Assembly: GCA_034620365.1 (NCBI GenBank)
Contig: JAQGEQ010000232.1
Span: forward strand, 620,001 to 684,000
Source of the DNA: Pegea sp. RAD2-039
Lineage: Eukaryota; Chordata; Thaliacea; Salpida; Salpidae
Length of the DNA: 64,000 nt
Direction: 5' to 3'
Of the stretch, positions 1 to 64,000 are shown in pieces (positions within the stretch are counted from its first letter, which is position 1; each line of letters begins with the position of its first letter). The notes below the pieces were generated by a model. The model was not told the DNA's origin and did no database searches. It saw nothing but the letters and a program-made list of their open reading frames with translations. The translations under genes and the position numbers were made by a program.

Positions 1-1825
1 TTCCATAATTTTCAAGAGTTATTCAGAATGATCATTTTATTTAATTGAAAACAAAAAATAAAATTTTTCTTATAATCAATATTTTTGATTTCATTTAAAT
101 AATTTTTTATAATTTCTCTGAAAAATTTTCATTTAATTTCAAAATTAAACTTAACAACTATTCGTTTTCAAATATGTGATAATTTAACTAAGAATATAAA
201 TCTTATTTTGACAATGATTCCTGATCCGTCATCATTTAATTTGCTAAAGATATGTCTTTGGTGAACAATTTTTCAAAGTTTAGGCAGATAGAAGGTGTAC
301 AGCAAAAATGAAATAAATTCTCTCTACTCATTAAGATAAATATGCCTATATGATATTAGATTGAGAGTTACGACTTGAAAGACATTATACTAAATAACAA
401 GAGTTATAAAAACGCTTGTTTAGTAAATTCAAACAAAATTATAAATAAATGAAATTAAAAAATGAACTAACAGAAAGTAATTATAACATGTCAGCTTTTT
501 ATCACTTGGAAATATTATTAACATTGAAATATCTGTTTTTAAAGTATTTTTTTGCTTAATAAGTGTTTTATAAAATTAAAAAAAAATGTTTTATTTACAG
601 TCAAGCTAATGTTGGTATATTAGAATTATACAAACAAATTAAAGAATTTAGTTTTAGTTGATATTTTTCACTTCAGTAATTTAACAGATCTACAACGCCA
701 ACATGAGAAATAATTTTTAAAATTTGAACTAGCGTATATACGATACAATAAGCTCATAAAATATATAATAATATTGCTTTATTTACTTAAAATTTTGATT
801 TACTTATATTTTTTTTAAATTGAACAAATTTTTATTTTAAAATTGTAAGTGTATTTTTTTATTATCTTACTTTAGTGTCAAATATTTTGATTATAAGAAC
901 CCTAATTGTTTTATTTATGTGTAAAACTAGTGACTTTTACTAAAAAAACTAAATGTTTAAAACTAAAATTTGTAAAATCTGGAATTGTGTTTTGATATGA
1001 TTGTAAACAAGATAAATTTTGAAAACAAAAACATTGTTGAAAAAAATACCATTTAATCATTTAGCTTAAACTTTTAGCACCTTAATTTGATGGATTAAAA
1101 ACAAAAAAAAATAACAATAAAATTTTACTACACCTAATAAAAATTTTGAAAATTTACCAAACTTTACACATCAATTAATGTTTAGAAATATAAGAATAAG
1201 CCTTTAATAAGGTTCACGAGGTTAACTTTCTAAGAACCAACTTTTATCTCTCAATAATTATGATGAATCAAAACTAGCATTCAAGCTTATAGGAATTGAT
1301 ATAAACTTGCTTTAAATCAAAACCCATCAATATCTGGAAAGTTTTAAGATAAAGTGATGTACTTTTGGCATTTGATCAAAACAAACTTAGAAATCAAAGG
1401 TAACAATATTGTTTTGGCTTTCAGTGTGGTTTATTACATTGTTAATCAACTTAAATCTTTTTAAAACTTTGATCTTCAAATTTATTTTGTTTGATTTAAA
1501 CATAAACAATATGACTAAAAGTGGAACAAAAAAATGATGAATTTACAACTTTTAATGTTTAATATGATTGATTTAAGCTATAAACATCAATTTAAAAAAG
1601 TTATAAAAATATTTAATTTAAACTATCACGTCATCAATGTTTTCAATAACAACTTTTAAATTGAAAAAGTTGAACTCAACAATTTTAACTATGTATGTCA
1701 TTTTGTTTAATAAGTAGTGTTTGTGAAAAGTTTTACTAAAAAGCTCTTTTTCATTATTCAACGTATAACAAGACTTATTTTAATTAATTCTAAGTAATTT
1801 TAAGACTTATTTTAATTTATTTATT
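1..1825. other. A+T-rich non-coding stretch, nothing recognised
   Basis: No open frame, tRNA or recognisable repeat was found here on either strand. Homopolymer A and T runs dominate. A direct repeat of AGACTTATTTTAATT (about 1770-1815) abuts the 3' end of the LINE fragment that follows and may be part of its simple tail or of the insertion site. Confidence 0.5.
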
Positions 1826-2757
1826 TCAATAAACGCAAAGGAGGGTGCCTGAAGAGAGCACCTCTCGCTAACACATATTCTCACAAATAACATCTATTTA
1901 GCCAAAAATATAGAAAGTAAAAGATGTAACACATGGTATTTCGATAGCACTCAAAGCATATAACAGTGAACAATTACATATAATGTTAATAATATAAAAA
2001 GGGGAAAAAATCACAGTGTAGAAATGACAATGTTGGCAATATTATAACGGTTCAAGTTTTTTTAAACAACGCGAGTGATTCTGATAAGACAATGTCTGAT
2101 GGCAGCTAGTTCTAAGTACTAATTATTCGGTATGAGAAAAAATTTGCTCTAATTAACGTAGCAGGTGATATGGGTCTATTAAGATGTAATGTGTGTCGTC
2201 TGAGCTGATATAACTTGAGGGAAGGGCTGATGGAAAAGAAATCATCAAACTGAAGGTCAATTAAATTGTGGATAATTCTAAAAATAAGAATAAAATCGTA
2301 TTTAATCCGTCGAACTTCCAAAGTATCTAAATTTAAGAAGCTGAGACGATGTTTTTAACTATCGTATTTAATATTAAGTTTCCTGCATACCAATCTGGTA
2401 AATGTGGCCTGAACAGACTCGATTTTTTTGGTATCACTAACTTGATATGGCATTCATACACTGACATTGTATTTGAAAATTGGACATACGTACAATTTGA
2501 AAAGATTGGTAAAGAAGTATGGATCCTTAAAATTAAAGGTCTTTATAATAAGGAAGGCAAGGTTGATTGATCTTCCAAAGATTTTGGAAACATAATTGCA
2601 CCATTTAAAGTCAGATGATAGAGCAATACCAAGGTCTAGGGACCAACGATACTCGTTGAATAATAAATATATTGAGCTTGCAGCTGGTTTGCGGAAGAAA
2701 CTTATAAGTTCAGACTTTGTGGGCTGGATTCTGAGCTGCCGATTCATAGACCAGTTT
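1826..2757 (-). mobile_element. LINE 3' fragment, CR1/L2-like, copy 1 (5'-truncated, decayed)
   Basis: Read on the minus strand, this is the end of a non-LTR reverse transcriptase open frame. From about 2747 to 2454 it shows the region after the catalytic palm: a KSELISF block, LGIALSSDFKW, then LFKLYVCPIFKYN (compare the usual K.YVRP.LEYN). A frame change near 2450 leads into the C-terminal part: IESVQATFTRLVCRK, then EVRRIKYDFILIFRIIHNL at about 2321-2265, and finally FFSYRIIS..WNQLPSD..MS.SL..FKK. Several stops and frame breaks make it non-functional. The non-coding 3' end (1841-1866) can form a hairpin with GAGAGGTGC pairing to GCACCCTC through one bulge, of the kind that CR1/L2-type reverse transcriptases recognise. 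The 5' side ends near 2757, the usual truncation pattern. Assignment to CR1/L2 rather than another LINE clade is from the protein pattern only. Confidence 0.85.
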
Positions 2758-4413
2758 TAAGTTTTGAACTTTTTTAAGTAATTAAGATTTTATTCTGAGT
2801 TTAACTTAATTTGAACTAATGATTACTTTTTGGGATAAAAACTTTAATAAAATAATAATAATCATATTTAAATCTCAACTTTTAAGAGAAAGCAGTTATT
2901 TTTTTTCAACATTTTAATTGAAGTAAAATAACGAGGTCTATTATTATTAGATAAGACGATAATCAAAGAAAACTAAAAAGTTAAACAGATTCTAATCTTG
3001 AAGATTAAGTTACAATTATAAAGATCCTAATCTATAATATTACGATAAAAGTTAACAAGCATTATGAAAGAACTAATTGAAGATAGCTTTCTATTGTGTT
3101 CTGTCAATTGAGCTTGAAACTGTAATTATAAATGGTAAAAGGCAAACCTTTGAAGGTTTTAATAAGCTTGTTTTACAAACAGTCCTTAAAAAGGATGTAC
3201 TTAATGAAATAATTGTATGAACATCTTTTAGCTCATTTTAATCTTTCTTGTCTCTTGATAAACATTTATATCGTTTTATGATTGATGAAAATTATAAATA
3301 AATTAAATATAGTCAACTTTGAGTTTATGCTTAGTAGTTATCATTAGTCACAAAAGTCTTGTAAAATATTCTTGAAGCTACAATTTATTGTTTTTATCAG
3401 CACTTGTTTTGAAATAATTTATTTTAATAAATTATTTACTTTTGACGATTAATTATTAGGTTCAGTAAATTCTGATTGATAATCTATTTTTTTCTTCTAA
3501 CTGTTTTACAAAAAATATCTGAAAATCAAACAATTAAGCTGTTACAAAGTTTGTTTGTTTATCAAATCAACTGATAAATTATTTTGTGAGAATATTGTCA
3601 GAGTATAAAAGGTTTATTTACAGATCAACTTCAAAGGATCAATTTTGATAAATTATTTTGGTTTACTTAAGATAAATTTATTAAAGAAGCAGCAGTTCTT
3701 TAATTAGCTTAAATTCTTTCTGAGTTTGAAAGTTTGATTACTTTACAATAACAATAAAATATTGTTAGTTTAGTTAGACGAATTCTTAAAGTCAGAATAA
3801 GGAAATCTAGAATATTTACAGAAATAATTTGGAAGTTTATTCTCTAATTTTATTGTTTCATAAAGTTAAAAAATGACTTTTAATTCCTAAATTTATTACT
3901 ACATTTGATTTAAAAAATTAAATCTAAGAAGTTTTTTTTTCAAAACAAACTTGGAATATTTGTTCAGTTATAAGCTGTTTAATTAGTTCTTCAAATTACC
4001 ATATAAGATTAGAAACATATTTTGTGGTTTACATAACATTTATGAAAAATATAAATATTTAGATAAGAATTTTCGGAAGCCAATATCATGAAGCAACCGG
4101 TTTTTAAGAACTGTCGACAAATCAAGCTAGATTTATTGATAAAAGTAATTCTTGTTTTGTTGGATGTCAGTGTTTAATCTCTAATCATAACATCTTTTGA
4201 AGCAGACTTGCTATCAACTAATATGAATCAAAACCAAGAACTACACCAGGATATTTTCGAAATTAACTTTAGAATCTCTATAAATTTCTATCAGTTTCTT
4301 ATATCTACGAATAGAAAATCTATTAAAGCAAACTGAACGAGTTAAAAACAATTGTAGCTTTTACTTTATTCATAAAAATTTTCTAATTGTTCAAGAGATT
4401 GATTTGAATAAAG
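2758..4413. other. A+T-rich intergenic stretch, nothing recognised
   Basis: Lies between LINE copy 1 and the 3' end of the TRM6 gene. Apart from the TRM6 polyadenylation signal at its right edge I see no coding exon or repeat here. Confidence 0.5.
4365..4370 (-). terminator. TRM6 polyadenylation signal AATAAA
   Basis: A perfect AATAAA on the minus strand, 43 nt after the TGA stop of the TRM6 gene. It supports the assignment of the small 99-nt exon as the true last exon. Confidence 0.7.
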
Positions 4414-7400
4414 TCACTTTTCTTCTGCATCTGAAATCACTTTGATTCCAGATAAAACAAACCCTCGATTACCAGGCATCGTAACCTTCGGATGGCTTCG
4501 TTCAGGAAGAATCTACAAAAATTGTAAGTTTGAAATTGAAAATTTTAGATGATTCGCAGATAGACACAAATATTATTTATATAAAAATTAAAGCTGATCA
4601 ATCTTGAGATAAAATCTCTGAAATATTTGATTCATTTCTTACAATAAACGTGAAGGAGGGTGTCTGAAGAGAGCACCTCTCGCTAACACATTCTCACAAA
4701 TAATTTCTATTAAGTTAGAAATAAAGAAAGTAAAAGATGTAACACATGGTATTTCAGTAGTCTTCAAAGCATATGACAGTGAACAATTACATGGAATGTT
4801 AATAATATAAAAAAGGAAAAATCATAGTTTAAAAAAGACAATGTTGGCAATATTATAACGGTTCAACTTCTTTTTGAACAGCGCGAGTGATTCTGACATG
4901 ACAATGTCTGATGGCAGCTGGTTCCAAGTACTAATTGTTCGGTATGAAAAAAAATTTCTGAACAATGTACCAGGTGATATGGAATTATTAAGATTTAATG
5001 TGTCTTCTGAGATGATATAACTTGAGGGAAGGGCTATTTTTTAAATCGTTAAAAGGTAAACATTAAAAGAGAAATTTTCTATAAAATTCTTATGTTTATG
5101 AGACCTTTAAATTTGTGTTTCAGAAAACGTTTCGATGCTTAAATTTATAAATAATCTTTTTTATATTTTTCGATTTAAAATTACTTAAGATATTTAAAAT
5201 AAATTTCAGTTTATTCAAAATTGCGAAATTAGTTTAATTTAAAAAGTTATTTTCGAAAATCAATATTTTTCAATTGTAAAAGACAAATCAATTCAAATTT
5301 CTCACAACTTTTTTAATTCACTTGAAGTATTTTAAGCTGATCAAATTTTCTAATTAAATCGATTTGTTTATTTATATTAATTTTCAAAAAATTGATTAAC
5401 AAACAAAATAATTTATAAACAAAAAAAAATGAAATTTAAAACATTTAGGATAAAAAACTTCTTTAAATCAATTAAAATATATTTTCTAAAATGTCTGTCA
5501 CAACATTATCAAATCTTTGATTTAAAAGATCGGCGACTAACTTAAAACCCACTACAGCTATAAAAAGCCAACAAAGCACCTAGACCTAGAAAAGTCACTA
5601 GCCTACAAACCAACTTAAGAAATTGTCTTCTATAAACGCAAGAAATTGAATATAAAACCAGTAATGACCTGATAATACCTCATAAAGGTATCTGTAAGTT
5701 GGAGGTTGATTGCTATTCCATTCATTGATAGATGAACAAATAATTCCATCAAAGGCTCACGGTGTTCACAATAAACAGCAAAGGGTCTTGATGCCGCAAG
5801 CTGCTTCATTAGCTTCGTTACTATCGGGGTTGGATGCATTCTAAAAACCAAATTTATAAAAATAAACAGCAGAAAAAATCAACAAAATACCGGCAAGCTA
5901 CAATCAAGGCATCCATCTTAGCTGATCTTAATAACTGGATTGCTTCCAATTGATGTCCTCTTCTCTTCTTCCTTCTCTCAGATCGGATCATTAATCTTTC
6001 TTCTCTGCTTAGTTCTAACGTTTTGTCGTGTTTTCTTTTTCTCGTAGGTGGGATCATTTCTTTGACTTCGTTTGGATCATCTTGTATCATCTCAAGATCA
6101 TCTTTAGGTAGAAGATCATTAATGGATTCATCTTTACACTCTAGTACAGATGTTAGCTTGTGTAAGGGAAGAGAATGGAGTGTGTCCCAGTGTTGATCTT
6201 GAAGATTAAGATGGGAGACTGCGAAAAGGTTAGGAGCAGTCTCTCCTCCAGCGTGGAGGTTCACAACAGCTCCTATGATCAATTGTAAGAAGTTGGAAGA
6301 GCAATTGATGAAGATTACCGTTTCCAGCTAATCGTTCAAGAACTGATCCTAAAACCACTCCAGAACATGTCTCAACTACAATCACTTTAGATCCACTTCT
6401 CACGTTTGCCATTGTGAGTAATTGCGACAACGAATCAACTTGCATTTGACAGATCTTACTTGGTTCACGTTCTTCGTACAACCGGCAAAGCAAGCGAGCA
6501 TTTGGTCTGTTTATAAATGAAAATTTTGAGAAAATATTTCTAGTTAAAGAAGTAAAATAGTAAATATTATTTTCTATTTTTGAATTTTATATAAAACTTT
6601 TTAAACCTTAATACTTGGATAATTGCCAAATGTTTTTTCTGTTTCTTCTTTAGATATTTTTTTTGTGAAAAAACTGTTTTCTCTGAGAATGAAGAACTAT
6701 TTTCTACAATACTTTGAACAATTTTATCTCCAGAAATTCCAGATTTTTTCATTTCAACAATTTCATCTCGATCTAAAGACTGGGACCCACCATGTAAATC
6801 AACTAAACACCTGTAGAATTGCAGAATAGTAAAAACGAATTACTTAACATCAAGCAAAGTAAATTGGCAACTTAAAAATAATTTTTAGAAGACTATAGAC
6901 ACAAATTAATCTTAATTTTACCATTTAGATTACAGCAACAAATCTTTAAATATTATTTAGATCTATTTAATTTGGAGAAAATAAACTAGCATGTAACAAA
7001 TGAACATCATAATCAAAACTAAAAGCTTATTTCTAATGTAAATAAATTTTATATTAAACTATGTAGCTATTAAATCATTTTTTCATCAGCTTTTAATTAT
7101 TTTATAAGTAGATAATAACTAGACAAACTTTTTTAGCTTATATAAATAAACATATTTAAGAATAATTCAAATGGAAGTTACTTTTGGAGCTGAACAATAT
7201 TAAGAATTTTAAATCTTATATACAAATTAAAATGTATAAATTTTATTAACAAGTATATTAGATTTTTATATTCTCAACAATTCTACTTCATTAAAAGTTG
7301 GAAACAATAAACTAATTAAAAATTCCAAATCATAACCTAATACTCTAAATATATAAATATAAATAAATAAAATTACTTATAACATATAATTTCAATGATT

Positions 7401-8599
7401 AGTATTTGTGAGTGTTAATAATTATATACAATCAATGATAACTTAGTAAATATTGATTTAGTAAATCATAATAAAGAAATATATTTCCTTGTTAATATCA
7501 ATAATAAAATAATGTTTAGAAATGTTTAATAATGTTCTATTAATTTTTCAGTAAATTTTGGTAGTTTTATAGTAGAATAATAAATAGAAATAAATAAAAA
7601 TCATTAACCTTTTCTATGAATTATTAGTACAAGTATATATTTACCTATTGTCAACTTTTGCAATGACAGAATTTGCTTCATTAGTCACAAGAAGTGTATC
7701 ATGATAAGAACTTTCAACTAGCTCATTGTTAATCACTAAAAATAATAAAGTCATAAAAATATAGATTTTATAAGGATAAGATTTATCTTATTTATTTTAA
7801 GATAGAAAACTACTTCATAGATTGTAAATAAATTTTATTTTGATATATGGCTACAAATACCAAATTCTACAGATCTTATAGCAAACTCAGGACAATATAA
7901 CTATAGAAAAATAATGAAAAGGTCTTAAGTATAACAGTTTAATTTTAGTAATTTGAAAAAAAGAACAATACATTTATAAAAAAACTTTTAATATCATTAA
8001 AAGTATTAAAAATATTTGATAAAAATTATAACAATATCAAGTTAAGCTAATATTAAGTTAAAATTTTTATACATCAGAACTAATTTTAAAAACATTTTCA
8101 TGAATGAATTAGTTTCAATAAAAATTATTATGAAGAATTTGATAACTAAAAATAAATATAAAAATTTAGGGTATTATAATTAATTATAAAATATTAAAAT
8201 ATATTTATATCACATTTTTGACTAAATTTTTCTATTAAATTTATATTTTGCTCATAATTAAACAATATCAAAATAAAATTAATATCACTATAAAAGGTAG
8301 TGAATAAAAGTAGTTTTTGATTACTTTAAAAAAGATTTATAAAAAAATCAGAACATTTTTAATATAACTTTTTTAAAATTAACTCAGCTCATAAAGAAGT
8401 GAAAGCTCCTACCCTTATAATAACCACCAAAATTTGATCCGATAATATTAGTAGTCTTAAAACGTAGTTTTTCAAACACAACTTGCTTATTAGGAGTTAT
8501 TTTAATGGCTTTTAAGACGTCATCTTTTTTGAAGATAGCGGTTTCCCCGCTTTTAATGATGTTTTCATCAATATCAATAGATTTTATTACTTCAGACAT
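4414..8599 (-). CDS. TRMT6: tRNA (adenine-58-N1)-methyltransferase non-catalytic subunit TRM6
   Basis: TRM6 pairs with the catalytic subunit TRM61 in the nucleus and helps bind tRNA so that A58 in the T-loop is methylated (m1A58). Exons on the minus strand: 8599-8413, 7735-7645, 6810-6607, 6506-6319, 6272-5891, 5840-5669, 4512-4414. All splice sites are GT..AG, phase is continuous, and the product is 440 residues. Family blocks seen in order: KKDDVLKAIKI and VVFEKLRF (exon 1); the charged KIVQSIVENSSSF block followed by KKYLKKKQKKH (exon 3); RPNARLLCRLYEEREPSKI and the Rossmann-like VIVVETCSGVVLGSVLER (exon 4); a basic linker and DALIVACR (exon 5); MHPTPIVTKL and ASRPFAVYCEHREPLMEL (exon 6); LPERSHP and GFVLSGIKV (exon 7). 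The length fits the family (human about 497; the acidic linker is shorter here). As in TRM6 generally, no catalytic SAM motif is expected. No TATA box is obvious upstream. Confidence 0.96.
4643..5038 (-). mobile_element. LINE 3' fragment, CR1/L2-like, copy 2, inside the last TRM6 intron
   Basis: About 400 bp closely matching copy 1 (1826 to about 2230), for example GAAGAGAGCACCTCTCGC, GACAATGTTGGCAATATTAT and GACAATGTCTGATGGCAGCT. It is cut off on its 5' side just after the conserved AACTTGAGGGAAGGGC. It lies in the 1156-bp intron between TRM6 exons 6 and 7, in the same orientation as the gene. It contains only the last part of the reverse transcriptase frame and the 3' untranslated end; the terminal hairpin carries one mismatch relative to copy 1. 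Confidence 0.9.
7848..7931. repeat. short diverged interspersed repeat, member A
   Basis: Lies within TRM6 intron 1. It aligns collinearly with 58166-58242: GGCT, then CAAATT.TACAG, CTTATAGCAAA, and AAAAGGTCTTAAGTA appear in the same order and nearly the same spacing. No coding content; the family is unknown and orientation cannot be assigned. Confidence 0.55.
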
Positions 8600-11500
8600 T
8601 ATTGTACCAGATTAAACAATTTTGTTGAAGCCACGCGACAATCTGCACCAGAGTACTCATTATCTTTGGGAAATAACCTAATTAAAATGGTGTTTTATTT
8701 TAAATAACCAAAAGAAAATAAGCTGTTTATTTTTGTAAAATTTCTTGTGATTTATGTCTCGAAAACAAAAAAAAAGGTTATGTTGAAGTTAAGTTTTGTT
8801 GATTCTAATTATTGGTAATTTCAAAATAAAATTTATTAGCTTGATTGAAATATTTATGTTATAAGAGGCTTGTTGATCTAAAACAAGTTACATTACACAT
8901 TTTATTGCATAATTTTTTATTTATTTACTCAAAAAAACAAAACTAAGATTTATCATATTCTATAAAGGTATATTTTGCATTTGTATTCATATTAATTTGA
9001 CCGTTATTCTTAAGTAACATTTATTTTACTTTTATAATTACGGTAAAACTCTGTCAAATTATGATGTAATGCTTGAACGCGAATAAAGTTTAGATAACTA
9101 TAAGATAACTTATAGTAGTTCGATAATTAATAACTTATCATCTTGATCATTTTGATGGTAAAATTAGGTTATTTAGATTTCTGCAAATATATAATATTCT
9201 AACGATTACCGTAAATACTTGTATTTTATTTATGTCTTTTTTATCTTTTTTTATTAAAATTTATTAATGCTAAGCCACTAAAATTACAGTAAATTGTATT
9301 CCTTGATTTATCAATTCATTTATAATCAAAAGATATTGTTTTGCTTTCAGTTCAGTTCAAGTCATTTAAAGATTTATAATTAAAATAAACAAAAACAGAA
9401 ATTTTGTTTAATTGTCAAATTATCAGAAAACTAATTTTAGTTTTAATTCTACAATTTTCTACTAAAGCCCTTTTAAATTTTATCTTATAAAACAAATTTT
9501 AAAAAGCTAATTCATTATTACATTAAAATAACACACTTTTTTTCTTAAAATCGATTTTTCATTGAATTCAATTTATGTTTTGTAATTTTCAAATATAATT
9601 TGTTGTACTGATTTTAACAAATTATCAATAACATTTCCGAAATACCAAAATTCAAAAAATTAACCTTTGTGTACTATATTTTTACTAGTTTATTATCAGC
9701 GTGAATTAATACGATTTTAAATGTAGCCAAAATATACATTAACAAAAAAAATTAACAATAAGAAAGGAATAAAAGATAATATAAGATCAATATAAGATAA
9801 TCGTTAAATAACTGTCTTAAAAACTATAGATTTTTTTAAATTTTGGCTTTGAGCTAAAATTATTTTTAACCAATTTGTTGATATAATTTTTTACCAGGTT
9901 ATATCAATTATTTACTTAATAATAAAGTTGCTTTAATTTAGTTTTGTATAAAAATGTTATTTTTAAGTTGTTAAAACATTAATTAGTATATTTTTCAAAC
10001 ATAAACTTTATTTAAAAAGCGATTTTAAAGTATCTTCCTACTAATAGAAGTAAGTCCTTAAAGTCAATGATAAACTGTCAAGAAGTTATCTGACTTTGGA
10101 ACATGAATTTTAAATAAAGTAAAAGGGCAAAAAATCATTAAAAATATTTGACTTTAAAATCTTATTTTGCAAGAAAAACACTACATTATTTATTCATGTA
10201 ATTTAATAGCGGTGAAAATTAATCACAAAGTTTACAGTTACTTTTTAGCTGTTTCGACATCTTGATTTATATTCTCCTCTTAGTAAAGTTAAATGACCAT
10301 TGCTGGTACAGATTTTCTTAATTCTATTTTACAAGTCTATATAAAAGGATTATGTCAAGATAATTAATTTTAGGAGGTTTATTTATTCACAAGATTATTA
10401 AAAGTCTTACATTCATCATCTTTTTATAATTAATTGGTAATTAGTTATCATAGTTGTATTAGTGTATCTATTTTTCTAAGTATAAAACTTGGTTTTATCT
10501 AATATCGATTCTTTATTTTACTTTAGTGTCTGCAAATATACATTAAATACTATTATTGGCATCAAATTTTTTGCTAATGAAAAAAAAATTGAACTTATAA
10601 ACCTGTAACTAAAATATTAGGTTATTTTTAAAATGTTGTCTATTATTTGCTAGTTTTCCAAACATTTAATCTGTTAAAATTATAAGAACAAAAAAATTAA
10701 AGTTAAATATAAAATAATTGAAACAAATTATTAGAAATATTAAACAATTCTTTCTGTAGCATAGATTTTAATCAATTCTAAATTTACTTAAAAAGAATAA
10801 GTTTAGAAAATAATTGATTTAAGAGCTAAAAGTAAGATAACACAAGTTAACATTAAAAATGCTTTTTGACAGACTAACAAATCTAAATTAAAGAAATATT
10901 AATTAAATATTCAAGAAATAATTAATTTACAGATTTTATTTTAAGGTGATATTTACTTTAAACTAAATAAATTGTTTCAAAAGGTATTTCTCAAGAATTA
11001 AATAGTTTTTTTTTGTAAAATTAAAGACTAAAGTAAAAGCAAAAAATCGACATATTCAATTTAAATAATCTATAATTCAAATTTAAACCAGTTTTAGCCT
11101 GATTTATTTGCTTATTTCAATCATAATAAATTTAGAGATCTTATAATGAAAAGTAATGAGTTCTCTCTGTTAATCCAAACATAAATATAAGAGTATTTGT
11201 TTGGAAAATTATTGGAAAAACCAGTTTGATATTTATATTTTCTTATTTATTATATTAAAACTCTTTACATTTAAAAACAAAATCATTCTATAATTTATTA
11301 CTTGATAACAACATTTTTGATGTATAGTTTCTTAAATTAGAAGAAACATATTTTCTTAATGTAAATCTTTAATTACAAAAATCAAACTTGCCAGTGTTCT
11401 ATGTTTAAAGTATGTTAAAAACATATTGACAGTCAATATGTTTTTAACAAATATCTTTCGAAATCATCATGCATTTTTATTATTTTATCAGATTTACAGC

Positions 11501-14500
11501 TATACTTTCTGCCAAAATATATAGTTTTGGCAAAAGTAATCCAATTACTGACCTATATACTTTAAACACAACAAATTAATTAATATCAAATGAAATTACA
11601 CTAATAATTCTAAATTAAAGTTTAATTAACAAACGAAAATACTGTTTTATCATCTAATAGAATACCATAAAACCAAATTTAAACTCTTACTATAATTGCA
11701 AAATATTATTCATTTTTAGCAGTAAAAATACTTTCTTAAACATAAATCGATTTGTTAATGTTAATTTTATTTGAAATTTATAAAATAGAAATGTTTAATG
11801 ATATTTATTTAATCTATATCTTACTTCAAGTACATTTGTATATTGAAGATGAAAAAATACTTAATTTGTTCATCTTGCAATAGATTACTTACTTGAAAAA
11901 CTATGTTAAAAACGTTTAATTACTTTTTTTTATTAATCTATTAACTTATCAGTAATTTAACAAAAGTTAAATGAGGGTTTCAAATTAATTTTTTAGTATT
12001 TTATTCTATGAATAAATGTAAAAACAGTCAATTTATCGGTTTTAGATTTTCTAAAATTTTAATATTAATTTTTGCCAAAATTAACATTAAGTAGAATACG
12101 ATTCATATTTCACTAGAAAATTTATCTTTTTTTTTTGCGAAATTAGTTCATGCTGTAACCTATAAATTATGAAAAAGTCAAATAATAGCATTACTAATCG
12201 ATATATCTGATGAAAAACAAATTGTTACAACATAGTGTACGGTGAGTTTCAGTAGAAAGACGTAAGGTACTCTGTATGAGTGCAAGAAAGACCAAAATTT
12301 AATTGAATAGAATTTATATAATACAGCTTTTATTAAAGAGTATTGTAACGAAATATTTTGTTTATTTATGTTAAAATTAAAGGTTTCTTTTTTATTGACT
12401 TCAACTATTTTGTTGTTTTGCTGAAGCAATTGTAATTACAACGTTCAGAATAACCTTAATTAAAACACTAATTTAATGATTTCATGTAAACATCAGTTTA
12501 TTACTTTTATTTACAGTTTGTTGTCTTCTGATAATGTCCTTTTGTTGTCAGCTGATGATATAGTTAGAAACATTTTTATTCGTTTTAAGTTAAGTAGAAT
12601 CATTTTTTAATGACATTTTTTGATTGAAGCTACTTATAGTTTTTCAAATCACAGAAAATTTGTTTTTATATGTTTAAAATAAATTCATGAAAGTTTTGAA
12701 ATAACTAAAAGCAACCTTTTAAAACAACTTTTTGGAAAACAATTTTTAACTTTCTTATTAAAGATTAAACTTTATATTTTACTACTTTATAAATCAATTA
12801 ATATGACTGAAATAACTTATATTTATTAGATATATGTTTAATAATTTATAAAAGTTTTTACGTTTAATCAAAAAAAGTTTGAAAACTGAAAATTTGGATA
12901 TTTCAAGTTAAATTTGTAAACTAAAAATAAGTTTTTAATTAGATTCAAACAAAATGTTCAACATTTTTACCCAAAAATAAGTTTAAAAAAAAAATTGCAA
13001 TAAAGCGTTTGAAATAATTTAATATATCAAACAATGAAGCAATTAATATTGTTTACATTATTATTTATTAAGCAAAATATCTCAACTACACCTCCAGTTG
13101 TTTCAGTTAAAATTAGATATTTAATGTTATCGTTTAGTGATTAAAAAACGAAATAACAAACACTTAAAGAATTCTTACTGACTACAGTAATTAGAAAAAA
13201 CTTTTTTTTCAACAATTAGTATTTCTTGAATGTAAATTTAGCACAAAAGTCAATAAATAAATTTTGTTAACATTCCATTTTTAATTATATAATTAACATA
13301 CACTTTGTACACATTTACAAGAGAATTGCTAAAGAAACATTTGTTCGTTTTAAGCACATCATTTTTGTCGAAATTGTTGTAAGGTAAACTGCAAGAAAGT
13401 TATCATTTTTGTTTCTTTGTCACTTTTGTTTTAGTTTCTAAATAGTCTATTAAACGATTGTAATATATTTTAGTATATTTTTTATTACTGATAATTCAAA
13501 ACGTTTTACTTTGTTTTTCTGATTAATTCAAGTACAGATAAAGAAAAACTATTGATTGATATTTAGTCACACGAAATAACTGAAATTCGTGCTACAGATG
13601 ATAGTAAGTAACAATTAGATATAGGAAATATGTTTTCGTTTAAAGCACAATGATAACGAAAACAATTCAACGTCTTAAAATAAATTCTTTTGTTTCAGTT
13701 TATTGAAACTGTTGTCTAAACAATGAACATTTGTCAGAAAACAAGAAAGTGTTTTTTAAAATAAATGATTAATAACTTTATTTCGAGATTCAAGATTCAA
13801 ACTTACAATTTACTGTTTTTTTTTTAATTTTATTAGCTTTTTGCAAGCTAAAAAGTTTACTTATTATTGTGACAATAAACGCTAAAAGTATGTATAGTTA
13901 AAATATTAAAACTTAATCAAGTAAGCTATTTAATTGAGCATAAAATTGTAACTATTTTATGCAGGGTATGTCACTCTTTATGGTTTTAATAACAATTATT
14001 TTTAAACTAATTATTGGAAGTATTTGGTTTGTAATTTTAAGCTGGTACACTAATAGATTTTTGAAGTTAGTACGAGTTTGATTTTTCAAAAGTACTAAAT
14101 ACATTAATTCTTTAAAAATAGGGTTGAAACTATAAGAATAGCTGAAAATATCTAATTTAATAAATTAATTGATTGAAATTAGCTTGTTTATCGACAGTGA
14201 AATTCAACTAATTAATTTATTTATTGCTAAGAATAAATGTTTACAGCTTGAAAATAGTCTTAAACACCTTCAATGACCAATATTTATTTATATGTCAATT
14301 ATTTTCTGCATTAGGGTTTCATTTAACTAATAGGACTTTTAAATAAATGTTGAATGATTTCAGAAAACCTTTAATTATTTTTGTCATATATGAAATTACA
14401 AGTAGTCGTGCTATCATTTTAAATCGAAAATTTTTTATGCCGTTGCCTGACAGAAACAGAATATTTGTGATAATGTAGTTTGCGCCAAATCGATAAAAGG

Positions 14501-17500
14501 TTTTTAGAATTTATTGAAACTGATTAACTCATACAAAAATTTAAAAAAATTGCAGTATGAGTTCAAAGCTTTTGAGCTATACTTTGCTGACAGTTTAGTA
14601 AATATATATCAATTTCAAAAACAGGAAATTTGTAGCTTTTTGATTTTCTCATAAGAAGTTTGGCAACATTAAAAAATAAATAAGTTTGTAAACACTTGTC
14701 ACATTTACTGCTGTTGTCAGTTAATTTACAAATTGAATAACAATTATGTTACTTTGCTGCCATCTAGGTAATTATATCTTACTTTTTGATCACCGCTAAA
14801 TGAAGAAAATATCTTCAAACTTGTTATAAATACAATTAGATATGGTACTAAATGCATACCAAAGATTTCAAAGTATTAGGTGTTTTGAAGAAATATATTT
14901 CTAGTAAAAACAAAATAAAAATGTTTCATAAGAAGCTGAAATGGTTTATTTTTAATTTTATTTTTATTAATGCATAAGAAAGACATAAAAACTTTAAAGA
15001 TTTTTTCTTATTGATTATGAAACATTTATTTTTTGATGCATCAGACCTTGAAGTTAAGCTTAAGTCTATAAAAATAGATTAAACGACATTTTGTTGTTGA
15101 TTAAACTTAAAACTTGTATATTTGAAAACTTTTAAACTACTCCAAATTTACTTCAAAAAAACAGATTTAAAATCTGTGTATGTCTTGATCAATTTCAAAA
15201 TATTTCTGAATAATTTTATTGATTTGATAATAATGAGCGTATCAAGAATATTTTGTAAGTTAAGAATTTTCAACGAAACTGGAATCGATAAATTTTAGTT
15301 GTTTTTATTTCACTAAGAAATTTATTTATTTTATTTTAATGTTTTAAATTCATAGCAAGATTAACTGTCAGCTTTTAGTGAAGTAATGTTCTTAATTTAT
15401 TCATGTTAGTAATTTCAAAGATTATAAAAATCCAAATTAGTGTGGCTTAAATTCCACCTCCTAATAATTGACTGTATGTACTAGTTAAGCAACATAACCA
15501 TCATAACTTAAAATATTTCCTTCTAAAGATCTTAGAAAATTTCTTCATCATTTGCAAATTAGAAAAACTGATGTAAGCCGGGTGCAAGACTTGGTCTTAT
15601 CCTGTCACGACTTACTATACAACCAGATTTTTGGATTATTATGAAAGCTTCTGTGCTTGTATGACTCATTAAACCCAGTCGCGATATACGAATAATAGAA
15701 GAAATTATTTTAACACAAATTTAAAGTGAAAATTTCTTTCACTTACAAATATGTTAATCTTTTTAAAGAATTTGCTAATATATTAAAGCTTTATAGTTTT
15801 AAAGTTGATAAGACAGATTAATTGTTAGAAAAATTGCTAATTACATGATACTTAAACCTTTTAAAATAATTTCATCTCTTATAAGTCATTAGAAAGAAAA
15901 TTTGATCTGCCAATTATACCCTATTATACTAAACATTTTTTCTAAATCTTTCCTAATTAACTATTATTTGATCATTAGTAAAAAAACTGGAATAGTTTCT
16001 ATTTCTATTTGTTCATTCCGTAGATATTTTATCGCATAAAAAATTTGAGAAATAAAATAAGTAATCTTTAAAATGATTTATTTCATAAATGGCCAAAAGA
16101 ACAACGCCAAGAAATAGTTTGTAAAATTATACTACTTTGAGCTATTTTAAAAGTAAAAATATTTTGAGTTTTAACACGAAACAATAAGGTACCTATTGTC
16201 TTTGAAATTATGACAGCTTGCTTAGAGTACTATTTTTTACTTCAATTATCAATGTAGGAAGCTAAAAATTTGCCGATAATTGAAAATGTCATTGAGTATG
16301 CGTTATTGATACTTGCAAATGCTCACATTCACAAAGCTTTTTATTCTTTGCAATATTGACTGTATTCTTGAAGACGATTGTAGGCATATGGACCGTACAA
16401 GACACAATTTCAAAGATAGCAAAGTAATGTGGGCAATAAGAATAGTGTGACTTCATTGAAAAGACATCTGTTTGAAAATTGTCATAACAAAAGAGCTTTA
16501 TTGACTTCTTCACTTGTTAACGCAATGAATTTATAGAAAGTTAATTTTGTAAATCTGTGATTTATAAGGTCTTAGCACCTGTAAGTAATTATTCCTTTCA
16601 AAAGATAATTGATAATGAAATACTTTATCTTTCATAATTCAAGTTTTTGTTCATACCTCAAAGTAATAACTGTATTTTGCATTGTTCACAAAACACTTTT
16701 CAAATTATGTCATTTTTAGGTTGAAGAAGTATTTGTAAGAAATAAAAACTTAAATTTCATTTTATGTGGGTGAAAAATAAATATTTTTAAATTTTATAAT
16801 TTTGTTTACTTGCAAATAAATTTTAAACAATTTTTTTATTGGTATTTCTGCATATATTTGAAGTAAATCACTTTTAAAAATGATTAAAGTTTTCATAAAT
16901 TTTATTTTTTTATTACTTTTTTAGTACTACAGCAGATACAATAACTTATCTTCTAACCACTGTTTTCAGACTTTCAAGAGCTATTTATATATATTTAGAA
17001 AATACCATCAAAGCCTTTCAACATCAAAAATAAAATTATTTCAATTTGTTTCTTAAAATTACTACTTTCAGATAATATTGAATATTCTAATACCTACTTC
17101 CACTTTAATATTTTCAGTTCTACAAAAGTGAACGATAAGTTTATTTTACTTTTAATAAAAACGATTTTCGTTTCATAATAATAATAAATCAAAGTTTTAG
17201 GCTAACAAGATGAAAATACTAAAGCTATACTTAAATTTTTCTTGAGCTGAATCGTTTTTTATTATCAAATTATAAGCTTTATATAGAAATTAATTAATAA
17301 GTTGTTATTAACACCCTATTTTTGATTGCATTCTGTATTACTTTACAACTGACAATAAACATAATATCCTTCTAAAGAACAAGTATCGACAGAAAAACTA
17401 TTTAACTTAATTATTTCTAGTCAAAGTTTTATTCTAAATAACATTGATGATATCATCTTGACTATCTTTTGTTTCAAATGTTTATTTGAAAGTATTTTTA

Positions 17501-17655
17501 GCTGGAGTAAAAATTGAACTGGAGTTATGTGAATATTTCGTAAATTGAATACTAAAGCGAAAAATTAAATTAAAAGTGGTGGTAATAATGTGAGAATATT
17601 GATTGGTGTATATACTGTCATAATTGCAACATATTTACAAGAATTTAAAAATGAG
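8600..17655. other. long A+T-rich intergenic region, no gene recognised
   Basis: About 9 kb between the divergent TRM6 and Hmx genes. Open frames are short (83 codons or fewer) and show no family resemblance or exon-like flanks. The items that stand out are the perfect inverted repeat at 11413-11449 and a slightly GC-richer patch around 15440-15700. It may hold distal regulatory DNA for Hmx, but the sequence alone does not show that. Confidence 0.5.
11413..11449. repeat. perfect 18-bp inverted repeat with a 1-nt centre
   Basis: TGTTAAAAACATATTGAC (11413-11430), a single A, then its exact reverse complement (11432-11449). The two arms match at every position and the match stops sharply at both ends. 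It could be a cruciform-forming palindrome, the centre of a folded insertion, or a footprint of a mobile element. No flanking open frame. Confidence 0.9.
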
Positions 17656-17659
17656 AAGA

Positions 17660-18650
17660 AGAAAGTTATCGTGCTTTTCCCACCACAATACTATAAAGCA
17701 ATTTATTATCGCTTTGTGGAATAATAAAAAAAATTAGTTGCCATCTAACCTGCTGTGTTGTTCTCTCTTCGACAATATGCGCACAATGCCTGCCGACATC
17801 TAATAATGAAGTTTTCTTTATGCGGTAACATGGGTAGTTATACGCATGTGTTAACAAGTGCAAAGAAGCTAGTGACGAAAACAAAACGGAAAAAATGACT
17901 TTTCTTTCAATAGAGCAATTGTAGTCAACTTCAATTCGATTTGCTTCGTCTGGACTGTAAATCGATGGTTTTGCTGAATAAACTGTTATAGGCTTCAAAG
18001 ACCCGTTTCTAATCAACGTGGACTTGAAGAAGCTAAAAAAAACGGATTGTAAACCAGCAGCGTTTTCATTGAAGCGTAACTTGTTGGTGGTAAGTCCTGC
18101 ATCTGGTCATAGAGAAAAAAGGGCGATTTGGAAAAGATACTGGCCGCTGTAGAAAAAGCTTGTCGATTTAACAACAGGCTTGAAATTATCTCTTTACTCT
18201 TTCTACTTTTTTTCGGAAACTTCTCTTGTTTTCTGATGCACTGACAGACTTTTTGCAAAAAGCAGTCGTTTAGACATGAAAGTCTAATGGACATAGGATG
18301 TAAAAGAGTTCAACTGAGCCAAATTTGCGGAAGATACAAAGAAAAGCTCAAAAATTCTCCCATTAATCAAATTTTGTTGCCTAGAATGTTCAAAGGCGTG
18401 AGTCTTAATATGAAGATGATGATTACTTCTTAGTAGAATCAATCCCGCACAGGCTGGAAGATTACCGGTTAAAGTCTTTTGAAAAAGGAAAACTGTTTAA
18501 CAATTAAATAACGGAATACTTTGCAAAAGAAAAAAGATTGAATACTACAGAAGAAGTGTAGATGTGAGAGAGATTGGTTGGTGAACGACAAAAAGCAAAA
18601 CGAACTCACATATTAAGAATCATGTAACTAATTCAATGGAATTTACAGAG
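17660..18650. other. GC-balanced island 1.2-2.2 kb upstream of Hmx exon 1
   Basis: Base composition rises clearly above the surrounding A+T-rich DNA. On the minus strand it holds two partly overlapping open frames (18294-18013 and 18016-17666) that lie in different frames, lack a convincing domain and do not join into one protein. Position just upstream of a developmental homeobox gene makes a promoter-proximal regulatory region or a 5' non-coding exon the simplest reading; an old transposon remnant is the alternative. Confidence 0.35.
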
Positions 18651-19800
18651 AACATTGTAACGGAAATATTGCAAAAGTTGTTTCAATAGGCTTCATTTTT
18701 GTCCTTTTGATTTTTAGTATTCAGTTTTGTTTCAGATTTGAACTAGATTTGAAATGACATTGTAGCGAAAGTTTGTAAAAATCAAAAATATTCGTTTAAA
18801 ATAAGTACAGAGATTAGTTGGTTGCATAATAAAAAGATTTTAAGATTTTTATTTTACCGATTTTAGACCTAATATCTTACAATGATAAACGATGATTTGA
18901 CTATGAATAAAATGGCCGATTACATAAAATCTTCAAATAATTTTTCTAATTTTACTCGTGTTATAAATTAATAAAATATTTCTGTTTATAAGTAATATTG
19001 CGTATCCTCATATTTTGGCAATACTTTTTAAGTTTAGCTGGTGCTGATGCAGAAAAACTAGTCAAATTTGGCAAACAATAACAGTTCTTAAATAAACTAC
19101 AGCTGATAACTTGCTAATTATGCCTCTAATTGTAATTGAACTATCAAAAGTTTGAGCTTCTTGTAACATTAGCACCCTACTTGACCTTGCTATTTTAAAC
19201 AGTAGAATTTATTTTGTTATTTTTTAGGTTTTTATAATAATTTTTCTCTAAACATTAAAAGAAAGCTTTCTAAAAGTAATAGAGTCGGCAAACCATTTCC
19301 TTTTTGGTACAAACCAAGTACAAGTTAAAAGGAAATTATATTTAAATAATTATTTACAACTAGTTTTGGTCAATTGAAAGATTTCTTATTTCAAAGTTAA
19401 GTAATAAAGGAAATTAATTAGTTTGAAGCAGTTTAAGATTAATAAAGTTTTGTTTTTGGCAAAATTGTTTTTTTAGAAACTCTATAAAGTTATTTATCAG
19501 ATAAAATTAGTCTAATTTTAACAATTGTTTTAATTATAAGACAATCGTAAGCCTTTTTAAAGGATAGTTATTTTAAACGTACCTTAATGTAATATTAATG
19601 AAAGACTATTAGTTAAGTTTTCAAAATTTAATTTAATTAAAATTAAAAATTAAACAATTTTAATTTACAATTAGACATTATAAGAAGCTTAATATTACCA
19701 TTTTTAGGGTAATTAAATAACTCAAAAGTATTAATCTTTCAATTTGTATTTAACAACAAAATTATCTTTATTTTGATTGTAGATTTTAATTGCTTTCAAT

Positions 19801-19811
19801 TTCTTTTACAG
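19801..19811 (+). promoter_or_regulatory. splice-acceptor-like site upstream of the Hmx start codon
   Basis: TTCTTTTACAG with a good pyrimidine tract lies 32 nt before the Hmx ATG. It suggests that the first coding exon is preceded by a 5' untranslated exon spliced in cis or by a trans-spliced leader. Confidence 0.5.
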
Positions 19812-19843
19812 CCAAACCAAACATAAAGCTCTTTTGACACAGG

Positions 19844-22800
19844 ATGGCATCTGCATGCCAAGTAAAAGCATATACATCATACGAAACAATAGCATCTCAG
19901 CAACAACAGCAACTTGAATCATCTGATAGTCCATCAGTGAATAGTAACGATATGGAGGCGAAATCACCCACATCGACTCCAGCAAGTCCTCTTGGCGGGG
20001 ATTATAACGTTTCAGGTCTGTCAAGAAAACGTTTTCGAAGCCGAAGTGTTAGTGGTGATGATAAAGGGCGATCAAATGAAGGAAATAACTCGAAGTTTTC
20101 GATCGCGAAGATTTTGGGTATGACATCAAGACCTACTCTACTGCCAGCAAATTTTCAAGACTCAGTAAAAGCGAAAAAATGGCAGAAAATTGAGGGAGGG
20201 GAATTAGAGGAGAATGAAAATAAACGCGCTAGAACTGAAGAGCATTTAGAAGATGAGAAATATTTCAGTGACAGCACACGCAACAAACCAACCCACCGCG
20301 ATAAAAAATCCTTTACTTGTGAGGATGAAATATCAAAAGTATCATCAATGCAATCATTCCCAGAACAAGGGTCATCAGCTGGGTACAGTATTCGTGATGA
20401 AAAAGAAAGATTATCATCAAATTGGGGGTTTGTGAATCGAAATGACACAATTGAAGAAAGTCGTCGAATTGCCGCTTCAGTTTTATGCAGTTATTACGGA
20501 CGTTTAACTCCACAATGGAAAGTTTGGCAGGATCTACTTCTACGCAGAAATGTCCATAAACTCCCTGGAAACGATGACGTCATGACAGCGGCTGCTGGTA
20601 ACGTCATTCCTAGCTATTCTGCTTACCAAGGACCCCGTGATAAGTACCCTGGTCATTCAACAACTGCATCAACAAGCTCAGCTAATTGCTTTGGATATCA
20701 AAATTCCGGTTCAACGTTTGAGACTCCAACCGAAAACACAAGGATCTTGGAGCTAAAAAATAGCCCACAAGGTTAGTTTCTTCATCTTCTTTGTTTTTGC
20801 TCATCTACAGTTTTTGGGGGGGGGGTGGGTTTTTTGAACGCTGTTATCTTACTTTTGAGAAATTCACTGTTTTTAATGGATTTGCAGTTTCTAAGATAAA
20901 GTTTACTAATTAGATGTGATTAAATTTGTAAAATTATCTGAAAAACTAAAAGTTCGTTCGAGTTTTGTAGATTTAAATTCAATAATTGTTTTATTTTTCT
21001 TAAACGTAGTCTCTTCCAGAATTAAAAACAAACAATATCCAGTTTCAGATGATATATAAACATTTACAAGAATATTTAGATTGAGTATTATAAACAAGAT
21101 GAAATAAAAAGTAATTCTAGTAATATATATTTATGGTGATCATTAATGAATTTTAAGCATATGTCAAAAAACATTACTTTAAAAAATTTGATTTCCAGAA
21201 AGGATAGAGTTTATTTACCAAACTTTGAAAATCTAAATACAGTTATCTTTTGACTATTAAGAAATTTTTCATATTCACTTTTAATTAGTAAGTCTTTATC
21301 TGTCAAATCTTTTATCAGTATAAATTGTGAATTAAGAAAATTGATTTTCAAATTTTTATTTGAAACATTTGCTAAATACTTTGAAAATAACGTAATTTGA
21401 AAATTGAAATCTTAGGTTTGTTATGATTCAAATTCATTCTTTTTAAGGATCTTATTTTTGTCAGCAAAATTTCCACTTGACAATTTTGGCAAGCATTTTA
21501 ATTATTAGTTGGTAAGATGGGATAATAAAACCCTTGATGATAATTTTTTGTTTTAATGACGTGCCCATACAACGAAATACATAAAGGTTTTTTGTTCTAT
21601 AAAACCTTGATGAGCTATAAATACAGATGTACACTTCGTTATTTAACTAATTTTTAAATTTCATGATTTTTTCTAAAAATTCTGATTTAATATAATTAAA
21701 TTAAGATAAGACCTTGTCGACACAGAGATAATTAAGCAAAATAAATGTCAGTTTCTTTTTAAAATAGAATAGAAATACTAGCAATTATATTTTTACACAT
21801 TTATGGTTTAATCTATAATTCTACTTTTAAATTCTTTCAAATGATGTCTTATAAAAGATAAAACATTTAAAGAAAAGTTATATACAGTATAAATGTAGTT
21901 TTGATTCATTAGTATGAGAATGTATGTAGAAATGGAATAAAACGTTTTTGAGTGTTACACTTCTAGAAACATTTTCTGATATAGCTTAAAATGGATTAAC
22001 AAACGCAAGGCATATTGTTTGACAGTCAAACCATCTTTTTATCAAGGGAAAACTAAATCTTACCGATTATTGATGTAAGCATTAACTACAGAAAAATTTT
22101 TGATGTATATCTTAAGAAAATTTTTAAATCTTCTTAAGTAACAGCAAGTAAGATTTGGTTCCAAATAAGAAAAGCGTGTTTCTTGCTTGGAAATCGGTAG
22201 AATTTAATTTGAAATATTCTGTTTTTTTATCTCTTTTTAAAAGCTAAGTAGTCTAAGGAATAAGTTGAAGATGATAAATCAGACTGACATTATTTCTTTT
22301 CCAATGGTTTAACTTATTCATCATCTTAAATAAGAAATTAAATAAAAACTTATCATCTGATCTTTTTGATATTCAATAAAAAATTCACAATCTAATTATA
22401 AATTATTATCTATATTATATAGACAGTTCAATAAGCGGTAATGAAAACTAACGACTTTTGTTCTTTATTGAAAATCTATTACTTATCATCAATAACAAAA
22501 CCATGTTAAACTTACAGTAGAAATTTTATCATAGTTTATAAAGTTTTATATCAAATCCTATAATTAACCTACATGTCAGTCCACTTAAAACGTTTAATTA
22601 ATTTCAAAGTAAAGTTCTAAAGAAAACCATCTAAAAGTCAAACTACAATTTAAACAACATCTTAAAAGACAGAAAATTTCAAGCAGATTATAGATGGTAT
22701 ATAATTTTTCTAATGGAACTTATAATTGAAAAATATGAAAAGTAAACGTTTAATTATCATTATAACCAAACAAATAAATCCTTTGCCAAAATTATTCTTT

Positions 22801-25800
22801 TAATCCTACTACAGTTATTCTTCTTCATCTTTTCTTGAGACAATTAAATACCTCATTTTATCTGCATCAATATTCAATTGTTGTTTATTTATAGGATAAA
22901 ATTTTTAAATAAATCAATGAACCATTTTTATAGCTTTAACTCATCATCTTGAAAAGTCCTTATAAAATCTAGCGTAAAACCAATACAAATTTTTCACATT
23001 TCTGATAAATAATTTTCAATCTAAACGTCCCAAAGGAGCACCCATAAAAATCTTGTTAAACACATCTTTTTAAACCCAAATCATAATGTACATAAGGCAT
23101 TAAAACATACATTTCTTAAAGAGAACAAAATCAAGAAGGTAGTTACGCTAGCATAGTTTTATATGTAGCATATCCGGCTGTTATAGTTCCGGTGTTAGAA
23201 CAATAGTGGTTAGTGGATAATTTGGCAAGACTAATTCATCTATTGTAGTTTCCATCAAAAATTTTGACGATTCACAGTTTGAAGGGTGTAGTTAAAGATT
23301 AATCACAGTCGACATACCTGCGTAAAGCTGATGGTAACAGTTCTGTTCGAATAAAGATGCAATCAATAGCTTTCAAAAGTGCAAAGTTTTTGGAGAAAAG
23401 TAAAATCGATTATTCTTTTCAAACCTGGCAAAAGAAAGACGCAGACAAAAAACATAAATTGTAAAATTTATCCATGACGTTTATAATCACTTTTATAAAA
23501 ATAAGTTAAAGTCATTAAAAGTATTGTTTCAGTTGATATTGTAGCAACAAGTTTGTTTAAATTGATGAAAGAAATAAACAATTTATCAAACTTTAAATAT
23601 CTAAACTTGAAAGGTTTGTTTTGGTTTGCAATAAATATCAATTATATCAAGATTTATTCAATGATTTGTAATATTATTAAATGGTAACATTTAATCATAT
23701 TTCATCAAATATTTTGTAAAAATACCATCATTAGCAAAATAGAAAGATAATAATTCAACAAATTAGTTTTTTTTTTTTTAAATTCATTAATTTCATCTTT
23801 AAATTTAATTTTTAAATATCTTCATTTAAAAGTTAAAAGTATCGATAAAATATATCTCAACTTTTGTAAGTAAGCAAAAAATATTTTCAATTTAGAATAG
23901 AATTTGATGTTACAAGTAATTATACAGTTGGTTTAGTAAGAGAAATGTTCAAATTTACTTTAAAATATTTTTTACTCAAATGAAATGCGAGATATATAAA
24001 CTTTGAACTTCATAAATTGGGATAAATATTTTGAAAGTTAAGGTGACTCCTTTAAATGATTCTTCTGACTTTGTATTACGAGGATGAAGAAGCCATTAGC
24101 TTCTTTGATTAAATGACAAGACGATAACTTAGTAATCTTGTTTATTATGGTTTCAAGTATTAACTTTAAGTATACCACAAAATGTAAACAATGGTATTTG
24201 GAGCTTTTAAGCAAATATTTATTGAAATTAATTCAATTTTTTCTACATTAAGTTTCTAAACTAACTTAAAGCCTCGATAAAGCATGATAAATAGAAATTA
24301 ATAAAAATATAATATAATTTATTAAAAAATTTTCATAATTTATAAATAAATCATTTAAAAAATCAGAGATTTTAACATACAGTTAAAAGATTAAATTACA
24401 AATTAAATTATAACAAATTTACCAAAGTATGCAATCCATAATAAAACTTTTTCAAAAAATAATCATTTCAACGATAGAAAACTTTACTTAAGGTCTCTTT
24501 GTACCTAGCTACTTACTATATCCAACTTTGATAACTCACTATACTATAGACAATCTATTGTGTAGGTAAATGCAGCGAAAGGCTTCTAACAACTGATTTT
24601 AAAACGGCTTAAAAGACGAAGAATAAATAATTTTTATATTCACCTACTTAATTCTATTTAACTCGATTATAGAATGTATATTAGGTTTGAAAATAAAGCT
24701 AGCTAATAGAACGAACCAGTAATAAGTACCTATTTGACAAAGTATACCAAAGAACTAAACTTATTGATTATTTCATCTCAATTGTCAAACAAAGTACATT
24801 AGTAGCTTCTGAGTTTGACCATAAGAAGCTTTGACCCAATGCATTCGGCTGCTACTAATCAACAATAGATCATTTAACTTATAAACATCGTGGAAAGAAG
24901 CAACTTTATCCACATAAATCATCTCTTCATGCATTTAGCTAGCTGTTTAATTTATCGATATATTTCACCAATATGGCTTCCAACTAAAATGGAAAACGAT
25001 TATAGCTAGTTTCAAAAGCTTTATTGTTAGAAAGCTTTCTTCTAACTTTAGTAAATGCTTTCAAGTTTTTGGTGTTTTAAAATTTTAGTAAAGCATTTTT
25101 GTGTTTGTGATTTATACATAAAAGTATTATTTAAAGGTTATATCTTTGTACATTATTGTCACATGAAATTAAAAGCCGTTGTGATCAAGGCAAAAAGCTT
25201 CGATTAAATTGTATTTTATCGTTTCAATTTTCACTTAACGATAAAATAAACAAAATAATATAATCAAAGCAAGTACCGAAACTTAATTGTCAGTCTTATT
25301 AAGCGCCGACTTTCACCATCAAATACTTTGATGTGTTTTGAAGATTTAAGTAGGTTCCGGATTCTGTTTAAAATTAAAATTTTAGATTAATACTAAGCAT
25401 GTTTATAAGTTTAAGTCATCAGATGCCGAATACTTTGATTGTACTTACCAAAGAAAGTTTAGTTTACGAATCTTGTTTCTAACTTTAACTGAAATAATTT
25501 AAATTAAATATTTACAATTTGAAAAAATTTGAATAAACTTTTTAGAAGTATTAAATAAACTCATTTTTTATTTATTTTTGGCTTTTGGAGTTTTATTAAC
25601 AGATTCATTTTTTAACTCGAATAATAATAACATGAATTTTACTTTTACAATCATTTTGGTTACAAAAATGTGTATCCACTCACATCAGTAACCGACAGAT
25701 TTTCTTCACAAGGTCTTCACTTAAAACAAGCTCTTTATTATGGTGGACAGCTACACGGCTGCAAAAATGCAAATTGCCACAAAATCTTTAGCAGCAAAAA

Positions 25801-28800
25801 ATAATTAGAAAGAAAATGAGTTGTTTTAGTGATAAATAGAGTTCTTAAATGACACCTAAAACTTAGAAACAGGAATTTAGAAGTTTTAACTTTCATCAAA
25901 TTTAAGCACATTGATATTAGGTGGTTTTTCAAAAATAATTATTAACAAGATTCTATGTTACTTATACTAATAATCACTCAGCTACTTATTTAAATTCACT
26001 TTGCCTCTGATAATGGCTTTTTCTGCCGTTATTGCTAATACATCAGGATTAAAAAGCATATTTACGTAAAGAAATAAAGTTATTTTGTTTTTTCAAGTGT
26101 CAAAAACCTTTTCAAATAGGCTTATATATGAATTTGACAAGCCAATGTGAGCTGTAAATTTGATAAAGATACCTCTGCCACTAATTGATTCTCAGCTGCT
26201 AGAAAAGTGATTAAAATTGAAAGGTAATATTTCAGATCAGTTTTTTCAATGCCATATTGATGCGTTGTGCTTTTTGGGCAAGAATAACGCTTGTATTGAT
26301 GTGATTATTAATAGCAGCAATGCATTTTGGCGAAACTTGCTCAGTTTTGTAAAACATTTTCCTGAAATGATAGACGGGTGCCTTTGAAGTTATGATTTTT
26401 TACATATGCTTATTTAGTTGCCTACCAAATTGATAGAAAGCAGACATTAAAGTAAAAAGTTCTGCTTTGAATTTAATAAACTCGGTTATTTAACTTCAAA
26501 TTTTCTGGCTCATAACATGAAATAAACAAATACTTGCAAACATTTTAAATCTAACATTGTCTTCAAGGGTTTAATATTAGTTAGGTTGAAAAGCTTTTAA
26601 AAATTTCTTTGAAAAACAAAATATTTTAATGTATTTACGAATGCTTTTTTGTTCCTGTTCTTCTTATGCTTAAAATTCTTCTTATGATTACATTAGAGAG
26701 TAAAAATAAGATACTTAGGTAAGTAAGATTGAAAAATTTGATGATAATGATTATTGTGGTCGTTCTGTCAAAAAAAGACTCTTTCAAAATTGACAGGTGA
26801 CAAACGAACAGTTTTTTTTTAAATTAATATTTGCTACTTTTATCTCAAAGATTTTTTTCTTTAAATTATCTCATCAAGATATATCAAAAATATTTGATAT
26901 ACTGCAGAGATGGAAAAAAATTTCCTAGATTATTAAGAGAGTGATTACTTTTTGAAAAGTTTGTTTTAAAAACCATTAATTGGATCCAAAGTTCATCTTG
27001 GAATTAGAGTTGCTGTAAAAGTTTATCTTTCAAAGTATTTTGCTAAACTTCAAAATATCTACTTAAACTTACAAAGAGCAGTTTAATCCTTCGTAGAGAA
27101 CATTCTTGACAACTTAATGAGTTATTAAAGCTAAGAATTAACTAATAATATGCGAAAAAAAGTATTTCTAGGAGCTTATTATATGTTTAAAAAAGGCTTC
27201 CGACTTTTCGTAATTATAATCAGTCTATTTAGCTGTTTATCTAGTGATTAGTTTTATCAAATAACTCACACATAACATTTGAAAATGCTAAGCAATTATT
27301 AAACTAGTTGGTATTAAAATTAGTTAATAAGATATGCAGCTTAAGTTTTATCAAATTGAAACAACTCTTCAGCTTTCACTGTGTTTCAAATAATTTGAAT
27401 TAACAATTTTACATAAATTCTTTGATTGATAACTGCTGTAAAGCATCATTATTAGTAAGATTTGATTTTTAGACTCTTAATAAAAGATTGTTTCATATTT
27501 AGACAGTAAGATTAAGAGTTCTTAGTAAGCTCCTTATATTTTTTAATCCTCATTTTCAGCTTGATCTTTCAAAATGTTTTTTTCTTTATTTACCAAAATT
27601 TTGAAGCCAAAATATTAGAAATTTGTTAACTAAAATTACTTTGAAGTTTTATTTTCTGATAAATCTTGCAAACATTGACACAATTTAGAGAACTTTAAAT
27701 GTCTCTTAATAGGTTTAAGCATGAGTTATCTTATTTAGAAAATTGTGAAGTAATTTATGTGTATTTATTTTGTTTCATTGAATTTGAACTTAAACTGTTT
27801 TTCAATGTATTCAAGACTGAACACAAGTTTTTGTTGTAAAATGAATTCTGTTTAAGTTACACTGTCATCGAGATAAAAATCCAAAGATTACGATATCATC
27901 ACTCATAACGAAAACGAGAAAATACTTTTAGGTTGGCATAAGCATCGGTAAAAGCAATTCGTCTCTGAAATGGTTGTAAGACAGTCTCTCAACCCAAAAA
28001 ACTCCCTGGGGAAAAACGGAACATAGAAATATTTTTAAACGAACAATGTGGATCTTTTTTAAACAAAACTGACACCTGAATTCAGCCGACGTCCAATTTT
28101 CAACCTTTGTCGACTAAATTAAAGTCAGCAGCAAACCATTTGATGAGGTCACAGAAAAGTAGCTCTTTAGTTGAATAATCTTGGCTTTTATGTCGGCAAC
28201 TAACCCCATATTAAGAACTCTTTCATAAAAGCTCATTCCTCAAGAGATCTTACTTATTTGATAGACATCGCATTAAAGATTTATTTATTCCGTCTGTTAG
28301 CTATTTCAATGAGTTGTGAACTAGTGTTTTGAAGTTAATAGCGGTGAAAATGTCACCGTAAGCTCTTTACTTGTTTACTGTTTCATTTTAAAGATTTTGT
28401 CTGTATGCGATGAAACAGAAAGTTTGTTTTTCTTGATTAAACTATTTTTCATGGTTTTATTGACAATAATTATACTAATAATGCTATTCATAATGTTATA
28501 AATAATTAAAAATATTTCTACTGCATTAGCAAAGTATTCAGTCAACCTATTTACTTTTGTTTGCTTTCATGCTTTAATTAAGATTTTCAGATAAAAATTT
28601 TTCCAGAGTTTTTTAGGATTCATAAACCTGTTTGTGTCAATCAAATCTTTAGCTTTGTAATTTGAGGTTATATCTTTTATTTCTATGATCACTTATTTCA
28701 ATAAATGAGTGAGCTTTAGATTCCCCTTGTCATCTGTTAAAACAAAAAGTAATTATCGATTGTGGTTTTTACCGAAATCAACCTTCTACATGAGATGAAA

Positions 28801-31800
28801 TGATTTACAATCTAATAGTTTCTGAAATATTGGAGTTAGTTATATATTTTTTCATGTAATTATTGTTTAAAGATTGTTAAAGTTTCTGTAATTAAGCTTT
28901 AAACATGTTTCTAAACACCACAAGTAATTAATTAGTAAACACAATGAAAATTACTTTGTATTATCGAATTTTAACTTGAAACCTTAAAAAGTTAAGCACA
29001 AAAGTTTTGTAAAACTTTTATAAGATTAAGCCATGAAGGTAAGACGATGCAAGAAAAAAATCAACTGACTATAAGCAGTTTCTAGAATTGAGCAAAAACA
29101 GAAATTATTTAAATTAAAAATTAATAGACTTTGTAATAATTACATTTGAAACATTCACGGCTAAATTCTTTGTATTCAAAACAGAGATTTACAAATTCTT
29201 TTGGCGATTAGAACAAAACTGTATTTCTGAAGCAAAAACAGTTTAATAAATTTCCAAATCAATTCACTGACTGTCGTAAATTGCTTCTTTTGTTTTGAGC
29301 CCTAAATTTTATTTGGAATTAATCTTAAAAGCGATTTTTTGCAACAAGTCCAAACTCTTGTTTCCAAATTACTTTCAATTAAAGAATTCAAGTAAAACAA
29401 TTACTGAAAAAATTGAAAAAGTAAAACAGATCTTGACAGATTCAAAGCCAATAAAAAAATTGTTTGTTTTTTTTTTATATAAAAAACGAAAAAAGAAAAA
29501 CATGTAAAATCCACTTTCAAAAAATTAGAGTTCAACTGCACACCAACTCACCAACTTAATTACGGTTCTTAAACTTCTCTCAATTAAATTTATTCAGACA
29601 GTTCTATACTAGTGTTTACTGACAGATGCTTAAATATATAGGAGTTGTTGATAAGGCTTTAAAATGTGACTCTGTTTTAAAACTAATGAATTTTGAAAGG
29701 GTTACATTTATATGCCAAAAAAAATCAAGCTAAACTCAGGATATTACTTAAAAACACAGAAAGAAAGTCAGTTAAGTTAGATATACTTTTTCTATTTTTG
29801 TTTAATAGGTTTATAATGCAATGAGAGAATACATGCATATAATAAATCTCCATAAAATTTAGTCTAAAATTAACGTTTCATAATGGATTTAGAAAGACAT
29901 GTGTTACTGAGAGTAGTAAAAAAGCATCAGAATTGGCTTGAAAAAATTTGTTTTTTCGTGTCTCGACTAAATACTAATGCTACGATATGGTTGTCAAATT
30001 TTCCTATTTTTTAAATTCCACAGGGAACAAAACTCAAGTGAATTGGGATGATAAACCTTAAATGAATACCTACAATCAGAGCTTACTTATTGTAAACTGA
30101 TCTTTGAGAAGAGATCGACTCTGAGTATTTCAAGATTGTGTGTTGATAGCAGCGCTAATTAGTACATAAAATAAGTTTGAGACTAGCAGATAATTTGACA
30201 ATTCAAACCATTAAATTTCACCAAACAACTTAATTACTACTTCTTCAATTCAAATAATGTAAAATTTGATGAATTTTTTCCATAACCTCTCGCCAATTTG
30301 AATTTAAAATTTCTCTACATCATTTTTTCTTCTCTTTATAATCTTCTTGCAATAGTTTATTGATAACTGTGACGACCTCTTGATTGTAGAAGATAGAACA
30401 GAATTCCCAAGCTGGTTATTATAAAACTCTTTTCATATTAGCACATAATAAGTCGATCAAATACATCCAATGACTAGTTCTAGTACGTCACTATGTCGCC
30501 TCGTATAATCGATATAAGTACTTATTCTTTGGCTAGTAGCCGAAGGTTCCATGCTATTTTACATACCATATATCCGTTTGGCTAGTAAGGATAGTTTTTT
30601 TTCAGTCCTTGAAATGGTTGAATCAGTAATACTTTTGCTACTGAAGTAAACAATTCAGTGGCGTAAAAAATCTCATAAGAAATCTTTAATAACTTCCTAA
30701 GCTCTTTACAAGGTATTTTGGCACTTATATAAAGGACAGATTTCAATGTTTAGAAAGTTGTGTAACAACAGCTTTTTGTAGAAGTCAGGTGGAAAAGCTT
30801 TCTTGAACATTTAATTTCGCTTGAAGTCACTTACTGTATATTCACACAAGTCTTACTCATGTGAATCTTCAACAATTTGTTACATTCTGTGAAACGAATT
30901 TTAATGAACAGTTCTGAACAGTCTTCAACTTTCAGAAAATTAAATAATTTTGCTGAGAACTTCAGTAGTCGGTCAAAGAGTGACATAAAATGAGAAAAGA
31001 CAAAAATTTAATCCTTAAAATTGTCGTTTAAAATAGCGGAAACTTTAAACTGCTCCATTAGACAAAAAACGCGATTTACATCTGAAAATTAGTGATAAGA
31101 AAAATGTTAAAGACACTGAGGGTGTTGGCACTTTCACTTTCAAAGGTAATTATTTCCTCGCTAATATAAAAAAAATACTCTTATAAAAGTATCACAAAGT
31201 ATCTTCAGACTTGATCATGATAACTTTATTCCTGTTAACGCGGACTTTGCAAATAAATTTGACAGCTTCTAGCATTCAGTATGCGAAGAACCGCGGGACA
31301 CATAATCACATAATCGCTATTCTATTCCGCGTTTCATCGGTGGTGCTGGTGATTTCGTTTATAGCAACTTGTTGCCAAGTAAAACGACTCGCTGGGTGAA
31401 ACTGAACGATCAAGCAAATTATTGAGGTGGAACTGATTGTATGAAATTGCCATGAACAACAGATTTCGCCAGAATAGAGTTTCCTTAAGAGCTAAAGATA
31501 AAAATGGTTCTTCAATCTACCAGCTTCGCGCTAAATCTTTTCGCTTAATACGGAGCTCGTAACTAAAAGCAGCTTTCAAACCGGCTACTCACACAACATT
31601 CAACTACCCCGCAATAGAAGGAAAATATAGCATGGTTTCAAGATGATATTTCTTTCTATTCATCACGATAGCGTCGTGCAAAGTCTATGATTGACCAGAT
31701 TACCGATGCTAAGCAAGGCCGCGTTAAAAACACAGTTTTGCTACGCCGAGGCAGCCGTGCAGAAAGCTATTGAAATCCTACGGATTGCTACTGCACTCTA

Positions 31801-34800
31801 CTAGACCTTTGGATACTTCGTATTTACGCGCTGATACCCAGAAACAGAGGCGCTTCTGCTACGTTAGCTTAACCTAAAATCGAACTGTCAGTTTAAGTGT
31901 ATGCTTTTCTAAGTAGTGTCTATTATGACCGCATTTTAGTCAGCTTACCAGTTAACAGTAGCTAGTTAGTCAGCTGTTACACAATCTTCATTACTTTTCT
32001 AGCTTTTGAGGTCTTTATATTTTCTTGTCAAGGCTTCTCTTTCATCTAAACTTACTCTAGTGGCTACTGTAATATTTTTAAAGCCATTCAAAGCTTCAAT
32101 TACAATTGGAGAAACGCTTTTTATTAAAGTCATTGTACTTGAATCGTTTTATCATGCTTTAAGTATTCGATATTTTCTTATTTGAAGTCACAGAATCATC
32201 GATTTTGTTTTATTACTGTATTCATAACAGGCTCATTGGTTTCTCGCAAGTTAGAAAAAAATACTTTTCGTTTTATAAAGTTGATCTGAAAAGATAAAAA
32301 TTAATTTTCAACCAGTTTTATAAATAATCAAGTTGAACTAGCTACTTACATGACCTTATTTTATCGTTTTTTAACTACTTTAAATGGATTTTAGTTAATT
32401 TTCGCCTTTTTATCACTGGCATTTATTTGTATCGTGCTAAGCGTGTAATTCAACAAAATATATCGATCTTGAAGTCTCAATGAGATCATTAAACTGCTTC
32501 TAAGACAACTTTTTTAAACTTTTTTTTGTAATTTTTTAACTTTGTTTTATAAATAGAATTTTGTGTATCAACTAAGTTGAAAAGTCTTTTGTTTTAACAA
32601 AAATATTTTCTATTTAGGCACGCGCACTGGCTTAGATTGGGAGGCCTCTAGGTTCGCTATAGACGGAAAACACGGTAGCAGTCAGAAGAACAGTAACTTC
32701 ACAGATGCATCTAGTGACTGTGAATGCTCTCACACTTATGGGGAATCCCCAATCAAGACGGAAACTAAAAACAGAAATGTGAAAATGGAAGCGACAATTG
32801 AAAGGTGACCAAAACTCAATTCTTTTTCATTTTAATGTTATCTGAACTTATAAAACTATTTTTCAACACAGAAAGTGAAAGTTTGGCCAAAAACTTAAAA
32901 TAGAATTAAGATATTACTTATGCTATGTAGTTAGCAAGTTTATAGAAACCATTTAAAGAATTATAATTACATCAAAGTTTAGATTGTAAAATTATTTGAA
33001 TATTTTAGAAGTTTTTTTTCATAAAAAAGAGATAAAATTAAAAGACTTAACTATAATATTGATTTAGTAAAACATTTAACATTCAATAACTTTAGATTTA
33101 TTTAAAATTAGTAACATTCTTGAATAAAATTGAAATGTTTAAGTTGTGTAGAAGTGTGAAAAAAGAAACATTGTTACATATAAGCTACGTCCAAATTGTT
33201 TAATTCAAACCAACTTTCTCTTATTGTTAACAACTTTATACAAAATCAATAAAGCTACAAAGAATTTTATAAAGCTTCTAAAAACCACTTTCTTGCTTTG
33301 TTTTAGCAAGTAGACTCATTGGCGCCAATGCTTTGTTTTACTTTTTATAGCACAGTGCTTTCAGATTTGAACGATTATCTAATTTATTTTGAGCAAGAAT
33401 TTGTAGATAAAGGGATAATTTTTCTTTTCTAAATCAAACTCCAATTTTATACTGAATAAAAGCTAATGCAGTTTAACTTATTATTAGAACTGCTCTATTG
33501 TAAGCTTTCATTTTAAACCTTTTAAAGTTTTTATAGTTTCATTTATTGAAAAATTGATTAGAGTTAAAAATTTTGCACTGTCATTATAAAAAGTGAAAAA
33601 TTAACATTTGTGTTTAATCAAAAATCAATACAATATAAAATGTTAACCTAATAACCTTAAAAAGTTAAAAAAATAAACTTTGTTTACAAAAAATGAAAAG
33701 AAAAGAAATTGTTTACAATAATTTAAGAGTAAAAACAAGTCAACTAACAAACAACTTAATCAGTGATTACAACAACAATTGCCAAAAACGTAAATGATTT
33801 AAATAACAGTAAGGTCTTCCAATACTTTTTTGCCAGCTGAATTTACTGATTTTATAATTTATTCTTGTCTCTTCAACAATTAGTTTAATCGTAATCTAAT
33901 TGAATTTTAGATAAATTAATCAACACGTTATAAAACCTTAAAACACATTTCGTTGTACTATTACAGATTATTAAAGGCCAAAATTGAACTTAAAACACTC
34001 ACATAGAAATAAAATTCTATTATATAAACCAAGCTAACAGTACATTGCTGTTTTCTAGCTAAAAACTTTAATTGGTTGAAGTTCTTTAAGTCTCATTAAT
34101 CATAATTCGGAATACTTGTTTGGTATATTAACTTTCAAACCTAACAATAGACAAATTTCTTTCGCTGGTTTAATTTATTATTGATCTTAAACTAGATCTT
34201 AGCTTTACTATTAAAAAAAACACTGCTAACAATTCCAATATGCAAGTAATTTGAAACTATGAGATAAACCTTGTTTATCATATAAACAGTTTTATTACTG
34301 CGAAAAATTTGGTTGAAAATATTCTTTTAAACGATAATATGTCTAACACGATTAAAATATTCAAGTAAAAATTCTATATTTTCAACTTTCGGTAATTTAA
34401 GAGATATTTTTAAAATATATTTACTGTCTTTGTTTTGTAGCTTTTTTAATTTAAAAAGTAGCACAGAATTAATTCTAAATTCATTTTTTGAAAATAAACA
34501 TCTATTATAAAATAATTTTGAATATTGGACAACATAAATAAGATATATTTTTGTTTTAAAATTAAGTTTATAAAAGCTAATTTGTCACCTAACTTTGTTT
34601 TCTAATTATTAAACTATTAGCTTACATGTTTTTAGCCAAGAAAAAGATTTATAAAGATATGATATCAATCATGTATTTGTATCTTATCACGAGTAACATT
34701 GACATGAAAGTCATGAGACACTCTTAAAAGAGATGTAACTCCAATAGATTAAAACAAATTAATTTCTGAAAAAAATGATGTTTTAGTAACTTAAACATGA

Positions 34801-37800
34801 ACAAGAAGAGGTGTAACTTCATGAAATTTACATCGCATTTCTTTTTATTGAAATTTTAATGTCTATAAGTTGTTACTGAAAAATGAACAAAAGCCAAAAT
34901 AGTGATATAAACATCTTCATTAATAATTTTTAAAAGAAAATCTTTTGTTAAAAAAATATTTAGGTCAGTAACATAAATGCTTTGTACTCATGTTCTAAAT
35001 AGGTTTTAAAGAAATATCGATCTAATATTCTGAAAAATATACCTTTACTATAACTTCTAATAAAAATTTGGTTTATTTTTAGATTAAATCAGTAAAATAT
35101 ACATTTGCTATCTATGATGATGTTAATGATATTGACTTATGTTTTCCAATATAGAAAATAAATGTTTTAACCCTTTAAAGACACTAGCTTTAGGTATAAA
35201 GCATGTTGATGTGTTGATAATTTTAAACAATTAATTTTATTCTTATAAAAACAAGATATTTAGTTCAATAAAACAACTGTAAGAATATTTGTTCAAACTT
35301 TTTAGATTTAACTAAAACGTTCGATTTTACTAAAATCAATTTACTGTTGTAAAACTTAATCTTATTTATACCAAAAATTGTAATTATTTAATTAAGGCAA
35401 ATTTTATTCATTATTTAGCGTTAGCTAAAAATCTTTTATCTTAAACAAATTATTCAACTAACATCATAAATTTTATCATTTTAGCAAAGTATACATCATT
35501 TTCTCAAACGCTTTTTTTAATTTAAATTCTTTGGTTTACATTTAAGAAAGACTTTTCCAAGACATGTTTTTTGATATTATAAATATTGCTTTGTTGAAAG
35601 TCATTTTAATAATTTAGAATGATGGTAGTTTGCGACGCTTAAACATATAATTGATCAAAGAGGTAAATGTGAAAAATAAAAGATGAAATTAATATTTGAA
35701 AATTACATTCTTAACCCCTCAAAAAATATCTAACCTTTACAAATATTTAAATGAGTTTATAACTAATAATTGCTGTTGCTTTATAAGCACCAATCTTCAA
35801 GCCTATAAATGGATGAAGATTTCTATTAAGTTTAATTCTAAGTCTTTGAAATCAATCCAAACTTAAAATCTTAATATGTCATTAAGTCTTTGTTTAAATT
35901 TCTTGAAGAGTTATTTTAATTTTTGCTTGGAAGTTTTATTTCTTGGCCTAAATAATGTTAGCCTACAAAAATTCTAAATCTCAGACTTTTAAATGAACAA
36001 ATATCCAACTAAAGTCATGATGTCAATAGCAAGACTTTACAATCTATCAATTTAATTTTTAATAATTGTTATTGCTAAATTGAATACAGTTAGTTAACAA
36101 CCAGAAAATTATTTCAAAGCTTAGGAAAATAAGATTGAAGTATATCCAAGCATTTAATTTGTCTTTTTATTTGTCTCTTTTTTTAATCTACATTTTATTT
36201 TGAATTTAACTCGCAATACATACGTTTAAAATAAAAAGCCCTTTTCTTTGTACTTATCGTATTTTTTCTCGTCAACTAAGAAATTGTTTTAACGTCGGAT
36301 TGAAAAAAGATTTTCTTCGAGTTAGATAGTACATATGAAACTTAAAATAAGTTAGTATGTCGCTTTATAAGAAAATTTATAATCCGAGCATATTGATTCT
36401 GTAGCAGAAGAAGTTGTGACTTTTTTTTATAAATATACCGTTTAAAAATTACCTCTACACTTTATTGATCTTAAAAGACAAGTAACGTAAATAAGATTTG
36501 TTCAGATATTCTATGTTTTATCACCCTTATTCTTGACAGTATTATTTATTCCTACTAACTTTTTAAAGAACTTTTACTTACACAAGATATCCATTTAAGA
36601 TTTTTCAAGCTTACCGATAATTAGTTGCTCGTAGGCTTTATGCTTAGAACAAAAACAAAAAATCTGTGGCGAAGTACTCTTCGTTCTTGTCGTGGCTTAA
36701 ATCATGACGAAAATTGATTATAATCTTTCAACTTTTCGTTATTCACATTTGTACTTACTTAAAGATGCAACAGAAAAGAACGACATGCACTTGTTGACAA
36801 ATAAACCTTCAAGATTTTCATGTTGTGTCGTCATGTTTGTTTGACAGTCACAACACTGGGTTGTGTTAGGCTGACATAAATATTCTATCGGCTTGTGATG
36901 AGAAGTTCTTTTCTTTTTCCTCTGATGTTACAAATGACATTTTTCTGCATTAAGTCTCTGGACACCGGAGGTAAAAAAACAGGGATCTATATCTTGAGAA
37001 ATTTCCTGAATCAATTAGGGTTTTCTTGAAAAGGTGCATAACAGAATGAGGTAAAATTTGAAAGCGAAAAAAACAAATGAAATCATTTGGGAATTGATAA
37101 GTTTGATGAATGAAACAACAAATTACATGTCGTTTTCTGTGAAACAAAACTTTATCCAGCATTTGATGTGCCAGCATACTTCAAATAAATTCTAAATTCA
37201 ATTTCTAAAAATATGTAAAAAGTCTAAATTTGAATATAGATAGACAGTTAACTGACTCTGTTTTTTTCAGTGAAGTCAAAGACATTGAATTCAAACCAGC
37301 TCCATTTCCAAATGAATCAGATCCCAAAAATACTGATGCAAACACAAATGGTCGATTCGATGACGGTGGATGCAGTGAGCCACGCAAGAAGAAAACACGG
37401 ACAGTTTTTTCTCGAAGTCAAATCTTCCAACTAGAATCAACCTTTGAAGTTAAACGTTATCTAAGTAGCTCTGAAAGAGCGACTTTAGCGTCTAACTTGA
37501 ATCTAACAGAAACGCAGGTAAGGCAAGTTTACAAGATTTGTAATGTAAATTAAATTATATAGCACTTCGAATCTATAAAATATTTTTATTTGATGTAAAT
37601 GTCTGTTGAAAATACTCATAAACAACATACGATTTAATATGTCAACTGAAATTGAATAAAGCTTATTGTAAGTGTTAACGTGTAAGACATCTTACAGACC
37701 TTTGAGTCTTAAAAGATCAAACCGTCCGTCTGAACTAGAATTTGAGATTATAATCTGTAGTAGTAGTTTAATAAGCGTTATGATTAGTAACCAGGTGCAA

Positions 37801-39763
37801 CTTAAAGCTTCAGTATCAACTGGTGATTGATCAATAGCTGGTTGCTAGATAGTTTACAGGCAATAGTTATTTCTAACAAGTATATTGGTTAGCTCTTTTG
37901 ATAATTGATCCATAGCCGCTCAAAGCGTTAAAAATTAGAAGGTTGTCGTTTACATAAGGAAAGAACAAAGACGTTTTCCACAAGTGACAGCACATCTTTC
38001 AACCAGAAAGAGCATAACGCTTACTTAGCCGTCTCTTTGATATTTATACTTGGCTTCAATCATTAGTAATTGAACTCAGCGGCACCTATGATATTCATAT
38101 GCACCTGGTAAATTTTTTCAACCCAACACTTAAGTCTTGGCATCACTTAACATGCTTATGTTCCGTCATTTGCTATTTTAAGTATTCCCTACTCAATTTG
38201 AGTCATAAAGTACCCGTGCCTTTTTGGATACAATCCATGTCACCTCTAAAGGACCCACAACTTATAAGCGACGACTGCAAAAGATGTAGACCCATTTGTC
38301 TAGCTTGGCAAGAAAAACGGTCGTTGGAAACATAGATGAAATTATCTCCAGAATTTGTTATGGGTGGGAACCTGTTAATCCAGTACCAAAACAATCAACG
38401 CAGAGGATGGCATGAAGTAATTTGCTTGTGGTATCTATTCTGATCTCTTATTTTGTTCTATGTTTTACAAAAGTGAACAACCTTAAAATTAAAGAAAAAA
38501 GTTCATTAAATTTGCTACATCTTGTTTAATGCGATTAAATATTAATGGTCCAGTGGAACAATTTTTCTTTAGAATTATTTTTTGAAAGATTACTCATGCT
38601 TCAAAAGAAAATTACAGCTCTCAGAGTCTTTACACTAATTTAAGGTTATAACGAATTGCTAGGAAATAAAGATTACCTCATAAACCTCTCAACATTTCAT
38701 AAAAAGCGTTTTGAAATCGTCAGTTGTTTTTCTGTTAACGTTTAACAGTTACAATCCATATTTTAAATTTAAGCTTGCATATGAATCCAAAGATTTTTTA
38801 AGGTTTTTGGCAAACTTTTAAATAGTCCCTTTGAAGGTATGTAGATGCCAAATTTAAAGGTTGACGCCAACGATGAAAATATTATGTTTGCTTCCAACAC
38901 CAATTCAATTATAAACTGAATTTCACACGCCTGGTTGCTTACCTCTTCTTATAAAATGAAGACACACGACAAGGACTTCCTCTCATCTAGAAGCTTTAAT
39001 CAAATCACGAGCTATTTTCTTCCGCCTTAAGTGCTACTTATAGCTTAGAAATATTTTAAAAGAATCATTTTTTACTGATACCTAATCACCAATTTTTTTA
39101 CAGATAAAAATTTGGTTTCAAAACCGACGTAATAAATGGAAAAGACAAATTGCAACTGATGTAGATGGAATTGGAATCGGGATGCCGACTCAAGTGTTAC
39201 AAAGGAATCCAATTTTTGAAACGATTCCATCTCAAACTGATTTTTTAGCCTCATCAGAACGACATCGACATGTACAACAACATCAGCAACAGTTTTCACG
39301 ACATAATCAATTCGCAATAAACCTCAACCACTTTCCTGTTGCTTCTCAAGCGTTTAATGGATTCCAAGGCCTACCTAGGATGCCACCATACTCATGGTCC
39401 AATGGCATAGCTGGTCTAGGAAGAGTCCAGCAACATTATGCCGCCTTAGCAAACTATCCAAGGGCGATGGCTGCTGCTGCGATGGCTATGGCCGCTGCTG
39501 GGGGCGGGGCCAATTCAAACGCATTTTGTAAACAGCCAGGTGAACAGGTAGCTAAATGTGAAAGTGTATCGTTTCCACCAAGTGCTTCTGGTATGGTAGT
39601 TACGACTGCTTCTGAAGTATCAACTGGTGCTGTGTCTAGTTTTCATAAATATGAAAACACTCCTTCCCCTACTTCTTCAGTTGAAGGATTCTGTCGAAAG
39701 ACAACTATTCAGCAATCTGATCATGGTAGACTATCATCTAGCTCTAAATCAATTGATGGTTGA
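19844..39763 (+). CDS. Hmx: Hmx/NK5-class homeobox transcription factor
   Basis: Nuclear DNA-binding regulator of the HMX (NK5) class, known elsewhere for sensory and nervous-system specification. Exons: 19844-20771, 32618-32804, 37271-37517, 39104-39763; phase is continuous and the product is 673 residues. The start is fixed by an in-frame TGA at 19835-19837 just upstream. Residues 85-92 (FSIAKILG) are an Eh1-like Groucho-binding motif, as HMX proteins carry near the N-terminus. A Q5 run is at 19-23. The homeodomain spans 411-470, begins [20 protein letters not shown] and ends [16 protein letters not shown], with I47, Q50 and N51 as expected. RYLSSSERA and the KWKRQ continuation are HMX-diagnostic. 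An intron splits the homeodomain between positions 44 and 45. The C-terminal part has glutamine/histidine- and alanine/methionine-rich stretches (alanine-rich about 574-589). The long introns (11.8, 4.5 and 1.6 kb) and GC-balanced islands suggest extensive cis-regulation. Confidence 0.97.
20816..20825 (+). repeat. run of ten G just inside Hmx intron 1
   Basis: G10, then T, then GGG, 44 nt downstream of the exon 1 donor. Such a run is exceptional in this A+T-rich window. G-runs near donors can act as intronic splicing enhancers in animals; whether this one does is inference. Confidence 0.7.
31205..31885. other. GC-balanced island near the end of Hmx intron 1
   Basis: About 680 bp with near-even base use, CpG-containing words (ACCGCGGGAC, CTACGCCGAGG, TTTACGCGCTG) and sharp edges against A+T-rich DNA. 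A 61-codon open frame lies at 31217-31399 but has no domain, and stops are frequent beyond it. It lies about 0.7 kb before exon 2. I read it as a candidate enhancer or other conserved non-coding element; an ancient insertion is possible. Confidence 0.35.
32805..37270 (+). other. Hmx intron 2 (4.5 kb)
   Basis: Bounded by GAAAG|GTGACC and TTTTTTTCAG|TGAAG. Almost entirely A+T-rich. A moderately GC-richer patch lies at about 36640-37000. The minus-strand open frame at 36950-37177 has no recognisable domain and is treated as chance. Confidence 0.6.
37518..39103 (+). other. Hmx intron 3 (1.6 kb), interrupting the homeobox, with a GC-balanced island
   Basis: Bounded by ACGCAG|GTAAGG and TTTTTTTACAG|ATAAAA. 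The central part (about 38040-38410) is GC-balanced and contains overlapping short open frames on both strands with no family resemblance. The word GCTTATGTTCCGTC here (38154-38167) recurs at 40630-40643 downstream of the gene. A regulatory role is an inference from location and composition. Confidence 0.5.
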
Positions 39764-39956
39764 AGTAAATGGAATACGTCATCTGTTGTACATGTTGCAT
39801 ATAAGCAGTTTTATATGAGGATTTTGTAAAACAGATAAATGCTTATGTTGCTTTTATTCAATTATTTTAATGTTGCTTTTTAGATGTGCGTATATTATCA
39901 AAATTATTATTTGTTTGTGTAAAAACTGAATAAGAAGAAAAAAATTACTCGAGTTA

Positions 39957-39984
39957 TTTTGTTTGTTTTTTGTTTGTTTGTTTG
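39957..39984 (+). repeat. imperfect (TTTG)n microsatellite in the Hmx 3' region
   Basis: TTTTGTTTG, a short T run, then four TTTG units, about 200 nt after the Hmx stop, probably in the 3' untranslated region. Confidence 0.7.
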
Positions 39985-40102
39985 CTTTTAAGAAATTCTT
40001 TTTTCATTTTTACTTGATGAAATATTTTTGTGACTTTTATTTTTGATTTAATACAACCATATTTTTGTTTTTTTTTTAATTTTCATGAGAGATTTATAAC
40101 GA

Positions 40103-40108
40103 AATAAA
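40103..40108 (+). terminator. candidate Hmx polyadenylation signal AATAAA
   Basis: First clear AATAAA after the Hmx stop (340 nt downstream), in the context GAAATAAAAC and followed by T-rich sequence. It predicts a 3' untranslated region of about 360 nt. Confidence 0.5.
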
Positions 40109-42113
40109 ACTATTTTTTATCGCTTATTATCGTTACGCTCATAATAAGCAACTTTTAGCTGAGTACATAGATATATGTTGGTATTTTAACCCAGCAAAAA
40201 ATCTTTAATTATTTTTTTGATTGTGAAATTATATTTTTCAACCTGTAGATCTTTTCATAACTTTGTTCCTTTACTTGGTTTGTTTGCCATTATTTAGTTG
40301 TGCTAAAACGGTCTATCAACTTTTGTAATTTTTAGCATGCTGTTGTTGTCTAGAATTAAGCTATAATCAACGTTTTTTTTTTGCATGTAAACTCTTTTAT
40401 CTTCTTCATCATTTTTATCTTATACTAAGAAGGGATTTTTACTCTGTAAGCGCTTTATTGTTTTAATGATTTGTTCATCTAAGAGTGAATAATAAACAAA
40501 GAATATTGTAAATGTGTCGAAATTTCCATCAAATTTAATCTCTTCAAGTTGATGAATTAAAAATAAATCAAAGTAAGATGATTTTAAAACTCTTTTTGTT
40601 GACAAAACTTCAAAGCAATCTCATTACACGCTTATGTTCCGTCGCTTAAGATGAAAAATAAGTCTAAAGGTCGTCGAATTTATTAAATAAAGCGCCCATG
40701 TTAATGGCAAATATTTTAGAGCTAATTATTTTGATCACTACATATCGAGTATAGAACAAGAAGCTCAACAAAACTGAGATCTCTTATAGGGATTATCTCC
40801 TTATATATATCCCGAAAAGAAATTCAATAATCGATAGAAGCTGCGACTGGCGATGAAGGCTTAACAAACAACGTGAAAAGGTATAAACGGATGCATGAAG
40901 ACACAACTCGTGAACGATAAGCGTTCCTCATTCACCACTGAGACCGTCGCTTTCTACTCTACCGGGATTTGATAGCTATATCGAAGAGCAAAGTAGAAGT
41001 AACCAGAAAGATCGATACTAGATTATTGATTCTTCATTGAGTCAGCTAGCGTTAAAAGCCATCTGATGCTAGAAACATCAACACATCGCCTAACTCAAAT
41101 CAATTTTCGTCTAAATTTTGACTTCGTAAACCTCTACTCTTCTCATAACAGTCTCGTAATCGATGGTTAGAAGCCGAAGTTTTCTAATAAGTCCAACACT
41201 AAAGCTTACTCCTCATTGAGAACAGAAGCTCTGCAAAGATAATGATTTTTGTCACCGCTCAATACATTTTCAAAGTCGTAAATCTTACTCGCTTACTTAA
41301 TAAATATTTAATGGCTTCAATGCAAAAGGAGTAGTTTCATTAACGGACTTTTTGTGTTGATACTGATCTCTTGTTCCATATCGATCGTGTTGATGTCATG
41401 CAAACGTACTGATTGATTCGACTTTTATAAAGGGTCACAGGACCATTGGTTTCTTTTTCAAATCTCTTTTAACAACTGTCACTTATGATAAAGCTTTTTG
41501 TTTCGTTTTTATTTCGTCGAAACTCACTAAACAATTGCATTTGAATACTCAATTAATTCACGCTGGCTATTGATGCATAATTAAAAAGCTTTTATTCTAA
41601 ATCATTGAATTACAAAGCAGACGAAGACATCTATGATGTAGCAATTCGATTGCCTTTTGACAGCATAATTGTGTTCTTAATATCACTACGGAATATTTTA
41701 GCCAAGCAAAAAAGGGATTATAGTAACTTTGGCATTGTATCAGTAATCTGTTGAAAGTTTCACTTTCAGTTTGTTGACAGCATTTTTAGGGTAAATTATT
41801 TACTTTCGACAATTAAGGCAAAAGGAAGTTTACTTAATCTGCCTAATGAGGATATATCATTATTTCATTACCAAAGGGATTTAGCCAAATAAACTTGTAT
41901 TTTTCACTTATAGTGTTTGTTCTTCTTCTAAAACCTCGATGAAAGGATGTAGAGAAGTTTACGACTTGATGCAATCTTTATAATCAGATACTATTAGCTG
42001 AGAAAAACTTTTAGTTTTATATCGACACAGAAATCAGAAAGTTATTGAAATATTAGAAGAGTTTCAAAAAGCTAAAAATGTTCTAATTCAATCACTTCTT
42101 CCAATTTATCATC

Positions 42114-42125
42114 TATATAAATAAG
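42114..42125 (+). promoter_or_regulatory. TATA-like core promoter in the island downstream of Hmx
   Basis: TATATAAATAAG, preceded by CCAAT at 42101-42105. About 22-28 nt after it lies GAGTCAACACTT, a plausible initiator. The sequence that follows has no ATG until 42296. Functional status is unknown. Confidence 0.35.
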
Positions 42126-42295
42126 AAGAGTGAATAAGAGTCAACACTTCAAGATACACACTAGAGTCTTACATCAGCACATCTTTGAATCAAATCCAAT
42201 CCGACCAAGAAGTAAAAAGAACAGTAATCAGACGATAGAGTGAAAAAAGGACACAGAAGACCGTAGAACGACAAGCGTAAAATTATCAACGTAAT

Positions 42296-42385
42296 ATGAC
42301 GTTTGCAGGACAAAAGAAATCTTCACGTCGACCTGATTTTATGCCCGGTCTGTTGTTGCCGCTTCAGCTTTCAAATGAAAGTTGA
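42296..42385 (+). CDS. hypothetical 29-residue small open frame
   Basis: This is the first ATG after the TATA-like element at 42114, with A at the -3 position. The frame runs 29 codons to TGA. The product is basic in its first half (GQKKSSRRPDF) and leucine-rich in its second (GLLLPLQL), with no signal peptide. I recognise no family. It could be a chance frame, a small peptide, or an upstream frame of a longer unrecognised transcript. Confidence 0.18.
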   Translation: MTFAGQKKSSRRPDFMPGLLLPLQLSNES

Positions 42386-42560
42386 AATTTTAGCTATGTG
42401 TGTGCATAATAGACCACTACTATAAGTTGCAACGAGCAAAAAGAAGATGTTAATTATTGATAAATCCACCAACCCATTTTTACACCCTTAGTTCTGTTAC
42501 AAAACAAGTCCCAGGTGCTGTTCACGGCAAGTTTTGATAGAATTTTTATTGAATTATTTT

Positions 42561-45500
42561 TCACATTTTGAGTTAATAACAGCTGTTTATAAAAGGCTTT
42601 AACATGCTTTAATCTCAATTAAAATGTTCTGTAAATATTATTGGTGTTAATCATTCACTTAAAAGATTTATCACTTTTCTATTTATATAAGTAATCAAAA
42701 TACTTAATTCATTAAACATCCGCTTTGAATTCAACAAGAATTACATTAACAAATAATTACACAGCTTTAAAATAAATTAAAATTGAGTTTTATACACTTC
42801 ACTTATCATTCATTAAGCTCCAATTAAAATCAAGAAAGGTAATTAGTTGTTTGGATGCATATCAAACCGCATCAATTGTAGTAAATAAGAAGTCAAATCT
42901 GTCTTTTAAACGGACTCATAAAGGATGTCGTTCTCTTAGATATTTTCAAAGCTTAGTATCTTGCCAATTTTTTTGTCAGTTAAATACTAAAAGCTTAATC
43001 CAAATGTTAATAAGGTTTTGCCAACACGTGCAGAAAAAATAAAAAGCTTTGATTGCATACAAAGTAATCGAGTATCGTTTAACCGACTTCTAATTTGACA
43101 ACTTGTAAGTGAGTCTGTAGTAGTGATTGAAAATAGAAGCTCTTGTGTTATTTACTGCAACTAGTAAGTTGTTTTAAAAATATTTTTAGATTAGTAATTG
43201 AAGTTTTTCATCTGTAACCTTAACGGCAAATTAGAATAAAAGCAATTTTAAAATTAGTGTTTAAAAAACTCACGCTTAAACTTGTTTAATTTAGGTTAAC
43301 AACAACATTGGCTTTTAGGCTCAAACGTTGTAAAAAGCAACAAAAATCAATTAAAAATGTTTTAGTTGTTGATAAGATTTAGTTTTCTTTGACTTGTTTC
43401 TAATTTGAAATTATTAATATTAAAAAAATAGCTCATGACATTATCATCTTTTAAAGATAAATTTTGAATTAATCTAAATTCAGTCACTTAAAATTTGATG
43501 TAATATTGAGTCTACTTGAAAGGTTTTTGAATTTAATTTAAATGATTGACCTCCTATACTTATCAACTCTATGCAAATTCTTTTTAAATTATTCCCCTAT
43601 TTATTATTTAATGCAGGAAATAATCTGTTTTTCTTTAACTAATAGTTAAAGGTTAAATTTTCCGCTCAGATCATTGAAAAATTAATCATTTATGTATTTT
43701 TGGTCTTCATGATTAAAAAGTAAGTCTCTAGAACGGTTTATGATAACAATAACTGTATTAAATCATATAGACTTTAAGCTATATGCAAAATATTACCCAA
43801 AGGAACACGTTAATAGCTTTTCAAGATTAAAACTAAAAGTTTTTGATAAATCATGAAGTCAAGGAAACTTTTGGTACAAAGCAAAACTTTTCTCTTTAGC
43901 TTGATAGTTAGCTTTTAATTAGTTGCTTGATTAAATACTATTAAAGTTCAAAAAGAAAAAATGTAAACATATTAATATTTGAACATTTAATAAATTAGTT
44001 TTTAATTGTAAAAAGTAGTTAGCACCTTGGTTTCTGTTTCTGCCTTCTATTTGTAAATCAAAAAAAAGTTTTAGTGATTTTTTTATGGAATTAAATATAC
44101 TTTTTTCATCAGATTAAACTTTCTTATTTCGTCTTTCTAAATTAAGCTAATTGTAATTACATATTTAGCTAACTTTTGGAAGTTAATTAGTTTTGTAGAT
44201 ATAAACTTTAATTAATTCCATTCATATTGCAACTAATGAGGTATAAGCAAACTATTTTTGATGTAACTAAAGGTTTTAAAACTAAATTTTGATAAAAGCT
44301 TTTTTCTATTACAATGGTTAGAAAATACTAATATGTTTTATAGCTAGCTTAAATTATTTAGATCTTAGGAAATGCGAAAGACATTAAACATTTTAAAGTT
44401 TGTAGATTTTATCCGCAATAATGTAAATACAAATAATCTTTCTGCTTTACAGGCCTTTAAAAAGGATTTTAATATACTTAAACAACTTTGAGACTTAAGT
44501 AGTTTTGTCTGGTAACATTCACAAAACGAAGACCTTTTTTTAAGCACGAAAAAAAAATATTACAGAAGTTTTTACAGCTGTTGTTTTGTCTAAAACTATT
44601 AATTATTTTTAATATTTATTTACGACAAGTTCTTGAAAAGAAAAAGTTTCTAACAATTTTTTTGAAGGGGGATTTTATAAGATTTTTTAACTGATAAATC
44701 TGTTAGTTATGAAATGAGATTTTTTCCTAAATTTTTTACTTAAAAACTTTCATTGACTCTTTGCTGTAATCTGTAAGTAATTAGAAAATGTAATTATCAA
44801 TTAGGTAACCTGCTTAAAAAAATTATTTAATAAAAATACTTTCTACAAATACTGATTAATTTTTCATCAGTTTTTAAATTATAATTATTATTGAATTACA
44901 AATAAACTGCTAAAATACAAGAAAAATCAAATAAAAAATGTGTTTATATATACAGTTCACTTTTTTTGAAGTTTTTCAAACTTTTTGAAACTTGAAAAAC
45001 ATAAAATAAAGAGTTTTGTTTAAAAGCTTTTATTTTGATAGTAAGAAGTAATGTAATAATTAAAGTTGGTAGTATAAACGAACTTACATAGTTATAACTT
45101 AATTACTTTCAATTAGTTTTTAGCTAATTTTACTTGAAAGAATTAGAATAATAAGTGCATGATTGTTTAATTGAAAAGAAGATAGTGACCAAGAAAATAT
45201 TAGAAATTATTAGCCTTACCAAAAAATCAATAATGAGTTCTTATCAACATCATTCATTAGTAAAATTTAAATGACACTAGAATGACGAATTATCAGCAAT
45301 TTAATCAAAAAAAATACGTTAATTAACCGCATTGACACCTTTCCTAGTAATCCTAACTCTTCTATCTACTTGGGTTTTTTCAAATATAAATGTGGAGCAA
45401 AATTTAACAGAAAAAAATTTACTTTCATTTAGTGGTCTACCTATTAACAAGAGCTCTATATAATATCTTAAAGTATAATTTCAACCATAAATTTTACCGG

Positions 45501-48500
45501 GGTTAAAAATCAATAAGTTAATTTCAACTCAAACTTTCTTTTTAGTAGTCACAGCATAAAGACTGTTAAATAAATCTTTAAAATTTGACGTCATCATTCC
45601 TTAGCTTTGTTGTTCACAAAAAAACAGCTAACAATTTAGGCTTTAGCGTTTGACCATTTCAATGATTAAAAGCAGAATAATCTAAAAATGAAATCTTTCA
45701 ATTACTTTTACCAACATCATTCAATTAGTCAATTCATCAGGGGAAACATTCTCTAATTCTCAGCGGTAATATTTAGAAGCAAATGCTAAAGATTTGAGAT
45801 TGACTGTTAAAAATACGAAAACATGCAAGTTCAATTTAAAAACTTTTTTCCATATGTCACAGTTAATGGTTACTCGATTACACTTGTAAAAGTAAATTTA
45901 TTTCCAAAATCAACAAGTGTAGAAGTGAAACCTCTAAAAAGCTTTAATGAAACTAATAACTTTCTAAGTTCTAGATAATCACCTACTAAAGCTGTTAAAG
46001 ATACACACTTGCTTCTAATTTGTTATTAATTTAGAATTTTCAATAATTACCAAACCAAAAACTTTACTTTTTTCTGTTCAAAGTTCAGGATTATTATTTA
46101 TCTATTAAGTATAACTACTGCATTTGTGTTTGAGTTATCTATTGATTGTTTTATTATGATAGCTTTAACCAATTTTAAGTAAATTTCTGGTTGCATTTTC
46201 TACCGATTTCAGTGAAATTTTCAGTACTTAAATGAATATTATGAGCTAACATTCCAAAGTTGTGTTTAAAACAGAATTTATTTAATTTAGTAATTTCATT
46301 TTTTAACGATGAATGCCTGCAGCTGGCAAGTTAAATTTTAGAGAAAAAAAAAACAGTTTGTAATAAATCAAACCTTATTCTTTAAAATCCTGGTTCATTG
46401 ATTATAGAAATAGTCAACGCTTAATTACATCTATTATGAAAAATTCGATGTTAAACATATCAATCAAGATGCATTAGTAGAAATCTATATTTTAAAAAAT
46501 CATTGTGTACACTATATCGCCTTGTCATTTCATAATTAGGTCTAGACATTAAATAAGATTTTTGAAGAGCCAAATATAGTCTATTATGAAGAATTTCAAA
46601 TTTGTATACTCATAGTTAGATGTCTTATACTACTGCTTTTGATTTATATTTAACTTTTAGATTTTATTTGTTGTTAGCTGTCTTCGAAGTATTATCTACC
46701 GTCTAACTATTTGATTGATGGGTTTTTTTTTAAAGAGCTAACCATTTTTTGTTATTTCAGACTCTACAAAGTAATCAAATCCAAAATGATTTCAAAGTCT
46801 TGATAATCTTTTTAAGCAGTTTTGCTTTTTTGTTTAGTTACTGTAAGTGTTTGCAAATTATAAAGTTATTTTGGAAATAATCTAAAAACTTAAAGATTAT
46901 GAGATGAAAAGAAGATTTTTTCTACTTTTTAAATTTTGTAGGATCTAGTATACAGCTTTTTAAATCTTAATAAATAATTTTTTGAGTGTAATTTAATCAA
47001 AGTTAAGTTGAACAAACAAAGCAGAAAATAAAATCATTTATTTACATAGCAAAGTACATATTAAATTTAAACAAATGATAATATATACAGACTTGCTTGA
47101 TACTTAGAGTAGTATTTAAATAAAGTTCTTAAAGTTCATTTTATTATTTCCAAATATAAAAACTCAAAATATTAATTGCTTACCAATTACAACTCTAAAA
47201 TTTTAAAGTTAATAAAATCTGGAAAACGTGAAAGCATTTCCCACAACACCAGCTGAGAAATCTTTAACTTCTGTTTTTGAGCAAGTAAGGCTGGAAACAA
47301 TTAGATAAAATCAGGATCTTGTTAATCTTCCCCTTGCAAAAGATCACTGAAGTAACATGTGGTAACATACAAATCCTGGTGTGATTATATTTGCGGGTGG
47401 TAAAATTGGCTGTTTAATAAGCCAAGCTAAATAAATAGCTATAAAGAAGCAATGACGATGGACATACAGGGAACAAATTTGAAAAAGCTTACTTCTGGAT
47501 TTAACAATGCATAAATCAGGCAAGTTGCTAACGAGATAAAGCGAACAAAGATTACACATTTATCTTTACAATGATTTTCAGTACTTATAACGCAGCGGTA
47601 ACAGTTTAAATCCTTTTTTAGCTTTCCAGTTTGAATTTTATTTTATTTTTTTATTCGTCTGTAGCTTGTCAAACTCAGCAAGAGTTTATGGAAATGATAG
47701 TGAGACAAAATGATTTCACCTTTTAACAATACTTTGACTAAAACATCAAACAATTTATGTTAGTGTTGAAGTAGGCTGATGCGAACCTTAAACAAATCTG
47801 TTGTGTAAAATAAAGAAAAGAAAAAGTTGGTTTATCGTTCTACAACAAAATATTTTTCTTACTAACAAAGATAACAAAAGAAAACAATAAATATAATCTC
47901 TAGTAAGTTATATAAATCTTGAGATTTATTTTATTTATGTGGTTATATGTTGGAATATTTCTTTTGATGAAAATCAATTGAAGGTTCAACCACGTGTTTC
48001 ACAAACGATTTTTTAAATTCAACTGAAAAAAACTGTTTGAAGTTATCATAGTTGGAATCTATAAATTTAAATTTACTTTTTTTTATTTGGAAACACATTT
48101 AAGTATGCTTAAAAATTCATTTTAAAACTAATTTTATAAAATTTATTCGTATAAATAATTGTCAACTACAATAATTGTAAACTTTTTCCTCAAAAATGCT
48201 TTCTTGAAGCTATTTTCTAATTCAACCATATTTTATCTTTGTTCAAATGAAAATAAATTTAAACTTTTCTTTTAGCCATTTAATTCGATTACTTTTTATT
48301 AACTATGTTTTTCACAGAAGATTAAAGATTCAATTATTTTAATTTTTAGAGTAACATCAGTAATTGTTATAATAATATTTTCTACATTTATTCAAATTTA
48401 TCTGTAGCTGATTAATACTGACATCTAGCGGATGAATTTTAAATGTTATTTAATAAAATCTTACAAATAATACATTTATATATTATTCTCGTATTGAATT

Positions 48501-50225
48501 GTATAGACTTTCAATTTAAAATTGAATTTTAATCAGACATTTTTACAGACAGTATCTCACTTCTAAAGATATAATTTTGAATTCCGCAAAAACCACTTTA
48601 AGTTTATAATTTATCTTCATTGATAGTTATATTTCAAATTCGTTTTTCTCAACGTTATTTATAATACTGCTTTTGTGCTTTCATTTATTTTGGTGACAAT
48701 TATAAGCCAGAATCTTCTAAATTGAGTGCACAGTATTAGATAAAAACCAAAGTCTAACGCTATATGATGGAATTTTAATAATTTTCTTGGCATCTAAGAC
48801 ATATTATCATAACTGTTACAGATGAATAGTTTTATAAACTTACTTTTTTAAGCTAGATAAATCTTAGATCACTTAAATTACAATTTAATTTATTGGAATA
48901 AAGCCAGCTTTAATATACCTCAAAAGTTGTATTCAAAATATATATGAAAGTATAAATTTAAAACTTTGTAAGTCATTACATTTTAATTTAATTTAAAAAC
49001 TTAAACTTAATATAATGGTTTGTTTAGCATTCTGTTTTTTAAGCAACTTAAATAGTTTTCTTTGTAAATGAAGCATTTATAAATTTAAAAGAAATCATTT
49101 TGTTTAATTAAACTTTTTTCTATGTAAAGTTACTTGTTTAGTTTTTACCAAATTCATTAACACAATTTAAAGTGACTTTCTAATAAAAAAGAATAAATTA
49201 TATTTTCAAAAAATGATCAAAAGAACTCTTTATAGCAAATTGAAATTACTTGCTTATAGACAAATGAGTTTTTTATTATTTTAATATTGAATTACAATCA
49301 AAAAAGTTTTGAGTAATTATCAATCTTGTAAATGTTTAATAATTGTTGCATATTGTACTGACACTTTGTAAATTAATCTGAAAATCACTGAAGCGTGACC
49401 CGAAAACATAAACTCAATCATGCGTGAAGTATTGGAAAAGCTTACTTGAAAAACTGTCAACTTTCAAAGTGAAACAATTAAAAGCGAATTTATTTTTAAT
49501 CTCTTAGGCTTAATAATATTTAAAATTTTAAACAAATAAATTTAAGCTGTCAATCAAAAATTTATTTTTGTTTTTTTAACCTATTGTTTTATTAGGATTT
49601 CTACTTAAAAGATATAACAAAAAAAATTATTATTAAATGATTTTTATTTTTCGGGTTTTCCCCATCTTTCGAACTAATATCTAAATAATCAAATTACGGA
49701 GAATTTTTTGTACTTTTTACATAAATTAGTCATTAATATATATTAATCTGATATTAATTTAAAAATATAAAAAATTTTACAATTATTTTCAGAAAAACAT
49801 TTTTAAACAAAACACCTAAAATACGAAACTAATTGAAATTTTTAAGCTAAATTTATTCTTTGCTTTTTTCTATACAAATAATATTTATTTTAATCTTTAA
49901 AAATCTTTAATTTTTTTTAATATATTTGCTTAGTATCATTTCCACAGCATTTTTTAAAATATTTTGAATTAAAAAAAAATTATTTTTAATTTCTATAGAA
50001 TTATATTTCAATTTTTAATAATAAATTAAAAAAAAGTCGTGAGTCTATTAAATGATAACAATGAATTATCATTCTTTATATGAAATCGGAACAAAAACAA
50101 AAGAATCTAAATATATTTCATTTGAAACTTCCTGTTTAAAAAACAAACACAAAGAAAAAATATAATATAAAAACGTAGTATTTTGTGAAAATTTATCTTC
50201 ATCAAAAATACTGGATTAAAAGTAG
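42561..50225. other. A+T-rich intergenic region, no gene recognised
   Basis: No exon with family resemblance was found on either strand across 7.7 kb. A small GC-richer patch lies at about 47220-47600 and holds a 71-codon minus-strand frame (47559-47344) without a recognisable domain. A TGACGTCA palindrome occurs near 45590. Confidence 0.5.
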
Positions 50226-50226
50226 T

Positions 50227-50270
50227 TATAAAAAAGTTATGGTGTACTTTTTAAATATTTATTTTTACAG
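50227..50270 (+). promoter_or_regulatory. TATA-like element and acceptor-like site before the modular peptide gene
   Basis: TATAAAAA at 50227-50234 lies 60-67 nt before the ATG, a spacing like that of the TATA box of the neighbouring transferrin gene. TATTTTTACAG ending at 50270 resembles a splice acceptor and lies 23 nt before the ATG. The two readings compete: a TATA promoter with a very short leader, or an upstream or trans-spliced leader. Confidence 0.35.
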
Positions 50271-50293
50271 ATTTTAACGTTTACATCATCAAA

Positions 50294-51638
50294 ATGAGAG
50301 TATTACTTCTTGTAGCTTTCATTGTTCTGTTTGGAGTCTCTCAGAGTCAGTTTTCCAACAAAAATTATTTCGATGATCTAATTTATAAAGTAAGTTTCAA
50401 CAAATGTTGTAAAACTCAACAAAAAAATTAATTTAAGAATTACATCTTCTAACTCTTTATACAAATTTTAATTTTATTTTATAATCATATTAAGGAGCTT
50501 TTTACGTTGGACTCAATTAAATAAAAACATTTTGAAGCATTTAAAAATGATTCGTCTTTTCATAATTTCTAATTTTTTTAAAGAATCTAAATGAAGATCT
50601 TGATGAAGCTGAAGATACAGATTTTTCCGAACTTGAAAATAAGAATGAAAATAAATTTCAAGGTAAGTTTTATCTTTTATTTGTTCCCAGCTACTTCTAA
50701 ATCTTCAATTATTAAAACATCAGTTTCTGTAAAATATAAGAAAAACTTTATTCTTTTATTTATAAGAGTTGTTCATTAAAACAAAGTTTCTTGGATGAAA
50801 GACACAAAAACTCCAAAACTGCAACATATCTTTTAAAATATTTTAAAACTTATTACTTTTAATGATTGATTAATTAGTTTTTAATTCATTTTTGTTTTAT
50901 TAGATTCAGATGAAAAAATTGCTGCTGAAAAAAGACAAGTTTTGAAAGATTTGAAAAACGCTATGACTCGAGGTTTTGAAACTTTTCGATAATTGCAATA
51001 ATAATATTATAATAATTATTACTAGTAAATAAAAAAAGGTTTAATTTAGGATCAACAAAAGGACAGAAAGTGAAAATTTTGAAAGAGTTATCAAAAATCA
51101 GAAGACAAATGGGAGGTTAGTGTCTTCAGAGATGAATAATTAAAATAGAGACGAGAAGATCTTGATGCTGATTGATACTACAACTATTTATTAATTTGTT
51201 GAAAATTACAGATTTTAAATCAGTTTCGTCGGAAAAGAAACAAATTATAAAAGATTTGAAACAAATTGCAAAAGGAGGTTAGTTTTATATTATTCTGTTA
51301 TTTAATCTTCGTACTATAAACAAACTTTATATGTTTTCAATTCAAACTTGTATCTAAAGTATTCCATCAAAATATTAACAAACTATTTATCAATAAATTT
51401 AGTTTGTTTCCAAAATTAATGAAATATTTTGTAGGTCCAAATGTTGGAGAAGAAAAAAAAGTTATCAAAGAATTGAAAACTTTAAAAAAGCAGCTAAAAA
51501 GAGGTAAATCCTTTGTAAAAAGTATCTATCTATTGCAAACATTTGATAAATATCATGATTAAGTACTTATAATATGCTTGTGTCTTTTATACAGACTTCT
51601 TCAATGAAATAAGTAATGAAGATGAACGTTACTGGTAA
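50294..51638 (+). CDS. secreted lysine-rich protein of four tandem amphipathic modules, family not recognised
   Basis: Exons: 50294-50389, 50584-50662, 50904-50972, 51050-51115, 51212-51277, 51435-51503, 51595-51638; product 162 residues. Residues 1-18 are a signal peptide (MRVLLLVAFIVLFGVSQS). Exon 2 (33-58) is very acidic (10 D/E, 2 K). Exons 3-6 each encode one module of 22-23 residues (59-81, 82-103, 104-125, 126-148) sharing the core (E/Q)K-x-x-(V/I)-(I/L)-K-(D/E)-L-(K/S); examples are VLKDLKNAM, ILKELSKIRR, IIKDLKQIAK and VIKELKTLKK. Module net charges by count are about +1, +6, +3 and +5. The tail (149-162) is acidic. There are no cysteines. Every module exon is bounded by phase-1 introns, so the array clearly arose by exon duplication. 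The exon 3 donor (G|GTTTTG) is weak. It could be a precursor of cationic helical peptides or a coiled-coil structural protein; I cannot assign a function. Confidence 0.85.
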
Positions 51639-51846
51639 TCTAAGATGTAAGTTAGTTTCAAATTTAAAATATTAAAAGATGTTTGTTAAAACTTTTCATC
51701 TTAAATTATCGTTGATGTTTTTGAAGTGTAAGAAATACTTAAAACTTGTTTATCACAGAAATGATCATGTGTTCATCATTTGAAGAGTACTTGATGATTA
51801 AGAAGACTTTATTAATCTTGTGTTGAACTAACTTTTAAATATTGTG

Positions 51847-51852
51847 AATAAA
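51847..51852 (+). terminator. polyadenylation signal of the modular peptide gene
   Basis: AATAAA in GTGAATAAACTTTAG, 209 nt after the stop codon and before the convergent transferrin 3' end. Confidence 0.6.
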
Positions 51853-52124
51853 CTTTAGACTTTTACGACCTTTTATTATTTTTAGAGATATAGATACGAC
51901 TGATTTTAACTGAAAAATTTAAGACAACCTTAGATGGTAGGTTAATTCTATTTAAAAGTGACATAGATAATTCTCAAGATACTTTTGATTAAAATGTCCT
52001 GAAGTTAATAATCTCAAAGCTGATTTCATAATAACTCAAATTAAACAACTCAAAATTAATCAATTTTCTAGAACTCTAAAAAGCTAACCAACCGATTTAT
52101 CACAAGAAGTACATTTGCTTAAAT

Positions 52125-52130
52125 TTTATT
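52125..52130 (-). terminator. transferrin polyadenylation signal AATAAA
   Basis: AATAAA on the minus strand 27 nt after the TAA stop. The two convergent genes therefore end within roughly 250-300 bp of each other. Confidence 0.65.
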
Positions 52131-52156
52131 TAAAAATTGAAAACTGATTAAACAGG

Positions 52157-53726
<1,570 letters not shown>

Positions 53727-53728
53727 CT

Positions 53729-53750
53729 TTAATCAGTTAATCAGTTAATC
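53729..53750 (-). repeat. three direct repeats of TTAATC(AG) in the transferrin leader
   Basis: Read on the plus strand, TTAATCAG, TTAATCAG, TTAATC lie directly before the start codon. Each carries a GTTAAT-like word, the half-site of HNF1-type homeodomains. Role unknown. Confidence 0.5.
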
Positions 53751-53792
53751 TTCTGTATGGAAGTTATGATAAAATTTCCTGCTTATTCTCAG

Positions 53793-53800
53793 CTTATATA
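53793..53800 (-). promoter_or_regulatory. transferrin TATA box
   Basis: TATATAAG on the minus strand, 67 nt upstream of the ATG, predicts a start site about 25-30 nt downstream and a leader of roughly 40 nt. Confidence 0.7.
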
Positions 53801-53810
53801 CTCTTATGTT

Positions 53811-53844
53811 GATTGCTGCAAGTTGCTGCAAACTATTTGCAATC
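53811..53844 (-). promoter_or_regulatory. cluster of TTGC/GCAA elements upstream of the transferrin TATA box
   Basis: ATTGCTGCAA, GTTGCTGCAA and ATTTGCAATC follow one another within 34 bp. TTGC...GCAA is the half-site pair bound by C/EBP-type bZIP factors. The first part is conserved in the decayed copy near 56365, which suggests that it mattered. Confidence 0.4.
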
Positions 53845-53880
53845 TGGAAAGTAAGCAAACATTAAACAGCTACAGACTAG

Positions 53881-56284
53881 TTGCTCGAAACTGAAGTTTT
53901 GTCATCGTTCATCGACAATCATTGCCGATTAGTTTTAAATAACTTCCGAATAAAAAAGGAATTCAATTTTTTAAACAGATTTTTTCAACTTATTTAAAAA
54001 GTAAATTTGTTTGGGATAATTTCGAAGCTAGTGTTCTAACATTTTAAAATATATTTTTTAATACAATTGTGTTTATGTATTCAAATTATCTAAGATTTAG
54101 AAGAACTAGCTTATAATGTTTTTCTTTTTCAGTATACTTAATACCATTTCAACAAATTTAGATTTACAATAAAACCAATTACTTAGGTCGATAAGGTACA
54201 TTTGTATTTTTATAAAAAAATAAAAAGTTTATTAATTACAGTATGGCCTATTAAAATTTCACCTTAAAAGTTTATTTTTAGTTGGTGCAAAACTAATACA
54301 AAATGAACTAAAGTAATCAAAACCAAGGTTTTCATGATTTCGTAATCAGACACCAGTAACTTTTTAGACAATGTTTGTTTAACTACACACATATAGGCTC
54401 GAAACCATGCTTTCGTTTGCTCAATGAATCATGATTAAATGAGCTTGATCTTTGAACCAGTAAAACCTTTTGTAGCTTTATTGTTGATAACTTTAGATAG
54501 AAAACAAGTATGTTTTTTTAATAATTAGAATATTTATTAATTTAATAACCTAGAAATTTAGAGTTGCCATTAGAAAATTAATAAACTATCATTGAAATGA
54601 GATATATAATTGTAAAGGAATAAATTTAGTTTGTTTTGATTATATTGGATATACAAAGAACCATCAGAAAAACAATCAATCCGAAAGTTTTATTTTAATA
54701 AAGTTTAAAAGTTAATATTTACTACCTATAAAAATTGTAATATAAATGCAAATGACATGAAAGTTGACATTACAGGTTATTGGCAATCAAAGCGTCACAC
54801 TGTAAACAATTCATGGCGTTTTCAATGTATATAACAGCAACAAACTGATATACCCTATTGATTTAGCAAATAATCATTTAAAAATTGTATGACTTCTGAT
54901 CATAATCATTAAGTAGTTTAAATTATTAATATTTTTAAATAGGAAACAAAATAAAGTCATTTCAAAATAATTTTATAAATAATAACTGTTTCAACGGTTA
55001 AAGTTTTTGTTATGATATAAAATGCTTATAAAGCTTTTAGCTGTACATCTTTTTAATTACATTTGTTGCCTGATTTTAAGGTCTTGTATAAAACTTGATT
55101 CACATGTGAAGTATTAAATTTATTTTGTTGCAGTATGGACAAATTTGATGAGACAAGATAATCATTAAACAACCAAGTATTGATTTCGATAAATAAAATT
55201 TATTTGTACAAGACATAAAAAGTTTTATTTTTCTTCTAACTTTTTTATCACTTATATATTTTTTATTTCATCTTTTCACATTAAACGTTTAAATTTTATT
55301 CAAGAATTACTTTTCTTTTTTAAATTATATTTATTTCATGTTTTCTTTATTTACTGATCTGAAACGACAAAGAAAATAAACGACGTACAAATAATTTGCC
55401 AATAAATGAAAGAACCGTATATTTATCAGCTTATAAATAAACAGAAACAGACCCATTTGTGGTAAAAATACATTTAATTTTAAAAGCTTTTATTCTTATA
55501 AATACATTAAAAGAACTTTTCTAGGGAAGAATACATAGAGATTTTGTCAAATGATTTATCTATTGAACTTTTTGAGCAATTTTTTTAGCAACTTTTATAC
55601 TTACTAAGGTTATAAATTGAAGCAATTTATTGAAATATTATTATAAGAGTTCATAGAGCTTAAAAAGTGTGATTTGAGTTCAAACGTTTGAGTCACTACT
55701 TAATTCACAATTATTCCATTTGCTTCCCACAAAATATCGAAGACTTGAATCTCAAGAAAGAAGTTTTATCTCTAAATAAGTGTTCATCTTTTAAACGGTT
55801 TTAGTTTATAATTTGATTTCTTTTTATTGTTTCCAGCAAAATATAGTTGAGATGTTAAACATAAAAATTTACTTTTCTAGAATTTGTTTCTGTTCTATAT
55901 AAATAAAAAAAATACAAATTTACATTTTAAAAACGTTTTATTTATGAAAGTAAAGTAAGAAATATTTAAATAGGGTGGTAAGTATGGTATATTGTATAAT
56001 AGTAAAATTAGAGGTTTACAAATTAGGTTTATTTAAAAGTATACAATTACAGAAGTTTTAAAAAATATTTGAAAATAATTTATGCTTTTTAATTCTTATA
56101 ATCTAAAATTAGCAGAAAATATGATGCTACTTTTTTTAAGTATAAATCTGATATGAGTATTTGCAATTATTACAATAGTAAACATCTTTTGTATTTAAAC
56201 CAGAATTTAAACTTAAATTTGTTACAATTATGAGTAAAAATTAAAAAAAAAATTTTGAAACAGTATATGAAGATTAGAGGAAAT
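53881..56284. other. A+T-rich intergenic region, no gene recognised
   Basis: Only the first part (to about 54010) is recognisable, as the transferrin upstream segment that has a diverged copy at 56365-56545. I looked on the minus strand for remains of transferrin exons between 54300 and 56280 and found none. Confidence 0.5.
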
Positions 56285-56545
56285 TGTTTAATCAATCCTT
56301 TTGATCTAATTATTTGAAATGTGAATATTTTTCTTTAAAACTTGCTTTAAAACCATTTCAATAATTGCTGCAACTAATTTGCATGAACATATACAAATCA
56401 AGCTATCAAAAATTGTTGCTCAAAACTAAAATTTTATGATTTGTTCTCAAACAATCTTCATCATTTCACAACAACTTCCGGAACGGATATAAATTTAGTT
56501 TTTATAACAACTCTTTTCAACTCACTTAAAAAATAAAAGTTTTCT
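56285..56545 (-). pseudogene. decayed copy of the transferrin 5' flank
   Basis: Collinear with 53728-54010. Shared words in order: TTTAATCA, TTGCTGCAA, TTTGCA, GTTGCTC.AAACT.AA.TTTT, AACTTCCG.A and TTTTCAACT. Spacing between the last four anchors (first base to first base) is 58, 60 and 41 bp at transferrin and 51, 57 and 41 bp here. The TATATAAG is replaced by TTTTAAAG and the ATG position is lost. No downstream exons were found, so this is either a decayed tandem transferrin duplicate or a partial duplication of its promoter. Confidence 0.65.
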
Positions 56546-57494
56546 TTTTGCAAAGAAATCTTACTTAAATGAAATACTAATAAATTGCATCAACGCTTTC
56601 AAGTTATTCAATCAATTATACTTTTGTTCAAGTTATCAGCTCTCAACTACTTTACGTAAGAACGTTTTAATACATAAGTTACTCTTTAAAATTGTTTCAA
56701 TTGTTTATTTTATCAGCTTTCGTTCACTTTAAGCTTTTTTTAAAATTATAAAATTTAAAATATTTTTATAAAGAAAATCAATTTTAATTAAAGTTAAAGA
56801 GAATAAATTCAAATTTTAAACAATCAATAAGCAGCAGAATCAAAAATGTTCTTTTTATTAAGCGTCTAGAACTTTTAGTAATTCTTAAAAATAATAAAAA
56901 ACACACAAGCTAAACAAATACCTATTATTTGGAAAAAGCTCCTATAAATTTTTTTATTTAAATTTGTATCTAAGTTTTTTATCTAAAATTCATCTCTTGA
57001 AAAACTTATAGGATAAAAAATATGAAGTTTAGATTTGTTAAATTTAATGATTTATTAATATTATTTGAATCACATTGGCAGTTGCTTGTTTTATATTCTA
57101 TATATTTTTAAAATCCTAAGAATATTTTCTATTGTATTACTTCTAATTCTTAGGTAAACTAAAATAGTTTCTTAAATTATTATTAAAATAATGAATTTAG
57201 CAAAAAATGACTTTATTTTATTTAGTAATTTAATTAACTAGTTAAAAACGATTCTATAGATATTTTAAAAATAAAAGTGAGCTTATCTATGGATGTTTTG
57301 AAATTTCTAAGTCTTATCTGCTCTATTAAACTATCCGAATTGATGCTTAAATAAAGAAAAAATAAATGTTTTTTGGAAGAAATTTTTATTTCAGCAGTTT
57401 TAAATTATTGATCTTCATAAACAACTGTTATCTTAAAATGATTTGATTAAATATTTTTAATATTTTGCTTATTTATTTATATATTACATTACAT

Positions 57495-58062
57495 GCAAAG
57501 GACTTACTAACACACATTTTCACAAATAATTATTATATATAATTAAGTCATAAATGTAGAAAGCAAAAGATGTAACATATGGCATTTCGATAGCACTCAA
57601 AGCATATAACAGTGAACAATTACATGGAATTATAATAATATAAAAAAGAAAAAAAAATTATAGTTTAGAAATGACAATGTTGGCAATATTATAACGGTTC
57701 AACTTCTTTTTGAACAACGCGAGTGATTTCGACATGACAATGTCTGATGGCAGCTGGTTCCATATACTAATTGTGAGGTATAAGAAAAAATTTACTCTAA
57801 TTAACGTACCAGGTGATATGAGCTTATTAAGATGTAATGTGTGTTGTCTGAGTTGATATAACTTGAGGGAAGGACTAATGGAAAAAAAGCATCGAATTTA
57901 AGGCCAATTAAACTGTGGATAATCTTCAGGGTAAGAATTATTCAATCCGTCAAACTTCCAAAGTATCTAAATTGAGGAAACTGAGACGATGTTCATAATT
58001 ATTGTATTTAATAACAGGTTTCCTGCATACCAATCTCGTGAATGTTGTCTGAATAGATTCAA
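57495..58062 (-). mobile_element. LINE 3' fragment, CR1/L2-like, copy 3 (decayed)
   Basis: Matches copy 1 from the 3' end up to the IESVQ-equivalent region. Shared words include GACAATGTTGGCAATATTAT, GATGGCAGCTGGTTCCA and AGGTGATATGAGCTTATTA. On the minus strand it keeps ISPSLKLYQLRQHTLHLN and STWNQLPSDIVMS-like residues with frame breaks. The terminal hairpin stretch is deleted near 57497. Same orientation as the other two copies. Confidence 0.85.
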
Positions 58063-58165
58063 TGTAAGTTCAATGTTCTAGTAAAATAGTAAATTTAACT
58101 TTAAATAATGTATTTAAAAAGCAAGACATGGAAAAGGCCAGATTGCATTTTGTATATTCAACGCA

Positions 58166-58242
58166 AGGCTGGAGATAGCAAATTATACAGCTTTTATAGC
58201 AAAACAGTGTAATTGCAAAAAGATAATAAAAAGGTCTTAAGT
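58166..58242. repeat. short diverged interspersed repeat, member B
   Basis: Partner of 7848-7931. It lies about 100 bp beyond the 5' end of LINE copy 3 and may be part of another element into which, or next to which, the LINE inserted. Confidence 0.55.
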
Positions 58243-61200
58243 AGGTTTACAAAATTGATGAAGGAAAAATAGGAGCTTTTAAAATTGTATTTATCTAAAA
58301 TATAAGTTATGAATAAAAACGTAAAATAATAAAATGAATTAGATAATAAAGAAATTATAAAAATTATATATTCCTTGTTAACAAAATTACTCCATTCATT
58401 TTTCAAACAAAGTTGTAAAAAAGTGATAGATTTTGATGTAGTGATGGAGTCGGAAAAGATTATATCCTAAGATTTATAAAACTAAAATTTCAACAAGAAA
58501 CTTTCCTTAGGGTTGATTAGGTGAAGTAAATAATAAGATATTCAAGATACAATTGAAACTTGTCATCTTTAAAAGATGGTTAAGTGAAAGGTTATAAAGA
58601 TTAAAAAAACATTTTTAAGAATGATGCTTGATCGGATGGAACACTTATTTATATTTGTTAAATATTCATTCATAGGTTTTATAAGCTTTACATATCAAAT
58701 AAATAAATGATGAACCTTACTTAAAGACTTTTTGATTAGACTGACCCTAAATTCTTTTGAAATGAAAATAATTCTTCAAAATTGCCAACAAAAGTTACTT
58801 CAATTGAAACTTTTGTCAACCACCAAATAGAATGATAGTCACAAAAAGGTTCATCTAAAGAAATCAGATTCAATTAATTAAATGTTTGTAAAGTGTATCT
58901 ATTTAGTAACAAAATTAAGTTCTTGTCTGACTTTTTAGTTTTAGTTGTAATTTCTTTCAGTTTTTTTAATACTATGAAGTTAAAATTTGGAGATATCTAA
59001 GTAATGTGTAGGTTGCTTTTAAGAGCTGTGAATGAATAATGTCTTACAACTTTTTAATCAAGATCAAAATAAAATTAACTCTTATTTAAAAAGTTTTATC
59101 TTATTAGTCTCTTTTTTATCTTATGTATAACAAATTAAAATTTGCTTTATCTCTAAAAATTTAAGAATTTGTTTTTATATTGATATTTTAATGTCAAAAA
59201 AATAAAATTTTAGTTCGTTATAAAGAGCTGACTTAAAACAACTGATGAGTAGGTCTCTCTTTTTTTTAATAATTTACAATATTACTAACCTAGGTAATTT
59301 TGTTCTTTTTATTTGGAGTAATAATGGTAACAAAAAGTTCAAAACATTGAATTGTTTTATTTTCATCTGATAGTTTCATGTATTCTTATGATAAAAATCT
59401 TTTAAATTATTTAAGTAGTTCTAACTTGAACTAAAATTGTCTTATTCATCAATAATTAATTCAAATTACATTAAGTCTCACTTCATGTCTTTTGATGTCA
59501 AATTAAAATAATGAAAATTTCAAATGTAGAAATAAAGTAATTTTGTTACACTGGCTTACAAGGTTAATAGTTTAGGCTAAAACAAAAAACTGCTGCAGTT
59601 TTTACTTAATATTATTGTTTATTAGTCTATCTTTAAAAAATGGTTCGAATTACAATCATAGTTACGATATTATTACAAAATAAGAACTTATTTTAAGGTT
59701 TTTTTTGGTTTGATAGTTTTTAAATTTAAACCTATTTTTATAGACTTTATGATTAATTTTGTTGTTGTCAATTTTTAAGTCATTATATAACCTTATACAG
59801 ATACTAATCTTATACAGATAGTGTTAAGGCAAAATTTAATATTTTTAAACTTTCATAATCTCTTTTAAAGTTATTTCATCCAACTTAAGAACAAATAAAC
59901 ACAAGCAAGAAAGACTTACATACTGAAATATTTATTATCGTTCTTTCTGTAAGTCTTCCTTGCTTCAATCACCAATTTTGAAAATAATGATCAGGTTTTA
60001 CTTCTATTCTATTAAATACAGTAACTTCAATTCGATGTCTTGTTTAAGGAAGTGTAATTTTTAAAGTAAGATGTTTTTGTTCCAGTATTAGATTTTTGTG
60101 TATTTAGTTGATGTAAAAGTTGTGAACTGAAATATTGAGATATACTGAAATACAGAAATACTGAATGAAAAATGTATATTTTGAAGTCTAGGTAAGAATT
60201 ATTTTTATTGTTTGATTTTTTTTTGTAATTGTTTTACAGATTTATTTTACTATTTAATATTTTAAGTTGAGTATTTTTTGGAAAATATATGAGAAAGTTT
60301 AACATTTTGAAAATAGTATTACACAGATGTTTTATTGTAATTATGAAGCTATAAATGAATCCAAATACTATTCAACAAGTTTTAGAAAATTAATAAGTTA
60401 CAAAATATAGAATATAAGAATTTCTTAATCGCTACAAATTATGTGATTTTTAATAGCAAACTTAATTACAAAAAGAATTTTTATGAAAAATAAAACTATT
60501 TTTAGTCGAATTGATTTATATTCTTTAAGTTACATGAAATATTATATGATAATTTTCTCCAAATCATGAAACAAAATCTGAATAAACCCTAAATAACTTA
60601 TTGTTCAATAGTATTGCACAGTAGAATACTTATAAAAAATTTACTTCTAAGTTAACAAAATACAATTTTATTATTTATCAAGTATTTATCATACTAAAAT
60701 TATCTAATTAATCTTTCCAAATAGTTTTTATCAACTTATTATGAACCTTTAGTTACAAAATGTATAAATAAAGATATTCTAACAAATAAAAGTTTATAAA
60801 AACTTAAATATATCTAGAAAAGTTTAAGACGTTTACAGATTCTAAGATTTTTGTGATCAGAATTTGTAAATTATTAACAGAAAAACAAACGTTTGTTAAA
60901 TTTAATTTGTTTAATACCTTTCAACGTCATTTATTTGTTCAGTCTTCTGTCCTAGATATTAATATTTATAAAATGTAAACACCATCTACAACCTTTGGTA
61001 TATACTACTGGTACATCTCATCAATATTTAAAGTATTGATTCATCATTTTTTCATCACTTTCAAAAAACAAAGATTTATTTTTTTAACTTTTTTTTTCAA
61101 AATTTTTTTCATTTTTCATTGTCAATATAGGTTAGAAAATAGTGTCACTATTGATAAATTGCGTAACCATTTAAAATATAGTTCATTAAAATCCTCATAA

Positions 61201-61300
61201 TTTCAATATGGTCAAACATAAAGACTATTCTGTCTACATCGTAGGTTTAAGTAATGAGAAAATGACTTTTTATATTTAGAACAGGTTTCTACTTTCTAGT
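58243..61300. other. A+T-rich intergenic region, no gene recognised
   Basis: No exon with family resemblance on either strand. Contains the hairpin at 59903-59965. The 70-codon minus-strand frame at 58194-58406 is low-complexity F/Y/I/N-rich translation of A+T-rich DNA. Confidence 0.5.
59903..59965. repeat. 18-bp inverted repeat with a 27-nt loop
   Basis: AAGCAAGAAAGACTTACA (59903-59920) and TGTAAGTCTTCCTTGCTT (59948-59965) are reverse complements except at one position. Transcribed from the minus strand, the exception becomes a G-U pair and the stem is unbroken. Short for a microRNA precursor. Confidence 0.75.
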
Positions 61301-61318
61301 AGGAGCCTACAGGAGTGA

Positions 61319-61338
61319 TGACGTCACATCATAAATAG
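61319..61338 (+). promoter_or_regulatory. CRE palindrome and TATA-like element upstream of the FN3 gene
   Basis: TGACGTCA (61319-61326), the full CREB/ATF site, is followed by ATAAATAG (61331-61338), about 100 nt before the ATG. The arrangement looks like a compact promoter. An acceptor-like TTTTTATACAG ends at 61415, 21 nt before the ATG. Confidence 0.4.
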
Positions 61339-61436
61339 ATTTATTGTCAAACTTCAAGAAGAATATAGTTAAAATGAATTTATAAAAACCTGTTTTTGAT
61401 GAAATTTTTATACAGATAAGTTCCTAACTGGAAGAA

Positions 61437-63723
61437 ATGATAATTCTGAAGATTTTACTGTTGGTTAGCTATTCAGTATTCACAAAAACAATAGGTGAAT
61501 AAGAATTGTATATTTCAATAAAATTTACGGAATATTTTTCATATAAATATTTCTAAACTATTAGATGCTCCATCTGACTTAAAAGCGGTTGAACTATCAA
61601 CTCACAGCTTTTCAGTTTCATGGAGAAACTTTGACACGAGAGCCAGTGCATTTATTGCAACTATTTACCAATTAAATGATGGAGAAAAAACAGAACTTTC
61701 AAAGGTTTGTAAATTTGCGAATAAGATGGTTTAGTTGAAAACTAGACATTTAAATCGATACAAATTTGATTTTTAGAGAGTGGATGCTATTAAAACTTGT
61801 CTTTTAAAGGTAAGATACAAATCTGACTTCTTTAAAACCTTATCAACTTTTAAAATTGTGTTTAGTACATCAATGAAAGCTTTGCGACTTGGACAGACCT
61901 TATACCGGGCAAAACTTACAAAGTGTCTGTCTTATCAATAGATAAAAGAGAAGAGATTAGCGCTATTGTGGGTGAAGACATCACAACTCGTAAGATTTAT
62001 CAACAGATCAATAGAAATGAGACAGAAACCTGATCCACAGGACCAATGCCACCTTCGGGACTAAAAGCTCTTCCTTTTATGAGTAACGAAGCTCCTAGAT
62101 GGTTGTTAGATTCGGGAAGAGTTGATCTTTTAGAGAACATCACAATCTTTGGGATGCTTGTAGATTGGAGTAATCCTGTTATAGGAGTTTTTGATCATTT
62201 TTTGATCTCTGTGTATCCTCCACATGGGAAGATTTTTACAAGAAGAGGTTTGGAAGTTTTTATTCTAAACAGATCATTGATTGTGTCTCTAGTGAAAAGA
62301 TACACGGACATTTCGACCGAAAGAGTCATCTGGGATTTGCTTCCAGGATTTTATTATGACGTCATGGTCAGAAGTGAGAGTAACGGAGTTGAGAGTGAAC
62401 CGTCTTCAACAGGATTACGGATCCGTAGGTGATCCTAGCATCCAAAATGACATCTAATCTCAATTTTTTAGCTCCTGAAAAACCTGGAACGATTAAAATT
62501 GTTTCGGTGAGAGACGATCAAGTTTTGTTGTCTTGGGAAAGTCCTCATCGTGGGAAGATTGATGATTATATCATCCAATTATCACCACTAGGTGGAAACG
62601 TTGTGATTCCATCTAACCGTACAAAGAAGAAAAGACTTATTCGTAACTTAATTTCTGGTTAGTTAAGAAAGTAGTTAAAATTCTAGAAAAACTTATTTAT
62701 AATTGAAAAGAATTCAAACTGAAGTTGTATTTCAAGAAGAACATATGCTGAAGTCAAAATAAATTCAGCTGTAAAAAACTTGCTGACTAAAAACCAGTTT
62801 TAAACTATGTGATCAATCAAAATTGTTTTTTTTGTAGTTTTTCTTATAATTTAACAATTTCTATTATTTGTTGAAATTTATACAACAAATCTTAACTTAA
62901 AATTCTTATTTTTCGACAAATTATCTGAAAATGATTATAATTGTTTTCTGATTTACAAATCTGTCTAAAAACTATCTTTTAATTGGCTCCAAAATATAAG
63001 AATTAGAATCTGAAAGTATTTTATTTCAGTAATTAAAGTTTAACTTAAATTTTAAAACAGTTTAAAAGATGCAAATATTTTAGGAACAAAGTATTCAGCC
63101 AAGGTCTTTAGCTCAGTTGATTCTCTTCTGAGTATGAATGGGACATCAGTATCTTTCACGACTCCACCAAAACCACCTTCAAGCCAAATTCACGTGCCTC
63201 AAATTTATTCTAACTCAATTATATTGTTTTGGCAAGCAACTAAAGGAAATTTGGATTACTATCAAGTACAATTATTTTTCAAACTTTGCTGTGCTTCAAA
63301 TAACAACAATATTTTCCTATTGATTATAACCTGACTAAAAAACAGATTTCTACTATTCAAAATACCTAGTATGTTCATAAAACGTGATATAAGTATTTCT
63401 AGTAGTATAAGGTTTGGTGTTAAAGAAGCAATTATTTACAGATTATTTACTACCCCACTAAAAATCGTGACAGAAAATATCTGAAAACAACAAATCAAAC
63501 AATTACTCTTGAAAACCTAACAGAAAACACAGAGTATACTATAGAGGTGTATACAGCAAGTAATGGAATATATAGTTTACCAAAAATTATAAAAGCTATA
63601 ACTAGTAAGTATTAAAATTACTAAAATCAATATTGGAGGCATTATCAAGGAACTTTTATTTCAGAACCGAAACCGATAGAAGTGAACGAGGCAGAACTAA
63701 ACCATGACACAAATATGAGTTAG
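61437..63723 (+). CDS. secreted protein with four fibronectin type III domains
   Basis: Exons: 61437-61494, 61565-61704, 61777-61809, 61866-61989, 62041-62424, 62472-62657, 63084-63265, 63442-63604, 63665-63723; phase is continuous, product 442 residues. Residues 1-17 or so are a signal peptide (MIILKILLLVSYSVF). FN3-1 spans 20-119 (W39, LIPGKTY with Y95), FN3-2 120-246 (W161; about 127 residues, longer than the usual 90 because of an insertion before its first strands), FN3-3 247-336 (W268), FN3-4 337-423 (W358, NLTENTEY with Y401). A short hydrophilic tail (424-442) ends the protein; there is no membrane segment. Domain borders carry phase-1 introns, typical of shuffled FN3 modules. The exon 5 donor is ATCC|GTAGGT, since the alternative AG|GTGATC leads to a stop. 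Likely an extracellular adhesion or matrix protein; I cannot tie it to a named family. Confidence 0.88.
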
Positions 63724-64000
63724 AAAAAAATTTAGTTTATTGTGTTAACATAAAAAGGTTTTCGGATAAAAGTTGTTAGATACATTTAGATGGAAATGTT
63801 TTTGTATTCAATTATATATTTTCTACAACATTGCTTACGGCAGTAATTGTGTTTCAGCTTCCAGTTGAACTAGTTCCACAAGCTTATAGTATTTCATTTC
63901 TACAATTTTGTACTTATCATATTTTATAAAGTTTTTTTTCTCAAATTTGTTGCCAAGTTCAAATCATGACAAAAAAAGTATGAAACTTTCAGAGGACTTT
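63724..64000. other. 3' flank of the FN3 gene
   Basis: A+T-rich. No perfect AATAAA is visible after the stop in the remaining 277 bases, so the transcript end is not defined here. Confidence 0.4.

Follow-up and report, generated by a model that had tools for sequence, protein, structure and literature searches.

Within the window, by which we mean the whole 64,000-nucleotide stretch that was analysed, the forward strand carries a candidate gene of seven short exons that would encode a small secreted protein. The gene, its parts and two nearby motifs are as follows:

50166..50171, + strand: TATAAA, candidate promoter element by motif only, 128 bp 5' of the start codon
50294-51638, + strand: whole gene, seven exons, 489 nt, a 162-aa frame once joined
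50294..50389, + strand: exon 1, with the start codon, a putative signal peptide of about 18 residues (cleavage site placed by eye) and the first residues of the mature chain
50584..50662, + strand: exon 2, an acidic stretch with a net charge of -8
50904..50972, + strand: exon 3, module 1 (M1), 69 nt, phase 1-1, net charge +1
51050..51115, + strand: exon 4, module 2 (M2), 66 nt, phase 1-1, net charge +6, the module with the poorest leave-one-out recovery
51212..51277, + strand: exon 5, module 3 (M3), 66 nt, phase 1-1, net charge +3
51435..51503, + strand: exon 6, module 4 (M4), 69 nt, phase 1-1, net charge +5
51595..51638, + strand: exon 7, acidic tail DFFNEISNEDERYW, net charge -4, followed by the stop
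51847..51852, + strand: AATAAA, candidate polyadenylation signal by motif only

Between 50.0 and 52.0 kb, TATAAA occurs at four further sites and AATAAA at five.

Next to the gene lies a secreted transferrin gene on the opposite strand (52157-53726, -), convergent with the gene studied here and apparently of a single lobe; hand splicing gives 344 aa, which match Pfam Transferrin with an E-value of 4.6e-56 over profile positions 3-327 of 328. Farther upstream lies a homeodomain split by an intron (37209-37553 and 39086-39763, +), with Pfam positions 1-45 above and 43-57 below the cut-off, presumably of the Hmx/NK5 type as judged by eye; the open frame at 19838-20776 may, by eye, be the first coding exon of the same gene. 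The Gcd10p family, which we take to be the TRM6 tRNA methyltransferase subunit, is represented at 5854-6586 (-), where Pfam gives an E-value of 6.7e-19 for 6230-6586 and the adjoining frame at 5854-6327 (-), without a Pfam match, looks by eye like its continuation. Judged by eye, two similar pieces at 2112-2756 (-) and 57658-57897 (-) resemble the end portion of a LINE-type reverse transcriptase, and Pfam returned no match for 2454-2756, part of one of them. Near the far end of the window, an exon at 62034-62432 (+) is fibronectin type III-like (Pfam fn3, E-value 1.7e-4, 22.1 bits, below the cut-off of 25), and similar-looking frames follow by eye up to 63334, perhaps belonging to a larger gene that leaves the window.

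Splicing and reading frame

The first-pass annotation had described seven exons in continuous phase, and our splicing reproduced them exactly, coordinates included, as a 162-aa frame with GT-AG boundaries at all six introns. The introns are 77-241 bp long with a GC content of 16-28%, and the seven exons measure 44-96 nt with 26-32% GC, in a window of 26% GC and a genome of 29% GC (ten scattered 10-kb stretches). Only one donor of the gene is weak, that of exon 3 (GTTTTG); the neighbouring transferrin gene appears by eye to use similar donors (GTTTGA, GTTTAT and GTTAGT). In the joined coding frame GC amounts to 44, 23 and 21% at the first, second and third codon positions, and a run of 162 open codons at the local composition has a chance of about 8e-8 without correction for splice-site choice. 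The predicted mass, signal peptide excluded, is about 17 kDa.

The layout first proposed for the product, in which a signal peptide and an acidic part precede four modules encoded one per exon and an acidic tail, also held up. Net charges of successive segments run -8, +1, +6, +3, +5 and -4, with the modules summing to +15, and the repeat score given below agrees with the division into modules. Exons 3-6 are all symmetric (phase 1-1) with one module each, so each could be skipped or duplicated while the frame is kept. This anatomy, an open frame of seven exons in which four symmetric phase-1 exons appear to code similar lysine-rich modules, is the firm part of our analysis and very probably correct.

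Similarity of the modules and their possible helical pattern

The four modules resemble one another beyond their composition. Their summed best ungapped pairwise BLOSUM62 score is 222, compared with 110 ± 9.6 for shuffles that preserve the composition of each module, and none of 3000 such within-module shuffles reaches it (shuffle maximum 149). Likewise, the best common 17-residue register scores 190 against 36 ± 15, with 0 of 150 shuffles as high. When a profile of three modules was used to hunt the fourth among 8055 six-frame segments covering 184 kb, M3 ranked 1st, M4 2nd (one unrelated segment above it) and M1 4th (three above it). M2 was not recovered by the profile of the other three, ranking 280th of 8055 with many unrelated segments above it. 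A profile built from all four modules, which match it at 27.5-35.4 bits by construction, found no fifth module above 5.5 bits elsewhere in the contig between 669.5 and 672.5 kb.

The highest pair scores are those of M1-M3 (49) and M2-M4 (46), the remaining four pairs scoring 23, 31, 33 and 40. That M1 pairs best with M3 and M2 with M4 hints at a possible duplication of a two-exon (ABAB) unit. DNA identities of only 25-32 of 51 positions (M1-M3 32/51, M1-M4 31/51, M3-M4 28/51 and M2-M4 27/51) leave such a two-unit duplication unsettled at the DNA level.

The lysine and hydrophobic spacing of the modules had been read as a sign of amphipathic helices, a proposal that stands in part. Among eight spacings tested, pairs of I, L, V or M occur more often than expected at i+7 (z = +3.0) and less often at i+2 (z = -2.4) and i+5 (z = -2.8); the enrichments at i+3 (z = +1.7) and i+4 (z = +1.2) are not significant alone. 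Hydrophobic spacing of this kind is helical and heptad-like. The proposed hydrophobic stripe shows most clearly in M2 and M4, whose hydrophobic residues fall at i, i+4, i+7 and i+11. Against this, the hydrophobic moment exceeds that of shuffles at p < 0.05 in only one of the four modules (M1 p = 0.16, M2 0.40, M3 0.03, M4 0.16), and mean hydrophobicity is low throughout (-0.29 to -0.51 on the Eisenberg scale). Heptad-like spacing combined with low hydrophobicity would, in our judgement, speak less for free membrane-lytic peptides than for a short helix bundle or a coiled coil. Opposite-charge pairs at i+3 or i+4 are rarer than expected by chance (7 vs 14.0 ± 3.0), pointing to helices without stabilising salt bridges. 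Helix propensity drops where one module meets the next, markedly at residues 121-130 (G-G-P) and mildly at about 79-84 and 100-106.

Searches for relatives

The view that the protein belongs to no known family stands for the collections searched, where every Pfam and NCBIfam match lies below cut-off and the best PDB match is an artificial coiled coil. With the whole protein as query, none of the eight families listed by Pfam at E ≤ 10, nor of the eight listed by NCBIfam, passes its cut-off, and the same is true of the nine Pfam families returned when the query was the modules and the tail. Among Pfam families GapR_DNA-bd (PF10073) comes closest, at 18.1 bits for the whole protein and 19.9 bits for modules plus tail, compared with a gathering cut-off of 22.6. 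Exchangeable apolipoproteins are built of 11/22-mer helical repeats; the Pfam apolipoprotein family is not among the eight listed at E ≤ 10, a range in which the HMMER filters leave few matches beyond about 0.1. PDB chain sequences gave 27 weak matches at E ≤ 10, the best to sc-apCC-4 (8a3k, E-value 4e-4), a single chain designed as an antiparallel coiled coil. Occludin chains and other, presumably helical, proteins follow. The likeness to sc-apCC-4 is probably compositional.

We then turned to the animal's own genome (105.7 Mb in 387 contigs), in which no second such gene was seen at the sensitivity used. The whole protein gave ten matches, seven of which are pieces of this gene and three weak matches elsewhere (E-values 1.15, 2.88 and 6.08). 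A degenerate DNA pattern of the module core matched 96 places (39 + 57), compared with 76 for a reversed control; four of the 96 are this gene, and ten belong to a single identical repeat on C6, of which a further identical copy lies on C11. Reading through the 96, we found four different core copies clustered on one strand only at this locus. Four of the 92 other places, picked for their resemblance, contain no second pattern match within their surrounding 1.1-1.2 kb. Because the pattern was derived from these modules, the search excludes an equally similar second cluster, not diverged relatives. Two weak profile hits, at C35:607086 (with a stop soon after the match) and C35:608651 (a 16-residue segment), were taken as chance.

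Ten identical 26-base matches lie at C6:3671874-3680999 (-), seven of their nine gaps measuring 642-647 bases, with the C11 copy as an eleventh; the C6 matches probably form a tandem repeat with units of roughly 647 bases. In the same genome the arthropod cuticle family PF00379 has no match, which carries little weight given that the 14 control genomes gave none either, and COX1 did not turn up. Two RT-qPCR primers of Brachionus plicatilis (PMC11219915) matched nowhere with up to 3 mismatches; this speaks against that species, though only moderately, as a primer could straddle two exons.

Pattern stretches numbered 63 in the prokaryote collection and 10 in the viral collection, in none of which a relative was confirmed, and Rfam gave no match in the window at the gathering score. 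Among the entries listed by narrow word searches of the literature, no title or abstract beginning describes such a protein, and the portions of PMC1925144, PMC8878817 and PMC2938724 available to us contain nothing on it.

Interpretation and known systems

A signal peptide followed by an acidic part and basic repeats fits two designs: a basic helical protein that stays whole, or a precursor of peptides. We favour the former, with a probability of roughly 40%: the gene may encode a lineage-restricted, secreted, cationic helical protein that acts as an intact chain and has grown by exon duplication. Each module would fold into a single short helix bearing a heptad-like stripe of hydrophobic residues, and Gly-, Ser- or Pro-containing turns near the exon junctions would connect successive helices. 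The four helices may assemble into a small bundle, or into an antiparallel coiled coil, whose outside is basic. The gene would have grown as a symmetric exon was duplicated, perhaps within the two-exon unit at which the module pairings hint. During secretion the acidic segment and tail (-8 and -4) could offset the basic modules (+15), and outside the cell the basic surface might bind polyanions, for example extracellular DNA, mucus glycans or the envelopes of microbes. As to function, our best guess is a protective role through polyanion binding, offered tentatively and more apt to be wrong than right.

A doubtful alternative is that the protein is the precursor of linear cationic peptides for defence or secretion, with an acidic propeptide and modules that are cut apart to act on membranes. 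Spider linear-peptide precursors share the order of signal peptide, acidic part and cationic units, as described in the accessible part of PMC8290080, and module charges of +1 to +6 would suit such peptides. The modules, however, are of low mean hydrophobicity and lack spider-type linkers bounded by processing quadruplets: in a PQM scan only AEKR (66), within module 1, and EDER (157), in the tail, fit, and none lies between modules. There is no excess of dibasic sites (6 against a chance expectation of 7.8), and by eye these sites fall at differing positions across the modules. The absence of a dibasic excess, the scattered positions and the confinement of quadruplets to module 1 and the tail favour an intact chain over a precursor.

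Secreted matrices often contain lineage-restricted repeat proteins, which counts for another reading that we regard as unlikely, namely a structural or matrix protein of an egg coat, cuticle, glue or mucus whose basic helices would cross-link or coat polyanions. The symmetry of all four module exons, each skippable or duplicable in frame, would allow module number to be tuned by exons, as this reading supposes. The protein, however, is short, with four modules only, and its composition past residue 20 (0 Cys, 3 Tyr, 6 Gly and 1 Pro) is ill-suited to cross-linking.

We give little credence to an elaboration of polyanion binding in which the gene encodes a new kind of secreted effector, a symmetric-exon cassette of cationic heptad helices whose number and order could be altered by duplicating or skipping exons, with acidic ends serving as a built-in mask. 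It is very unlikely that the locus is no working gene at all and instead a decayed or chance chain of exons in AT-rich DNA; the weak exon 3 donor and the failure to recover M2 would fit this, but module similarity, the GC bias among codon positions, six compatible splice junctions and the 162-codon open frame all argue for a gene. Least probable, by our estimate, is a neuropeptide or peptide-hormone precursor with the modules as peptide copies. Repeated units do follow a signal peptide, and Q follows four of the six module-region dibasic sites by eye (EKRQ, IRRQ, EKKQ, LKKQ), but these Q-flanked sites occupy two module positions, so that cleavage would not yield equivalent peptides, the dibasic count is not above chance, and inspection by eye shows no Gly-Lys-Arg amidation site.

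What we favour is nothing unusual as a kind, namely a secreted orphan gene enlarged through exon duplication, and its anatomy is tidy. If expressed, the gene would offer a clean case of a secreted gene enlarged by duplicating one symmetric exon, in which module and exon boundaries coincide, and probably helix boundaries too; otherwise it would simply join the many secreted orphan genes in an animal that has been little studied.

We file the gene under none of the schistosome MEG (micro-exon gene) proteins, the helminth defence molecules or the spider precursors. With the GapR-like DNA-binding domain (PF10073), which is helical, bacterial and intracellular, it shares a lysine-rich helical stretch, but the match stays below the Pfam cut-off; sc-apCC-4 is an artificial protein, unlike the natural gene considered here. 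According to the available part of PMC10526429, schistosome MEG proteins are likewise secreted and encoded by short exons mostly in multiples of three. Their genes, as given there, consist of 10-20 exons, all very short at 6-81 bp and for the most part of 15 bp, with introns from 100 to almost 5000 bp long; the gene here has seven exons (44-96 nt), its introns measure 77-241 bp, and its exons repeat one module. The MEG motif, hydrophobic or aromatic with Trp and a basic residue soon past the signal peptide, is absent from our protein, whose single Trp is its final residue. Spider complex precursors, in the accessible part of PMC8290080, have acidic propeptides and, between the peptide units, linkers that carry iPQM/PQM cleavage motifs; the gene shares with them a signal peptide (by eye), an acidic exon 2 (-8) and then cationic modules (+15), but its modules adjoin directly. 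Helminth defence molecules of the FhHDM-1 type, compared by description only from the available part of PMC3093369, are also small secreted proteins with an amphipathic helix, for which LPS binding was shown; theirs is a single C-terminal helix freed by a protease, whereas the gene described here would encode four modules, each in its own exon.
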